Assembly (NCBI RefSeq): GCF_030149515.1
Contig: NZ_JASBRI010000029.1
Span: 1-64,000, forward strand
Direction: 5' to 3'
Length of the DNA: 64,000 bases
Source of the DNA: Maricaulis sp.
Lineage (GTDB): Bacteria > Pseudomonadota > Alphaproteobacteria > Caulobacterales > Maricaulaceae
Every line of letters starts with the position of its first letter. The stretch's first letter is position 1. Under the pieces are notes generated by a model that was not told the origin of the DNA, searched no databases, and worked only from the letters and a program-made list of their open reading frames with translations. The translations under genes and the position numbers were made by a program. This document shows positions 1 through 64,000 of the stretch, piece after piece.

Positions 1-2056
<2,056 letters not shown>

Positions 2057-2112
2057 CTATTCGTCCCTTGTCGCGCCGCCCTGCAGCGCACAATTCGAAT
2101 TCATCTTCCGCA

Positions 2113-3936
2113 TCAGGACGGTTCGGAGCGAGAGGTTTCCCGGCGCCAGGCTTCAACCAGCCGCCGTACACTCTCCGAATCGTCCCTGCCAATTTCTTCG
2201 TTCAGCCGCGCGCGGATCTCGTCACGCCGGCGCTGTGCCTCGCTCCGTTCCATATAGGCCGCCGCCAGACGCGTCCAAGCCTCCGTCCTCGACGTCAAGG
2301 ATGCTTCATTGCCGCCCAGTGCCGCCCGCATGGGTCCGCGCTCTCCGTCCAACCGCTTCAACATCGCCGCGTATCCGGCCTCGGCCAATCTGGCCCTAAG
2401 CGTGTCGGTTTGCACAGACTGCCCAGAAGAGCAGGCGTCTAAAACGGCGTCGCGCAACGAGTCAAGCGAACCGAGAGGCAAAAGCGCAAGTGTTTCCACC
2501 TGATCGAGCGCAATATCCGGATATTCTATGACCGCCAGCAGCAGAAGACGGGCATCCGCCGCCCCCGGCGCCGGCCGTGCGGCGCGCTTGAGACCCGGTG
2601 TCGCGCCCAGCCTGGGCAGGCGCCCCGAGCCGCGGCGCTGAAAACCGGACTTCGGCCGCGCTCCGAACAGCGCCTCCATGCGCGTGTCGAATTCGCGTTT
2701 GTACTCTTCGCGTATATCGGTATCGGCGATCTGCGAGACAAGAGCCCGGATACGGCGCCGGAACCCGGCGCGGCGGTCGGGATCGTCCAGCGGTTCCAGA
2801 TTGACCTCGCGCTCCCAGAGCAGATCCGCCAGGGACCGCGTTTCCGTGAAGACGGCGCGCAGGGCGTTCGGTCCCTCCTCGCGCAGCATGTCGTCGGGAT
2901 CCTTGCCCTCGGGCATGAAGGCAAAGCGCAGCGTCTTGCCCGGCTGCAACAGCGGCAGGGCCCGGTCGGCCGCCTTGAACGCCGCCGCACGCCCGGCACC
3001 GTCCCCGTCCAGGCACATCACCGGCTCGCCGCCGGCGCGCCAGAGGAGCTGGATCTGGTCTTCGGTTACGGCTGTCCCCAGCGGGGCCACGCCATGCTCC
3101 AGCCCGGCCCGGGCCAGGGCGATCACGTCGAGATAACCCTCGGCGACGATCAGGCCGCGAATGTCCTGCTTGGGATCGGAGGCCGCCTTGCGGGCCTCGG
3201 GATAGCGGTAGAGGACCGAGCCCTTGTGAAAGACCGGCGTTTCCGGCGAGTTGAGATATTTCGCCCGCGCCTCCTTCGACAGCGCCCGCCCGCCGAACGC
3301 CACCAGCCGCCCCCGCGGATCATGGATCGGGAACATGATGCGGTCGCGGAACCGGTCATAGGGCGAGCCCGTATCCGGCTGGATCAGCAGGCCGCACTCG
3401 ATCAGGTCCTCCACCGGTGCACCGGCGGTGACGAGTTCGTCCTTCAGCGCCGTGCGCCCGTCGGGCGCATAGCCGATGCCGAAACGCCTGCAATCCTCGC
3501 CGGTCAGCCCGCGGCTCTTGAGATAGGTGCGCGCCGTTTCGCCGGCCGGTCCGAACAGGGCCCGCTGGTAGAACGCCTGGGCCGCCTCCATCCATTCCAC
3601 CAGCGATTTGCGGTGCACACTCTTTTCGGCGGCCTGCGGATCGGGATCGGGCAGGCGCAGCCCCGCCTCGCCGGCCAGACGCTCGGCCGCCTCCATGAAG
3701 GACAAGCCCTCCATCTCCTCCAGCCAGGTGAAGACATCGCCATGCTTGCCCGAGGCGAAGCAATGATAGAAGCGCTTGTCGTCATTGACGAAAAAGGAGG
3801 GCGTGCGCTCCTTCTTGAAGGGCGAGAGGCCGACGAATTCACGCCCCTGGCGCTTGAGCGGAACCGAGCGGCCGATCAGGTCCGACGGACGAATCCGCGC
3901 CTTGATCTCGTCGATGAAGTCATCGCTCAGCCGCAT
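2113..3936 (-). CDS. dnaG: DNA primase DnaG with degenerate zinc-binding site
   Basis: Primase that lays RNA primers at the replication fork. It has 607 residues. The N-terminal zinc-ribbon region reads LSPFKKERTPSF and FYHCFASGKHGD: the usual ligands (C..H..C..C) are S38, K41, C59 and S62, so only one cysteine remains. The RNA polymerase core and TOPRIM domain are intact (AEGYLDV, then CLDGDGAGRAA). The C-terminal part is the helical DnaB-interaction region. Loss of the zinc ligands is, from memory, shared by Caulobacter-type and some other alphaproteobacterial primases, so the gene is not broken. It sits between the GatB/YqeY gene and rpoD, all on the minus strand. Confidence 0.96.
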   Translation of the reverse strand: MRLSDDFIDEIKARIRPSDLIGRSVPLKRQGREFVGLSPFKKERTPSFFVNDDKRFYHCFASGKHGDVFTWLEEMEGLSFMEAAERLAGEAGLRLPDPDPQAAEKSVHRKSLVEWMEAAQAFYQRALFGPAGETARTYLKSRGLTGEDCRRFGIGYAPDGRTALKDELVTAGAPVEDLIECGLLIQPDTGSPYDRFRDRIMFPIHDPRGRLVAFGGRALSKEARAKYLNSPETPVFHKGSVLYRYPEARKAASDPKQDIRGLIVAEGYLDVIALARAGLEHGVAPLGTAVTEDQIQLLWRAGGEPVMCLDGDGAGRAAAFKAADRALPLLQPGKTLRFAFMPEGKDPDDMLREEGPNALRAVFTETRSLADLLWEREVNLEPLDDPDRRAGFRRRIRALVSQIADTDIREEYKREFDTRMEALFGARPKSGFQRRGSGRLPRLGATPGLKRAARPAPGAADARLLLLAVIEYPDIALDQVETLALLPLGSLDSLRDAVLDACSSGQSVQTDTLRARLAEAGYAAMLKRLDGERGPMRAALGGNEASLTSRTEAWTRLAAAYMERSEAQRRRDEIRARLNEEIGRDDSESVRRLVEAWRRETSRSEPS

Positions 3937-4059
3937 GGAAACAAGTCCGCCTCATGACCCCGGGGTCCAGCCGGACATGATGCGCCGGATTGCCGGTGGC
4001 GTCACGCGGAGAGTCAGGGCTGCGGAGCGACACGTCCCTTAAGGGAACGCGGCCCTGGC

Positions 4060-4527
4060 CTACGCCGCACCCGCCAGCAGGTGTTTCACCTTGGCGCCGG
4101 CCTGGCCGAAATCCATACGGCCGGCATAGCGGGTTTTCAGCTCGCCCATGACGCGGCCCATATCCTTCAGGCCGGAGGCTTCCAGCTCGTGCACGACAGT
4201 TTCCGCGGCCTGTTCGATCTCGGCCTCGTCCATCGGCCTGGGCAGGAATTCGCGGACCACTTCGGCTTCCGCGCGCTCGGCTTCGGCCAGATCGAGACGG
4301 CCGGCCTTTTCATAGGTGTCGGCGCTGTCCTCGCGCTGCTTCACCAGCTTTTGCAGGATGGACAGGATCTCGGTGTCCTCGCATCCGGCGCAGCGATCCT
4401 CGGCGCGCGCCGCGATGTCGCGGTCCTTTACCGCCGCCGAGATCAGGCGCAGCGTCGACAGGCGCGCCTTGTCCCCGGCCTTCATGGCGGATTTCATTTC
4501 TTCAGTAATGCGGTCACGAAGCGACAT
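4060..4527 (-). CDS. GatB/YqeY domain protein
   Basis: Stand-alone YqeY-type protein of 155 residues, homologous to the C-terminal tRNA-binding tail of GatB in the tRNA-dependent amidotransferase. It shows the family pattern LRDRITEEMKSAMKAGDK near the start, LRLISAAVKDRDIAAR, then VVREFLPRPMDEAEIE and a final helical part with MGRVMGELKTRYAGRMDF. A CxxC pair (DRCAGCED) sits in the mid loop. Its exact role is unclear in the family; a tRNA-related function is inferred. It lies 123 bp upstream of dnaG, an arrangement I recall from other alphaproteobacteria, and is divergent from carA. Confidence 0.9.
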   Translation of the reverse strand: MSLRDRITEEMKSAMKAGDKARLSTLRLISAAVKDRDIAARAEDRCAGCEDTEILSILQKLVKQREDSADTYEKAGRLDLAEAERAEAEVVREFLPRPMDEAEIEQAAETVVHELEASGLKDMGRVMGELKTRYAGRMDFGQAGAKVKHLLAGAA

Positions 4528-4784
4528 GGGTCAACTCATCCATTCTGGGTGGCGTCCGGCCACCCGACAGGAGATTTCCGGTGTGGAGAACTTTTCTTGC
4601 GCGTCTCTTAAGCTGCGCCATTGTTTCGAGCGATTAAGGTCTTTTCCTGACATCGACGCTGGCGGGGCCGAATGCCCCCGAAACGAGGGCCGGGGGAATA
4701 TTCCCATGTCGGAAAAGAATCAAGCCCCAATCATAAAGCGGTCATAAAGCGTGATCGAAAACCCGGCATGCGAAGTTGCAGGTA

Positions 4785-4813
4785 TTGACCGCGGCGGGCG
4801 AAGAGACTAGCGA
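4785..4813 (+). promoter_or_regulatory. Candidate carA promoter in the 4528-4893 gap
   Basis: TTGACC at 4785-4790 is a good -35 match, and TAGCGA at 4808-4813 is a weak -10 with a 17-base spacer. It lies about 80 bp before the carA start. The rest of the 366-bp gap between the GatB/YqeY gene and carA holds no convincing gene; it contains a short run of CATAAAGC repeats (around 4733-4750) that I cannot interpret. Confidence 0.3.
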
Positions 4814-4893
4814 AGCGCCCGTTTACCCGGACGTTGCCCGGGCGCCGATTCCCGCGCGCGCCGCCGCCGTCCCGCCAGGCCCGGAGTCGCCCC

Positions 4894-6063
4894 ATGACGC
4901 AAGACATCCCGACCCAAGCAACCGGTGCGATCGCCCTCGCCGACGGTGAGGTCCTGTTCGGTTTCGGTGCCGGCGCGGCCGGCATGGCAATCGGCGAGAT
5001 CTGCTTCAACACGGCGATGACCGGGCATCAGGAAATCCTGGCGGACCCGTCCTATGCCGGTCAGGTGGTGTGTTTCACCTCCCCCCATGTCGGCAATGTG
5101 GGCGCCAATGCGGAAGACGAGGAAGCCGCCTCCGAACCTGCCCGCCATGCCGCGGTCGGCATGATCTCGCGTGCGACGATCACACCGCCGGCCAATTGGC
5201 GCGCCGAGCAGAGTTTCGACGAATGGCTGCGCACACGCGGCATTGTCGCCCTGACCGGCGTCGACACCCGCGCGCTTACCCGCCGCATCCGGGAAAAGGG
5301 CATGACGATGTGCGCCATCGCACACGACCCCAATGGCCGGATAGACGTTGAGGCCCTCAAGGCCGCCGCGGCGAAGGCACCTAGCATGGAAGGCCGCGAG
5401 CTCGCCGCCGATGTCGCCCGCGCCGAGCCCGGCGACTGGGACGAAGGCACGTGGACGCGGGGCGAAGGCTACGCCGCAGGGCCTGAGGACGGGCCGCGCG
5501 TCGTCGTGCTCGATTATGGCGTCAAGGCCAACATCCTGCGCCTGCTCGTCGGGGCCGGCGCCCGGGTCGCCGTACTGCCGGGCAAGGCCTCCTTCGAGGA
5601 CGTCAAGGCGCTCAATCCCGACGGTGTGGTTTTCTCCAACGGCCCGGGCGATCCCGCCGAGACCGGCAAATATGCCCTGCCCACGATCAGGGCGGTGCTG
5701 GACGCCGGCATCCCGGCCCTGGGCATCTGCCTGGGCCACCAGATGCTGGCCCTGGCCATCGGTGCCAGGACCGCGAAAATGCCCCAGGGCCATCACGGCG
5801 CCAATCACCCGGTGAAGAACCACGAGACCGGGCAGGTCGAGATCGTGTCGATGAATCACGGCTTCGCCGTCGACGGCACCACCCTGCCCGCCAACGCCGT
5901 GGAGACCCATGTCTCCCTGTTCGACGGCTCCAATTCCGGCTTCAAGCTTACCGACAAGCCGGTCTGGGCGGTCCAGCACCACCCGGAGGCCTCCCCCGGC
6001 CCGCAGGACAGTTTCGGCGTGTTCGACCGTTTTGTCGGCGCGCTGGCGAAAGCCGAGGCGTAG
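4894..6063 (+). CDS. carA: Carbamoyl-phosphate synthase small (glutaminase) subunit
   Basis: Glutamine-hydrolysing subunit of carbamoyl-phosphate synthase, which feeds arginine and pyrimidine synthesis. It has 389 residues from ATG 4894, preceded by GGAG at 4882-4885; a TTG start 60 bases upstream would add a basic Pro-rich tail and is rejected. The N-terminal CPSase small-chain domain (GEICFNTAMTGHQEI) is followed by a class I amidotransferase domain with nucleophile C279 (GICLGHQ) and the H363/E365 pair in HHPEASPGP. It is separated from carB by about 2.8 kb holding four unrelated features, so the two subunits are probably transcribed from different promoters. Confidence 0.96.
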   Translation: MTQDIPTQATGAIALADGEVLFGFGAGAAGMAIGEICFNTAMTGHQEILADPSYAGQVVCFTSPHVGNVGANAEDEEAASEPARHAAVGMISRATITPPANWRAEQSFDEWLRTRGIVALTGVDTRALTRRIREKGMTMCAIAHDPNGRIDVEALKAAAAKAPSMEGRELAADVARAEPGDWDEGTWTRGEGYAAGPEDGPRVVVLDYGVKANILRLLVGAGARVAVLPGKASFEDVKALNPDGVVFSNGPGDPAETGKYALPTIRAVLDAGIPALGICLGHQMLALAIGARTAKMPQGHHGANHPVKNHETGQVEIVSMNHGFAVDGTTLPANAVETHVSLFDGSNSGFKLTDKPVWAVQHHPEASPGPQDSFGVFDRFVGALAKAEA

Positions 6064-6120
6064 TTTCTTCCCTCCCCGCGAGCGGGGAAGAAAGAACTCG
6101 GCCTTCCCTCCTCCGCAAAT

Positions 6121-6137
6121 CGCGCCATGATGGCGCG
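6121..6137. repeat. 8-bp-arm palindrome directly before the binding-protein start
   Basis: CGCGCCAT and ATGGCGCG flank a single G, ending one base before the ATG at 6138. It occupies the ribosome-binding region, where no Shine-Dalgarno sequence is visible. A second GC-rich hairpin (CTTCCC...GGGGAAG, about 6066-6093) follows the carA stop and resembles other intergenic hairpins in this window. Confidence 0.4.
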
Positions 6138-7667
6138 ATGCTCAATCGCCGCGCCCTCCTTGCCGCGTCTGCCGCTACCGGCCTTGCCGCCTGCGGCCGC
6201 CGGGCCGCACCTGAAAACCTCTTGCGGGTGGCGACCACAAGCCTGCCCGACAGCCTCGACCCCGCGCGCGGCGAATTCGCCGCAGCGGCACTCGTCTACA
6301 AGCAGATCCATGCCGGGCTCACCGAATATGCGTCAGACGGCTCTGTGGCGCCGGGCCTGGCCGAGCGCTGGACGGTCTCGCCCGACGGGCTCAGCTGGAC
6401 CTTTCATCTGCGCGAGGGCTTGGCCTGGTCGGACGGGCATCCGCTGGATGCGCATACGGTGGCCTGGTCGGCGCGCCGTTTCGTCGACCCCGGACAGAGC
6501 CTGGCCAATCTCGGCGACTTCTTTCATGCCGTCGCCAATGCCCGCGCCATCCAGGCCGGCGAGGCGGCGCCGGACCGGCTGGGTGTCGAGGCCCTGGATG
6601 CGCGCCGGGTGGTATTCCGGCTGTCCACCCCGCTGGGCCTCTTTCCCATCCTGATGCGCGAATTCTACCCGTTCCCGCGCCATGTCGTCGAACGGGCGGG
6701 GCTGAACTGGGTGCGGCCGGAAAACATCGTGACCGCAGGCGCCTATACCGTGACCGGGGAGAGCCAGCTGCATCTCGACCTGGCCAGGAACCCGCACTAT
6801 TACGCCGCCGACAACGTCGCGGTTCCGGCGATCCGCATCGATGCAGTGCGCGACGACGCCACCCGTACCCGGCTTTTCCGGGCCGGGGATTTCGACCTGG
6901 CCGACAGTCCGCCGCCGAACCAGATCGCCTTTCTGCGCCAACGTCTGGGCGAACGTTTCCGGAGTTTCGACGCGCCGATCCTGCGCTATCTCAAACTCAA
7001 CCATGCCCGGCCGACGCTGGCCGATGTGCGGGCACGGCGGGCCCTGTCCCGGGCCATAGACCGCGAATTCATTGCCGAGAACTTCTTTGCCGGCACGGCC
7101 CGCCCCACTCATCACGTCATCCCGCGCGAAGCGCCGGCCGATCCCCTCGCACGCCGCGGCGCGGCATTGAGCCCGCCCGTCGATCCCGACCTGCCTGAAC
7201 GGGTGGAAATCCGCACCACGACCGGCGTCAATGAACAGATCGCCATCGCCATTGCCGACGACTGGAACCGGCTCGGGGTCGGGACCGAGCTTCTGGTGAC
7301 CTATCCCACCGATCTCTACCAGGCCGTCGATGCCGGCGAATTCGACATCGCCGTGGCCAGCTTCAATCGCGGCCTCAAGACCGATCCCTTCTTCATGCTC
7401 GACCCGTTCGCACCGGGCGGTTTTGCCGACAATTTCAACTGGGAAGACGACGAGTTCGCCCGCACCATGGCGACAGCCCGGGCCGAAAGCGATCCGGCCT
7501 CACGCGCGCTCGCCTACCGCATGGCCGAAACCCGCCTGCTGGACGAACAGGCCATCATCCCCCTGCTGCACGAACGCGCCCACTGGCTGGTCGGCGAGCG
7601 GGTCGCCGGCACGCGCGGGGACGTGCAGCCCATGCTGTGGCGGGACCTCAGCCTTCGCTCCGCCTGA
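6138..7667 (+). CDS. ABC transporter substrate-binding lipoprotein, peptide/nickel family 5
   Basis: Predicted periplasmic or membrane-anchored solute-binding protein of 509 residues, family 5 (OppA/DppA type). The N-terminus has NRRALL, a twin-arginine-like pair, and a lipobox LAAC with C19 as the probable lipidated residue. The mature part shows the SBP_bac_5 pattern: DSLDPARGEF, GLTEYASDGSVAPGLAERW, WTFHLREGLAWSDG, and near the end ETRLLDEQAIIPLLHE. Substrate is most likely a short peptide. No permease or ATPase gene is adjacent, so it is an orphan receptor. Its last 20 bases overlap the oppositely oriented XRE gene. Confidence 0.85.
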   Translation: MLNRRALLAASAATGLAACGRRAAPENLLRVATTSLPDSLDPARGEFAAAALVYKQIHAGLTEYASDGSVAPGLAERWTVSPDGLSWTFHLREGLAWSDGHPLDAHTVAWSARRFVDPGQSLANLGDFFHAVANARAIQAGEAAPDRLGVEALDARRVVFRLSTPLGLFPILMREFYPFPRHVVERAGLNWVRPENIVTAGAYTVTGESQLHLDLARNPHYYAADNVAVPAIRIDAVRDDATRTRLFRAGDFDLADSPPPNQIAFLRQRLGERFRSFDAPILRYLKLNHARPTLADVRARRALSRAIDREFIAENFFAGTARPTHHVIPREAPADPLARRGAALSPPVDPDLPERVEIRTTTGVNEQIAIAIADDWNRLGVGTELLVTYPTDLYQAVDAGEFDIAVASFNRGLKTDPFFMLDPFAPGGFADNFNWEDDEFARTMATARAESDPASRALAYRMAETRLLDEQAIIPLLHERAHWLVGERVAGTRGDVQPMLWRDLSLRSA

Positions 7668-7884
7668 ATTCGAACAATTCCCCCGGCTGGCAGTCCAGCA
7701 CGTCGCACAGCGCAATCAGGGTGGAAAAGCGGATCCCCTTGATCTTGCCGGTCTTGATCATGGACAGCGCCTGTTCGGAAACACCGACCTGGTCGGCCAG
7801 CTCCTTCGAACGCATCTTGCGGCGCGCCAGCAGCACGTCGAGATGCACCACGATCTCGCCGGCGGGAGTCCCGGTCCCGTTCAC
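7648..7884 (-). CDS. XRE-family (YozG-like) transcriptional regulator
   Basis: Small helix-turn-helix protein of 78 residues. The HTH covers roughly residues 15-70 (LLARRKMRSKELADQVGVSE, then ALSMIKTGKIKGIRFSTL) and ends in the Cro/C1-like CDVLDCQPGELFEF typical of YozG-type regulators. It starts within the last bases of the DUF2975 gene (ATGA overlap at 7881-7884), so the two are translationally coupled. In this family the regulator commonly pairs with a DUF2975 membrane protein. The trigger is unknown. Its 3' end overlaps the binding-lipoprotein gene by 20 bases. Confidence 0.85.
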   Translation of the reverse strand: MNGTGTPAGEIVVHLDVLLARRKMRSKELADQVGVSEQALSMIKTGKIKGIRFSTLIALCDVLDCQPGELFEFRRSEG

Positions 7885-8450
7885 AGGATCAGCTCCAGCT
7901 CCTCATGCCGCCGGCGGCCTTCCGCCAGGATGTGGGCGATGAGGAAGAAGACCAGCGCCAGGCCGATGGCCCGGACATGGTCGGATCCCAGGGCAATCTC
8001 CAGAGCATTGGGCACGTTCGGATTGGAAACCGACAGGTAGACGCCCATCAGCGTATGCTCGAAAGGCGCCCAGATCGCATTGACGAGGCTGGCCAGGGCA
8101 AATTGCCGGAAACCGCTCACCGCTCCGGCAGAGAAATACCGGCCTTCCGCGCACGCCCGGAACAGATCGCGCAGCCCCATGAGACCGTAGAGCGCGACCA
8201 GCAGCGCCACCGTGGCGATGCCCGCGGCGCCCAGGCGCAGGGGCCAGACGAACCAGTCCAGCCCGCCGCCGAACCCGTTGCCGGGCACCTGGCCGGACCG
8301 GCCGATCATCTCGAATACGCCGGGCCACAGCCACGGCCCCCAGGCCATCAGCGGCATGACAGCCATGAGACCGAGCGTGGCGGCGGAGAGGAAACGGCTG
8401 AGGCCGCGAATGCGGCTGTCGTGGGCGGTTTCGGGCAAGGACACGTCCAT
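7881..8450 (-). CDS. DUF2975 membrane protein
   Basis: Integral membrane protein of 189 residues with about four hydrophobic segments (near residues 22-44, 72-92, 110-132 and 160-178), matching the DUF2975 layout: paired helices, a central RDLFRACAEGRYFSA segment, and a C-terminal LVFFLIAHILAEGRRR helix. The gene is the first of a two-gene unit with the YozG-like regulator, coupled by an ATGA overlap. No Shine-Dalgarno is evident; an AAGTTTAACTT palindrome lies 7 bases before the start. Function unknown; membrane sensing for the partner regulator is an inference. Confidence 0.75.
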   Translation of the reverse strand: MDVSLPETAHDSRIRGLSRFLSAATLGLMAVMPLMAWGPWLWPGVFEMIGRSGQVPGNGFGGGLDWFVWPLRLGAAGIATVALLVALYGLMGLRDLFRACAEGRYFSAGAVSGFRQFALASLVNAIWAPFEHTLMGVYLSVSNPNVPNALEIALGSDHVRAIGLALVFFLIAHILAEGRRRHEELELIL

Positions 8451-8852
8451 GAATTAAAGTTTAACTTGAATTTATTCCGAGATTAGTTGAATCGTACCGC
8501 ATCGGCAATCGGGAGCATGACCGTGATTTTCACCCCCCAGCCGTCGCGGTATGTGTCTGTTCGTTCGTATCCCCGCCCCCTTCCTCACACACGGGGTGAA
8601 GGCTGCAGCAAACCCTCCCGGTTGCCGAGCCTGTCCCGCCCGCGGAAAGCGGCCATCCGAACTACTCATTTTCATATTTAATTCAGATATTTATCCTCAT
8701 ACACACCGAAAGTCACAGTTTCCCCCTTACCTTCTCCGCGATTCCGCGATAGGTACCCGCTTCAGCATCAAAACCGACGCCACCTGCACGGCCTCCCGGA
8801 ACCGGGGTGCCGCGACGGGTGCGCGCGCACGCAGACGAAGGCCCGAACGCCC
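8451..8852. other. 402-bp divergent intergenic region before carB
   Basis: No gene seen. Both ends are regulatory in look: the palindrome near 8460 and an AT-rich patch at 8660-8720 (several TTTAATT/ATATTT words) that stands out in this GC-rich sequence and probably carries the carB promoter. I could not fix a -35/-10 pair. Confidence 0.5.
8457..8467. promoter_or_regulatory. AAGTTTAACTT palindrome before the DUF2975/XRE unit
   Basis: Perfect 5-bp arms around one T, placed 7 bases upstream of the DUF2975 start and within an AT-rich patch. Its position suits autoregulation by the XRE protein, which is inferred only. Confidence 0.35.
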
Positions 8853-11800
8853 ATGCCCAAACGCACCGACATCGAAAGCATCCTGATCATCGGCGCCGGC
8901 CCCATCGTCATCGGCCAGGCCTGCGAGTTCGATTATTCCGGGGTGCAGGCGGTCAAGGCGCTGAAATCCGAGGGCTACCGGGTCATCCTGGTGAATTCGA
9001 ACCCGGCGACGATCATGACCGATCCGGAATTGGCCGATGCCACCTATATCGAACCGATCACGCCGGAAATGGTCGCCAAGGTGATCGAGAAGGAACGCCC
9101 CGACGCGCTCCTGCCGACCATGGGCGGCCAGACCGCGCTCAATTGCGCGCTGGAACTGGACAAGCGCGGCGTGCTTGACCTGTTCGGCGTGGAAATGATC
9201 GGCGCCCGCGCCGACGTCATCGACAAGGCGGAGAACCGCGAACGCTTCCGCACAGCCATGGACAAGATCGGGCTGGAAAGCCCGCGCTCGCGCACCGTTC
9301 ACTCCATGGCCGAGGCCGAGGCAGTGATGTCGGAGATCGGCCTGCCGACCATCATCCGTCCCTCCTTCACCCTGGGCGGCACCGGCGGCGGCATCGCCTA
9401 CAATGTGGAGGAATACGAAGAGATCTGCCGCAACGGTCTCTATGCCTCGCCGGTCAACGAGATCCTGGTCGAGGAATCCATTGTCGGCTGGAAGGAATTC
9501 GAGATGGAGGTCGTCCGCGACAAGGCGGACAATTGCATCATCGTCTGCTCGATCGAGAATATCGACCCGATGGGCGTGCATACCGGCGACAGTATCACCG
9601 TCGCCCCGGCCCTCACCCTGACCGACAAGGAATACCAGATCATGCGCTCGGCTTCGCTGGCCGTGCTGCGCGAGATCGGGGTTGAGACGGGCGGCTCGAA
9701 CGTGCAGTTCGCCGTCAATCCGGAAGACGGCCGCATGGTCGTCATCGAGATGAATCCGCGCGTCTCGCGCTCCTCGGCGCTGGCGTCCAAGGCCACCGGA
9801 TTCCCCATCGCCAAGGTCGCCGCCAAGCTGGCCGTGGGCTATACGCTGGACGAAATCGCCAACGATATCACCGATGGTGCCACTCCGGCCTCGTTCGAGC
9901 CGACCATCGACTATGTCGTCACCAAGATCCCGCGCTTTGCCTTCGAGAAATATCCCGGCGCCGACAATCGCCTGTCCACTTCGATGAAGTCCGTCGGCGA
10001 GGCGATGGCTATCGGCCGGACCTTCCAGGAAAGCATGCAGAAAGCGCTGCGCTCGATGGAGACCGGGCTGGCCGGGTTCGACGATGTCGAGATCCCCGGC
10101 GTCGTCGAGGCCGCCAATGAGGACGCCCGCAAGGAAGCCGTGCGCGCCGCCCTCTCGGTGGCCACGCCCGACCGCCTGCGCGTCATCGCCCAGGCCTTCC
10201 GCGAAGGGTTGAGCGTGGACGAGGTCCAGGCCGCCTCGCTTTACGAGCCCTGGTTCCTGCGCCAGATCGAGGCCCTCGTCCATACGGAGGAAGACATCGC
10301 CACCTTCGGCCTGCCGGAGACGGCAGAGAAGTTCCGCGCCCTCAAGGCCATGGGCTTTTCCGATGCCCGCCTGGGCCAGCTGGTGAAAAAGGACGAGGCC
10401 GCGGTGCGCAAGGCCCGTCGCGCGCTGGGCGTGCGCCCCGTGTTCAAGCGCGTGGATACGTGCGCAGCCGAGTTCTTTGCCGCGACGCCCTACATGTATT
10501 CGTCCTACGAGAGCCCGGCCTTCGGCGGCCAGGCCGATTGCGAAAGCGATCCGTCGGACAAGCAGAAGGCCATCATCCTGGGCGGCGGCCCGAACCGGAT
10601 CGGCCAGGGTATCGAGTTCGACTATTGCTGCTGCCATGCCGCCTTCGCCTTCGGCGAAATGGACATCGAATCGATCATGGTGAACTGCAACCCCGAGACT
10701 GTCTCGACCGACTACGACACCGCCGACCGGCTCTATTTCGAGCCGCTGACGATCGAGGACACGCTCGAACTCATCGAGACCGAACGCGCCCGTGGCACGC
10801 TTCTGGGCGTGGTGGTCCAGTATGGCGGCCAGACCCCGCTCAAGCTCGCCGGCGAGCTGGAAGCCGAGGGCGTGCCCATCCTGGGCACCGCGCCCGACGC
10901 CATCGACCTGGCCGAGGACCGCTGGCGCTTCAAGGACCTGCTGGACAGGCTGAACCTGAAACAGCCGCCCAACGCCATCGCCTCCTCGGAAGACCAGGCC
11001 CGCGCGGAAGCGGAAAAGCTGGGCTTCCCCCTCGTTCTGCGCCCCTCCTATGTGCTGGGCGGCCGGGCGATGGAGATCATCCGCGAGATCGACAGTTTCG
11101 ACCGCTATCTGCGCGAGGCCGTCCACGTCTCGGGCAAGTCTCCGCTGCTGCTCGACCGCTATCTCACCGACGCCGACGAGATCGATGTCGACGCCATCTG
11201 CGACGGCGAGGATGTCTGGGTCGCCGGCGTGATGCAGCATATCGAGGAAGCCGGCGTGCACTCGGGCGACAGCGCCTGCTCGCTGCCGCCCTACAACCTG
11301 CCGCAGGAAACCATCGACGAGCTGAAGGCCGAGGCCGTTGCCATGGCAAGGGCGATCGGCGTGAAGGGGCTGATGAACGTCCAGTTCGCCGTCAAGAACG
11401 GCGAGATCTACGTGCTGGAGGTCAATCCGCGCGCCTCGCGCACCGTACCCTTCGTGGCCAAGGCCATCGGCCAGCCGGTCGCCAAGATCGCCGCCAAGGT
11501 GATGGCCGGCGCCAAGCTGAAGGAGTTCGGCCTCAAGGACCCGGCTCCGAAACATGTCTCGGTCAAGGAAGCGGTGATGCCCTGGGCCCGCTTCCCCGGT
11601 GTCGACCCGGTATTGGGCCCGGAAATGCGCTCGACCGGCGAGGTGATGGGGATCGACACCATGTTCGAGGCCGCCTTCGCCAAGGCCGAACTGGGTGCCG
11701 GTGTGAGACTGCCGCGCTCGGGCGGGGTCTTCATCTCGCTCAAGGAAAGCGACAAGGCAGGCATGATCGAACCGTCGCGCGTGCTCGTCATGCTGGGTTT

Positions 11801-12110
11801 CAAGATCCTGGCCACCGGCGGCACGGCCTCGGTGCTGGAAGAGGCCGGCGTGCCGGTAACCCGCGTCAACAAGGTGTTCGAGGGCCGGCCGCACATCGTC
11901 GACCTGATGAAGAATGGCGAGGTACAGCTGATCTTCAACACCACCGAGGGACGCCAGTCGCATCTGGACAGCTATTCCATCCGCCGCACGGCGCTGGACA
12001 TGAAAATCCCGTGCTACACGACCGCTTCGGCCGCACGGGCCGCCATCCTGTCGCTACGGCGCATCGATGACGGCGCGCTTGAACCGATGGCCCTGCAGAC
12101 CTACTCTTGA
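8853..12110 (+). CDS. carB: Carbamoyl-phosphate synthase large subunit
   Basis: Synthetase subunit that makes carbamoyl phosphate from bicarbonate, ATP and the ammonia delivered by CarA. It has 1085 residues, full length. It opens with [22 protein letters not shown] and contains the first ATP-grasp half ([29 protein letters not shown]), the oligomerisation domain, the second ATP-grasp half ([36 protein letters not shown]) and a C-terminal MGS-like allosteric domain starting near residue 945. The start ATG follows a weak purine stretch. greA begins 54 bp downstream and may be co-transcribed. Confidence 0.97.
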
Positions 12111-12164
12111 TGGTCAACTTCGCGGAGGCTAGCCTGTCTCCCGCTCCCGAAGAAATGTGGTCGT

Positions 12165-12641
12165 ATGAACAAGATCCCGATGACCGTCGCCGGGCATAAA
12201 GCCCTCGACGAAGAGCTGAAACGTCTGAAGACGGTCGAACGCCCGGCCGTGATCGCCGCCATCGCCGAAGCGCGCGAACATGGCGATCTGTCCGAAAATG
12301 CGGAATATCACGCCGCGAAGGAACGCCAGGGCTATATCGAGGGCCGCGTCACCGAGCTGGAAGACAAGCTCGCCCGCGCCCAGGTCATCGACACCTCGAA
12401 AATGTCCGGCGACCAGGTCAAGTTCGGCGCCACGGTGACCGTTCTGGACGAGGACACCGAAGAGGAATCGACCTACCAGATCGTCGGCGATGACGAGTCG
12501 GATGTTAAATCGGGCAAGATCTCCATTTCCTCGCCGATCGCCCGCGCGATGATCAACAAGGAAGTCGGAGACGTCGTCGAGGTGAATGCACCCGGCGGGC
12601 TGAAGAGCTACGAGATCATGTCGGTGGAGTGGGGCGCCTAG
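12165..12641 (+). CDS. greA: Transcription elongation factor GreA
   Basis: Factor that stimulates cleavage of backtracked RNA in stalled RNA polymerase. It has 158 residues, the normal length. The N-terminal coiled coil carries the conserved tip [16 protein letters not shown] (about residues 39-54) with the acidic residues that reach the polymerase active site, and the C-terminal FKBP-like domain ends in [18 protein letters not shown]. It follows carB closely and is followed by a strong terminator. Confidence 0.96.
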
Positions 12642-12672
12642 ACATTTCATCCCGACAGGCTGAGGGTTTCAA

Positions 12673-12704
12673 CCGGCGCTCCTTCGGGGCGCCGGCTTGT
12701 TTTT
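12673..12704 (+). terminator. Rho-independent terminator of greA
   Basis: A 10-bp GC stem (CCGGCGCTCC with GGGGCGCCGG, one G-U pair) around a TTC loop is followed by CTTGTTTTT. It lies 32 bases after the greA stop. Confidence 0.85.
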
Positions 12705-12718
12705 GCCTCGCCTTCTGC

Positions 12719-13432
12719 CTATCCCAGCGTCCATTTCAGCTGCAGCTGGGCAACGCGCTCATCGACACCGGGCACGCCGAACTTGTTGCGCCAGTACTGA
12801 TATTCCACGCCCAGATAGAGCCCGTCGGTTTCTGGCACCTGCCATAACAGGCGCGGCACAACGAGCTGGTGGGCCGTTCCGGCCCCCTCGCCACCGGCCA
12901 GGTCGGCAAAGCCTTCGGTGAGAAACGCCTGCCCGCCGATCCGGAACGAGCGGTTCCAGACGAGGGTCCACTGCCAGGTCGACCCCGGCCGCTCCGGATC
13001 GTTCCGGTGATAGGCGTGCACTCTCAGAAAACGGAATCCGGGCACGTCGAGGTCCGCCGCCAGCCCGGCCAGCCTCCGGTCCAGGCCCTCATCGCCCAGT
13101 TCGAAATTGGTTGCGATGTAAATGTCACGTACGGCAGGGAAGGCGATATCCCGGCCGGTCATCCGGGACAGGGAGAAACGCGGGGACACCTCGCCATAGA
13201 CGCCGCGCTGGCCATCATCACCCCATGTGACATCGGCGAACAGGAAGAGGTCTCCGAAGCGCCACCGATTGGCATGCTCGATCGTGACGATGGTGCGCCG
13301 CCTGTCGCCGAGCTCATAGTCGAACCCGCGCAGCAGCTGGACATTTTCCGTATGCCACTCGACGAACCCCTGAGCGTGGCCAGCCCCGGCAAGGAGGCCG
13401 GCAAGACAGGCTGAAACGGCAATGCACCGCAT
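12719..13432 (-). CDS. Tsx-like outer-membrane channel protein
   Basis: Secreted protein of 237 residues: signal peptide at 1-20 (cut after AGHA) and then a run of alternating strands. GFVEWHTENVQLLRGFDYE, the repeated TIVTIEHANRW, and GLYLGVEYQYWRNKFGVPG near the end fit the nucleoside-specific channel (Tsx) family. The chain ends in VAQLQLKWTLG, a short beta strand. If correct, it passes nucleosides or similar small solutes through the outer membrane; the substrate is not readable from sequence. It faces greA tail to tail and has no obvious operon partner. The start has only a weak ribosome site. Confidence 0.7.
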   Translation of the reverse strand: MRCIAVSACLAGLLAGAGHAQGFVEWHTENVQLLRGFDYELGDRRRTIVTIEHANRWRFGDLFLFADVTWGDDGQRGVYGEVSPRFSLSRMTGRDIAFPAVRDIYIATNFELGDEGLDRRLAGLAADLDVPGFRFLRVHAYHRNDPERPGSTWQWTLVWNRSFRIGGQAFLTEGFADLAGGEGAGTAHQLVVPRLLWQVPETDGLYLGVEYQYWRNKFGVPGVDERVAQLQLKWTLG

Positions 13433-13571
13433 GTCACGCCTCCCGGGACGGCACCGCCGTCAAGGATACCCGGAAGCGCGAAAGGGGGAAGCAGTTTCCG
13501 CGGGAACCGGCCTTTGCCACCGGCGCTTCCCCCAACCCTGCCGTCGGTGTTTCGACGAGCAGGCGGTGCCC

Positions 13572-15191
13572 CTACAGGCCCGGCACCACGCCGGCCGGAT
13601 CCAGGCGCTCGCCGTCATGGTGCAGTTCCACATGCACGTGCGGGCCGGTGGAACGGCCGGTCGACCCGACACGGCCGATCTGCTGGCCGGGCGAGACGTG
13701 ATCGCCCAACGCCACATCGAAGCCTTCCATGTGGGCATAGACGGTCTGCCAGCCATTGCCGTGATCGATGGCAATGGTGTTGCCCCAGGCGGCATTGCCG
13801 TTGAACCCGGCCGCAGCATGGACAATCACACCCGCACCCGGCGCGACGATAGGCGTGCCGCGTTCGGCAGCGATGTCGATGCCATGATGGAAGGCCGGAG
13901 CACCGGCCGGGCGGGCGGGACGATCGCCATAACGGCTGGTGATACGCCCGTGCGCAACCCGGTGGGTCAGGCTCGGCGCAACCGCAGGGGTGGCACGGCT
14001 GGCCGGCTGCCGCGCAGCAGGTGCGGTATGAGGCTCGGAACGGGGTGCGGCGTGCGGTTCGGCATGAGGCTCGGCATGCGGTTCGGCTTCGGGTTCCGGC
14101 ACGGCAGCGGTCTCGCGGAAATGATCGTCATCTGCAATGGCCATTGAACCGGCGGCCGACACATGCAGGCTCTTACCGCGGACCGGGTTCACCGCTTCGA
14201 CGGGTTCGTTGACGATGCGCCTTTCGGTCACCAGGGCCTGGGCGCCGGCGATGGGAACGGCGCTGGCCAGGATGGTGGCGGCGAGCCAGACGGCGCGGCT
14301 CTTCCGCGCCGCCCGAGCGGTCATGATGGCTTTGATTCGCATTTCCCGGTGTCTCCTGTTGGATGGTCCGAAGGCGGAGACGGCCGGGGCCGCACACCGC
14401 ATCATGTCGATCAGCGCGGCCGCATAGGCCTTGCGCTGCGCGCCCCCCAGCGCATTCAGGGCCTCGCGGTCGCAAGCGATTTCGCGCGCCGCATTCAGTT
14501 CGCGTTCGATCTGGCGCAGCGGCCAGTTGAACCAGTTGACCGCGATCAGGGCCGCACCGACCAGCCGGTCACGTTCGTCGCCGCGGCGCAGATGGCAGAG
14601 TTCGTGAATGAGGGCGTAGTGCAGCGTGTCGCGCTGTTCCACCAGGTCCTGCGGCACGATCACGATGCCGCGCCACCCCGTCAGAAAGGGCGTGACACCG
14701 GCAGGACCGACGCGCATTTCCGGTGCGCGTACGCCGATCCGGCCTGCAAGGGCTTCCAGCGGCCGGCGCTCCTGTGGCGAGGCCGGGCGCGTGCGCGCCA
14801 GGAGGCGATTGCGGGCGATATGGCGGGTTGCGGCGATCAGCAGCGCCAGGACGAGTCCAGCGCAATAGGCCAGGCCCAGCAATACGGGCAAGGACGGCAG
14901 GGGGACCGGCGGGGCCGGCATATCCGCTGCCGCCGCCATCGCCGGGTACGACGGGACCGGCGTGGCCATGGATAGCTCCAGCCCCACGGGCGCGGCGGCT
15001 GTTTGCGGCACGAGATAGATCAGGGGCGCCAGGACGAGCGGCAAGAGGGCTACGAGGCGGGCCGTACGCCAGACGGCCACTTCGGCGCCATGGATGCGGT
15101 TGCGCAGGCCATGGCCGAGCAGCCAGGCGGCCATGGCCGCAAGAACGGACAGGCCGGCTCCGGCCAGAAGCGCATCGAGCAATCCGGTCAT
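13572..15191 (-). CDS. BlaR1-like M56 metallopeptidase fused to an M23 peptidase domain
   Basis: Membrane protein of 539 residues. The N-terminal half has about three membrane helices (near 5-27, 43-62 and 101-122) and a cytoplasmic M56 zinc peptidase core with HELCH at 196-200 and a distal glutamate at E237 (AAREIACD). A further helix near 300-318 leads into an A/P/E/H-rich linker (residues 363-390, repeated EPHA). The C-terminal part, about residues 410-535, is an M23/LytM endopeptidase domain with H435 and D439 (HHGID), H487 and H518/H520 (GPHVH). It starts inside the BlaI gene (ATGA overlap), so it is probably the signal transducer for that repressor. A periplasmic M23 domain suggests a peptidoglycan-linked signal. 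Confidence 0.85.
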   Translation of the reverse strand: MTGLLDALLAGAGLSVLAAMAAWLLGHGLRNRIHGAEVAVWRTARLVALLPLVLAPLIYLVPQTAAAPVGLELSMATPVPSYPAMAAAADMPAPPVPLPSLPVLLGLAYCAGLVLALLIAATRHIARNRLLARTRPASPQERRPLEALAGRIGVRAPEMRVGPAGVTPFLTGWRGIVIVPQDLVEQRDTLHYALIHELCHLRRGDERDRLVGAALIAVNWFNWPLRQIERELNAAREIACDREALNALGGAQRKAYAAALIDMMRCAAPAVSAFGPSNRRHREMRIKAIMTARAARKSRAVWLAATILASAVPIAGAQALVTERRIVNEPVEAVNPVRGKSLHVSAAGSMAIADDDHFRETAAVPEPEAEPHAEPHAEPHAAPRSEPHTAPAARQPASRATPAVAPSLTHRVAHGRITSRYGDRPARPAGAPAFHHGIDIAAERGTPIVAPGAGVIVHAAAGFNGNAAWGNTIAIDHGNGWQTVYAHMEGFDVALGDHVSPGQQIGRVGSTGRSTGPHVHVELHHDGERLDPAGVVPGL

Positions 15192-15577
15192 CGCTGCGCC
15201 TCCCCGTCGGGCTCGCCATCCTCGAGCAGACGCGTCAGCGCCTCGGCCTCCTCTTCGGTGAAGAGACGGCTGCCGGCAAAGGCGGTGCCGGGAAGCGGAC
15301 CGTCCATGTCCAGCACGTTGGCGGCGAAATCGCGGATCATCCGGCCCATGAGCGAGACCTTCTCCGCCGTCGCCTCGAACACGGAGAGCCCGTGCACATC
15401 CTTGCGCGCGATAAGGCCCTTCTCGGTCATCCGCGTCAGCAATGTACGCGTGGTGGAATAGGACCAGCCGGTGGCCTCGCCGATGCCCGTCTGGACCTCG
15501 CGCGCGCTTTGCGGCCCGGCGGACCAAAGATGCTTCAGGACGGCCAGCTCGGCCTGGGAGGGTGCGGAGGACGTCAT
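15188..15577 (-). CDS. BlaI/MecI/CopY-family repressor
   Basis: Winged-helix repressor of 129 residues. The N-terminal DNA-binding domain reads ELAVLKHLWSAGPQSAREVQ, then GWSYSTTRTLLTRMTEKGLI, with the dimerisation helices after residue 75. In this family the repressor is cleaved or inactivated through a partner M56 protease; the downstream overlapping gene encodes one. A dyad with the family core ACA-nn-TGT lies about 45 bases upstream of its start, so autoregulation is likely. The start codon at 15577 lies at the edge of the divergent region shared with the ELM1-family gene. Confidence 0.85.
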   Translation of the reverse strand: MTSSAPSQAELAVLKHLWSAGPQSAREVQTGIGEATGWSYSTTRTLLTRMTEKGLIARKDVHGLSVFEATAEKVSLMGRMIRDFAANVLDMDGPLPGTAFAGSRLFTEEEAEALTRLLEDGEPDGEAQR

Positions 15578-15598
15578 GACATTTCCTGTGATGGAGAC

Positions 15599-15631
15599 GC
15601 TACATTCGTCGCACTATGTGACATCTGTAGC
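15599..15631. promoter_or_regulatory. Candidate BlaI operator in the divergent promoter region
   Basis: GACATCTGTAG at 15620-15630 matches the BlaI/CopY core ACA-nn-TGT(A). GCTACA at 15599-15604 and TGTAGC at 15626-15631 form a perfect outer inverted repeat, and ATGTGACAT (15616-15624) is a further palindrome. The site sits between the repressor and the divergent ELM1-family gene. Confidence 0.5.
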
Positions 15632-15693
15632 GCGACCTGTCAACGGGCACGCAGTCTTGACGCCTCGCCGGTCGCATCTTCTAAGTCGCGGCC

Positions 15694-16662
15694 ATGGCGC
15701 AACCGGACCTGCCCCCCAACGCAATAGCGACAGACCCGCATCAGGCCACCATCTGGGTGGTCTCGGACGGGCGCCGCGGCATCGAGAACCAGGCGCTGGG
15801 CCTGGCCGAGGCCGTGGCCGGCAAGCTGGACCGGCCGGTCGGGATCGAACGCGTCATGGTGCGGCGGGACGGTTTCGTCACCCTGCCAGCCGCCGCCTCG
15901 CCGGATCTGTGGATCGGTTGTGGCCGCGCAGCCGTGAAGGTCGCCCGCAAGCATCGCCGCATCTTCCCGGACACGTTCTTTGTCTATGTTCAGGACCCGC
16001 GAACCCGCCACGATATTTTCGATCTGATTGTCGCCCCCGATCACGACCGCCTTAAGCGCGACAACGCGATGGCCATGATCGGCTCGCCCAACCGGATTTC
16101 CCGCGAAAAGCTGGACGAGGGCCGCGCCCGGTTTGCCGCGCGGATCGAGGCCCTGCGGGGGCCCCGCGCCGCCGTGCTGATCGGCGGCGCCTCGAAACGC
16201 TTCAAGGTGACCGAAGAGATCGCGGTCTATCTCGAACGGCGTCTCGACCATCTGCTGGGACGGGGCCTCAGCCTCATGGTGACCGTCTCCAGGCGTACGC
16301 CGGACAGGATCCGCGCGCGTCTGGCCAAACGCCTGGCCGGGCAGGACAGGGTCTGGTTCTTCGATGGCGACGGCGACAATCCCTATTTCGCCTTCCTGGC
16401 CGCGGCCGACTGGATTTTCGTCACCGAGGAATCCACGAACATGCTGCTGGAGGCTGCCGCGACCGGCGCGCCCGTCTACACGCTGCCCATGGCCGGCAGG
16501 CCCGGCAAGTTCGCCCGGCTGCACGCCGCGCTTGAAGGATATGGCGCGATCCGTCCCTATCTGGGCGATCTCGACCGCTGGACCTATCCGCCCCTGGACG
16601 AGACCAACCGCATGGCCGCCGCGCTGATCGCGCGCTGGCGGATGGCAGGACAAGACGATTGA
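15694..16662 (+). CDS. ELM1/GtrOC1-family protein (former DUF1022)
   Basis: Protein of 322 residues related to the family named after the plant mitochondrial fission factor ELM1; bacterial members are glycosyltransferase-like (GT-B fold) and uncharacterised. Family features seen: WVVSDGRRGIENQALGLAEA at the start, PDLWIGCGRAA, FFVYVQDPRTR, a Rossmann-like VLIGGASKRFK, and FVTEESTNMLLEAAATGAPV. No signal peptide or membrane helix, so cytoplasmic. It is divergent from the BlaI gene and 13 bp upstream of the DUF442 gene, with which it probably forms an operon. Confidence 0.85.
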   Translation: MAQPDLPPNAIATDPHQATIWVVSDGRRGIENQALGLAEAVAGKLDRPVGIERVMVRRDGFVTLPAAASPDLWIGCGRAAVKVARKHRRIFPDTFFVYVQDPRTRHDIFDLIVAPDHDRLKRDNAMAMIGSPNRISREKLDEGRARFAARIEALRGPRAAVLIGGASKRFKVTEEIAVYLERRLDHLLGRGLSLMVTVSRRTPDRIRARLAKRLAGQDRVWFFDGDGDNPYFAFLAAADWIFVTEESTNMLLEAAATGAPVYTLPMAGRPGKFARLHAALEGYGAIRPYLGDLDRWTYPPLDETNRMAAALIARWRMAGQDD

Positions 16663-16675
16663 GAAGGATATCCGC

Positions 16676-17119
16676 ATGAGCGAGAGCGAAAGCCAAACCG
16701 TCGTTTGCCGGCATGGCGACATATGGATTGCGGCCCAGCCCAGCGAGGCCGATCTGGACCAGTGGGCCGCGGACGGCGTCAAGATGATCGTCAATTCGCG
16801 CACGCCGGGAGAGACGTCGGGCCTGTCCTTCTACCTGCCGGAAGCCGTCGAGACGCGTGGCATGCGCTATGTCGAACTGCCGATCGGCGGCACTTACGGG
16901 GCCAGCGCCGTGCTCACCGCCACGCTCGGGGACCTGCTCGCCGAAGCGGACGGACCGGTGGTCATGCATTGCCGCACCGGCGGCCGTTCAGCGCATCTTT
17001 ATGCCGCCCATCTCGTCGATACCGGCCAGGACGGCGAGGACCCGTTCGACACGATGAACTGGCCCGGACCGCGCGACATGAACATGGTGCGTGCCCTCGT
17101 CCCGGTGCGCGGCGCATAG
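16676..17119 (+). CDS. DUF442/TIGR01244-type protein phosphatase-like protein
   Basis: Protein of 147 residues with a dual-specificity-phosphatase-like fold. The signature is VMHCRTGGRSAHL (Cys near residue 102), corresponding to the CRSGTRS loop of the DUF442/BLH family, preceded by the N-terminal AAQPSEADLDQWAADGVK. A catalytic cysteine and loop arginine are present, so phosphatase or rhodanese-like chemistry is plausible; the substrate is unknown. The start ATG at 16676 follows a GAGAAGGA ribosome site. It lies directly after the ELM1-family gene and 106 bp before trxB. Confidence 0.75.
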   Translation: MSESESQTVVCRHGDIWIAAQPSEADLDQWAADGVKMIVNSRTPGETSGLSFYLPEAVETRGMRYVELPIGGTYGASAVLTATLGDLLAEADGPVVMHCRTGGRSAHLYAAHLVDTGQDGEDPFDTMNWPGPRDMNMVRALVPVRGA

Positions 17120-17225
17120 CCGGAATGCTGACATCGGGCATGCATCGCGCTGCGAACGCCCTATATAAGTCGTCCGATCCAGACCCGGGGCCCCGCGCCC
17201 GTCACCAGACTTCCCGAGGTTTCCC

Positions 17226-18170
17226 ATGTCCGAGACGCGTCATTCGCGCCTGATCATCATCGGTTCCGGCGCCGCCGGCTATACCGCCGCCATCTACGCT
17301 GCGCGCGCCATGCTGGAACCGGTGCTGATTGCCGGCCTGCAGCCGGGCGGCCAGCTGACCATCACTACCGATGTCGAGAATTATCCCGGCTTCGCCGACG
17401 TCATCCAGGGCCCATGGCTGATGGAGCAGATGCGCGAACAGGCCGAGAAGGTGGGTACGGAAATGATCTCCGACATTATCGTCGAGGCGGACCTGTCCCG
17501 GCGCCCCTTCGTGCTGAAGGGCGACAGCGGCACCACCTACACGGCCGACAGCGTCGTCATCGCCACCGGCGCCCAGGCCAAATGGCTGGGCCTGGAGAGC
17601 GAGCAGAAATTCCAGGGCTTCGGCGTCTCCGCCTGTGCCACCTGTGACGGCTTCTTCTATCGGGGCAAGGATGTCGTGGTTGTCGGCGGCGGCAATACGG
17701 CCGTCGAGGAAGCGCTCTTCCTGACCAATTTCGCCTCCAAGGTAACCCTGGTGCACCGCCGCGACAGCCTGCGCGCGGAAAAGGTGATGCAGGACCGCCT
17801 GTTCAAACATCCCAAGATCGAAGTGGTCTGGGACAGCGTCGTCGAGGAGGTTCTCGGCGACACCGATCCGCCCGGGGTCACGGCGGTGCGCGTGAAGAAC
17901 GTCAAGACCGGCGAGACCACCGACATTTCGGCCCACGGTTTTTTTGTCGCCATCGGCCACGCCCCGGCAACGGAACTCTTCATCGACCAGCTGGAAACCA
18001 AGGAAGGCGGCTATCTCATCGTCGAGCCCGGCACGCCGAAAACCTCGATCCCCGGTGTTTTCGCCGCCGGCGACGTCACCGACGACGTCTACCGCCAGGC
18101 CGTGACCGCGGCCGGAATGGGCTGTATGGCTGCGCTGGAAGCGGAGCGTTTTCTGGCGGCGCAGGAATAG
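17226..18170 (+). CDS. trxB: Thioredoxin-disulfide reductase
   Basis: NADPH-dependent flavoenzyme that reduces thioredoxin. It has 314 residues. The FAD site is IIIGSGAAGYTAAIYAAR near residue 10, the redox-active CATC is at 137-140, the NADPH site is VVVGGGNTAVEEA just after residue 150, and the second FAD contact is GVFAAGDVTDDVYRQAVTAA. A good ribosome site (GAGG, 17216-17219) precedes the ATG. A TATATA box at 17162-17167 may belong to its promoter, but I find no -35 at the right distance. A CCCGGG-based hairpin follows the stop codon. Confidence 0.95.
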   Translation: MSETRHSRLIIIGSGAAGYTAAIYAARAMLEPVLIAGLQPGGQLTITTDVENYPGFADVIQGPWLMEQMREQAEKVGTEMISDIIVEADLSRRPFVLKGDSGTTYTADSVVIATGAQAKWLGLESEQKFQGFGVSACATCDGFFYRGKDVVVVGGGNTAVEEALFLTNFASKVTLVHRRDSLRAEKVMQDRLFKHPKIEVVWDSVVEEVLGDTDPPGVTAVRVKNVKTGETTDISAHGFFVAIGHAPATELFIDQLETKEGGYLIVEPGTPKTSIPGVFAAGDVTDDVYRQAVTAAGMGCMAALEAERFLAAQE

Positions 18171-18227
18171 CCCGGGCTCAACCCGGGAGACGGCCTGCCG
18201 GCCGCTCCCGGATCCGGATGCGGGGTC

Positions 18228-18464
18228 CTATTCCGGAATATCCGGCTTGTCCGTCGTCAGCATTCCGGCACGTTCGAGCTTGGCCCGGATCGCCTCGCGG
18301 TCGATCTCCGGCAGCGGCTCTTCGGGACCGGGCTTCTCACTGCGGGTCACAGGGGCGGCAGTTTCCGCCGGCGCGCCCTCGGCCTGCGGCTTTTCCTCCT
18401 GGGCCCGGGCCGCACCGCCAAGGGCGGCCGCCGCAATTGACGCTGCCATCAGCGCAGTACGCAT
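18228..18464 (-). CDS. Small secreted protein of unknown function
   Basis: I do not recognise this 78-residue protein. The start at 18464 is chosen because AAGGAG lies 7 bases upstream; it gives a clean signal peptide (MRTALMAASIAAAALGGAARA) with cleavage near residue 21. The mature part is short, charged and Pro/Glu-rich, ending with a helix EIDREAIRAKLERAGM. No cysteines or known motif. It faces trxB tail to tail and is divergent from the DUF547 gene. Confidence 0.55.
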   Translation of the reverse strand: MRTALMAASIAAAALGGAARAQEEKPQAEGAPAETAAPVTRSEKPGPEEPLPEIDREAIRAKLERAGMLTTDKPDIPE

Positions 18465-18684
18465 GGTCGTCTCCTTCGATGTGACAATCAGCACTGCAAA
18501 GACAAGGCTTTGCAGGGTGCCAGATGGTTGGCGGCCCAGGCAGCTTCAAGAGACCCGCGCGACCTCGAAACAGTCCCGTGCAGACAGGCCCCGGCGCGAG
18601 AAAAGATGGACAGGATTTAAGTCGACCTGAGCGTGCATGCCCGGTACCCAGACCGGGCTGGGGAGCGCCAACAGGAGACTGATC

Positions 18685-19821
18685 ATGTCGAATGTCCGGC
18701 TATGGATTCCCGCAGTCGCCGCGGCGGCCCTGCTCGCCCTTTCCGCTCCCCTGCCCGCGTCAGCCCAGGATGTGTCAGACCGTTTTTCCGCCTTTGCCGT
18801 TCACGCCGAAAGCGGGCCGGAAATCGACTATTCCGCGCTAAGCGTGATTTTCCGCAATGTCGTCTACGATGTGCCGATGTCCGACCGCCAGGTCGTGCGC
18901 AGCCGCGTTGAACGCACCGGCACCCGGCTCGTGCGCCAGAGCGAGTCGCGCTACCGCTATGAAGGCAATCGGCTGATGCTCCACGTTCTCAACGACGAGA
19001 ACAAGGCCATCATCGCGTCCTACCGCGGCGGGCTGGAGGATATCGCACGCCAGGTCGACCTGGCCTCGCTGACGCGCGACGAACAGCTCGCCTTCTGGTT
19101 CAACCTGCACAATATCATCGTGCTGGACGAGCTGGCCCGCGCCTATCCGGTCAGCTCGCCGCAGCGGATCCGGCTGGGCCCGGACAATACCTCCCTGCAC
19201 GACACTCCCGTTGTCGAGGCCGGCGGCACCCGTCTCAGCCTGCGCGATATCCGCGAGAATATCGTCTATCGCCATTGGGACGACCCGCGGGTGATCTACG
19301 GTTTCCACACCGGCGCCGTCGGTTCGCCGCAATTGCGGCGTCAGGCCTACACCGGCTCCGAAGTGTGGTCGATGCTGGATGCCAATGCGCGCGAATTCGT
19401 CAACGCCCTGCGCGGCGTGGAGGACAACACGACGCCCCGCATCTCGCCCGTCTACGAGACTGCGAGACCCCATTTCTTCGCCGATTGGCCGGCGGATCTG
19501 TATGCGCATCTCGGCACCTTCGCCGGCGCGCAGGTCTCCGCCATTCTTGCCAATGGCGGCGAACCGCGCTTTCTCGCCTATGACGACAATCTCGCCGACC
19601 TGACCAATGGCGCCGGCCCGTGCGCAACCGCCTCGCTCTACGGCGGCAGCGTCAGCCGGCCGAATGAAGGCGGCCTGGCCGACAGCGGTACGGGATGCCA
19701 GGCGGATTCGGAAATCGTTCGCGATTTCTTCGACAATGTCGCCCTGCGCCGGCAACGGATGTCGAGCGGCTCAGGCGATGTCTCGGTGCGGGATGTACCT
19801 GAGGAAGCGCCGTCGGACTGA
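18685..19821 (+). CDS. DUF547 secreted protein
   Basis: Protein of 378 residues from ATG 18685 with AGGAG 7 bases upstream. A signal peptide (residues 1-27, ending ASAQ) exports it. The central part is a DUF547 domain: EQLAFWFNLHNIIVLDELA, LRDIRENIVYRHWDDPRVIY, GFHTGAVGSPQLRR. The family is distantly related to cysteine-peptidase folds but its role is unknown. A C-terminal extension holds two cysteines (GPCATA, TGCQAD), possibly a disulfide in the periplasm. It is followed by the TetR gene after 70 bp. Confidence 0.85.
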   Translation: MSNVRLWIPAVAAAALLALSAPLPASAQDVSDRFSAFAVHAESGPEIDYSALSVIFRNVVYDVPMSDRQVVRSRVERTGTRLVRQSESRYRYEGNRLMLHVLNDENKAIIASYRGGLEDIARQVDLASLTRDEQLAFWFNLHNIIVLDELARAYPVSSPQRIRLGPDNTSLHDTPVVEAGGTRLSLRDIRENIVYRHWDDPRVIYGFHTGAVGSPQLRRQAYTGSEVWSMLDANAREFVNALRGVEDNTTPRISPVYETARPHFFADWPADLYAHLGTFAGAQVSAILANGGEPRFLAYDDNLADLTNGAGPCATASLYGGSVSRPNEGGLADSGTGCQADSEIVRDFFDNVALRRQRMSSGSGDVSVRDVPEEAPSD

Positions 19822-19891
19822 GACTGGTGCCGGCACCGCCGCCCGGACCGCGGTGCTGGACCCGCCCCCGCGCATCGGGCTAGAGGGGTGC

Positions 19892-20467
19892 ATGAGCGCC
19901 GATCAGCCCTCCACACGGACCCGTCTCATGCGCGCCGCCATGGTGCTGGTGGCCGAAGACGGATTCTCCGCCGCGACGACGGCTGCGATCGCCCGCAAGG
20001 CCGGCCTCGCGGAAGGCACGCTCTACCGGCATTTCGACAGCAAGGACGCGCTCTTCGTCGCGGTCTATTCCCACATCAAGCAGACCCTGTTCGAGACCGT
20101 GAAGGCCGGGACCGACGCCTCGGGCAGTGTGGAAACCCGCTTCCGGCGGTTCTGGCGCGGCATCTGGAACGCCTACAGCGCCGACCCCGTCGCCTTCGCC
20201 TATGGCCAGCGCTTTTCCGAATACCCCCTGTCCCGGGTCGACAGCGGCCAGGTCCACGAAGGCCTGATCACGCATACCGCCGCGCTGATCCGGGACGGCC
20301 AGGCCGCCGGGCAAGTCAAGCCCGTGCCCGACACCGTACTGCGCGCCTTCCTCTTCTCCCCGCTCGTGACGATGCTGAAACAGGGCGCCCAGGGGCGCCG
20401 GTGGAGCGAGGCGGAAATCGACGCGGCCATCGACGCAGCCTGGGACAGCTGGCGCATTCAGGACTAG
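19892..20467 (+). CDS. TetR/AcrR-family regulator
   Basis: Repressor of 191 residues. The N-terminal HTH (RTRLMRAAMVLVAEDGFSAA, IARKAGLAEGTLYRHFDSKD) is canonical TetR; the C-terminal ligand domain is not assignable. The start ATG follows AGAGGGG (19882-19888). The aldo/keto reductase gene downstream on the same strand is preceded by a dyad typical of TetR operators, so that gene is the probable target, perhaps induced by a reactive carbonyl (inference). Confidence 0.85.
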   Translation: MSADQPSTRTRLMRAAMVLVAEDGFSAATTAAIARKAGLAEGTLYRHFDSKDALFVAVYSHIKQTLFETVKAGTDASGSVETRFRRFWRGIWNAYSADPVAFAYGQRFSEYPLSRVDSGQVHEGLITHTAALIRDGQAAGQVKPVPDTVLRAFLFSPLVTMLKQGAQGRRWSEAEIDAAIDAAWDSWRIQD

Positions 20468-20513
20468 AATTCTTCCGCAGGGGACTTGCGCTGACGCCGG
20501 CCGCATCCCATTT

Positions 20514-20545
20514 GTGAGTGAGCACTCACCCGCTGCGGTGAGTGC
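20514..20545. promoter_or_regulatory. TetR-type operator with three half-sites
   Basis: GTGAGTGAGCACTCAC (20514-20529) is a 7-bp inverted repeat with a 2-base centre, and GCACTCACC...GGTGAGTGC (20522-20545) is a 9-bp perfect inverted repeat sharing the middle arm. Three GTGAGTG half-sites thus lie in 32 bases between tetR and the aldo/keto reductase gene, about 60 bp before its start. Confidence 0.55.
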
Positions 20546-20606
20546 CTTTCATGGCTCCGGCCGGGGCCGCCCCTCATTCAGCAATCTCCACGCAAGGGAG
20601 ACCATC

Positions 20607-21599
20607 ATGCAGAAACGCGAAATCGGCCATTCCGGCATTTTCGTGAATCCGATCGGGCTGGGCTGTATGGGCCTGTCCGAATTCTACGGACCCGCCGTCG
20701 GCACGGCCGACGGTGTCGCCCTGCTGCACGCCGCGATCGATGCCGGCATCGATCATTTCGACACCGCCCAGCTTTACGGCATGGGCGCCAATGAACGCCT
20801 TCTCGGCGAGGCCTTTCACGACCGCCGCGACAAGGTGACCATCGCCACCAAGTTCGGCCCGGTCCGCGATCCGGAGACCGGCGCCTTTCTGGATGTCGAC
20901 GGATCGGAAGCCAATATGCGCAGGGCGATCGAGGACTCGCTGCGCTTCCTCCGGACCGATCATGTCGATCTCTACTACCTCCACCGGGTCGACCCGAAAA
21001 CACCGATCGAGGAAACGGTGGGCGCCATGGCCAGGCTGGTCGAGGAGGGCAAGGTTCGCGCCCTGGGCCTGTCGGAAGCCTCGGCGGACACGCTCAAGCG
21101 CGCCGGCGCCGTTCACCCCATTGCCGCGCTGCAATCGGAGTATTCCATCTTCAGCCGCGATATCGAGGAGGGCCCCCTGCCCGCCGTCCGCGAGACCGGC
21201 GCCTCGCTCGTGGCCTATTCGCCGCTCGGGCGGGGCCTGCTGACCGGCCGCTTCACCAGGGACTACACGCCCCCGGAGCAGGATTTCCGCTCCAGCGCCA
21301 CGCAGCCGCGCTTTGCCCGAGATGCCCTGGAGGCCAATCTGGCCCTGGTCGAAGAGGTGAAAACCGTTGCGGAAACCCTCGATGCACATCCTGCGCAGGT
21401 CGCCCTGGCCTGGGTCCTCGGCCGGGGCGAGGAGGTGCTGACCATTCCAGGCACGACCAGGCTGTCGAACTTGCACGTCAATCTCGGCGCCTCGCGACTG
21501 ACCCTGACGTCGGACCAGATCGCCCGCCTGGACACCCTGGCCGACCGGGTGAAAGGCGCCCGCTACCCGGAAAGCCGGATGAGCAATATCAACGCCTAA
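20607..21599 (+). CDS. Aldo/keto reductase (AKR13-like)
   Basis: NADPH-dependent carbonyl reductase of 330 residues from ATG 20607 (AAGGGAG 8 bases upstream). The catalytic tetrad is visible: D51 and Y56 in HFDTAQLYG, K80 in ATKFGP and H122 in YYLHRVDP. The cofactor pocket is marked by PLGRGLLTG and the later IPGTTRLSNLHVN. The fold and GLGCMGLSEFYGP opening resemble AKR13 and YakC/pyridoxal-reductase-like members. The likely role is reduction of aldehydes or ketones, controlled by the upstream TetR protein. Confidence 0.9.
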   Translation: MQKREIGHSGIFVNPIGLGCMGLSEFYGPAVGTADGVALLHAAIDAGIDHFDTAQLYGMGANERLLGEAFHDRRDKVTIATKFGPVRDPETGAFLDVDGSEANMRRAIEDSLRFLRTDHVDLYYLHRVDPKTPIEETVGAMARLVEEGKVRALGLSEASADTLKRAGAVHPIAALQSEYSIFSRDIEEGPLPAVRETGASLVAYSPLGRGLLTGRFTRDYTPPEQDFRSSATQPRFARDALEANLALVEEVKTVAETLDAHPAQVALAWVLGRGEEVLTIPGTTRLSNLHVNLGASRLTLTSDQIARLDTLADRVKGARYPESRMSNINA

Positions 21600-21614
21600 G
21601 GTCAGCGCTACACC

Positions 21615-21643
21615 GCAAGCCGGTCCCTTGCGGACCGGCTTGC
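21615..21643 (+). terminator. Hairpin after the aldo/keto reductase gene
   Basis: A perfect 12-bp stem (GCAAGCCGGTCC with GGACCGGCTTGC) with a CTTGC loop lies 15 bases after the stop. The following T-tract is weak (GCATTTCG), so termination is likely but not certain. Confidence 0.55.
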
Positions 21644-21721
21644 GCATTTCGCCCCTCGCGATTTGTGCCCATACAGATAAACTGTCCCCGGAACTCTGAT
21701 TCCGGGGGAGACGCAGGGCCG

Positions 21722-22615
21722 ATGGACTGGGACAAGCTGAAGACGTTTCATGCCGCGGCCCAGGCCGGCTCGCTGACCAAGGCCGCCGACATGCTGGGCT
21801 TGTCGCAGTCGGCCGTCAGCCGGCAGATCGCCGCGCTGGAAGACGATCTGGGCGTCACGCTCTTCCACCGTCATGCGCGCGGCCTGATCCCGACTGAGCC
21901 GGGCAATCTTCTCTACGAGGCAGCCCACGAAATCCACGGCAAGGTGGCCGTCGCCGAGGCACGCGTCCAGGATGCCCGCGACGAACCCTCCGGGGAACTG
22001 AAGGTCACTGCCCCCACGGCCCTGGGCGCCATCTGGCTGGCCCGCCGCCTGGAAGCGTTCCACGAACAATATCCCGGCATCCGCATTCGCCTGATGCTGG
22101 ACGATCACGAGCTGGATCTGGCCGGTCTCGAGGCCGAGGTCGGCATCCGCCCCTGGCCCTCGACCCAGAACGATCTGGTCCAGCGCAAGCTGATGAGCGT
22201 GCGACAGCACCTCTATGCCAGCCATTCCTATGTCGAACGCCGCGGCGCGCCGGTCTCGGCCGAGGATCTCGACAATCACCCGATCATCCATTACGGCCCG
22301 CCGCAAATGGCACCCATTCCGGGGCTGGACTGGGCCGCCAAGGTCGGGCGCCCCGACGGCGAACCGCCGCGACCTGCCGTGATCGAGGTGAACACGATCT
22401 ATGGCGTGATGAAGGCCGTCGAGGCGGGCATGGGCATCGCCGCCCTGCCCGACTATGTGGCGCGGGAGAACGCCAATCTGGTGGAGGTCCTGCCCGAGGT
22501 CGAGGGCCCCGATTTCGACGTCTATTTCGTCTATCCCAGCGAGCTGCGCGGGTCGCGCCGCATTGTCGCCTTCCGGGATTTCCTTATCGAGCAGGCTCGG
22601 CTCTGGCAGAGCTGA
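21722..22615 (+). CDS. LysR-family transcriptional regulator
   Basis: Regulator of 297 residues from ATG 21722; a start 57 bases upstream would add a non-family tail. The N-terminal winged HTH is textbook LysR (FHAAAQAGSLTKAADMLGLS, QSAVSRQIAALEDDLGVTLF), followed by a periplasmic-binding-protein-like effector domain (SGELKVTAPTALGAIWLARR). Its target is unknown. From memory, similar LysR genes sit next to trxB in other alphaproteobacteria; here they are separated by the DUF547/TetR/reductase block. A GC hairpin at 22637 follows the stop. Confidence 0.9.
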   Translation: MDWDKLKTFHAAAQAGSLTKAADMLGLSQSAVSRQIAALEDDLGVTLFHRHARGLIPTEPGNLLYEAAHEIHGKVAVAEARVQDARDEPSGELKVTAPTALGAIWLARRLEAFHEQYPGIRIRLMLDDHELDLAGLEAEVGIRPWPSTQNDLVQRKLMSVRQHLYASHSYVERRGAPVSAEDLDNHPIIHYGPPQMAPIPGLDWAAKVGRPDGEPPRPAVIEVNTIYGVMKAVEAGMGIAALPDYVARENANLVEVLPEVEGPDFDVYFVYPSELRGSRRIVAFRDFLIEQARLWQS

Positions 22616-22636
22616 TTCCGATCGTCACCCGGCTCG

Positions 22637-22656
22637 CCGCCATCCGGTGATGGCGG
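22637..22656 (+). terminator. Hairpin after the lysR gene
   Basis: Perfect 8-bp stem CCGCCATC/GATGGCGG with a CGGT loop, 21 bases after the lysR stop; followed by AAATATT rather than a T-run, so its role as terminator is tentative. Confidence 0.35.
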
Positions 22657-22668
22657 AAATATTGCATG

Positions 22669-22697
22669 GCAAAAATGTGGACCGCCCGCATTTTTGC
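22669..22697. repeat. Inverted repeat GCAAAAATG/CATTTTTGC
   Basis: Perfect 9-bp arms 11 bases apart, each flanked by CATG-like bases. It lies about 50 bp upstream of the putative small-RNA promoter and could be a regulator site. No protein can be assigned. Confidence 0.3.
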
Positions 22698-22754
22698 ATG
22701 TCCGACATGATGGATCGGCTCTGGTCGGCCCTTCGCAAATGCATCATATACACG

Positions 22755-22947
22755 CCCGACGCGGCGGCGACGTCGCGCCTCAGATCTCCCCATTCTGAGT
22801 TTGCATACCCGTCTCCTCCCCATCAGGTATGCACATCGCGCCGGGTCCCCTCTCCTCCCCTTAAGGACCCGGCGCCATTTCTTCGGGCTACCCCGCCCGC
22901 AAGCGAGTAACACTGCCCCGGTCCTCCTGGACCGGGGCTTTTCTTTG
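22755..22947 (+). ncRNA. Predicted cuckoo/alpha-r14-type anti-Shine-Dalgarno small RNA
   Basis: A stretch of about 190 bases with no credible reading frame folds into serial hairpins that present CU-rich loops. Hairpin 1: CTCAGA/TCTGAG (22779-22799) with loop TCTCCCCAT. Hairpin 2: TGCATACC/GGTATGCA (22802-22833) with loop CGTCTCCTCCCCATCA. Hairpin 3: an 11-bp perfect stem GCGCCGGGTCC/GGACCCGGCGC (22838-22875) with loop CCTCTCCTCCCCTTAA. It ends in a strong terminator (22915-22947). Loops with (C)CUCCUCCC are the hallmark of cuckoo RNAs (CcsR of Rhodobacter, NfeR1/alpha-r14 of rhizobia), which pair with Shine-Dalgarno sequences. TATACA at 22747-22752 is a possible -10; I found no clear -35, so the 5' end is approximate. 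Confidence 0.7.
22915..22947 (+). terminator. Terminator of the predicted small RNA
   Basis: A perfect 10-bp stem GCCCCGGTCC/GGACCGGGGC with a TCCT loop followed by TTTTCTTTG. No protein gene ends upstream within 290 bases, so it must end a non-coding transcript. The T-run is on the plus strand only, which fixes the RNA's direction. Confidence 0.9.
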
Positions 22948-22983
22948 CCTGTCCGCCACGACTTGCCAGGGCACCACATCGTC

Positions 22984-23020
22984 CATATATCCATTTTTCT
23001 GGAATATTGGATATTATATG
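22984..23020. promoter_or_regulatory. Candidate ArsR operator over the ATP-grasp-like gene start
   Basis: CATATATCCA (22984-22993) and TGGATATTATATG (23008-23020) form an imperfect AT-rich dyad, containing ATATCC/GGATAT, that overlaps the ATG at 23018. The placement and AT-rich arms suit an ArsR/SmtB-type repressor, and an ArsR gene is the second gene of this unit. Confidence 0.4.
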
Positions 23021-24151
23021 CTGCACGATCATCTCAATGCGCAGTGCCAATGCACGCCCACCGGCCCCGGCCTGGCGCTCACGGCGCCACAGGGGGTTTT
23101 CCTGCCGCGCCGGACCCAAGCCGGCCTTGTCGAGGCGACGCGGGCCGTCGGCCGGACGCTGAGACGCCTGCGGCCGCGCAGCAGCGCTGTCGACAATGCG
23201 GGCCTCTTCAACAGTTTCGACTATCACATCACGCCCGACGGGCCGAAGCTGATCGAAATCAACGTGAATGCGGGCGGCCTCTTCCTGCAGCCCGCCATTG
23301 CCGCTTCGGTCGCATCCGCCCCGGCGGGCTGTCTGACCCGGATCGGCGCAACACACCCCGCCGATCCGGTCGAGACCATTCTCAAGGCCTGGTCCCGCCA
23401 TGCCGGATCCACGCCACTCAGGCGGGTCGCGATCCTGGACGAGGATCCTGAAACACAACCGCTCCATTGCGAGATGCAGGCCGCGCGCCACGCCCTCGGC
23501 CGCGCCGGGATCGCCTGCGACATCCTCGATATAGGGCAGTTGGCGTTCGACGGCTGCGGGCTTCGCGGACCCTCCGGGCCCGTCGACATGGTCTACAACC
23601 GCTGGACCGATTTCACCTGGGCAACGCCGCAAAGCCGGACGCTGCGCCATGCCCATGAAACCGGCGCCGCATTCGTGGCACCCAATCCGCAGGTATGGCA
23701 GGCCTATGCCGACAAGGCCCTGCTCGTACAGCTGGCGGCCGATCCCGATCGGCCGGCCGCGATACTCGATGCCGAAGCCGTCACGCATGCACGCGCCGAT
23801 GCGCTCTGGACCGGCCGCAAATCGCTGGTCTTCAAACCCCTTCGCGGCTTCGCTTCGCGCGGCGTCTATCGGGGCGACAAGCTGAGCCGGCGCAAATGGC
23901 AGGACATCCTGGACGGCGGTTATCTGGCCCAGGCCCTCGCCCCTCCCGGCCAGCGCATCCTGACCACCGCCGCCGGAGCACGCGCCTTCAAGACCGATAT
24001 CCGCGTCTGGACGCATGGCGACACACCGCTTTATATGGCCGCACGCCTGTTTTCCGGGCAGGTCACGGGATTGAGCGGCGAGGCGGAGGGCTTCGCGCCC
24101 ATCCTGTGGGTCGAAGACGAAAAGGGCGGACCGGATGCCTGCCATTGCTGA
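23018..24151 (+). CDS. ATP-grasp-like enzyme of unknown function
   Basis: Protein of 377 residues, not firmly identified. FDYHITPDGPKLIEINVNAGG (near residue 70, here split as FDYHITPDG and KLIEINVNAGG) looks like the Mg-ATP end motif of ATP-grasp enzymes. Later come VDMVYNRWTDFTW, a lysine segment LVFKPLRGFASRGVYRGDKLS near residue 275, and a closing AARLFSGQVTGLSG with GFAPILW. The acidic EIN motif precedes the FKP motif, so the order is unlike ordinary ATP-grasp chains. I recall an uncharacterised family with this pattern. It overlaps arsR by 17 bases and starts under an AT-rich dyad, so it is probably controlled by a metal(loid)-responsive repressor. Other ligase substrates remain possible. 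Confidence 0.55.
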   Translation: MLHDHLNAQCQCTPTGPGLALTAPQGVFLPRRTQAGLVEATRAVGRTLRRLRPRSSAVDNAGLFNSFDYHITPDGPKLIEINVNAGGLFLQPAIAASVASAPAGCLTRIGATHPADPVETILKAWSRHAGSTPLRRVAILDEDPETQPLHCEMQAARHALGRAGIACDILDIGQLAFDGCGLRGPSGPVDMVYNRWTDFTWATPQSRTLRHAHETGAAFVAPNPQVWQAYADKALLVQLAADPDRPAAILDAEAVTHARADALWTGRKSLVFKPLRGFASRGVYRGDKLSRRKWQDILDGGYLAQALAPPGQRILTTAAGARAFKTDIRVWTHGDTPLYMAARLFSGQVTGLSGEAEGFAPILWVEDEKGGPDACHC

Positions 24152-24446
24152 CGCCGATACCGATCTCGACCGTCTGGCCGGACAGCTTGCCGCCCTGGGA
24201 CACGGAACACGTCTGCGCATTTATCGCGTTCTCCTGCGGGCCGGGCCGGAGGGCCTCCCCGTCGGCCGGGTGCAGGCACAGCTGAGCATGGCGCAGTCCA
24301 CACTCTCCTTTCATCTGCGCAAACTGGTCGATGTCGGCCTGGTGCGGCAGACGCGCGACGGACGGGTGCTGAACTGCTGCTGCGACATGGCGGCCATGGG
24401 GGGGATTCTTGCCTTCCTCCAGGAAGAGTGCTGCCGCAACGCCTAG
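24135..24446 (+). CDS. ArsR-family metal/metalloid-responsive repressor
   Basis: Winged-helix repressor of 103 residues. The HTH reads LAALGHGTRLRIYRVLLRAG, then GRVQAQLSMAQSTLSFHLRK, with the wing at VDVGLVRQTRDGRVLN. It carries a C-terminal cysteine cluster (NCCCDM at about 84-89 and EECCRNA at the end), a likely As(III) or soft-metal site, although the classic CVC helix motif is absent. It overlaps the ATP-grasp-like gene by 17 bases and is the last gene before a bidirectional terminator. Autoregulation through the dyad at 22984 is inferred. Confidence 0.85.
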   Translation: MPAIADADTDLDRLAGQLAALGHGTRLRIYRVLLRAGPEGLPVGRVQAQLSMAQSTLSFHLRKLVDVGLVRQTRDGRVLNCCCDMAAMGGILAFLQEECCRNA

Positions 24447-24454
24447 CCGATAAA

Positions 24455-24484
24455 AAACCCCGGCATGGCGGCCGGGGTTTTCAT
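24455..24484. terminator. Bidirectional terminator between arsR and dps
   Basis: CCCCGGC/GCCGGGG stem flanked by A-run and T-run (AAAA...TTTT), loop ATGGCG; works for arsR on the plus strand and dps on the minus strand. Confidence 0.8.
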
Positions 24485-24504
24485 GTTGGCTGGCAGGGCG
24501 CGCC

Positions 24505-24972
24505 CTATCCGATCGTCGAGCGCAGCATCCAGGCGGATTTCTCGTGCTCCGTGAGGCGCGGGGTCAGCACGTCGGCCGTGGCCTCGTCGCCATGTTCGTC
24601 AGCAAGTTCCAGCGCCTTGCGGATCGTGGCGACCACGGTTTCATGGCCCGTCAGCAGATCCTTCAGCATGGCATTGGCCTCGGTGGCATCGCCGCCGGAC
24701 TTGATAGAGGCCGCGCCCTCCATCTCGGCGTAGGAGCGCGGCGCGACCACGTCGAGGGCACGGATACGCTCGGCGATCACGTCGGTTGCAGCCCAGAGTT
24801 CGTTGTACTGGGTCTCGAACAGGGCGTGCAGATCGTGAAAGCGCGGTCCGGTGACATTCCAGTGATAGACGTGCGTCTTGAAATAGAGCGCGTAGGTGTC
24901 CGCCAGGACAGCCGTGACGGCCTTCGCCATGGTCTCGCGCTGCGTGTCCGACAGACCCATATTGATGCTCAT
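24505..24972 (-). CDS. dps: Dps-family ferritin-like DNA-protection protein
   Basis: Mini-ferritin of 155 residues that oxidises and stores iron and protects DNA during oxidative stress. The start at 24972 is chosen because GGAG lies 5-8 bases upstream; upstream starts have none. The inter-subunit ferroxidase ligands are recognisable in YFKTHVYHWNVTGPRFHDLH (His) and LFETQYNELWAATDVIAERI (Glu). The gene ends at a shared terminator with arsR. I could not identify a Fur or OxyR site upstream. Confidence 0.92.
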   Translation of the reverse strand: MSINMGLSDTQRETMAKAVTAVLADTYALYFKTHVYHWNVTGPRFHDLHALFETQYNELWAATDVIAERIRALDVVAPRSYAEMEGAASIKSGGDATEANAMLKDLLTGHETVVATIRKALELADEHGDEATADVLTPRLTEHEKSAWMLRSTIG

Positions 24973-25091
24973 GCTTGTCTCCATTCGTAGTTCGCGTGCG
25001 GGCAGGCCCGCGGTCTCGACCCCAATATGGGCCGGGCAATTCCGCACTTCCAATCAGGAATTACGAAGGCCGGTATAGACTGGATCTATGA

Positions 25092-26354
<1,263 letters not shown>

Positions 26355-26585
26355 TTAAGGCCAATCCCCCAGCCATGCAAGATCGCCTTGGCGGCCCGGC
26401 AATTCTGCATGACATGAAAAGCCCGCGGCGCCCCGCAATTGCCCAACTTCTCCCCGCTCTCGCCCCATTCCTGCCCCGTCACATCCGCGTTCCGGGTCCA
26501 GCGTTTCAGGCGGACAGGGAGGCCGGCCGCTCCGGATCTCACCCTCGCAAACGGAGCGGCCGGCGCGTTTCGGGGAGAGACATTG

Positions 26586-28811
26586 ATGGCATCCGCTCAT
26601 TCACACCATTCGCTTGGAGGACAGGGCGGCTTTGCCCTTGTCCTGGCAATCGCCGCCCTCGCGGTATCGCTCCTTCTGTGGTCCGACGCCCGCGCCGACA
26701 CGCCGGACGGCCTGGTCAGGCTGTCGGAGATCCATGAAGGCGCGCTGTTGATCAGGACCGTCGATGCCGGGCTCTACGTGCCCGCCCCGATGGTCGCCAC
26801 CGACATCGAGCTGGATATATCCGGCCCCATTGTGCGCGCCACGGTGACCCAGCGTTTCGAGAATCCGTCGGATGCCTGGGTCGAGGGGACCTATGTCTTT
26901 CCCCTGTCCGCCGGCAGCGGCGTCGACCGGCTGCGCATGCAGGTCGGCGACCGCTTTATCGAGGGCGAGATCCACGAACGCCGTGAAGCCCGGCGCATCT
27001 ACGAACGCGCCCGCGAGGCCGGTCAGCGGGCCAGCCTTCTGGAGCAGGACCGGCCCAACATGTTCACCACCTCGGTGGCCAATATCGGTCCCGGCGAGAC
27101 CGTGATCGTGCAGATCGAATACCAGGACGTCGCCCGCCTCGATGACGGCACCTTCCAGGTGCGTGTGCCGCTGGGACTCACCCCGCGCTATATCCCGCAG
27201 GACAGTGACGTCCTGCCCGCCGCCCTCGGCAGCCCGCCCGATCGCCGCGTGCCCGGCGCCCATCGCATCACCCCGCCGATAATGCACCCGGACGGCGAGC
27301 CCGAGGAAGGCCTGCGCCTGCCGGTGACGATCACGGCCGATCTCAGACCCGGGTTCGAACTCGGCCGTGTCGCCAGCCTCTATCACGCCACGCTGATCGA
27401 ATTGGGCGACCCCGGTCGCGCCCGGGTGTCACTGGCCGACGGGCCGATCCCGGCCAATCGCGACTTCGTCCTCACCTGGCGTCCTGCCGACGAGTCCGCC
27501 CCCAGCGCTGCCCTCTTTACCCAGGAACATGAGGGCGAGACCTATCTCCTCGCCCAGATCCTGCCGCCGGCTGCGCTCGGTGCCGGCACGCCGAGGCGGC
27601 CGCGCGAAACGATATTTGTCATCGACAATTCCGGCTCCATGGCCGGCACCTCGATGCGCCAGGCGCGCGACGCCCTGATCCAGGCGCTTCAGCGCCTGGC
27701 GCCGGAGGACCGCTTCAACGTGATCCGCTTCGACAATTCGATGGAGATGGTCTTCCCCGCCGCCGTCGACGCCAGCGAAACCAATATCGGCCGCGCCCTC
27801 GCCTTTGCGCGCGGCCTCGACGCCGGGGGCGGGACCAATATGCTGCCCGCCATGCAGGCGGCGCTGACCGACGCCACGCCGGACGACGGGAGCCGCATAC
27901 GGCAGATCGTGTTCCTCACCGACGGCGCTATCGGCAATGAGTCCGAACTCTTCGCCGCCATCCACGACGGCCTGGGCCGCTCGCGCCTTTTCCCCGTCGG
28001 TATCGGTTCGGCCCCCAATACCTATTTCATGAGCCGCGCCGCCCGCATCGGCCGGGGCACCTTCACCCATATCGGCGATGTTTCGGAAGTCTCCGGGAAG
28101 ATGGCCGAGCTCTTTACCACGCTGGAACGTCCGGTGATGACGCATCTCGACGCGCTCTTTCCGGAAGACACCTTGTCGGAAATCTGGCCGGCCCCGCTGC
28201 CCGATCTCTATTATGGCGAACCGGTACTGCTGACCGCCCGGCTCGGCTCGAGCGAGGGTGTGATGATGGTGGAAGGCCGCCTGTCAGGCGAGACCTGGCG
28301 GCAACAGCTCTCGCTGGCCGGCACGATACCGGCCACCGGTGTTGCCACGCTGTGGGCCCGCAACCGGATCCGCGCCCTGGAGGAAACCCGGTTCCGGGGC
28401 GCCAGCCAGGCCTCGATCGATGCGGCGGTGCTGGAAACGGCGCTCGATTTCCACCTGGTCTCGCGCCTGACCAGCCTGGTCGCCGTGGACGTCACCCCCG
28501 CCCGCACCGCCGGCGACGACCTGGTTGCACGCGACGTGCCCCTGATGATCCCCGACGGATGGGATTTCGAGGCGGTATCGGACTCTCGCGCCCGGCCGGT
28601 CCGGCATGCCGCGCTCGATGACGCCGCCGTCAGCCGCATCGCCCCGTCGGCACCCCCGCCCCCGCCCGGCAGCGATGCCGGCGAGGGTGAGGCCGGCCTT
28701 GCCCTGCCGGCCACCGCGACGCCGCGCGAATTGCTGAGCCTGGTCGGCGGATTGCTGATGCTGCTCGGCCTGCTCTGGCTGGTGATGAATCAGGAGCGCC
28801 GCCTGTGGTGA
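26586..28811 (+). CDS. VIT-VWA sortase substrate (marine proteobacterial sortase target)
   Basis: Surface or periplasm-exposed protein of 741 residues from ATG 26586 (GGGGAGAG 8 bases upstream). An N-terminal membrane segment (about residues 14-34) exports it. A VIT domain follows (QRFENPSDAWVEGTYVFPL), then a VWA domain with the MIDAS motif DNSGSM near residue 347 and FLTDGAIGNE. The C-terminus is a sorting signal: LPATATPRE at 707-715, a hydrophobic helix, then MNQERRLW. It overlaps the class GN sortase gene, its cognate transpeptidase. The family is TIGR03788-like. The host attachment target in a Gram-negative cell is unknown. Confidence 0.9.
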   Translation: MASAHSHHSLGGQGGFALVLAIAALAVSLLLWSDARADTPDGLVRLSEIHEGALLIRTVDAGLYVPAPMVATDIELDISGPIVRATVTQRFENPSDAWVEGTYVFPLSAGSGVDRLRMQVGDRFIEGEIHERREARRIYERAREAGQRASLLEQDRPNMFTTSVANIGPGETVIVQIEYQDVARLDDGTFQVRVPLGLTPRYIPQDSDVLPAALGSPPDRRVPGAHRITPPIMHPDGEPEEGLRLPVTITADLRPGFELGRVASLYHATLIELGDPGRARVSLADGPIPANRDFVLTWRPADESAPSAALFTQEHEGETYLLAQILPPAALGAGTPRRPRETIFVIDNSGSMAGTSMRQARDALIQALQRLAPEDRFNVIRFDNSMEMVFPAAVDASETNIGRALAFARGLDAGGGTNMLPAMQAALTDATPDDGSRIRQIVFLTDGAIGNESELFAAIHDGLGRSRLFPVGIGSAPNTYFMSRAARIGRGTFTHIGDVSEVSGKMAELFTTLERPVMTHLDALFPEDTLSEIWPAPLPDLYYGEPVLLTARLGSSEGVMMVEGRLSGETWRQQLSLAGTIPATGVATLWARNRIRALEETRFRGASQASIDAAVLETALDFHLVSRLTSLVAVDVTPARTAGDDLVARDVPLMIPDGWDFEAVSDSRARPVRHAALDDAAVSRIAPSAPPPPPGSDAGEGEAGLALPATATPRELLSLVGGLLMLLGLLWLVMNQERRLW

Positions 28812-29377
28812 ACACCCGTCTCATCGCCCGCGGCGGCGCGCTGGCGCTGATCGCCGCCGGAGCCCTGGTCTTCGGACAGGGGGTCTGGATCGCCGCCAAG
28901 GCCGAAATTGCGCAGGTCCTACTGGCGCACGCCTGGACCCGCGCAATCGACGGAGAGACCGCGCCAACACCATGGCCCTGGGCCGATACCTGGCCCGTGG
29001 CGCGGCTCTCCGTCCCCGAACTCGGCGAACATGCCATCGTGCTGGCGGATGCTGGTGGAGAATCCCTCGCCTTCGGCCCCTCGCTGCTCGCGGTGTCGGC
29101 ACGCCCGGGCGAGGCTGGGGTCAGCGTGATCGCCGCCCATCGCGACACGCATTTCGCCTTCCTGCGCGATGTGGAACCCGGCCAGACCGTCATCGTCGAA
29201 CCCGCGGACGGTCCGCCGGTCGCCTATCGCGTGACCGGCAGCGAAATTGTCGACGCCAACCGTTCCGGCATTCATGTCGACGGCGGGACGGCACGCCTGG
29301 CGCTCGTCACCTGCTGGCCCTTCGGCGCCATGACGCCGGGCCCGCTGCGCTATGTCGTATGGGCCGAAATGCTGTAG
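28805..29377 (+). CDS. Class GN (marine proteobacterial) sortase
   Basis: Membrane-anchored transpeptidase of 190 residues. N-terminal helix at about 10-30, then the sortase fold with H112 (AAHRDTHF), C170 (LVTCWPF) and R182 (PLRYVVWA) as the catalytic triad. It begins at GTG 28805 (AGGAG 8 bases before) or GTG 28808, inside the stop region of the substrate gene, so the pair is co-translated. It cleaves the substrate's LPxT-like signal. This one-sortase, one-substrate arrangement is typical of the class. Confidence 0.9.
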   Translation: MVNTRLIARGGALALIAAGALVFGQGVWIAAKAEIAQVLLAHAWTRAIDGETAPTPWPWADTWPVARLSVPELGEHAIVLADAGGESLAFGPSLLAVSARPGEAGVSVIAAHRDTHFAFLRDVEPGQTVIVEPADGPPVAYRVTGSEIVDANRSGIHVDGGTARLALVTCWPFGAMTPGPLRYVVWAEML

Positions 29378-29548
29378 GCCGCCGCCCCTCCCGCCTACCC
29401 ATTCTCCCCGGTCCCCGTTCCGGGGGATATGCGCAGCCCGTTCCCGACCGCAGCCCCATTACAGACTTGTCACCTCGACAAGTCTGGTCCTTGCCGCGGC
29501 GATCCGCTACCTCTTGAAACGACGGCGGGGGCCGATTGGGAGGCTGGA

Positions 29549-30301
29549 TTGGGCGTAGCGTTTTTCGCGCCCCCGACCGATATCGTGCGCCGCCGTGCCC
29601 TCGCCGGCGTGCTTGCCATTGCGGCCAATTCGCTGTTCATCACCCTGCTTCTTTTCCTGCCGCGCCCGCCCGATCCGCGCGAATCGCCCGCCGCACTGGA
29701 CGTGGTCTTCGTGTCCCCGCCGCCCCGGCCGGAACCCGCACCGGAACCCGCCACGGCGCCACCGTCCCGGACCGGACCGGAACCGCCGGAGCCCGAGCCG
29801 GCCGCCGAGGCCGCGGAACCGGTCACGCCGGCTGTGCCGCCACCATCCGCCGAGGCCGAAACCGACGAGGACGAGGACGACGACGACGAAACACCGGCGG
29901 AACAAGCCCGTGGCGGCGGCGCCGCGGCGACCGGCCTGGCGAATGAGGTTCTGCCCTATCCCGCCGGTCCCGGATCGACGGAGTTCGCGGTACGCGAAAT
30001 CTTCTGCCTGTCCACCTCGGACGCCAATCGGGACGCCCTGCGCTGCCCGCCCCCGGACGGATCGGAAGGCCTGCCCATGCTGCAATATGCCAGCCCGGAG
30101 AACCTCGCCAGGGCCGAGGCCGCCTTTGCCGAACTTACCGAAGCGCAGATCCGCGCCCTGTTCGCCGGACGCGGACTTCCCGTCCGCGATCTGGCCGGCC
30201 AGCCCACCCTGGCCGACCCGTCCAGCCGCCCGACGTCCTCGGCCGACCAGATGCGCGACACCCTGCCGCCACTGATCCCCGACCCGGCCTTCGGCGATTG
30301 A
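29549..30301 (+). CDS. Proline-rich single-pass membrane protein, unknown function
   Basis: Not recognised as a named family. TTG 29549 is chosen because GGGAGG lies 5 bases upstream, giving 250 residues. A membrane helix (AGVLAIAANSLFITLLLFL, about 17-36) is followed by a Pro/Glu/Ala-rich periplasmic arm (about 37-115) ending in EDEDDDDDE, then a compact domain with two cysteines (REIFCLS, ALRCPPP) and a helical end (FAELTEAQIRALFAGRGLPV). The layout resembles TonB-like energy transducers without their C-terminal domain. It lies 170 bp after the sortase gene and ends 33 bp before the threonine aldolase start. Confidence 0.6.
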   Translation: MGVAFFAPPTDIVRRRALAGVLAIAANSLFITLLLFLPRPPDPRESPAALDVVFVSPPPRPEPAPEPATAPPSRTGPEPPEPEPAAEAAEPVTPAVPPPSAEAETDEDEDDDDETPAEQARGGGAAATGLANEVLPYPAGPGSTEFAVREIFCLSTSDANRDALRCPPPDGSEGLPMLQYASPENLARAEAAFAELTEAQIRALFAGRGLPVRDLAGQPTLADPSSRPTSSADQMRDTLPPLIPDPAFGD

Positions 30302-30333
30302 CGAATGCGCGCCGGCGTTCTCCATTGCGGCCC

Positions 30334-31353
30334 ATGAATTTCCTGTCCGACACTACCGCCCCCGCCCATCCGGCCCTTCTCGAGGCCATTGCCGCCGCCA
30401 ATGCCGGCTTTGCCGCCAGCTATGGCGCCGACGACGTCTCCGTCCGCGTCGAAGCCCGGCTGAAGGAGATTTTCGAGACCGACCTGAAAGTCCTGTTCGC
30501 CGTATCCGGCACGGCCTCGAACGCGCTTGCCCTGTCGGTCCTGTGCCCGAGTCACGGCGCCATCCTGTGCCATGACGAGGCGCATATTCACCGCGACGAA
30601 CGTGGCGCGCCGGAATTCTTTACCGGCGGCGGCAAGCTGATCCCGCTCCATGGCGATCACGCGAAAATCTCGCTGGACGCGCTCGACAGCGCGCTGGGCG
30701 AGATTCCCGAAGGCTTCGTGCACACCTCGCCGGTCCGGGTCTTGTCGCTGTCCAATCTATCCGAGAGCGGCAGCGCCTACAGCCCGGCCGAGATTGCCGA
30801 ACGCGCCGGCCGGACCAGGGAACGTCCGGCCTTCGTGCACATGGACGGCGCGCGCTTCTCCAATGCCCTTGTCACCCTGGGCTGCAGCCCGGCCGAGCTG
30901 ACCTGGAAAGCGGGCGTCGATGCGCTTTGTTTCGGCGCCACCAAGAATGGCGCACTGGGCGCAGAGGCCGTGATTCTCTTTCCCTCTGTCATGGACCGGT
31001 TCGAGGAGTTGCAGGCTCGGCAGAAGCGGGCGGGACACATGGCCCCGAAAATGCGCTTTCTGGCCGCCCAGTTCGAGGCCTGGCTGTCCGGCGATCTCTG
31101 GCTCGATCTTGCGCGCACAGCCAACGGGCATGCCCGGCGCCTGGCCGAGGGGCTTGCCGCTCTGCCGGGCGTGACCATCCTGCATCCTGTGGACGGAAAC
31201 GAAGTCTTCGCCCGGCTCCCCGAAAGGCTTGCTGAACGCTTGCGCGGAGGCGGGGCGAGATTCTATCAGTGGCCCGACGGATCTGCGCGTTTCGTGACCA
31301 GCTGGTGCACCGGAGACGCAGAGATCACCGGTCTCCTCGAGACAGCATCCTGA
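30334..31353 (+). CDS. ltaE: Low-specificity L-threonine aldolase
   Basis: PLP-dependent beta-eliminating lyase that splits threonine or allo-threonine to glycine and acetaldehyde. It has 339 residues. The opening NFLSDTTAPAHPALLEAIAA, the HMDGARFSNAL motif and the PLP-lysine segment CFGATKNGALGAEAV identify the family. The ATG at 30334 has only a weak ribosome site, suggesting coupling to the upstream proline-rich gene, which ends 33 bp earlier. Confidence 0.88.
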   Translation: MNFLSDTTAPAHPALLEAIAAANAGFAASYGADDVSVRVEARLKEIFETDLKVLFAVSGTASNALALSVLCPSHGAILCHDEAHIHRDERGAPEFFTGGGKLIPLHGDHAKISLDALDSALGEIPEGFVHTSPVRVLSLSNLSESGSAYSPAEIAERAGRTRERPAFVHMDGARFSNALVTLGCSPAELTWKAGVDALCFGATKNGALGAEAVILFPSVMDRFEELQARQKRAGHMAPKMRFLAAQFEAWLSGDLWLDLARTANGHARRLAEGLAALPGVTILHPVDGNEVFARLPERLAERLRGGGARFYQWPDGSARFVTSWCTGDAEITGLLETAS

Positions 31354-31414
31354 CACCACTTGTGTGTGCAGAACAAATCATGTACACCTTGTGAATGTGG
31401 AGCAGGAGGGGTGC

Positions 31415-31744
31415 ATGTGTGCAGATATCGGGATTGTCTTAGAACTGGATGAAATCGCCTTCGACCCCCATGGCCGGGTCGTCGTCTCCGACAAGGCGGC
31501 CGGCGTGCGGATCATGGAGCTCCTGGCGGAAGCCGACGCCATTTCATGCCGGTCCGGCTGCGGCGCGCCACTCAGCTGCGACACCGCGCTGATCACCCGC
31601 ACGGAAGCCGTCCGCATCGGACGCGACGTTCTCGTCAACAATCCCGACTTCGCCGCCATCATCCGCAAGCGCAAGGCCGTCGGCGCAGGTGAGGCCGTGA
31701 TCGTGTTCTCGGTCTACAAGAAGATGGAGACAACAGCCGCGTAA
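31415..31744 (+). CDS. Small cysteine-containing protein, unknown function
   Basis: I do not recognise this 109-residue protein. The start ATG has a strong AGGAGGGG site 4-11 bases upstream. No signal peptide. Notable is AISCRSGCGAPLSCDTALI with cysteines spaced C-x3-C-x5-C plus C2, suggesting a metal or redox site; the rest is an alpha/beta mix ending in AVIVFSVYKK. The region just upstream (31359-31390) is rich in TGTG words and includes TGTACA, a possible promoter or operator. Confidence 0.6.
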   Translation: MCADIGIVLELDEIAFDPHGRVVVSDKAAGVRIMELLAEADAISCRSGCGAPLSCDTALITRTEAVRIGRDVLVNNPDFAAIIRKRKAVGAGEAVIVFSVYKKMETTAA

Positions 31745-31813
31745 GGGACATGGACACGAAAGCGACGGACATGGAGCAGCCCCGGTCCGTGTCGCCTGAA
31801 ATATGCGGCCGTA

Positions 31814-32365
31814 CTACCCGGTCGCGGAGTGTTCCTCGTCCGTCTCGCGGCGCCAGGGGCCGGTATAGCGCGGATCCTGGCGGCGGCGGCGGTCGGGGCC
31901 GAAATAGGTCGAGGCCTTGATGAAGCGCCGCGGGCGCTCGATCAGCGCGGTAATGCGGTGGAACAGGTCCACCGGACGCACCGGCTTGGCCAGGTATTCA
32001 TTGACCCCGGCATTGATCGCCTCGAGCACCTTGGAGCGGTCGGTATGGCCGGTGACCATGATGATCGGCAGATACTTGTTGGCGCTGTCCGAAGCGGTGC
32101 GCACCAGGCGCGTGAATTCCAGCCCGTTCAGATCGCCCAGCATGTAGTCGACAAGGGCAAAGTCCGGATTGACGTCGCGCATCGTCTCGAACGCGTCCGC
32201 CGCATCGCGCACCTCGACGATCGTGCGCACGCCGAAACCCTGCAGGATCGTGCGCAGAATGGTCGACATGTGAGCATTGTCCTCGACGATCAGGACGCGG
32301 ATGCGGTCGAAGCTGCCGGACATGGGGTCTCGCGGTAACGGCGGTGAATCGGTCGTTGGCTGCAT
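31814..32365 (-). CDS. CheY-like response regulator with basic C-terminal tail
   Basis: Receiver-domain protein of 183 residues. The phospho-acceptor is in FALVDYMLGDLNGLEF; the acidic pair is in VLIVEDNA, and the conserved T and K are in MVTGHTDRS and YLAKPVRP. After the receiver comes a conserved-looking tail IKASTYFGPDRRRRQDPRYT that I recall from other single-domain alphaproteobacterial regulators. No output domain, so it likely acts by protein contact. An alternative start is ATG 32323 (MSGSFDRIRV). No kinase gene is adjacent. Confidence 0.85.
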   Translation of the reverse strand: MQPTTDSPPLPRDPMSGSFDRIRVLIVEDNAHMSTILRTILQGFGVRTIVEVRDAADAFETMRDVNPDFALVDYMLGDLNGLEFTRLVRTASDSANKYLPIIMVTGHTDRSKVLEAINAGVNEYLAKPVRPVDLFHRITALIERPRRFIKASTYFGPDRRRRQDPRYTGPWRRETDEEHSATG

Positions 32366-32406
32366 ATTGACCCCGCCACCTTAACCAAGTCTTGATCGGA
32401 GAGCCC

Positions 32407-32430
32407 GCCGCCCACCCCGCCGCCCACCCC
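32407..32430. repeat. Tandem 12-base repeat GCCGCCCACCCC (two copies)
   Basis: Two perfect head-to-tail copies in the promoter region of the response-regulator gene, followed by a GC-rich palindromic stretch. Probably slippage in GC-rich DNA. Confidence 0.35.
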
Positions 32431-32540
32431 GCCGCGGCATCGCCGCGCACCCCGGGGACGGAGGTCACAGAAGCGCGAAACCGTGCTAGGCTGCGGCCGT
32501 TGCCAAGCGTTCATCGCGTCAGGCGTGAAAGGGCGTTGAC

Positions 32541-32939
32541 ATGAACATCGCGGAGCAGATGGTCCAGAAACTCATCCTGAGAGCGCGGGCCTATGACAGC
32601 AAGGAACAGATCGACGATTACGAGCACGAGCGCGATCCGGACAATGGCGAAACCGACGCCGTGGAGACGCTCCTGACCGGCGATATCGACCCCATCCGGA
32701 CCGAGATCGAGGACTGGCTGGACAGTCTGGACGAGGAAGCCCAGGCCGAGCTCGTGGCGCTTTACTGGATCGGCCGCGGCGATTACGAGGGCAACGATTT
32801 CCCGCAAGCCGTCCGCGAGGCACGCAACCGCCGCTCGGGTTCGACTGCGGCCTATCTGCTGGGCGCACCGATGCTGGGGGATTATCTCGAACTCGGTCTG
32901 GACGCCGTCATCGAAGCTGACGTCTACGACGAGGCCTGA
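32541..32939 (+). CDS. DUF3775 family protein
   Basis: Small acidic protein of 132 residues. The C-terminal half LDSLDEEAQAELVALYWIGR, GDYEGNDFPQAVREARNRR and TAAYLLGAPMLGDYLELGLD matches my recollection of DUF3775. No membrane segment or cysteines. Function unknown. It stands alone between a divergent response regulator and a palindromic element. Confidence 0.75.
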   Translation: MNIAEQMVQKLILRARAYDSKEQIDDYEHERDPDNGETDAVETLLTGDIDPIRTEIEDWLDSLDEEAQAELVALYWIGRGDYEGNDFPQAVREARNRRSGSTAAYLLGAPMLGDYLELGLDAVIEADVYDEA

Positions 32940-33077
32940 TGAGGCCCGGCCAATCTGTCCGGACATCGCGCTGGCGACCCGGCGTCCCGACCTGTTCCTG
33001 CGGTCCCTCGCGCCCTGCTCGGGCGGTCGACCGCGAAATCCCCATCGATGCCGTCAAACCGACCGACGAAGACACAA

Positions 33078-33121
33078 GGGGGACAGGTATAGTTAACGAG
33101 CGTTAACTATACCTGTCCCCC
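33078..33121. repeat. REP-like perfect palindrome with 21-bp arms
   Basis: Arms beginning GGGGGACAGGTATAG and ending TTAACG mirror each other perfectly around AG (spacer 33099-33100), 44 bases in total. The GGGGACAG...CTGTCCCC ends resemble REP elements mobilised by REP-associated tyrosine transposases. No transposase is nearby. It lies 45 bp upstream of the retropepsin-like gene and could also act as an operator or hairpin. Confidence 0.85.
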
Positions 33122-33166
33122 AAATCGTGGCGCGTTCTGTCGGCAACAACAGCTCGGAGGTGTCCG

Positions 33167-34393
33167 ATGATCCGGTTGATGGTTTCCCTGTCCGCTCTGC
33201 TTGTTCCGGCAATCAGCGCACCCGGCCTGCCGCAGGACAGGGAACTCCCGGAGCTTCTGAACGCACCCATTGAGGTTGAACGCCCGCAGCCTGTTGCTTC
33301 AACGGCGCTCGAAACACGCTTCGGGAAGTTGTTTCTGAACGCCACGGTGAATGGCGAGACGCATGAATTTATCTTCGACACGGGTTCGCCGACCATGCTC
33401 TCGCGCAGTATCGCCGAGCGCCTTGGGTTGACGACTATCGGCCACAATACCGGCCTGGACGCGAACGGCAATTCAGTCACGATGGCGTTCGCGCTCGTCG
33501 ACGAACTCGCGGTCGGAGGCGCAGTGTTTCATGATGTTCCGGTCCTGGTGTTCGATTTCACCGAACTCTCTCTCGGTGGGTGCATCATTGACGGCGGCAT
33601 TCTCGGATCGGAAATCTTGGCCGGCAGTGCCTGGCTGATAGACACGGAGAATGAAACGCTCAGTTTTGCCGCGAACGCCGATGCACTTGGAAGCGGCGAG
33701 GCGGTCGTCGACGCCGGGCTGAGCGATTTCGGGTATCCGCACGCACCAATCATTGCTTACCAGGTCGGCGATGTGACTGACCGGGCCTTGTTTGACACCG
33801 GCAGTGCCGAAGCCGTCTCCCTCTTCCGGACACTCATTCAGGACGCGTCTGTCAGAGACGCAATTGCGGCAGATTCCATGGTCACCGGACGTGGTTCCGA
33901 AGGCGAGTCGGCCGGTGGTTACGGCGAAATCACGGACCTTGCCCGCTTCACGCTCGAGGCCTTTTCCATCGACGGTCAATCGGTTGCTCCGTTGCGCGCG
34001 AACACCCGCGGCGCGCCCCCGACGCTCGTCGGGGCCGGCATGCTCGACACCTATCGTGTCCGTCTCGACTACCCGCAGGGCCGCTTTGTCCTGGAGCGGC
34101 GCGACGAGGCGCTTCCGGACGAAGCGGAGAGTGGCTACTCGGTCGCGTTCGTGGACGGTCAGGCGCGCGTGGTACAGATATTCAGCGGCTCCCCCGCTGC
34201 CGAGGCCGGCCTCCAACTCGGGGACCAGGTCATCGCTATTGACGGGCGCCGGCTGGACGTGACCCCAGCCTCGCCGATGTGCGAGACGGCGCTCTGGCTG
34301 CTCAACGGGTTCGACGCCGCCCGCGGCGGGGTTTTTGAGATCCAGCGGGGTGACACAAGAATGACAGTGTCCGTTCCTCCGGCGGGACAATGA
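33167..34393 (+). CDS. Two-domain retropepsin-like aspartic protease with PDZ domain
   Basis: Secreted protein of 408 residues; signal peptide at about 1-20; strong GGAGGT site before ATG 33167. Two pepsin-type DTG motifs occur in one chain: FIFDTGSPTML (D71) and ALFDTGSAEAV (D210), so the two halves can make one active site without dimerising. ILGSEIL and LVGAGMLDTYRV are the matching flap/hydrophobic-Gly elements. A PDZ domain fills residues about 320-405 (SPAAEAGLQLGDQVIAIDG). Base composition is slightly lower in GC than neighbours. Substrate unknown. The gene follows the REP-like palindrome directly. Confidence 0.8.
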   Translation: MIRLMVSLSALLVPAISAPGLPQDRELPELLNAPIEVERPQPVASTALETRFGKLFLNATVNGETHEFIFDTGSPTMLSRSIAERLGLTTIGHNTGLDANGNSVTMAFALVDELAVGGAVFHDVPVLVFDFTELSLGGCIIDGGILGSEILAGSAWLIDTENETLSFAANADALGSGEAVVDAGLSDFGYPHAPIIAYQVGDVTDRALFDTGSAEAVSLFRTLIQDASVRDAIAADSMVTGRGSEGESAGGYGEITDLARFTLEAFSIDGQSVAPLRANTRGAPPTLVGAGMLDTYRVRLDYPQGRFVLERRDEALPDEAESGYSVAFVDGQARVVQIFSGSPAAEAGLQLGDQVIAIDGRRLDVTPASPMCETALWLLNGFDAARGGVFEIQRGDTRMTVSVPPAGQ

Positions 34394-34470
34394 CAAGGCT
34401 GCGGAGACTGCCTCCGCATCGGGACAACCGGCAACCCCCGCCTCCCTAAAGCCACACCTTCCCGTCATCA

Positions 34471-34488
34471 CCCGGATCGGGATCCGGG
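34471..34488. repeat. Intergenic palindrome CCCGGAT/ATCCGGG
   Basis: 7-bp arms around CGGG, preceded by CCGTCATCA; resembles the widespread short palindromes of alphaproteobacterial intergenic DNA. It lies between the retropepsin and LytTR genes, which end towards each other. Confidence 0.35.
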
Positions 34489-34576
34489 CACACGTCCGGC
34501 CTCATGTGTCAAACGCACCAGGTGTCGTGAGGACGTCCGGGCTCCGGTACGGCACGATACCGGACCGCCAACCCGG

Positions 34577-35377
34577 TCAGTGTCCGAGCCAGGCCGCCAC
34601 TGTCTTGCGCCGCCGCCGGCTGACGGGCACCGCCCGGCCGTTTTCCAGGACCAGCCACCAGCGTTCGCCGTCGCTGCGCCGCTCGCTCACGGCATGGCGG
34701 GCAACCCAGTGCGACCGGTGTACCTGCAAGCCCGGTTCGTCACCGGTCTCGGCGATGGCGTCGGTCAGGCGCATCAGCAATTGCCCCTCGCCCCGGTCCG
34801 TGATCACACGCACGTAATGTCCGTCGGCTGACAGGGCGAGCAGGCGGCCGGTGCGCGCCGGACCGGCGAGCCGGCCGAGCAGGCGCGGCCGTTCGGCAGG
34901 CGGCCGGGTGTCCGCTCCATACCCGTCGCCGCGGGCCGGAAGCCATGCGGCGGGGCCCAGGCGCAGCCGGTGGGCGGCCAGGGTCAGGCCCGTGCCCAGG
35001 ACCAGGATCTCCAACCAGGTCGCCAGCCAGTCGGCGTCCACCGGACGGGCCAGAAGCCCGCGTTCCAGCAGGACCAGCCAGGCCGTTCCCGGCCAGGCGG
35101 CCAGCGCGACCAGAAGCGTCAGCGCGAGGGCGGGGCGCGGGCGCGCCCGTTCCGGCATGAGCCGTGCCGCGGCAAAGGCCAGCAGCTCGATCAACCCCCA
35201 CACGCCCATCACCGCCAGAATCCAATAGGCCAGCCGCGCGCCGCCGCCGAACTCCTCATAGGTGCCGAACGGACCGCTCAGTCCCAGCGCGCCGCCCAGG
35301 GCCAGCATAGCCCCGCCCGCCGCGAACGGACGGCGGGGCCATTCACGCTGCGCGAACGGCAGGGCAGCGCCTTTCAT
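34577..35377 (-). CDS. Membrane-bound LytTR-domain regulator
   Basis: Protein of 266 residues; start 35377 has GGGAGAA upstream. Four membrane helices (near 18-38, 48-70, 82-104 and 115-135) are followed by a C-terminal LytTR DNA-binding domain (LLALSADGHYVRVITDRGEG, LLMRLTDAI, GLQVHRSHWVARHAV). The layout has a membrane sensor directly joined to the DNA-binding part, with no receiver. The divergent gene 90 bp away encodes an outer-membrane barrel, the most likely target. I could not find a clear pair of LytTR repeats in the 90-bp spacer. Confidence 0.85.
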   Translation of the reverse strand: MKGAALPFAQREWPRRPFAAGGAMLALGGALGLSGPFGTYEEFGGGARLAYWILAVMGVWGLIELLAFAAARLMPERARPRPALALTLLVALAAWPGTAWLVLLERGLLARPVDADWLATWLEILVLGTGLTLAAHRLRLGPAAWLPARGDGYGADTRPPAERPRLLGRLAGPARTGRLLALSADGHYVRVITDRGEGQLLMRLTDAIAETGDEPGLQVHRSHWVARHAVSERRSDGERWWLVLENGRAVPVSRRRRKTVAAWLGH

Positions 35378-35467
35378 GTCGTTTCTCCCGTCATTCACGC
35401 ATCCTGGCTTGAGACGCAGGACCAGGGAAAGAGGCTGGGCGATAGCAATTTCGTGACGGAGTCCTTC

Positions 35468-36154
35468 ATGCGTTTTCGCCCTTCCTTCCTTCTCCCCTGC
35501 CTCGCGCTCGCAAGCCTGCCACTGGACTGCAGCGCCGTGGCGCAGGGCCTGCCCGCACAGACCGGCGCCGACGGTCCCTTTCTCGGTATCGGCGTGGGGC
35601 AGACCGCGCACGGGGCCGATCTCACCGTGTCGGTGGTCGGGGCCGGATCGGCAAGCCTGGACGGGACAAGTCTTGACGCGCCGGCGCTCGATATCGCGGC
35701 CGGCTGGATGGCGGCGCACGGGCGATGGCACTGGGGCGTTCGGGGAGAGGCCGGCTTCGTTCTGGAGGATGCGCGTGCCACCGGCGCCTTCGATGACGGG
35801 CCCGCCGGGTCGGTCTCGCTACGCCGCGACGACAGTCTGCACCTCGTACTGCAGGCGGGCTGGGCGCCCGGCGAGGGCAGTCTGGTTTACGGCTCGGCCG
35901 GCTGGACCTGGACCGCACTCACGGCGCAGGGCGAGATCGCCGGGACCGGATTTTCCCGGTCTCTGGACCAGGACGGTTTCACGCTGGGCGGGGGACTCGG
36001 CGTGGCGGTCAGCCGCCACGCCATGCTGGTTCTCGATATTCGCCGGGAATTCCTGAACGCGCGCACGCTGATGCCCGATCCGGATACGCAGCTCGAGATC
36101 GGCGGCCAAGCCAGTGGCGCACGGCTCGGTCTCGTCTGGCGTTTCGGCGGCTAG
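35468..36154 (+). CDS. Outer-membrane beta-barrel protein (OmpA/Omp25-like)
   Basis: Secreted protein of 228 residues; signal peptide to about residue 26 (SAVAQG). The mature part alternates hydrophobic strands with Gly-rich turns (FLGIGVGQTAHGADLTVSVV, LVYGSAGWTWTAL, LGGGLGVAVSRHAMLVLDIR) and ends in ASGARLGLVWRFGG, a barrel end without the usual terminal Phe. It fits the opacity/Omp25-like porin family loosely. It is divergent from the LytTR gene and its last 4 bases overlap the next response regulator, which is on the opposite strand. Confidence 0.7.
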   Translation: MRFRPSFLLPCLALASLPLDCSAVAQGLPAQTGADGPFLGIGVGQTAHGADLTVSVVGAGSASLDGTSLDAPALDIAAGWMAAHGRWHWGVRGEAGFVLEDARATGAFDDGPAGSVSLRRDDSLHLVLQAGWAPGEGSLVYGSAGWTWTALTAQGEIAGTGFSRSLDQDGFTLGGGLGVAVSRHAMLVLDIRREFLNARTLMPDPDTQLEIGGQASGARLGLVWRFGG

Positions 36155-36585
36155 GCCTGCTTGCGCTCGACCGTGTGAAGCCCGGCATCCGCCTCGCCCG
36201 TCAGCTCGGCGATCTTGTCGCCCAGCATGCGGGCCGTGACCGGCTTGGGCAGGATCGCGTCGACCCCGGCCTCGCGGGCTCCGGCGGTGAGATGGTCCTG
36301 GCCGGTCGGCGAGAGGAGGATCAGCGGCAGCTCCGGCATCGGGCTCTGCGCGGCATCGCGGAAGGCGGCGACCAGTTGCACACCGGTCTCGGCACCCAGG
36401 TCGTAATCGATGATCGCCAGATCCGGGCGGCACACCCGCGCCATGATGAAGGCTTCCTCGCGGTTTTCCGCTTCGTAGATCCGCGTCACGCCGAGGCCGC
36501 AGAGCAGCGTCTTCAGGACGGTTCGAACCGGACGGCTATCGTCGACCAGAAGAATATTGATGGCTGCATCGCCCAGGACTGACAT
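36151..36585 (-). CDS. Single-domain CheY-like response regulator
   Basis: Receiver protein of 144 residues; start 36585 follows GGAGGAG by 3-9 bases, so the in-frame ATG at 36597 is less likely. Phospho-acceptor in LAIIDYDLGAETG, acidic pair in ILLVDDSRPVR, conserved T/S and K in LLSPTGQD and ILPKPVTA. An early motif LKTLLCGLGVTRIYEAENRE is similar to that of the regulator at 31814. No kinase or output domain nearby. Its stop overlaps the barrel gene's stop on the other strand. Confidence 0.88.
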   Translation of the reverse strand: MSVLGDAAINILLVDDSRPVRTVLKTLLCGLGVTRIYEAENREEAFIMARVCRPDLAIIDYDLGAETGVQLVAAFRDAAQSPMPELPLILLSPTGQDHLTAGAREAGVDAILPKPVTARMLGDKIAELTGEADAGLHTVERKQA

Positions 36586-36755
36586 GGTCTCCTCCATCGA
36601 ATGTCGAAGCTCATATTATGCGAAACATGTTTAACGCCCGGTGACCGGGGAGTGATTCCGTATGATCTCGTCGCTGCCCGCTGCTGACACAACGCTGGCA
36701 GGGAGCGCACCGCACCCTCTGGCCCCGGCCGCCGCGACGCCGCATATTCACGGCC

Positions 36756-38921
<2,166 letters not shown>

Positions 38922-38923
38922 GG

Positions 38924-39685
38924 CTATTCGGTAATCGCCAATGGTGGCATTTCATCCCAAGTTCTGCCATCGAGCTCACGCCCAGTCTTTTTCTTATTCA
39001 CGCCGCCCCATTGTTTGAAGAAAAAGGCGACATTTTGCCGGTCGCACTGATCAAAAATCTGTCGCACCCACAGCTCGCTCATCGGGCGCGCCCGAGGCCC
39101 GGATTCTCCCCCTACAATCGCCCAGTGGATGCCTGTGAGATCTACGGAGCCGACTGCCCCGATTAGGGGCTCAAATGAGATGAATCGTACGGTAGCCTCA
39201 CAGGCCCGAAGATCATCGACCCGACCTTTTACTCGCTCGTCCTCCACCGACGTGCCAACCCAGACGTTAGGTAGCGCTTGGCCGTCGCGTTGAGCCAAGT
39301 ACTCCCTCATTCGCTCAGGCTGTTTCGTGAGAATCTGATAGGTGTGAATGGGGGTAGCGGCCATGACTTCCCAAACCCTATCCACATAGGCAAATGGCAC
39401 TGCATCCTGGAAGAGGTCCGACATCGAGTTAACGAATACCAATCTCGGCTTCCGCCACGACTTGGGAATGTCCAGTGCAGCTTCGTTCAAATAGACGGCC
39501 CCAGTCCAAACATGACGCTGACCGCTTTTCCTTGTCGTGCCTTGGTAGGGGCGCTGCCCCATCGCCTCCAAACGCGCGGCCATTCTCATTGCATAGCAAT
39601 TGGTGCAACCCGCGCTCATGATGCGACACCCGGCAACCGGGTTCCATGTCGCATCAGTCCATTCGATGTCAGAAGAGCCGGCCAC
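38924..39685 (-). CDS. Phage Gp37/Gp68-family (DUF5131) three-Cys protein
   Basis: Protein of 253 residues of the Gp37/Gp68 family. The N-terminal signature NPVAGCRIMSAGCTNCYAMR has C20, C27 and C30 (C-x6-C-x2-C), reminiscent of radical-SAM-type clusters but with different spacing. The rest is TIM-barrel-like (FVNSMSDLFQDAVPFAYVDR, YQILTKQPERM, VWVGTSVEDE, FISFEPLIGAV, VGGESGPRARPM). Start GTG 39685 overlaps the TcmP stop by one base, so they form one operon. Codon use and base composition are clearly lower in GC than the flanks, a sign of transfer. Function unknown in the family. Confidence 0.85.
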   Translation of the reverse strand: MAGSSDIEWTDATWNPVAGCRIMSAGCTNCYAMRMAARLEAMGQRPYQGTTRKSGQRHVWTGAVYLNEAALDIPKSWRKPRLVFVNSMSDLFQDAVPFAYVDRVWEVMAATPIHTYQILTKQPERMREYLAQRDGQALPNVWVGTSVEDERVKGRVDDLRACEATVRFISFEPLIGAVGSVDLTGIHWAIVGGESGPRARPMSELWVRQIFDQCDRQNVAFFFKQWGGVNKKKTGRELDGRTWDEMPPLAITE

Positions 39686-40566
39686 TACTTCAGTACCTCA
39701 CGAGCCAATTTTAGCGCTAATTTGGACGCTTTGGGACTTGGGTTCGAACAAGCAAATAGTAGTGAGTACCAATGCGAACCCCCGCGCCCCAGAGGCAACC
39801 ACCTATCCGAGACACCTCCTTTAAAGATGCTCTTCATCTGAGAAATCATTATCTCGGTGACCTTCACTGGCGTCGATAGCTTCTTATTAACCTGAATGGG
39901 ATTGTCGAATAAGTCTCTGCGCTCTTCGCGCTGAATTAGCTGATCCCTCCAATGTTCTCCACCAAAAATTCGATTTAGTGATTGAACCGCTGTTGGGTGT
40001 ACTATCCCTTTTCTGGATATCTGTCGATCAACACATAAAAAAGCAGGAAACAAATACCACAAATCGATTGCCTCAGTTCGGGCAATTGCGTCTACAGTAT
40101 CCCAGTGCACTTGTCCCCCCATCGGGTCCAAAAACACTATGCCTCGATTGGCACTCCATTCGGTTTCGCCAACCCATTTCAAGAGAGCAGCGTTCGCGTC
40201 CTGCTGTGAAAACTGGCACCTATCGTACCTTTCGTGGCCGCATAGCAGATCTTTAAGTGCCCCGATTTTTCTCGGATCGAGCTCTACAAAATTGTATCTA
40301 TCAAACGGATGCCTAGTTTGTAGCGCGCGTGTGGCCGACCCTTGGATCACGGCGTTGGCGTCATCCTCCGGTATTAACGAGGACTGGCCTGCTTTGCGCT
40401 TAGCATCAACAACGCTCTTCGAAATCTCCACGGTGCCAGTACCGGCGAACGCGTCGAAATAGTGTAGTTTCAGCGGTTGCTTGCTAAGGGCTGTGGTGAA
40501 AGCGTCGAGATACCTTTCAAGCGCTTCAAGCTTCCGCTTCGTATGATCACCGCCGAACGATTGCAC
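39685..40566 (-). CDS. tcmP: Three-Cys-motif partner protein TcmP
   Basis: Protein of 293 residues, beginning at GTG 40566 with a strong GGGGAGGGG site. It carries methyltransferase-like elements: motif I LHYFDAFAGTGTVEI (residues 34-48), an acidic strand end NFVELDPRK near 92, and GIVFLDPMGGQVHWDTV near 143, similar to the DPF/DPP motif of nucleic-acid methyltransferases. The family is named for its adjacency to the three-Cys Gp37/Gp68 proteins, as here. Base composition is lower in GC than the chromosome. Activity is unproven; methyl transfer is inferred from the motifs. Confidence 0.85.
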   Translation of the reverse strand: MQSFGGDHTKRKLEALERYLDAFTTALSKQPLKLHYFDAFAGTGTVEISKSVVDAKRKAGQSSLIPEDDANAVIQGSATRALQTRHPFDRYNFVELDPRKIGALKDLLCGHERYDRCQFSQQDANAALLKWVGETEWSANRGIVFLDPMGGQVHWDTVDAIARTEAIDLWYLFPAFLCVDRQISRKGIVHPTAVQSLNRIFGGEHWRDQLIQREERRDLFDNPIQVNKKLSTPVKVTEIMISQMKSIFKGGVSDRWLPLGRGGSHWYSLLFACSNPSPKASKLALKLAREVLK

Positions 40567-41327
40567 GCCCCCCTCCCCAGTGCATCAACTACTAATTGCA
40601 CATTACGCCGAGGTTAACAAATGCACGAATCGTCTAAACTGTAAGGAACAGTCCAAATGTGGCATACCCTGTCCGTCGGCAAACATCCGCCACGCCGGGT
40701 CACTTCTCATTTCTACAAAACGCCTTTCTCCCGGAAGCGCGACCGCGCTGTCCGGGACCGACGATGGCCGAAAGCGAGCGCGGCGATCGCTCAGTAGATC
40801 CCGGCTCGGCGCCTTGCGCCTATCCGGAAGAAAACCGGCGTTCTGGCGAAAGCCGGGCTGTGGCCGCCCCCTTATCCCGCCGCGCGGCCGGGACGGCGGG
40901 GCCCGGAACGCCGATGGCAGGCGGCTGCGCGGGCGGCCCTCAAAAAACTTGTCCCCGCCCGGACGGGCCCGCGCATACTCCCCGCCGTCCCGTCACCACT
41001 CGAGGCCCGGACCGGTCAGTCCGGGGGTGCCGGGATTGCGGAGCGTGCTCGTCCGGCGGGGTTGACCGCCGTCCGGCCCGGCACGGCTACAGGGAGGTCC
41101 GGCGGCATGTTTGACGATCCAGACCGTTTTACCTGCCCTGTCTGGTAACCGAGGCGAGAGCCGAGGGGAAATCTCCGTGTGCGGGATGACGGCCAGGACC
41201 ACACATAATCGTAACGGACGGCCCTGACCGGCATCCCGCACGCCTCACACACACCTCCAGGCCAATACGCCGTGGAGACGTCGATGCTGGGCACTGTCCG
41301 CGACAAACACCAGGGGAGGAAACGCGC
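40567..41327. other. 761-bp gap right of the TcmP island
   Basis: No supportable gene. The first 170 bases are still AT-richer (tcmP promoter side), then composition returns to high GC near 40740, which marks the island's right edge. Further on there are GC-rich palindromes and a GTGCGGGATG/CATCCCGCAC inverted repeat (41179-41188 and 41232-41241). No integrase, tRNA or obvious attachment repeat was found. Confidence 0.5.
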
Positions 41328-41804
41328 ATGAGACCGGGAGGAAGCTTCGACACACGCCGCCGGCGCGGCGGCCCGCCGGACGATAACGAGGCGGCGGACA
41401 TGGAGGATCCCCGCACCATCGCGGAGTTGCGGGCTGCGCTTCGCTTCAGGATCTACCGGCAATGGACGCGCTTTCACATTGCGCCGAACATCGAGCGATG
41501 GGGGCATCCCGGCGGCCTGTTCGGCCTGGTGGAGGACGGCCGGATTCCGCTGGACACCGTGCCCCTGCCCGAGACGCTGCCCCCTGACGACACGCCCGAT
41601 CCCTGGTACCAGCAGGAACTGGCGCTGTTGCGGGCGCATCCGGAAATCGGCACACGGGTCGATCCCGACGCGCCGCACCCCGGGCCGGGCTGGGCGCGCG
41701 CCCGCTGGTGGCGCGGTTTCGTCGACCCGGACATCCCCCCGCCCCTGCCGGACCCGGATGCCGGGCAGCGCCCCGCCTATCCGCCCGGATGGTCGCCGCG
41801 CTGA
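41328..41804 (+). CDS. Hypothetical protein
   Basis: I do not recognise this 158-residue protein. The ATG has a strong GGGGAGGAAA site 6-15 bases upstream, which supports translation. It is Arg/Pro/Asp-rich with several tryptophans: a basic N-terminus, then DPRTIAELRAALRFRIYRQW, FHIAPNIERWGHPGGLFGLV, and a Pro-rich end. No membrane segment or cysteine. It ends 4 bp from the oppositely oriented DinB gene. Confidence 0.6.
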   Translation: MRPGGSFDTRRRRGGPPDDNEAADMEDPRTIAELRAALRFRIYRQWTRFHIAPNIERWGHPGGLFGLVEDGRIPLDTVPLPETLPPDDTPDPWYQQELALLRAHPEIGTRVDPDAPHPGPGWARARWWRGFVDPDIPPPLPDPDAGQRPAYPPGWSPR

Positions 41805-41808
41805 CCGC

Positions 41809-42318
41809 TCACACATCCTCCGGCATGAAGGGGATATCCGTGTCCTCCGGCCTGGCGCCGGCGGCGGTGAGCATAGCGTGGACCTGGCCGCGATGGTGGG
41901 TCTGGTGGTTGAACATGTGGGTAATGCAGATCCAGCGCGGCGTGATCATGTCGCGCTGGAGGGCGCCGGAAAACCAGTGCAGATCCGCCGCGATCTCCGC
42001 CTCGGTGAGGGTGTCGGCCCAGGTCAGGATGGCCGCGTCCAGCGCCGCCCGGGCGAGACAGAGCCCGTCCCAGTCGCCGCCCTCCTTCGTCGATTGCGCG
42101 ATCGAGGTCTCCTTCGGCGGTTCGGTGCCGGCCAGGCGCGACATCCAGATCCGGTCGCCCCACAGGAGATGGCCCAGCGTGGCGTCGATGGAGCCGAAGA
42201 AGGCGCCCCGGTCGGCGCGGCGTCCGGCCTCGTCCAGCGTGGCGGCGGCGGTATAGAGGCTGCGGTTCTGCCAGCGGTTATAGCGCGCCATCAGGCGGAC
42301 ATGCTCGGGCGAGATCAT
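41809..42318 (-). CDS. DinB-family four-helix metalloprotein
   Basis: Protein of 169 residues with the DinB/YfiT-like helical bundle. The metal-binding histidines are at H49 (ATLGHLLWGD) and in HMFNHQTHHRGQ near the C-terminus, and the N-terminal ARYNRWQNRSLY is typical. Family members are thiol-dependent transferases or of unknown role. The start ATG 42318 lies 205 bp from the divergent parA gene. Confidence 0.8.
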   Translation of the reverse strand: MISPEHVRLMARYNRWQNRSLYTAAATLDEAGRRADRGAFFGSIDATLGHLLWGDRIWMSRLAGTEPPKETSIAQSTKEGGDWDGLCLARAALDAAILTWADTLTEAEIAADLHWFSGALQRDMITPRWICITHMFNHQTHHRGQVHAMLTAAGARPEDTDIPFMPEDV

Positions 42319-42522
42319 GGGCGGGCTCCCTGCTTACGGCGGCATTGTGGGCCGGGCCGGGGCGCCGCGCCAACCCGAAAATCCCGCAAATCGCCTAAAA
42401 CGCAAGGCAAATTCGCCTCAAATCGCGCGGCCCGGCTTATCCGGCGGGCAAGACATCGCTGGTTTCATGGCACATGGATGCACCAGGGGCCGGCCGTTCC
42501 GGGCCGGCATGAGAGGTGAGCG

Positions 42523-43485
42523 ATGTCCGAGCAGCACACCCGGCGCGGGACCCAGGTGGTGGTCTTCGCCTCGCAGAAGGGCGGGTCCGGCAAGACCACG
42601 GTGTCCGCCCACATGGCCGTGGAGGCCGGACGCGCCGGCGCCGGTCCGGTGGCGCTGATCGATACCGACCCGCAGGGTTCGATGGCGAAATGGTGGAATG
42701 CCCGGGCCAGCGAGACGCCGGCCTTCGCCCAGATTTCCGTGCCCGACCTGTCGCGCGATATCCGCTTTCTCGAAGACGCCGGCTACCGGCTGATCATCAT
42801 CGACACACCCCCGGCGGTCACCTCGACGATTTCGGAAGTCATCACCCACGCCGATCTCGTCGTGGTGCCGACCCGGCCCAGCCCGCACGATCTGCGCGCG
42901 GTCGGACCGACCGTGGACATCGTGCAGATGCAGGACAAGCCGCTGGTCTTCGTGGTCAATTCGGCCACGGCGCGGGCGCGGATCACGGGCGAGACGGCTG
43001 TGGCACTCTCCCAGCACGGCACCGTGGCGCCGGTGACGCTGCATCACCGGGTCGATTTCGCCGCCTCCATGATCGACGGGCGCACGGTGGGCGAGGTCAA
43101 CGAGACCGGCCCGTCCGCCCGGGAGGTGGCCGGCCTGTGGCGCTATTTCGAGGACCGGCTGCGGCGCCTGCGCGGCGACAGGCTGGACATGCTGTCGCGC
43201 CCGCCGCGGCGGACCTTCGAGGACGACATCCTCACCCCCGCCAGCGCCGGCATGCCCGGCCTGGACGAGGAGGGCGAGGCCCCGACACCGATCGAGGAGC
43301 GGCCCGGCTATGCCCTGCCCGGCCAGCCGCCGCGCTTCGGCACGGGTGCGGGGGCACCGGCGCCGGAGGCGTCGAACACCAACTGGGACGGAACCGAGCG
43401 GCGCCAGGCCGATCTCGGTCCGCCCAAGGGACAGCCGGACCGGCGCCGGGGGAACCAGCCCTTCGGCCGTCGCCATACGGCCTGA
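42523..43485 (+). CDS. Orphan ParA/MinD-type ATPase
   Basis: Deviant Walker ATPase of 320 residues. Walker A SQKGGSGKTT (17-26, signature lysine K19), Walker B LIIIDTPPA, and TRPSPHDLRA are typical of ParA proteins that position chromosomes, plasmids or protein complexes. After about residue 205 it carries an unusual 110-residue disordered tail, rich in Pro, Glu and Arg, ending in RRRGNQPFGRR. No parB, plasmid or chemotaxis gene is nearby; the next gene encodes a small helical protein that is the best partner candidate. Confidence 0.9.
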   Translation: MSEQHTRRGTQVVVFASQKGGSGKTTVSAHMAVEAGRAGAGPVALIDTDPQGSMAKWWNARASETPAFAQISVPDLSRDIRFLEDAGYRLIIIDTPPAVTSTISEVITHADLVVVPTRPSPHDLRAVGPTVDIVQMQDKPLVFVVNSATARARITGETAVALSQHGTVAPVTLHHRVDFAASMIDGRTVGEVNETGPSAREVAGLWRYFEDRLRRLRGDRLDMLSRPPRRTFEDDILTPASAGMPGLDEEGEAPTPIEERPGYALPGQPPRFGTGAGAPAPEASNTNWDGTERRQADLGPPKGQPDRRRGNQPFGRRHTA

Positions 43486-43511
43486 TCCGGGAGACGGGAG
43501 GACACGCAATC

Positions 43512-43982
43512 ATGGCCAAGTATGCCAGTCTTCATGCCGGTCTGCTGGCCCGCAAGGGCGAAGCCGCACCGGCCGTGCCGCCCGGTTTCACCGGAGCGGG
43601 CCATGCCGACAATGCCGCGCCGCGCCAGGCCGACCGGCGCGATGTCGAACTCACGCCCGCGCCGCAGCCGCTCTTCGCGCGCAAGCCCCCCGGCCGGCCC
43701 GAACACGACGAGGATGCCGGGCCGGGTGCGAAAGGCTGTTGCGTCGCCCGGCCCGGTCCGGGCGAGGACCCGCATGCCGGTGTCGACCGGGCGGCACGGG
43801 CCGAGGTTCGCCTGACCGCCGAACAGAAGCGCCGGCTGCGCACGGTCGCCATTCAGATGAACTGGCCGCAGCAGCGTATCCTGTCGGATGCGCTGGACGC
43901 CTGGCTGGAGGCCCTGTGCGCAGGGGAAATGCGCAATTGTTCCTGCCTGCGCGCCCGGCCGGAGGATGGAGCTACCCGTTGA
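43512..43982 (+). CDS. Small ParA-linked protein with C-terminal helical domain
   Basis: Protein of 156 residues, 26 bp downstream of parA; ATG 43512 has GGGAGG 11 bases upstream. The first 18 residues (MAKYASLHAGLLARKGEAAP) look conserved and amphipathic, a possible ParA contact. A low-complexity middle holds CC. The C-terminal region AEQKRRLRTVAIQMNWPQQR and ILSDALDAWLEALCAG resembles a ribbon-helix-helix or short helical DNA-binding domain, followed by CSC. I recall similar proteins beside ParA in related bacteria, but not a named family. Confidence 0.65.
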   Translation: MAKYASLHAGLLARKGEAAPAVPPGFTGAGHADNAAPRQADRRDVELTPAPQPLFARKPPGRPEHDEDAGPGAKGCCVARPGPGEDPHAGVDRAARAEVRLTAEQKRRLRTVAIQMNWPQQRILSDALDAWLEALCAGEMRNCSCLRARPEDGATR

Positions 43983-44102
43983 GACAAGGCAGGTATGCGC
44001 CTGAAATTGCTTTAATTTGCGTCGCTGCCACATTCCCGGCACGATTGGGCTTACAACGGCCCGCCTCGGGGGGGTCGGCCCGTTGGACGCGGAGGGGATC
44101 GC

Positions 44103-44495
44103 GTGGTCATACAAGCCTATTCCATGGAAGGCTTCGATATCCGCATCGACGGGGACATCCTGGAAATGCGCACCGAAGGCGACCGCACGCCCTCGACCGG
44201 GACCGATCCGCGCCGGGCCTTCGAAAGCTTCCTGGCCGCCTCCCCGGTCCGCGGCATTCTCTTCGACGTGCGCGGCGCCCGCTATCATTTCCAGGCCGGG
44301 CAATGGGAGGAACGTGCGCGCGTCATCGCCCGCCTCACCCGCAGCAGGGTCATCGCCATCATCGGCCGCGAGGACCAGGATGCGTTGATCGACCGGGTGC
44401 TGGAATATCACGCCGAAATGGGGGGCAGTGGCATGGCTTTCCGTTCGCGAGCGGAGGCCCGCAACTGGCTGCGCGACATCCTGGACGGCGGCTAG
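44103..44495 (+). CDS. STAS/SpoIIAA-like small protein
   Basis: Protein of 130 residues. GTG 44103 is chosen because GGAGGGG lies 5 bases upstream; ATG 44124 is an alternative. Alternating strands and helices (GILFDVRGARYHFQAGQW, VIARLTRSRVIAIIGREDQD, MGGSGMAFRSRAEARNWL) suggest a SpoIIAA-like fold. No serine phosphorylation site can be claimed. Function unknown. It faces the LON-domain gene tail to tail, 5 bp apart. Confidence 0.6.
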   Translation: MVIQAYSMEGFDIRIDGDILEMRTEGDRTPSTGTDPRRAFESFLAASPVRGILFDVRGARYHFQAGQWEERARVIARLTRSRVIAIIGREDQDALIDRVLEYHAEMGGSGMAFRSRAEARNWLRDILDGG

Positions 44496-44500
44496 ACGCT

Positions 44501-45136
44501 CTACTGGACCGGCCCGTCCGCCCCGCCGGCCAGGCGTTCGGCCAGGATCGCCTCCATCTCGCCCAGGCGCGCCGCCGTATCCGCCGCCTCGAGCAGGCGC
44601 TGACGGTCCTGCGCCCCGAAGGGCGCAACCATGGACAACTGGTCGACGAGCGTCGTCAGCGGCGCCTCGGCCACCGATTCCCAGTCCGCCGCCACATGCT
44701 CGTTCTGGAACCAGGCCTGCAGCATGCGCACCAGCCGGTCCCGATCGCCCTCGATCTCGCTGCGCGGCTCCAGATCGTGGGCGAAAGGCGCATAATCGGC
44801 CCGGGCCACACGATAGGGGGTCGCCCGCTCCAGCTCCTCGACCATGACAAAACGGCTGACCCCCGTCAGGGTGATCAGGTAGCGCCCGTCGCCGGTCTCC
44901 TCGAAATGGTCCACCCGCCCGGCCCCGCCGATGCCCGCAAGCGTTGGCTTTTCCGGCGTGCCGCCCGGGCGGATCTGGATAATGCCGATATGGCCGGGAC
45001 CGCGGCGGACATCGTCGATCATGTTGAGATAACGCGGCTCGAACACGTTCAGCGGCAGGCGTTCGCCGGGCAGGAGTATCGTCCCGCCCAGCGGGAAGAG
45101 GGGCAGATCCGTCGGCGGATGCGTGGCGCTGCTCAT
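44501..45136 (-). CDS. LON N-terminal (substrate-binding) domain protein
   Basis: Stand-alone LON-N protein of 211 residues without the AAA+ or protease parts. The opening PLFPLGGTILLPGERLPLNV and FEPRYLNMIDD, then GRYLITLTGVSRFVMVEE, and a long C-terminal helical part are characteristic. In other alphaproteobacteria it is found beside thioredoxin-like genes; here it is not. A role in protein quality control is presumed from the fold only. Confidence 0.88.
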   Translation of the reverse strand: MSSATHPPTDLPLFPLGGTILLPGERLPLNVFEPRYLNMIDDVRRGPGHIGIIQIRPGGTPEKPTLAGIGGAGRVDHFEETGDGRYLITLTGVSRFVMVEELERATPYRVARADYAPFAHDLEPRSEIEGDRDRLVRMLQAWFQNEHVAADWESVAEAPLTTLVDQLSMVAPFGAQDRQRLLEAADTAARLGEMEAILAERLAGGADGPVQ

Positions 45137-45181
45137 ACTATCGACATAGGCCGGCCCGGCGTCTCCGCCAAGGCCCCTCGC

Positions 45182-45739
45182 CTATTCCGCGAACGCGGCG
45201 CAGGGCGCATCCGGCGCGCGATGGCAGCCGGCCTCGACATAGGGTTTCAGGCGCCCTTCGATGAAATGCACCCAGACCGAGCGTACCACGCCGGCCAGCT
45301 CCGCATCGATCTCGCCCGTCATCGCCAGGGCGATCCCGAACCGGGTCGCCTCGCCCTCTCCGGCCTCGCTGAGCGTCCAGCTGGTCACCAGATCGACCGC
45401 CCGGCCCGACAGACCCAGCGGACCGTTGAGGCGAAGTTCATTCGGCGCATGCACGTAGATCACACGGGCGTGCAACACCCCGTCATCGGCGCCGGCCTCG
45501 AACCGCTCGTAGAAACGGCCGCCAACGACGGGTTCGATGGCCATTTCCGCCGGATCCGTGGAAAAGGAATGATCCCACCAGCCTGTGACATCCCCCGTCG
45601 CAGCCTCGAATACCTCGGCCACGGGTGCGTCTATCTCGACCTCAATCGTGGTGCGGAAACCCTGCGGCTGAAACGCCTCCACGGCACCGGTTTCCTGAGC
45701 GGCCATGATGGCAAGAGCGGCGGCGGCCGGTGTCAGCAT
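45182..45739 (-). CDS. SRPBCC/START-like protein with possible signal peptide
   Basis: Protein of 185 residues; the start at 45739 has GGGAGG 5 bases upstream. The N-terminus MLTPAAAALAIMAAQETGAV could be a weak signal peptide. The main part is a Bet v 1-like lipid-pocket fold: RTTIEVEIDAPVAEVFEAAT, VGGRFYERFEAG, GVVRSVWVHFIEGRLKPYVE. Two cysteines close to the C-terminus (AGCHRAPDAPCA) may pair, in favour of export. Ligand unknown. Confidence 0.7.
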   Translation of the reverse strand: MLTPAAAALAIMAAQETGAVEAFQPQGFRTTIEVEIDAPVAEVFEAATGDVTGWWDHSFSTDPAEMAIEPVVGGRFYERFEAGADDGVLHARVIYVHAPNELRLNGPLGLSGRAVDLVTSWTLSEAGEGEATRFGIALAMTGEIDAELAGVVRSVWVHFIEGRLKPYVEAGCHRAPDAPCAAFAE

Positions 45740-45790
45740 GCGATCCTCCCTGCGGGCGAATATCACACTAACCGCCCGGGCCGCCGCCCG

Positions 45791-46306
45791 CTAGCGGGCG
45801 GGCATACCCATCATGTCGGCCTTGCCCAGCGGCACGCCGATATTGCGCAGGATGTCGTAGGCCGTGGCGGCATGGAACATCGTATTGGCCAGAACATAGT
45901 TCTGAACATAGGTCTGCCGCGGCGTTGTCAGCTCGCGGCCGGGTCCGGCGGGAAAGGTGATCGAGCCCTGCGGGTCGGCATCCATCGCCGCCGGATCGAG
46001 CGCCCAGACCGCTTCGCGGGCTTTGTCTATACGGGCGCGCAGGGCTTCGAACGTGGCTTCGTCATCGCTCATGGACATCGGTTCCACGCCGGCCAGCCGG
46101 GCGAGGCCGCGATAGGAGAAATCGCTGACCAGCTGGATCTGCCGGGTCAGAGGATACATGTCTGCGGCCAGCCGCCAGTTCAGATAGACGCTTTCCTCGA
46201 CGCCACACTCCGACGCATGCGCCTCGCCCTTGCTCAGAATGATGCCAAGGGCGCGGTAGGTCTGGTCGAGCTGGGTCTTGGCCAGGCTGGACAGGGTTAT
46301 GGACAT
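45791..46306 (-). CDS. DUF1993 family protein
   Basis: Protein of 171 residues from ATG 46306 (GGGAGAG 6 bases upstream). It matches DUF1993, a DinB-like helical family: MSITLSSLAKTQLDQTYRAL, ADMYPLTRQIQLVSDFSYRG, AGVEPMSMSDDEATFEALRA, YVQNYVLANTMFHAATAYDI, LRNIGVPLGKADMMG. Role unknown. It lies between the SRPBCC gene and csgH on the same strand, separated from csgH by a probable terminator. Confidence 0.85.
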   Translation of the reverse strand: MSITLSSLAKTQLDQTYRALGIILSKGEAHASECGVEESVYLNWRLAADMYPLTRQIQLVSDFSYRGLARLAGVEPMSMSDDEATFEALRARIDKAREAVWALDPAAMDADPQGSITFPAGPGRELTTPRQTYVQNYVLANTMFHAATAYDILRNIGVPLGKADMMGMPAR

Positions 46307-46402
46307 CAACTCTCTCCCGGATTGACTGCCGGAAGAGATGGGCGGCGCAGGCCTTTCGTTCAAGCGAATGAGGGCCATACGAAAACGGGGCTTGCTCCTG
46401 GT

Positions 46403-46437
46403 GCAAACAAGACGGCCCGGATCGGCGGATCCAGGCC
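46403..46437 (-). terminator. Probable terminator of the curlin-csgH unit
   Basis: On the minus strand a 10-bp stem (one mismatch) GGCCTGGATC/GATCCGGGCC with loop CGCC is followed by GTCTTGTTT. It lies 22 bases after the csgH stop. Confidence 0.5.
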
Positions 46438-46459
46438 GTTTGCGCAGATACTGCACCGG

Positions 46460-46852
46460 TCAGATGGCACTACCCCCATAGCGGCAGACCGTTTCGCCGG
46501 CGGCGTTCCAGGTGGTCAGCCGGGCAGAGAATTCGGCGCCGGTGTCGACCAGCATGTCCGACACCACCACGGCGCCCGGACCGTTTCCGTCGACCTCGCC
46601 GCTCTGGACGATATCGAAACCGCCCGCCCCGGCGGACTGGGTGACAACCATGCGCCAGCTGTCCGAGATTTCCGCGGCGCTCCAGGCGGTGAGCAGGAGA
46701 CCGTCCTCGGTCTCCGACACATCGATCCCGCACGCCTGACCGGCTTCGAGCTCGGCGAGCCGGGCGCTATCCGGAGCCTGGTCCGCCTGGGTGGCGAACC
46801 AGACGCCGCATGCGGCCAGCAGCGAGCTGAGGGATGCAAGTTTAAAGCTCAT
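46460..46852 (-). CDS. csgH: CsgH-type curli assembly chaperone
   Basis: Exported protein of 130 residues; AAAGGAGG precedes the start. The N-terminus contains LLAACGVWFATQA, readable as a short lipobox (C15) or a plain signal peptide. The mature domain has the CsgH immunoglobulin-like pattern: CGIDVSETEDGLLLTAWSA, SWRMVVTQSAGAGGFDIVQS, GEVDG, FSARLTTWNAAGETVC, with the conserved Cys pair at both ends. CsgH proteins in alphaproteobacteria hold curli subunits soluble in the periplasm. It is 77 bp downstream of the curlin gene and probably co-transcribed. Substitution for CsgC is inferred. Confidence 0.75.
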   Translation of the reverse strand: MSFKLASLSSLLAACGVWFATQADQAPDSARLAELEAGQACGIDVSETEDGLLLTAWSAAEISDSWRMVVTQSAGAGGFDIVQSGEVDGNGPGAVVVSDMLVDTGAEFSARLTTWNAAGETVCRYGGSAI

Positions 46853-46929
46853 GACAGCCTCCTTTGCTGTCTGGCCTGAAGCCCGCGGTTCCGGGCGGCA
46901 CAGCACGCCGCCCGGCCGCGGCCCCGGGC

Positions 46930-47442
46930 CTAGTGGTCGCCCTGGATCACCAGGGTCACATTGCCATTGCCCGTTTGGCGGACATTGGCGCTCTGGCCAT
47001 TGCCGACCTGGATCACGCCGGCAGCGTTGTTGTAGCCGTACTGGTCGGTCACCGCGGTATTGTTGCGGCCGATCTGCGAGACGCCGGAAATGTTGCGATT
47101 GCCGGTCTGCACGCTGGTGGCGTAGTTGTTGCGACCCTGCTGGCCGACAACGGCGTCATTGTTGCGGCCGTACTGGTCGACATGGGCCTCGTTGTAGCGG
47201 CCGTATTGGCCGACCGTGGTGCCATTGCGCGCACCGTCCTGGATCACGGTCACATACTGGCGCTGGCCGTACTGGTTGATCACCATGCGCTGGCGGTAGC
47301 CCGACTGGCGGCCGGCGATGTCGTTGTTGTAGCCCTGCTGGGCAATGCTCACCCGGTTGCGCGACTGCGCTTCGGCCACGCCGACCGTTCCGAGAACCGA
47401 AACCGCCGCGAGGGCGCTGGCGATGAGAAGACGGGTTTTCAT
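46930..47442 (-). CDS. Curlin (CsgA/CsgB-like amyloid subunit)
   Basis: Secreted amyloid subunit of 170 residues; start 47442 with AAGGAG upstream; signal peptide 1-25 (AEAQS). The mature chain consists of about twelve curlin half-repeats with the pattern Q-x-G-x-x-N: QQGYNN, QSGYRQ, QYGQRQ, QDGARN, QYGRYN, QYGRNN, QQGRNN, QTGNRN, QIGRNN, QYGYNN, QVGNGQ, QTGNGN. These stack into a beta-helix-like fibre on the cell surface. Whether it is a CsgA (major) or CsgB (nucleator) type cannot be said. The export genes csgE, csgF and csgG are not in this window. Confidence 0.85.
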   Translation of the reverse strand: MKTRLLIASALAAVSVLGTVGVAEAQSRNRVSIAQQGYNNDIAGRQSGYRQRMVINQYGQRQYVTVIQDGARNGTTVGQYGRYNEAHVDQYGRNNDAVVGQQGRNNYATSVQTGNRNISGVSQIGRNNTAVTDQYGYNNAAGVIQVGNGQSANVRQTGNGNVTLVIQGDH

Positions 47443-47590
47443 AGTCGATACTCCTTCTGGCTGGCCGACGCCCAATGCATCGAAGCCTGGGATCCGGTTT
47501 AAGGGACAGGCCATGAGTGGATGCTGAGTGCGTCGTTCAGACTCCGGTCAGCCGGATGAACAACCGCTCAGCACCCTCTTGCCGCTGATT

Positions 47591-47624
47591 GGAAAAGAAA
47601 AAGCCCGAAGCGCGTGCTTCGGGC
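47591..47624 (-). terminator. Terminator of the CsgH-like gene
   Basis: On the minus strand a perfect 9-bp stem GCCCGAAGC/GCTTCGGGC with a 4-base loop is followed by TTTTTCTTTTCC, 29 bases after the stop. It separates this gene's transcript from the curlin transcript. Confidence 0.85.
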
Positions 47625-47652
47625 CATCAGTGGAGGGATGTGAAACGACGGA

Positions 47653-48225
47653 TCAGAACCGGTCCGCAGGTGCAGGCCGGAAACCGGCCGGCCCGGCATT
47701 GGGCACGGGCGCTGGAGACGGACCCCGCCCGCCATAGGTCGGTGCCATCGCGCCGATGGATATCGCGTCGACTTGATCCGTCGAACAGGTGAGGCGGCCG
47801 CGCATGTCGAACACGTCGAGCCGGGCGACGATGCGGCGCGTATCGATTTGTCCGCCCCCCAGGGCCGGACCCCGATGCATGGCGAGGAAATGGCGCTGCA
47901 ATTGCGATTCGGCCAGCACCGCCTCGGCCCGGCCCCGGCTGTCGAAACGGCCTTCCAGGTCGGCCAGGACGTCATTGCCCGCACCGCGCCGCTGAATCAC
48001 CAGGCGATAGCGTCCGTGCTGGCCCGGACCGGCCTTCGCCAGCAGCGGCCCCGAGCGGTAGAAGCCGTAATACTGCAGCCCGCACGCGGCGCCATTGTCC
48101 AGCGGAATACCGCGAACGCCATTGTGCGACGGCACGGTCTGGGCGGCCGCCTGGCCGGCGGATGCCAGGGCCATCGTCACGGCCGCCGCGCCGGCGGCCA
48201 GGGTTTTCAGGCAAGTGCGGGACAT
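47653..48225 (-). CDS. Second, longer CsgH-like secreted protein
   Basis: Protein of 190 residues; GAGGAGG precedes the start; signal peptide 1-28 (ASAGQAAAQ). The mature part resembles CsgH: a first Cys (AACGLQYYG), then GRYRLVIQRRGAGNDVLADL, EGRFDSRGR, IVARLDVFDMRGRLTC, but with a longer insert before the last strand and a Pro-rich tail (APTYGGRGPSPAPVPNAGPA). It is upstream of curlin with its own terminator. I propose a curli chaperone or a minor fibre component; the family assignment is by eye. Confidence 0.6.
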   Translation of the reverse strand: MSRTCLKTLAAGAAAVTMALASAGQAAAQTVPSHNGVRGIPLDNGAACGLQYYGFYRSGPLLAKAGPGQHGRYRLVIQRRGAGNDVLADLEGRFDSRGRAEAVLAESQLQRHFLAMHRGPALGGGQIDTRRIVARLDVFDMRGRLTCSTDQVDAISIGAMAPTYGGRGPSPAPVPNAGPAGFRPAPADRF

Positions 48226-48316
48226 GAAGACCTCCTCGATTGTCGCGAGGAGCATGGCGCACACCGGATTAGCCGGGCATGAGCAACGGGTTCAGGCCGC
48301 ATTCATCGCCGCAGCA

Positions 48317-49210
48317 TCACGCGCGGGCCATCTCTCGAAGGGGTTTGTCGTCCCCGTCGCGCGGCGGCAGGAGGATGGAGGCTTCCACGGTATTGCCGAC
48401 GCCGAGATAGTTGACCTGGGTAAAGCCCATCGACCTGGCCAGCTTGATGCCCTTGCCGCGATAGCCCGCCCGCGCGGGATTGGCCATTTCAGCGGTTTCC
48501 GCATCTATCCCCTCTCCATCGTCCTGGATAAGAAAGGAGATCGAGCGCACACCCCGGTGGAAACGCAGCTTTACCCGGCGATCGGCATAGCCCGGCTCGT
48601 CCATCCGCTTCCTCAGCTTGCGATACCAGGAACCGTCCGCCAGGCCCTTGGCCTTTTCCGTCGCGTCGTATTCCAGGTTTCCGTGCTCGATCGCATTGGC
48701 CAGCAATACGTAGAGACCGACCGAGGTCTGGCATGGCTCCGGGCAGGACCGGCCCAGGAAAACCGCCGTATCGCGCGCCTCCTCCAGTGTCTGCACCGAG
48801 AACTCACCATCGGACAGGGTGTGGATCGCCCCCAGGCCGGCATCGTGATCGTCGGGTACGGCCATCAGGTATTCCCGATAGGCGCGCATTCCCTCGATCG
48901 CATTGGTCAGCGTACCGGCATCGGTGTCGTGATCCAGATAGAGATCGGCCCCCGTGCGCCGGGCATTCCCGGTCACCCAGAGCGAGAACTGTTTCGGCGC
49001 CGCATTGGTCTTCGCCTCGGCGATACACTTGCCGTGGGCATCGTCCGCAACCACCAGGGCCACAGGCCCCTCCTGGTCCATCGTCGGCCCCATATAGACC
49101 GTCATGCCCAGACCCTTTGCCAGCGCGCGGGACACCACGCGCGTGCGGTTGCTGTCGCTCATGCAGAGCCAGATACGGTATGGTGTCTTGCCGGTCTCGG
49201 CGGGGGCCAT
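48317..49210 (-). CDS. Receiver-like/HATPase regulator (RsbW-like)
   Basis: Protein of 297 residues. The N-terminal 120 residues have a receiver-like alpha/beta pattern (YRIWLCMSDSNRTRVVSRAL, ALVVADDAHGKCIAEAKTN) but no clear phospho-acceptor motif. The C-terminal part is a HATPase_c fold: N-box VLLANAIEHGNLEYD, G1 box IQDDGEGID, G2 box YRGKGIKLARSMGFTQVNY. No dimerisation/phospho-His segment is present, so it is more like an anti-sigma-factor kinase than a sensor kinase. The start has CGGAGA upstream. No sigma factor or anti-sigma partner is adjacent. Confidence 0.8.
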   Translation of the reverse strand: MAPAETGKTPYRIWLCMSDSNRTRVVSRALAKGLGMTVYMGPTMDQEGPVALVVADDAHGKCIAEAKTNAAPKQFSLWVTGNARRTGADLYLDHDTDAGTLTNAIEGMRAYREYLMAVPDDHDAGLGAIHTLSDGEFSVQTLEEARDTAVFLGRSCPEPCQTSVGLYVLLANAIEHGNLEYDATEKAKGLADGSWYRKLRKRMDEPGYADRRVKLRFHRGVRSISFLIQDDGEGIDAETAEMANPARAGYRGKGIKLARSMGFTQVNYLGVGNTVEASILLPPRDGDDKPLREMARA

Positions 49211-49415
49211 GACGTCTCCGCAGCTCGCGAATCCAAGCAGTTATCCTTGCCACGCAGTATTCACACAAGACATTAACAATGACTATCGAGCGCTGCGCCG
49301 GCAAATACGCGCCCAGCGGGCATCATTCCTGACACAAGGCTGTCAGGGCCACAGGCTTAGAACAATGGGCGAACGGTACCGCACGGGGCGGTGCCGGACG
49401 CCCAGGATGCCCGTG

Positions 49416-50039
49416 ATGTACAAGCTCTACCATTTCCCCTTTTCCCAGCACGCCCGACGTGTCGTCACCCTGCTCGAGGCCGCCGGCCTGCCCTATACGC
49501 TCGAACATGTTGCCATGGACGCGGGCGAACATCTCACGCCCGCCTATCTCGCCATCAATCCCAATCGCCAGGTCCCCACCCTTGTCTGCGACGGCCTGAA
49601 GATTCACGAATCCACGGCCATCATGCGCTATCTGTGCAACCGGCACGGTCTGGAGGACTGGTATCCCTCGGCGCTGCCGGTACGGGCCGAGATCGACCAG
49701 TGGGTGGACTGGACCCAGAGCCGCATGGCTCAGGCGGTCATCGATATCGTGTTCAATTCGGTCTTCGCACCCGCCCATATGCGCGATCACGCCGCCATCG
49801 AACGCGGCAAGGCGCGCATGAGCGAACTCGCTCCGATGATCGAAGCGCGGCTGGACGGCCGCGACTGGATTGCCGGGACCGACCGGCCAAGCATCGCCGA
49901 CGTCGTCATCGCCTCCAATATTTCCCAGCTGCAACTGGCCGGATGGCGGCCCGCCAACGGCAACTTCAAGGCCTGGTACGGGCGTGTCTGCGCCATCGAG
50001 GCATTTGCGAAAACGCTGCCGGAAATGGAAGCGGCGTAA
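49416..50039 (+). CDS. Glutathione S-transferase
   Basis: Protein of 207 residues. ATG 49416 follows AGGA by 8 bases; 49407 is an in-frame alternative. The N-terminal thioredoxin-like domain reads LYHFPFSQHARRVVTLLEAA with the active-site Ser, and cis-Pro in RQVPTLVCDGLKIHESTAI. The C-terminal helical domain contains WIAGTDRPSIADVVIASNIS. The family conjugates or reduces electrophiles with glutathione; the substrate is unknown. The YciI gene follows after 17 bp and is probably co-transcribed. Confidence 0.9.
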   Translation: MYKLYHFPFSQHARRVVTLLEAAGLPYTLEHVAMDAGEHLTPAYLAINPNRQVPTLVCDGLKIHESTAIMRYLCNRHGLEDWYPSALPVRAEIDQWVDWTQSRMAQAVIDIVFNSVFAPAHMRDHAAIERGKARMSELAPMIEARLDGRDWIAGTDRPSIADVVIASNISQLQLAGWRPANGNFKAWYGRVCAIEAFAKTLPEMEAA

Positions 50040-50056
50040 AGCCCGGAGATTGAAAA

Positions 50057-50344
50057 ATGTTTGTCATCCTGCTCAGATTTTCCGGCAACAAGGCGCGTGC
50101 CGGAGCCTTCATGGACGGCCACAAGGCCTGGCTGAGCCGCGGGTTCGACGACGGCATCTTCCTGATGTCGGGCAGTCTTCAGCCCAATGCGGGCGGCGCC
50201 ATCCTCGCCCACAACACCACGATGGACGAACTCCGGACCCGCGTGGGCGAGGACCCGTTCGTCGCGGAAAATGTCGTCAATGCGGAAGTCTTCGAGATCA
50301 CGCCATCCCGCGCGGGAAGGCAGCTGGACTTCTTGCTGGCGTAA
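50057..50344 (+). CDS. YciI-like protein
   Basis: Small protein of 95 residues with the ferredoxin-like YciI fold: FVILLRFSGNKARAGAFMDG, HKAWLSRGFDDGIFLMSGSL, DPFVAENVVNAEVFEITPSR. The His-Asp pair of the family is seen as H22 and D75 or its neighbour, though I did not align it. Role unknown. It is paired with the GST gene. Confidence 0.85.
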   Translation: MFVILLRFSGNKARAGAFMDGHKAWLSRGFDDGIFLMSGSLQPNAGGAILAHNTTMDELRTRVGEDPFVAENVVNAEVFEITPSRAGRQLDFLLA

Positions 50345-50473
50345 GCGTGCGGGATGAGGAGCGGTCGGTTTCGCCGATCGCAAAAGTCCGGGGACTTTAG
50401 CGACACGAAGAATGGCGGGCGCCGGTAAACCGGTCTGGTTTTTGGGCGTGACATCCATCGACATCCCGCACGC
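50345..50473. repeat. 12-bp inverted repeat bounding a 129-bp segment
   Basis: GCGTGCGGGATG (50345-50356, overlapping the end of the YciI stop region) and CATCCCGCACGC (50462-50473) are perfect inverted copies about 105 bases apart. The inner segment has no gene. It could be a small non-autonomous element or chance. Confidence 0.3.
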
Positions 50474-50597
50474 GGAGCTTTCCCGGGCACAAGTGACCGA
50501 GCTCGCGTCTCCCGTCCCGGAAACCGTCTCCGTGTCCAAGCCAGATGCAAAGGACGGGGACAGGCCGGGACACGTTTCCGGAAAGTGGCTGGCAGGC

Positions 50598-51365
50598 CTA
50601 CGCGTCGCGTTCGCGGACCACACCGGCGGCACGTTCGCGGCGGGTGGGGAAGCGGTAGAAGATGTGGGTGCCGATGCGGCGGGTGCGCACCAGATTGTCG
50701 TTCCAGTAGGGATCGACAGCCACAGTGTGATAGTGCGTCGCGTGGCGGGTCACATCCCGGCCGAAGCCCATGAAGGCGTGCTGGGCGACCAGCTGCGACC
50801 GGCGCCAGGCCCGGCCGCGGGCTTCGCGCATGATCGAGCCGTCACAGGTGAAGGTGAACTGGCAGCCGGTATGGCGTTCGGAGCCCTCGAAGACCACGCC
50901 GCAGATCGAATCCGGATAGGAGCGGTGGCGCACGCGGTTCATCACGACCTGGGCCACGGCGAGCTGGCCGACAAAGGGTTCCGAGCGCGCTTCGTAGTAG
51001 ATCGCGCGGGCCAGGCAGTCGATTTCGGCATTGAGGCCGGCCGCGGTGTCGAAGTGGGAACTGTCGAAAGTCCGCAGATCGTCCAGCGAACGGGCGGTCA
51101 GGATCGCCCCCATTTCGCGGTCGGCCTCCAGCGCGATCGAGGCGATGCGCAGCGCACGCGGAGCTTCCCAGCTCTCGCCGACATCGCCGCGCACGAGATA
51201 GTGCCGGGCCAGACGCTGCCATTGGAGCGTCTCGTCCTGTTCGCGCGCCCGGGCGGACGCCAGATTGAGAACCAGTATGGTCAGCGCGCACAGCAGCAAG
51301 GTCGCCAGCATGTGCAATGCTGTCGCGACCTGTTTCTGCTGGCTGCGTGCCTCGTCCAAATTCAT
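50598..51365 (-). CDS. SleB-type cell wall hydrolase
   Basis: Protein of 255 residues with an N-terminal membrane helix (about 17-40) and a C-terminal Hydrolase_2 (SleB/CwlJ) domain. Seen motifs: CLARAIYYEARSEPFVGQLA with the presumed catalytic Glu, AQVVMNRVRHRSYPDSICGV, CQFTFTCDG, ATHYHTVAVDPYW and the final RRIGTHIFYRF. In non-spore-formers such proteins probably trim peptidoglycan. It lies downstream of ppdK but separated by a terminator. Confidence 0.88.
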   Translation of the reverse strand: MNLDEARSQQKQVATALHMLATLLLCALTILVLNLASARAREQDETLQWQRLARHYLVRGDVGESWEAPRALRIASIALEADREMGAILTARSLDDLRTFDSSHFDTAAGLNAEIDCLARAIYYEARSEPFVGQLAVAQVVMNRVRHRSYPDSICGVVFEGSERHTGCQFTFTCDGSIMREARGRAWRRSQLVAQHAFMGFGRDVTRHATHYHTVAVDPYWNDNLVRTRRIGTHIFYRFPTRRERAAGVVRERDA

Positions 51366-51514
51366 CCGGTCTCTGACTTTCTCTCAAAACGGCTCGAATC
51401 GATCCGTGCAAGTCACGAACCTACCATGAAGCTTCGACCTGAATCCTTCATGAAAAAGTGCGCGGCTATCTATGGAAGGCCGCGGCTACGGTCAACCCGA
51501 CCGCCCGATTACAA

Positions 51515-51548
51515 ATAAGAAATGACTCCCCCAAACCAAGGGGGAGTC
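51515..51548 (-). terminator. Terminator of ppdK
   Basis: A perfect 9-bp stem GACTCCCCC/GGGGGAGTC with loop AAACCAA. On the minus strand it is followed by ATTTCTTATTT and lies 28 bases after the ppdK stop. The plus side has a short TTTT too. Confidence 0.7.
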
Positions 51549-51575
51549 GCTTTTACGCATTGTTTTCAGCAAGTT

Positions 51576-54260
<2,685 letters not shown>

Positions 54261-54318
54261 GCCTGGAAACTCCTGGAGTTGGGTGCGTGGCCTATTGAAA
54301 TGTCGGCCGGAGATTTTT

Positions 54319-54495
54319 CCTCCCCAATGTCAGTTGGGGAGGTGGATCGCCACGCAAGTGGCGAGACGGAGGGGCCGCCGTGCGCAGCACGGCGGAATGC
54401 CCGCGCCAAGCTCGACCGCCCTCCCGGCGCTGCGCGCCGGGCCCCTTCGACCCGCGGCTCCGCCGCGGCCCACTTCCCCACTTTGTGGGGAGGAA
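54319..54495. repeat. Cluster of GC-rich intergenic palindromes between glyS and ppdK
   Basis: At least six hairpins follow one another: CCTCCCCAA/TTGGGGAGG, CGCCAC/GTGGCG, CGCCGTG/CACGGCG, CCCGGCGC/GCGCCGGG, CCGCGGC/GCCGCGG and TTCCCCAC/GTGGGGAG. The outer two mirror each other in type. The right-hand module (CTTCGACCCG, hairpin, CGGCCCAC, TTCCCCA) recurs at 57271-57322, so this is a repeat family. The 54261-54584 gap holds nothing else. Confidence 0.55.
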
Positions 54496-54584
54496 AACCC
54501 GCCCCGCCTTCGCGGAGGCTCCATCCGGGATGACAGGGCGAATGAGCGGAAACAAGGCTGTCTGCAATGAAAAGCATGATGCGT

Positions 54585-56705
54585 CTAGCCTGAGATCTTG
54601 TCGAAGTCCGCGACTTCGCGGACGGCCGTGCGGATTTGCGACAATAGGAAAAGTCTGTTGCGGCGCAACGCGGGATCGTCGCTGTTAACGGTCACGTGCT
54701 CGAAAAAGGCATCGATCGGTGCACGGAGCGTCGCCAGCGCGGCCATGGCGGCCTCGAAATCCTCCGAGACCAGCGCCTGTTCCGCCTCGCCCTTCACCGT
54801 GTTCACGGCGGCGATCAGCGCGCGTTCCTGGTCTTCCGGGGCGGCGGCGAGATAACCGGCTTCCAGCTCGCCCTCGAAAGCGCCCTCGCCGTCCTTCTTC
54901 TCTTCCGCCCGCACGATGTTGGAGGCGCGGTTATAGCCGGCCAGCAGCGCCGCGCCGTCATCGGTGTCGAGGAAGGCCTGCAGCGCGCGGGCCTTGGCCG
55001 TGACGCGGACGAGATCGTCATCGCCGAGGGCAAAGACGGCGTCGATCACGTCGTAACGGATGCCTTCGTCGCGGAGGTGGACTTTCAGGCGGTCGGCGAA
55101 GAAGGCGAGGAGGTCTCGCCCCCCCTCTCCACCTAGAGCACTAAAATACCAGCCGCCGGCTTGCTTCGCTGCGAAGGAGGCCAAGTGGAAATCCGCTCTA
55201 GGAATTGCACGATCAAGCAGAGGCATCTTGAGCCGTTCTTCCAACAAAATCCGGATCATCCCCAGCGCTGCCCGCCTCAGCGCAAACGGATCCTTCGACC
55301 CTGTCGGCTTTTCATCGATGGCCCAGAATCCGACCAGCGTGTCCAGCTTGTCGGCCAGCGCGACGGCAGCGGAGACCGGTGCGGTCGGCACGGCGTCGGA
55401 CGGGCCCTGCGGCTTGTAGTGGTCCAGACAAGCGTCGGCGATCTCGGGCGCCTCGCCCTGGTCGAGGGCGTAATAGCGGCCCATCGCGCCCTGCAGCTCG
55501 GGGAATTCATAGACCATCTCGGAGACGAGATCGGCCTTGGCCAGGCGGGCGGCCTTTTCGGCCATGTCGGCATCGGCGCCGACGACCGGGGCCAGTTCGC
55601 GCGCCAGCGCGGCGACGCGCTCGACCTTGTCGGCCACCGTGCCCAGCTTTTCGTGGAAGGTCACCTTCGACAGCTCTTTCGCCATCTCGTCGAGCGGCGT
55701 CTTGCGGTCATTGTCCCAGAAGTGGCGGGCGTCGGAGAGGCGGGCCGAGAGGACGCGGGCATTGCCCGCCGCGATGGCCTTGCCGCCGTCCGGGGCAACC
55801 TGGTTGGCGATGACGACGAATTTCGACGTCACGCCGGCCTCGCCCGGCCTTTTCACCGCGAAATACTTCTGGTGGGTCTTCATGGTGAGGGTGATGACTT
55901 CCGGCGGCAAGTCCAGGAAGTCCGGATCCATCTCGCCCAGGAGCGGCACCGGCCATTCCACCAGGCCCGCCACTTCGGTGAGCAGGCCGGCATCCTCCAC
56001 CAGTTCCAGCCCCGCCTCGGCACACACCTTGCGCGCGCCCTCCAGGATGATCGCCTCGCGCTCTTCGCGCTGCTGGATCACATGGCCCTCTTCGCGCAGC
56101 ACTTTGGTGTATTGCGCAAAGTCCGTGATCTCGAACGGGCCGCGGCCCATGCGGCGATGGCCTTCGGTGAGATTGCCGGTCTTGATGCCAAAGACCTCGA
56201 AATCGACCACATCGCCATCGAAGATGCACAGGAGGCGCTGGATCGGACGCACCCAGCGCTGGGCCTTGTCGCCCTCGCCGAACTTCATGGATTTGGGCCA
56301 GGGGAAAGCCTTCATCACTTCGGGGATCGCCTCGGCGATCACGTCGGCCGTGGCACGGCCGGGCTTTTCGATCAGGGCGACCCAGAATTCGCCCTTCTTG
56401 TCTTCGCGCTTTTCGCAGCTGTCGAGACTGTCGAGCCCGGCGCCGCGCAGGAAGCCTTCCACCGCCTTGTCCGGCGCGCCGACGCGCGGTCCCTTGCGCT
56501 CCTCGCGCACATCGTCCGTCTTCACCGGCAGTCCCTCGACCACCAGACCCAGGCGGCGCGGACCGGCGAAGGTCGCCATCGAGGTCCAGGTGAGGCCGGC
56601 CGCCTTGAGTTTTTCGCTCACCAGCCTGTCGAGATCGGCCTCGGCGCGCGGCTGCATGCGCGCGGGGATTTCCTCGCAGAAGATTTCGAAGAGGAGTTCG
56701 GACAT
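54585..56705 (-). CDS. glyS: Glycyl-tRNA synthetase beta subunit
   Basis: Large subunit of the alpha2-beta2 glycyl-tRNA synthetase, 706 residues, full length. Conserved parts include LLFEIFCEEIPARMQPRAEA at the start, the HD-like region with the TMKTHQKYFAVK and DARHFWDNDRKTPL motifs, and the C-terminal DALR-type anticodon-binding helices (FFEHVTVNSDDPALRRNRLF). It is the third gene of glyQ-GFA-glyS; the GFA gene ends 12 bp before it. Confidence 0.96.
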   Translation of the reverse strand: MSELLFEIFCEEIPARMQPRAEADLDRLVSEKLKAAGLTWTSMATFAGPRRLGLVVEGLPVKTDDVREERKGPRVGAPDKAVEGFLRGAGLDSLDSCEKREDKKGEFWVALIEKPGRATADVIAEAIPEVMKAFPWPKSMKFGEGDKAQRWVRPIQRLLCIFDGDVVDFEVFGIKTGNLTEGHRRMGRGPFEITDFAQYTKVLREEGHVIQQREEREAIILEGARKVCAEAGLELVEDAGLLTEVAGLVEWPVPLLGEMDPDFLDLPPEVITLTMKTHQKYFAVKRPGEAGVTSKFVVIANQVAPDGGKAIAAGNARVLSARLSDARHFWDNDRKTPLDEMAKELSKVTFHEKLGTVADKVERVAALARELAPVVGADADMAEKAARLAKADLVSEMVYEFPELQGAMGRYYALDQGEAPEIADACLDHYKPQGPSDAVPTAPVSAAVALADKLDTLVGFWAIDEKPTGSKDPFALRRAALGMIRILLEERLKMPLLDRAIPRADFHLASFAAKQAGGWYFSALGGEGGRDLLAFFADRLKVHLRDEGIRYDVIDAVFALGDDDLVRVTAKARALQAFLDTDDGAALLAGYNRASNIVRAEEKKDGEGAFEGELEAGYLAAAPEDQERALIAAVNTVKGEAEQALVSEDFEAAMAALATLRAPIDAFFEHVTVNSDDPALRRNRLFLLSQIRTAVREVADFDKISG

Positions 56706-56717
56706 CTCGTCTTTCCG

Positions 56718-57179
56718 TTAAGAGGCGTGCTCTTGCGCCGCCCAGCGCTCCATCAGCGCGTAATAGCTGTCGTCAGGCGCTTCTTCGTAGATCAGCGCGT
56801 TTTCGTCGAAAATCATCCAGTCCTGGGCAGACTTGACCCAGATATGGCCGACCGGTTTCAGCCTGGCCCGGTCGTCCAGCGTGCCTGCCTTCACCGACAG
56901 GGCCGGCCGGCCCTCGGTATCGTGCGCGATGCGACAGCCGCACTTGGCGCAGAACAGGCCCAGCTTTTTCTTCTTGCTCGCCGTGGGGATCTCGAAGGCC
57001 GCGGCCCCGCCCTTGAGGAAGCGGAACCCGTCGCGCTCGACCAGCATGGACAGGCCGAAAGCCGAGGAGGATTGCTGCTGGCAGGTGGTGCAGTGGCAGG
57101 CATAGAGCGTCAGCGGCCGCTTGGTGATCTCGAACCGGACCGCCCCGCACTGACAACCGCCGCGAAGGGGGAGTTTCAT
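56718..57179 (-). CDS. GFA-family (DUF636) zinc protein inside the gly cluster
   Basis: Protein of 153 residues, Gfa/CENP-V type. Zinc ligands: GGCQCGAVRFE, ACHCTTCQQQSSSAF, and the last pair FCAKCGCRIAH. The start at 57179 has GGAGG 7-11 bases upstream. Named members are linked to glutathione and formaldehyde, but most, like this one, are uncharacterised. It lies between glyQ and glyS and is probably transcribed with them. The 160-bp gap to glyQ contains a palindromic repeat. Confidence 0.85.
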   Translation of the reverse strand: MKLPLRGGCQCGAVRFEITKRPLTLYACHCTTCQQQSSSAFGLSMLVERDGFRFLKGGAAAFEIPTASKKKKLGLFCAKCGCRIAHDTEGRPALSVKAGTLDDRARLKPVGHIWVKSAQDWMIFDENALIYEEAPDDSYYALMERWAAQEHAS

Positions 57180-57200
57180 GATGCGGCCTCCGCACAATTT

Positions 57201-57322
57201 CCATCCTCCCCCTTGATGGTGGAGGGGGTGGGGGCGAGATGTTTGAAAAGGCGAACACCGGGATTCACCCCTTCCGACCCGAGGCTTCGCCTCGGCCCAC
57301 CTTCCCCATCAATGGGAAGGAT
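57201..57322. repeat. Shorter copy of the intergenic palindrome family
   Basis: Begins with CCATCCTCCCCC...GGAGGGGG, contains the hairpin CCGAGGC/GCCTCGG (57279-57295) and ends with CCTTCCC/GGGAAGG. Its right half follows the same order as the right half of the element at 54319-54495. It sits between glyQ and the GFA gene. Confidence 0.5.
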
Positions 57323-57339
57323 GTTTGCTGCCCGCACCA

Positions 57340-58227
57340 TCACGCCACCTCCAGCGCGGCGCGCTCGTTCTTCACCCAGGCTTCTGCGCAGCCCTTGGCG
57401 AGTTCGCGCACGCGGGCGATCCAGCTGGCGCGTTCGGCCACCGAGATGGCGCCGCGGGCATCGACCAGGTTGAACAGGTGCGAGGCCTTGAGACAGAAAT
57501 CATAGGCCGGCAGGGGCAGCGGCTTGTCGAGGTCCAGCAGCGCCATGCACTGGCTTTCCGCACCCTTGAACCACTCGATCAGCATGTCGACATCGGCATG
57601 CTCGAAATTGAATTCGGAATACTGCCGCTCGGCTTCCTGGAAGACCTCGCCGTATTTCAGGCCGGCGCCGTTGAAATCCAGGTCGTAGACATTCTCCACG
57701 CCCTGGACATACATCGCCAGGCGTTCCAGCCCGTAGGTCAGCTCGCCGGAGACAAGGTCGACGTCCAGACCGCCGACCTGCTGGAAATAGGTGAACTGGG
57801 AGACTTCCATCCCGTCGCACCAGACTTCCCAGCCCAGCCCCCAGGCGCCGACGGTGGGATTTTCCCAGTCATCCTCGACAAAGCGCACATCGTGCACGTC
57901 GCGATCGATGCCGATGGCGTCGAGGGAGCCGAGATAAAGGTCCTGCAGGTTGGACGGGCACGGCTTCAGGAGGACCTGGAACTGGTAATAGTGCTGCAGC
58001 CGGTTGGGGTTCTCGCCATAGCGCCCGTCGCCGGGACGGCGCGAGGGCTGGACATAGGCGGCGCGCCAGGGCCGCGGCCCCAGCGAGCGCAGCGTGGTGG
58101 CCGGGTGCAGCGTGCCGGCCCCGACTTCCACGTCATAGGGCTGGAGAATGGCACAGCCCTGCTCCGCCCAGTAATGCTGCAAACGGAGGATCAGGTCCTG
58201 GAAGGACGGCGCATTCGAAGCGGCCAT
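57340..58227 (-). CDS. glyQ: Glycyl-tRNA synthetase alpha subunit
   Basis: Catalytic small subunit, 295 residues. [20 protein letters not shown] is the family start (ATG 58227; a TTG 33 bases upstream is rejected). Class II synthetase motifs: [48 protein letters not shown], and [20 protein letters not shown]. It leads the glyQ-GFA-glyS cluster. Confidence 0.96.
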
Positions 58228-58297
58228 ATCGTGTAGTCCCGGCGAAATGAAACGCGGCAAGAAATCGGGCGGACACTAGGCAACGGGGCCAGTCTAA

Positions 58298-58465
58298 TCA
58301 AGCGCGCGAGTCCTCATCCTGCTGCGCCGCAGCATCCGGATTGAGCCGCGCTTCCACGGCCTTGCGTGCCGCGTCGGCTGCGGCATCGCGCCGGGCGGTC
58401 TTTTTGCCGCGGAAGGCGAGCCAGAGGATAAGCGCCAGGAGGATGAGCAAGACGGTGAGGAGCAT
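58298..58465 (-). CDS. Small single-pass membrane protein
   Basis: Short frame of 55 residues: a hydrophobic helix at the very start (MLLTVLLILLALILWLAFRG) followed by a charged tail (KKTARRDAAADAARKAVEAR). The composition is typical of a real small membrane protein, but no ribosome site is visible before the ATG. It lies between the TrmN6-type gene and glyQ on the same strand. Function unknown. Confidence 0.5.
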   Translation of the reverse strand: MLLTVLLILLALILWLAFRGKKTARRDAAADAARKAVEARLNPDAAAQQDEDSRA

Positions 58466-58544
58466 GGGGACGGGTTTAGCAGGGAAAGGACGGTCTGGAA
58501 CAGACATTCGGCCGGAGCGCGGATACGCGGCGGCCCGTCGAGGC

Positions 58545-59276
58545 TCAGCCCATCTGCACCACGGCCCGCCCGCGCAGGATCGCATCCGCCTCGGCGGAAT
58601 GCCCCTCCCCGTCGTGAAGCCACAGGGGCGAGAGCAGCTGCAGCGGAGCCCGGCCGCCGATGCGCGCCAAGACAATCACCCGTTTGGCGGGCTGGCCCTC
58701 GCGCGGATGGACCGGCTTGATGACAACCGAGCCGAAACTCTTCTCCAGGCCGTGCAGAATGTCGCCCAGCCGGTCGGCGCGGTGGATCAGGGTGAGACGG
58801 CCCCTGGCCTTCAGCGTGCGGGCCGCGGCCCGGATCCAGATGCCCAGGGGCGTCGGGCCGCTCAGCCAGGCATCGCGTTTCTCCGTCTTCGGCGTGCGCA
58901 ATCGCGTCTCGTCATCAAAAAAGGGCGGATTGAAAAACACCTGGTCGGCCCGGTGCGCATTGCCCAGACTGCCAATATCCGCGGTTTCCACCTGCATGCG
59001 TGGATCCAGACCGTTGGCGGCAATGTTTTCGCGGGCCAGTTCGGCAGCCGCGGCGTCCTTTTCGATCCCGGTAAAGCGCGCCTCGCCGAGGCGGGCCGCC
59101 GCACACAGCATGGCCGCGCCCGGCCCGCAGCCGAACTCGACCAGGTGTTCGCCGGGTTTCGCGTCCAGGGCTGCCGCCAGCAGGACCGCATCCATGCCGG
59201 CCCGGTAGCCTCCGGCCGACTGGCGCAGCGCGACCCGGCCGTCGAGCAGACGATCCAGCGTGGTGTCCGCGCTCAC
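58545..59276 (-). CDS. TrmN6-type tRNA methyltransferase (adenine-N6)
   Basis: SAM-dependent methyltransferase of 243 residues, related to YfiC/TrmN6, which methylates A37 of tRNA1(Val). Motif I VEFGCGPGAA at 46-55 and the adenine-N6 catalytic NPPF at 116-119 are clear. The N-terminus carries the family pattern RQSAGGYRAGMDAVLLAAAL. Its start overlaps the DUF2007 gene by 4 bases (ATGA), so the two are co-translated. Target tRNA not proven. Confidence 0.88.
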   Translation of the reverse strand: MSADTTLDRLLDGRVALRQSAGGYRAGMDAVLLAAALDAKPGEHLVEFGCGPGAAMLCAAARLGEARFTGIEKDAAAAELARENIAANGLDPRMQVETADIGSLGNAHRADQVFFNPPFFDDETRLRTPKTEKRDAWLSGPTPLGIWIRAAARTLKARGRLTLIHRADRLGDILHGLEKSFGSVVIKPVHPREGQPAKRVIVLARIGGRAPLQLLSPLWLHDGEGHSAEADAILRGRAVVQMG

Positions 59277-59518
59277 GTGTCGTCCTTGAGCGCTTCGGCC
59301 AGCAGGTCGCGGGCCCGGGCGGCGTGATCGTCGGCGACGGACAGGCGTTTCTCGACGAAGGGAATCCCCCCGCCATACATCGACGCCATGCCTTCATCGA
59401 GCACGAAACTCTCGATCCCCGCCTCGCTCAGCACCGATCGGGCGTAGGACAGGATCACCGGATTGTCGGTCTTGAGGACATCCTTCACGGCATCGTCACC
59501 CCTGTGCTGTTTCGTCAC
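59273..59518 (-). CDS. DUF2007 family protein
   Basis: Small protein of 81 residues with the DUF2007 pattern: VLKTDNPVILSYARSVLSEA, GIESFVLDEGMASMYGGGIP, RLSVADDHAARARDLLAEAL. The fold resembles GlnB-like signal transducers; the role is unknown. It is upstream of and overlaps the TrmN6-type gene, and divergent from the polyprenyl synthase gene. Confidence 0.85.
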   Translation of the reverse strand: MTKQHRGDDAVKDVLKTDNPVILSYARSVLSEAGIESFVLDEGMASMYGGGIPFVEKRLSVADDHAARARDLLAEALKDDT

Positions 59519-59596
59519 CGCCTCCGCCGCTTGCCGGGGGAGGTTCGGATTTCTATTGTCTCGGTCAATTCACGGGGCTGCAAGAGGACCGCTGGC

Positions 59597-60625
59597 GTGG
59601 ACAGCACGGTGAGAGTCGATACGGCAGCGGCCCGGGTAGCGTCCGCGCCGAATGCCGCCGAACGGCTCGCCTCCCTGGCTTACAACGACATGCGCCGCGT
59701 CGACGCGCTCATTCTCGAGCGTCTGGACAGCCATGTCGAACTGATCCCGGAACTGGCCCGTTATCTGATCGAGGCCGGAGGCAAGCGCGTGCGCCCGATG
59801 ATCACGGTCGCCGCGGCCAACATGCTGGGCCATCGCGATGCCGCGCCGATCCGTCTCGCGGCAGCCGTGGAGTTCATTCACACCGCCACCCTGCTGCACG
59901 ACGATGTGGTCGACGAGAGCGGCATGCGCCGCGGCAAGATTGCCGCCAATCTGGTCTGGGGCAATGCGTCGAGCGTTCTGGTCGGCGATTTCCTGTTCGC
60001 ACGCTCCTTCTCGCTGATGGTGGAGGCCGGCTCGATGAAGGCACTGGGCGTGCTTTCCGCCGCAGCCTCCACGATCGCCGAAGGCGAGGTGCGGCAATTG
60101 TCGGCGGTGAAGGATATCGGCATGACGGTCGAGACCTACATGCAGATCATCGATGCCAAGACCGCCGCCCTGTTCGCTGCAGCCGCGCGGGTTTCCGGTA
60201 TCGTTGCGGGACGCCCGGCTGCAGAAGAAGCCGCCCTGGAGGCCTATGGCCGCGAACTGGGCCTGGCCTTCCAACTGGTCGACGATGCGCTGGATTATGG
60301 CGGTGCCGCTGCCAAGCTGGGCAAGTCTGTGGGCGATGATTTCCGCGAAGGAAAGGTGACCCTGCCGGTGGCGCTGTGCCTGCAGGAAGCGCAGGGCGAA
60401 GAGGCGTCGTTCTGGCGCCGTACCATTGCCGAGACACGGCAGTCTGACGGCGATTTCGAACAGGCCCTGGCCTATCTCGGCCGCCACGGCGCGCTTGAAG
60501 CCACCCTGGACCAGGCGCGCAGTCATGCCCGCCGGGCACGCGAGGCCCTCGCGGTCTTTCCCGCCAATGAATGGCGCACGGCGCTGGAAGACCTGGCCGA
60601 CTTCGTGGTGGATCGCGCCTACTAG
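59597..60625 (+). CDS. Polyprenyl diphosphate synthase (IspB-like)
   Basis: Long-chain trans-prenyltransferase of 342 residues, probably making the ubiquinone side chain. The two aspartate-rich motifs are LLHDDVVDESGMRRG and LAFQLVDDALDYGG; GGKRVRPMITV and QIIDAKTAALFAAA are also typical. GTG 59597 is the chosen start (GAGG upstream); GTG 59609 is possible. Chain length (C40 or C50) cannot be read from the sequence. Confidence 0.92.
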   Translation: MDSTVRVDTAAARVASAPNAAERLASLAYNDMRRVDALILERLDSHVELIPELARYLIEAGGKRVRPMITVAAANMLGHRDAAPIRLAAAVEFIHTATLLHDDVVDESGMRRGKIAANLVWGNASSVLVGDFLFARSFSLMVEAGSMKALGVLSAAASTIAEGEVRQLSAVKDIGMTVETYMQIIDAKTAALFAAAARVSGIVAGRPAAEEAALEAYGRELGLAFQLVDDALDYGGAAAKLGKSVGDDFREGKVTLPVALCLQEAQGEEASFWRRTIAETRQSDGDFEQALAYLGRHGALEATLDQARSHARRAREALAVFPANEWRTALEDLADFVVDRAY

Positions 60626-60665
60626 GGCGCCGACGCTGGTTGCAACCGCACTGTCCGCGACACCC

Positions 60666-61673
60666 TTATTGATACACGTCCAGTCCGGCCGCCATCGCCA
60701 TTTTGCGCACGACACGGTGGATGATCGCGAAGGCCGCGACACCGATTGCGAAAACCGCGAATTTCACCCACGCCCCGCCGGCCGCTCCGGCCAGAGCCAG
60801 AGCACCGCAAGCCAGGCTGAGACCGCCCCATATCGCGGCAATCCGGGCATGGCTTTTCCCCATGCGTATGAGCAGCTGGTAGGCATGCGCACGGTGCGCC
60901 ACGAAGGGCGAGCGCCCGGCCCTCACCCGCGCCGCCATGGTCAGGAGAACGTCGCCCAGAAGCGGCAGGATCAGCAGCGGTGCGAGCCAGACGCTTCCCG
61001 CCGGCGCCGTTGCGGCCCAATGCAGGGCCAGCCCCGCAAAAATCACCGCAATGCCCAGCGAGCCCACATCGCCGCAGAACAGGCGGCCGCGCGGCCGGAG
61101 CAGCGGTGCGTTCCAGACGGCGAAGCCCGCCAGACCCGCCGCCAGCGCAAGGCTGGCATCCGCCGTTCCGCCATCGGCAAGGAGCCCCAGCGCCAGCGCC
61201 GCGGGGATCAGCGTAGCAGTGAGAAGACCGTCCGATCCGTCCATGAAGTTGACCGCATTCGCCACCGTGAACACCCAGAGCGCGGACCCGGCCAGCCCCA
61301 CGATCCAGGGCAGGGCGATACCGAGCCCGGTCACCGGCCCGGCCATCACCGACAGGGCGAGACCAAGGGTCGTGAGAACAGCAAATTTCAGTCTCTCCGA
61401 CAGGGTGAGCAGGTCATCGAGCAGCCCCAGGCCGGCCGCCATGCCGCCGCAGAGCACGGTCCCGGCCAGCGCCGCGCCTTCGGCGGGGCCGGTCACCGGA
61501 ATGACGAGCAGTGCCGCAAACACGCCGGCAAGCACGCCGATACCGCCGCCGCGCGGGGTCGGGCGGGCATGGCTGGAACGGGCATTGGGATGATCCAGGA
61601 TGCCCGCGGCCAACACCGACCAGGCCACCAGGACCGCCACCGGAAATGCGATGAGCGCGGCCGGCAATGTCAC
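60666..61673 (-). CDS. MraY/WecA-type glycosyl-phosphate transferase
   Basis: Polytopic membrane enzyme of 335 residues with about ten helices that transfers a sugar phosphate onto undecaprenyl phosphate. Seen: DHPNARSSHARPTPRGGGIG, GLLDDLLTLSERLKF, NAVNFMDGSDGL, and the RLFCGDVGSLG loop. This places it with WecA-like initiators of surface polysaccharide synthesis rather than MraY. GTG 61673 overlaps the ispE stop as GTGA; TTG 61667, 7 bases after GGAGG, may be the true start. Confidence 0.85.
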   Translation of the reverse strand: MTLPAALIAFPVAVLVAWSVLAAGILDHPNARSSHARPTPRGGGIGVLAGVFAALLVIPVTGPAEGAALAGTVLCGGMAAGLGLLDDLLTLSERLKFAVLTTLGLALSVMAGPVTGLGIALPWIVGLAGSALWVFTVANAVNFMDGSDGLLTATLIPAALALGLLADGGTADASLALAAGLAGFAVWNAPLLRPRGRLFCGDVGSLGIAVIFAGLALHWAATAPAGSVWLAPLLILPLLGDVLLTMAARVRAGRSPFVAHRAHAYQLLIRMGKSHARIAAIWGGLSLACGALALAGAAGGAWVKFAVFAIGVAAFAIIHRVVRKMAMAAGLDVYQ

Positions 61674-62533
61674 GCCTCCATGTCCGGCGCGCCCAGGGTT
61701 ACCGCCTTGCCGAATTGCGGATAGGCATCGGCGGCGGCGCGGGCATCGGCAGCGCGCTTGCACACGGCAAAACAGCTTGCCCCCGACCCCGTCATGCGCG
61801 CCAAGAGAACACCAGGCTGGGCATGCAGCCAGTCCAGCGTGTCACCGATGGCGCCTTCACGCACGATCGCCGGGGCTTCCAGATCATTGCTCTCGCCGGC
61901 CAGCCAGTCGACCAGGTCGCCCTGCCACCAGGCACCCTCGGCCAGGGGCTGCGGGCTCGCCTCGTCGAAGGCCCGGAACACCGGACCGGTGGGCACGGCG
62001 ACGCCCGGATTGACGATGACGGCATGCAGAGCGGGAACATTGTCGATCATCTCGATCCATTCACCGATACCGCGCATGCGCAGGGGCCGCGAATAGACAC
62101 AGGCCGGCACGTCGGCCCCCAGGCCAAGACCCAGCTGGGCCAGCCGTTCCGGCGGCCAGTCCAGACCCCATAGCCGGTTCAGCGCGCGCAGCGTCGCGGC
62201 CGCATCGGCCGAACCGCCGCCCAGGCCGGCTTCAACGGGAATATTCTTGTGCAGATGAATGCTGGCACAGCGATCGACGCCCGCCTCGCGCTGCAGCGCC
62301 ATGGCCGCGCGCAGGACCAGATTGTTGTCGCCGCCGCCGGCGAGCCGCCGCGACGGTTCGCCCGACATGGACAGGAGGAAGGCCGGGCTGTCCTTGACGC
62401 GGATCTCGTCGCCCCAGTCGGCGAAGACCACGAAACTGTCCAGCGGATGATACCCATCGGGCCGGACCCGGCCGACGCGCAGGGTGAGATTGACCTTGGC
62501 AGGCGCGAGTTCGCTGATTTCCCCGGCACTCAC
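61670..62533 (-). CDS. ispE: 4-diphosphocytidyl-2-C-methyl-D-erythritol kinase
   Basis: GHMP kinase of the MEP isoprenoid pathway, 287 residues. The opening ELAPAKVNLTLRVGRVRPDG, the ATP loop VEAGLGGGSADAAATL and the last motif MTGSGASCFAV are diagnostic. Start GTG 62533 overlaps the stop of the TPR gene as GTGA, and its own stop overlaps the next gene the same way. It supplies precursors that the nearby polyprenyl synthase uses. Confidence 0.93.
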   Translation of the reverse strand: MSAGEISELAPAKVNLTLRVGRVRPDGYHPLDSFVVFADWGDEIRVKDSPAFLLSMSGEPSRRLAGGGDNNLVLRAAMALQREAGVDRCASIHLHKNIPVEAGLGGGSADAAATLRALNRLWGLDWPPERLAQLGLGLGADVPACVYSRPLRMRGIGEWIEMIDNVPALHAVIVNPGVAVPTGPVFRAFDEASPQPLAEGAWWQGDLVDWLAGESNDLEAPAIVREGAIGDTLDWLHAQPGVLLARMTGSGASCFAVCKRAADARAAADAYPQFGKAVTLGAPDMEA

Positions 62534-64000
62534 GGCTCGCCGGCCCCGGAGACATCGACCGAGGCCATCTCTGGCGTGTGTTCGGGCGGACGGCCATGTT
62601 CGAGACGATACTCGATCTGCACAACCTGTTCGGCAGACGGGTCCAGGTCGGCGGCCCGGCGCCACTGGAAACCCGCTTCCAGCCGGCGGCCGACCTGCCA
62701 GTAGGCATCGCCCAGATGCAGGTTCGCCGTGGCGCTGCCGGGATTGAGCGCAGCGGCCCGTTCCAACTCCTGCACCGCCAGCTCGTAATGGCCAAGCTGG
62801 TAGTAGGCCCAGCCCAGACTGTCGATCACATTGCCGTTTTCCGGGTCCATCTCGGCGGCCCGGGACACCATGTCGAAGGCCCGTTCAATATTCTCGCCGC
62901 GCTCGATCCACAGATAGCCCAGATCGTTGAGCACGGTGGACTGGTTGGGGGCGATGTCGAGCGCATCCAGATAGGCCGCCTCGGCATCGTCCCAGCGGTC
63001 CAGCGTGACCAGGCAGGATGCCCGGAAATATTCATACCGCCAGTCCTCGGGACGGCCGCGCGACCGGTTGAGGGCGATGGCACGTTCGTAAAGGGGAACA
63101 GCGGTTTCGCAGCGATTGTGGATCCGCGCCAGATCGGCATGGAGCAGAAGCGCCTCGGGCTCCCCGGACTGTTCCGCCAGATTCTCGGCCGCGGCATAGG
63201 CGGCATCCATCCGCCCCAGCGTCGCCATCAGCACGATCCGGTCGATCTCGGCGCCCAGGCGGAAGGGTCCTTCGGGCACGGCAGCGTATTCGGACAGGGC
63301 AAGATCGTGCAGGCCGATCCGGTCCAGCGTGCCGGCCAGCACCACATGCAGGGGCGCAAGATCGGGATCCAGGCGCTGGACCATGCGCATGTAGACAACG
63401 GTCAGATCCATGTCGGCCTGGGCAGCCAGGTCGGCTGTCGGCCCCAGCACGGCCCGCGCAGCCAGGCCGGCGATGCCCGGCCGGCGCGGCGCCCGCGCTC
63501 CGGACGCCGCCGCTCGGCGTGCAGCCTCGATACTGCTTTCGCCGCGATCGTCGCGAAGATAGGTGTCATAAAGGGCAATGGCTTCGTCGCGCCGGTTCTG
63601 GCGAACCAGGAAGGCGCCGTACATGTCCGTCGCCAGGCGCCGGAAGGTTGATGTAAACACGGCCGACCGATACCCCGCCTCGGCCGCCTCCATCTGGTCA
63701 TCGGCCTCGAACAGCATGGCCTTGTGCAGCCAGAGATGCGGCGCCAGGAATCCCGGTGCCTGCATGGCGCCCGCCGCCTCCAGCGCCTCATCGCTGCGGC
63801 CGGCGCCCATCAGGGCCCATTGCTGCAGGATGTCGCTGAAGAACGCGTTGTAGGGACCGTATTCCGGCCCGGTATCCAGCACGGCGATGGCGCCTGAATA
63901 GCGCTGGCGGGAGATCAGGTCCGCGGCATGATAGAGTGTGGCGAGCCGGCTGGGATCGCCCGCCCCGGCTGCGCCTACAGCCAGATCGGCGGCCCGGTCG
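62530..64000 (-). CDS. TPR-repeat protein (5' end cut by window)
   Basis: The reading frame is open to the window edge, so the start lies beyond 64000; at least 489 residues are seen. Tetratricopeptide repeats are clear in the C-terminal third: AEAAYLDALDIAPNQSTVLN, DLGYLWIERGENIERAFDMV, DSLGWAYYQLGHYELAVQEL, ANLHLGDAYWQVGRRLEAGF. Similar long alphaproteobacterial TPR proteins precede ispE and are often exported, but the N-terminus is not visible. The end overlaps ispE by GTGA. Confidence 0.85.
   Translation of the reverse strand, partial: DRAADLAVGAAGAGDPSRLATLYHAADLISRQRYSGAIAVLDTGPEYGPYNAFFSDILQQWALMGAGRSDEALEAAGAMQAPGFLAPHLWLHKAMLFEADDQMEAAEAGYRSAVFTSTFRRLATDMYGAFLVRQNRRDEAIALYDTYLRDDRGESSIEAARRAAASGARAPRRPGIAGLAARAVLGPTADLAAQADMDLTVVYMRMVQRLDPDLAPLHVVLAGTLDRIGLHDLALSEYAAVPEGPFRLGAEIDRIVLMATLGRMDAAYAAAENLAEQSGEPEALLLHADLARIHNRCETAVPLYERAIALNRSRGRPEDWRYEYFRASCLVTLDRWDDAEAAYLDALDIAPNQSTVLNDLGYLWIERGENIERAFDMVSRAAEMDPENGNVIDSLGWAYYQLGHYELAVQELERAAALNPGSATANLHLGDAYWQVGRRLEAGFQWRRAADLDPSAEQVVQIEYRLEHGRPPEHTPEMASVDVSGAGEP

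Follow-up and report, generated by a model that had tools for sequence, protein, structure and literature searches.

A conserved predicted small RNA with anti-Shine-Dalgarno loops beside an apparent LsrB/VtlR ortholog in Maricaulis

The closest described counterparts of the RNA reported here come from rhizobia and Rhodobacter. NfeR1 is described as folding into three hairpins, each with the word CCUCCUCCC; its redundant loops act on mRNA ribosome-binding sites, and LsrB is reported to activate it via an upstream LysR-type box (PMC10746234). In Agrobacterium tumefaciens, AbcR1 lies downstream of lsrB/vtlR and is described as controlled by VtlR (PMC7486931); its aSD1 (anti-Shine-Dalgarno) word is given as CUCCUCCC, the LsrB box of its promoter PabcR1 as lying at -61 to -49, and the LsrB consensus as GCAT-N3-TG-N3-T (PMC8844928). 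For S. meliloti, PMC7486931 reports AbcR to be outside LsrB control, against PMC8844928. Two sources also describe trxB as adjoining lsrB in Rhizobiales (PMC7486931, PMC11975290), and the second of these reports that the A. tumefaciens trxB-lsrB operon is autoregulated by LsrB. For the CcsR RNAs, PMC10253847 describes an RpoHI/RpoHII promoter, a transcript shared with a DUF1127 gene, and cutting by RNase E. Our search of the open-access literature found no paper on the present RNA in Maricaulis.

In the window, the 64,000-nucleotide stretch of Maricaulis sp. DNA analyzed here, the interval 22757-22945 reads as a real-looking, free-standing small-RNA gene with aSD loops (Table 1). The start was assumed to lie 7 nt past the -10 element, and the end was placed in the T tract. 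A 193-nt stretch covering it folds at -91.0 kcal/mol (z -8.1), with none of 200 dinucleotide shuffles as stable, and a scan found three overlapping terminator-like sites in the RNA stretch vs 0.2 in shuffles. The initial annotation had described three loop hairpins with a repeated loop word, stems of 8 and 11 bp and a terminator, and the fold and the terminator scan returned all of these in the same places; it was silent on the 5' hairpin and on a weaker tail hairpin near 22881-22903. Hairpin 1 is weak or absent in part of Maricaulis according to the locus alignment, while the outer stem of hairpin 3, GCGCCGG, is invariant in the aligned Maricaulis loci. Four long ORFs overlap the RNA stretch; a Pfam scan of three of them gave zero matches (the fourth is 22823-24220, minus strand), and indels between aligned relatives are not multiples of three across the stretch, which agrees with the view in that annotation that the unit holds no protein gene.

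Table 1. Features of the small-RNA locus, with positions in the window and the basis of each assignment
Feature	Position	Strand	Basis or remark
GCAT box + TATATA before trxB, possible second LsrB site	17114..17167	+	genome scan
trxB, thioredoxin reductase	17226..18170	+	TIGR01292, 412.5 bits (cut-off 343.45)
LysR-type regulator, apparent LsrB/VtlR ortholog	21722..22615	+	PDB 9hh1 match; no cysteine
Putative LsrB box GCATGTCCGACAT	22696..22708	+	6/7 fixed bases of GCAT-N3-TG-N3-T
Possible -35 element CTGGTC (CTTCTG-like in relatives)	22721..22726	+	by eye; spacer 18
Putative -10 element CATATA	22745..22750	+	alignment of 18 loci
Predicted small RNA, ~189 nt	22757..22945	+	fold z -8.1; model R1 91.6 bits; both ends predicted
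5' hairpin	22760..22777	+	fold; helix 1, both-side changes in 2/6 pairs
Hairpin 1, 6 bp, loop TCTCCCCAT	22779..22799	+	fold, helix 2 of alignment
Hairpin 2, 8 bp, 16-nt aSD loop, TCTCCTCCCC at 22812-22821	22802..22833	+	fold, helix 3
Hairpin 3, 11 bp, 16-nt aSD loop, TCTCCTCCCC at 22851-22860	22838..22875	+	fold, helix 4
Intrinsic terminator	22915..22945	+	stem 22915-22938, 10 pairs (9 G-C), then TTTTCTTT
377-aa ORF	23018-24148		downstream neighbor of RNA
ArsR-type gene	24135-24446		after 377-aa ORF
Ferritin-like Dps-type gene	24505-24978	minus

Comparison with relatives, including M. parjimensis, M. alexandrii, M. maris and M. salignorans, gave strong evidence for a conserved aSD small-RNA gene. 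A plain MAFFT alignment had hairpin 2 out of register, and therefore a covariance model, R1, built from six well-aligned relatives was used instead. Of 19 Maricaulis genomes, 18 gave a match to model R1, the window's own with 91.6 bits (E 3.4e-17); the one without a match is 65% complete, and its contig stops 421 bases past the LysR gene. A broad model gave 25 matches, 20 of which were kept by a stricter E-value, with two minus-strand matches (L039 and L102) dropped before counting; the resulting 20 copies are those of the 18 Maricaulis genomes, a second tandem copy in one of these (G011) and one from another genus (G025). In this alignment 97.0% of 574 cells were paired, compared with 33-46% in slid controls, and both-side changes occurred in 16 of 31 pairs, values that none of 500 shuffles reached, although these figures overstate independence, since the copies are related to one another and were aligned by fitting to the structure. 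Hairpin 2 carried both-side changes in all eight of its pairs, and RNAalifold found kept double changes in 13 of 24 pairs of the 20-copy alignment; such pair counts are approximate because the alignment leans to its structure and the window row is off by one in hairpin 2. Conservation of stems and loops, which the initial annotation had proposed as a check on its claim, thus held up across the genus. The word CTCCTCCC is present in 17 of the 18 Maricaulis copies, twice in 13 of those, and is missing from the first G011 copy. The two tandem copies of that genome (L055:2517-2614 and 2782-2881) recall the tandem abcR1/abcR2.

The LsrB/VtlR-like LysR gene, which had been taken earlier as a mere neighbor, is the key to the locus. 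Its best match in the PDB was 9hh1 (280.9 bits; second chain 103.1), which PMC11975290 deposited as A. tumefaciens LsrB. When A. tumefaciens LsrB was the query in the window's own genome, the same gene scored 281.3 bits with 45% identity, and the next paralog 115.5; on these one-way search results it looks like the LsrB/VtlR ortholog. The same query at E 1e-60 hit 221 of 385 class genomes, in most of them once. PMC11975290 confines LsrB to Rhizobiales on a small tree of three LsrB and nine OxyR sequences, and PMC7486931 describes LsrB/VtlR as conserved in many Alphaproteobacteria; our sequence matches would favor a wide distribution in Alphaproteobacteria over one in Rhizobiales only.

The window LsrB contains no cysteine, nor do 14 of 16 orthologs from named Maricaulis, and the thiol switch of A. 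tumefaciens LsrB therefore cannot be its input; its input signal and the A. tumefaciens one would then differ, in mechanism at the least. The trxB gene sits 3.5 kb ahead of the LsrB gene in the window, a linkage also known from other Alphaproteobacteria, and lies within 8 kb upstream of LsrB in 17 of the 18 stretches examined from relatives. A box plus -10 pattern matched three times in the window's own genome, once before trxB, vs zero times in the reversed control, and the box before trxB is present in only part of the Maricaulis relatives.

Upstream of the RNA, the intergenic alignment of 18 Maricaulis loci contains one strongly conserved block, GCAT-N9. The window box departs from the published consensus by CG in place of TG, and the full consensus is matched in only 7 of the 18 loci. 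The -10 element reads CATATA in 15 loci, GATATA in one and CATAAG in two, while a scan with the sigma-70 consensus found no promoter at the window RNA. A script placed the start of the box 49 bases ahead of the -10 in 15 of the 18 loci; in the other three (G004, G008 and G014) it picked a nearer GCAT, and the box occupies the same alignment column. Given a start 7 bases past the -10, the predicted box lies at -61 to -49, the published location in PabcR1, and since the start site is assumed, the figure of -61 may be off by a base or two. Among 16 loci of other genera, 49 was among the box-to--10 distances matched in nine, and five gave no match.

Box and -10 together within 500 nt past the LysR gene were found in 8 of 16 named Maricaulis loci (shuffled mean 0.3), 9 of 14 loci of near genera (shuffled 0.5) and only 5 of 50 further relatives (L173-L222; shuffled 1.52), with zero antisense matches in all three sets, and in 8 of 29 class loci (shuffled 0.74), these being the 29 parsed from the 30 best-scoring LsrB loci and not a random draw. 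The box alone was weak in Maricaulis (sense 7/16, antisense 4, shuffled 1.0), which, like the low count in the further relatives, speaks against the proposed control. Overall, the case for LsrB control of the RNA is good but circumstantial.

The initial annotation had assigned the RNA to the cuckoo/CcsR and NfeR1 (alpha-r14) type. An NfeR1-like build with repeated aSD loops stands, but membership does not, as the covariance-model check it proposed gave 34.3 bits for ar14 (RF02344; E 2.9e-4) and 26.4 bits for CcsR1 (RF02791; E 7e-4), against curated cut-offs of 58.8 and 65.3. The exact 9-mer CCUCCUCCC (CCTCCTCCC) has zero occurrences in the window, where CTCCTCCC occurs twice, and none of the genomes of 61 relatives reached the ar14 cut-off. 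A search for ar15 (RF02345) gave no match up to E 10 in 22000-23600; at E 1e-6 it found none in 240 class genomes, and since the controls were silent too, this says nothing on distribution. On these tests the RNA falls outside ar14, ar15 and CcsR. Weak ar14 matches were also tried as evidence and set aside: 39 of 61 relatives matched at E 1, none over the cut-off, and the window's own genome was missed because of stricter filters. Many of these matches look by eye like gene ends with terminators, and at E 10 ar14 also matched in 9 of 14 control genomes. This tally is unreliable, and we therefore base the argument on model R1 of the genus together with synteny.

The strongest rival holds that the RNA is nevertheless a true cuckoo/ar14/CcsR member, stress-induced from an RpoH-type promoter, with the LysR gene an incidental neighbor. 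The top Rfam matches are indeed ar14 and CcsR1, and the C-rich loops are repeated, but both matches fall far under their cut-offs, common C-rich loops could have independent origins, the box keeps a fixed distance to the RNA, and the neighboring ORFs scanned with Pfam and NCBIfam include no DUF1127 gene, as the initial annotation had said; a text pattern found none beside the other ar14-like matches in 21 loci either. As for the ar14 trait of an LsrB-type box before a sigma-70-like promoter, the window box retains six of the seven fixed bases and its spacing to the -10 is constant, with the consensus promoter scan negative. We regard this rival as unlikely.

We consider it probable that the RNA acts in trans under LsrB control, occupies the spot that AbcR1 has in A. 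tumefaciens, and by means of its aSD loops keeps a set of mRNAs from being translated. In this model, the LsrB ortholog would bind the GCAT box, at roughly -61 to -49, to activate the promoter; the transcript would be about 189 nt long and stop at the terminator. Stable stems, a structure backed by the covariation, would keep two or three C-rich loops single-stranded, and any of these could stop translation by pairing with GGGGAGGA-type ribosome-binding sites, the loops being redundant as shown for NfeR1. We infer the loop pairing, the translation block and the switch-on by LsrB from what is reported for NfeR1 and AbcR1 (PMC10746234, PMC8844928), and by this analogy the RNA would work like those two.

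The blocked set may include uptake genes. The window's own genome has 31 GGGGAGGA leaders, vs five in the reversed control; 30 of the 31 were examined and led to 23 distinct ORFs with a length of 90 aa or more, ten of which were scanned with Pfam. Six of the 23 were of uptake type, namely three TonB plug proteins, one MFS protein, one SDF symporter and one DUF4212 protein, the last of which we take to be a symporter. This enrichment is not significant (6/23 vs 0/8 by eye in the AAGGAGGA control, p 0.30), and the stronger pairing energies of GGGGAGGA leaders follow from the leaders having been chosen that way. Homologs with the same leader were found in three other Maricaulis genomes for 7 of the 23 ORFs, at 53-92% identity, among the 30 of 44 matches examined. 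TonB receptors and symporters may accordingly be listed as candidate targets, as leads only. Several near-identical C-rich loops would also fit a sponge that mainly titrates another small RNA, a protein or free 30S subunits rather than acting on single mRNAs, and sponge RNAs are on record in Caulobacter (PMC12559287); the closest characterized RNAs, though, target mRNA ribosome-binding sites with redundant loops, and we give titration a small chance, slightly below that of family membership.

The arrangement of the locus bears on whether the RNA has a promoter of its own. In the window the RNA lies on the same strand as lysR, 140 nt past its end, which, with the negative sigma-70 scan, would suit an RNA that lacks a promoter of its own and is released from the 3' untranslated part of the lysR mRNA. 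In 13 Maricaulis genomes hairpin 2 starts no more than 410 nt past LysR, and in five (G001, G002, G005, G007 and G009) the distance is about 1.6 kb. In these five of the 18 genomes a gene on the opposite strand, chemotaxis-receptor-like by eye, intervenes between LysR and the RNA, but box, -10 and RNA still stay together, and processing from the lysR mRNA is thus very improbable.

On the other side, the surroundings are as annotated initially: after the LysR gene and the RNA follow the 377-aa ORF, with zero matches in Pfam at 0.001 and in NCBIfam at 1e-5, and then the ArsR-type gene. In many Maricaulis loci the slot downstream of the RNA is taken by a dps-like gene on the opposite strand, and in 22 of 80 named loci a text pattern picked out a dps-like frame downstream of LsrB. 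That the RNA is an attenuator or terminator region of the 377-aa gene, which it precedes in the window, or has no function, is the least credible of the rivals, as the downstream gene varies while the RNA is kept with covariation.

Beyond Maricaulis, Woodsholea and Oceanicaulis have a single hairpin nearly identical to hairpin 2 followed by a terminator, and a Glycocaulis hairpin resembles hairpin 2 by eye. C-rich hairpins were found past LysR in 9 of 16 Maricaulis loci, 7 of 14 of near genera, 4 of 50 further relatives and 6 of 29 class loci, with 0, 1, 0 and 0 antisense, respectively. In 15 of the 29 class loci (L223-L252) an RNA with CCTCCCTGT and a terminator follows LsrB, SorX/MmgR-like below the cut-off, with zero occurrences of CCTCCCTGT on the other strand or upstream of LsrB; in an Rfam scan of class loci, 6 of 11 matched SorX below the cut-off (best 44.1 vs 46.6 bits). 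Maricaulis also has a second conserved RNA-like locus (L129, G000:C19:105206-105309) with the C-rich loops TCCCCTCC and TCTCCTCCCCC and, ahead of them, a long block that is conserved too; it is common to 8 of 10 loci examined (L124, L126 and L128-L133). For L129 and L130 an Rfam scan at E 0.05 gave zero matches.

Tentatively, and with slightly more doubt than confidence, we suggest that LsrB/VtlR did not originate in Rhizobiales but is an ancient regulator of the Alphaproteobacteria, steadily accompanied by an aSD RNA next to it, and that the RNA has been exchanged or remodeled by lineage while the LsrB gene and the site near -61 were kept. Equally tentatively, in Rhizobiaceae the partner would be AbcR, in other orders a SorX/MmgR-like RNA, in Oceanicaulis and Woodsholea an RNA with a single hairpin, and in Maricaulis an ar14-like RNA with two or three. 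If so, aSD RNAs that Rfam splits into families would be parts of one regulatory position, and one regulator-RNA module would explain the recurrent C-rich aSD RNAs across Alphaproteobacteria and would be open to study in harmless marine bacteria outside host interaction. It would also question the claim of PMC11975290 that LsrB is found in Rhizobiales only, in agreement with the older PMC7486931, which describes VtlR as conserved widely across the class. From this reading follow three directly testable predictions, on the promoter site, the regulator and the target rule (GGGGAGGA leaders).

Compared with known systems, the Maricaulis RNA shares with NfeR1/ar14 of S. meliloti the three hairpins, C-rich aSD loops and variable stems, but its loops carry CUCCUCCC(C) instead of CCUCCUCCC, the hairpin 1 loop is shorter, the 3' tail is longer, the terminator is separate and the gene lies beside lsrB. 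With AbcR1/ar15 it has in common the place after lsrB/vtlR (one gene between in 5 of 18 genomes), the predicted box at -61 to -49 and the word CUCCUCCC, whereas the number and layout of loops differ and a second aSD of the UUCCCCUC type was not found in it. Like CcsR1-4/cuckoo of Rhodobacter sphaeroides it has repeated stem-loops and C-rich loops, but its promoter features are a putative LysR-type box and -10 rather than the RpoHI/RpoHII promoter of CcsR, and no DUF1127 gene was seen among the neighbors scanned. The SorX (RF02784) and suhB/MmgR (RF00519) types beside LsrB homologs differ from it in sequence and layout, and resemble it as C-rich RNAs with a terminator just past LsrB.
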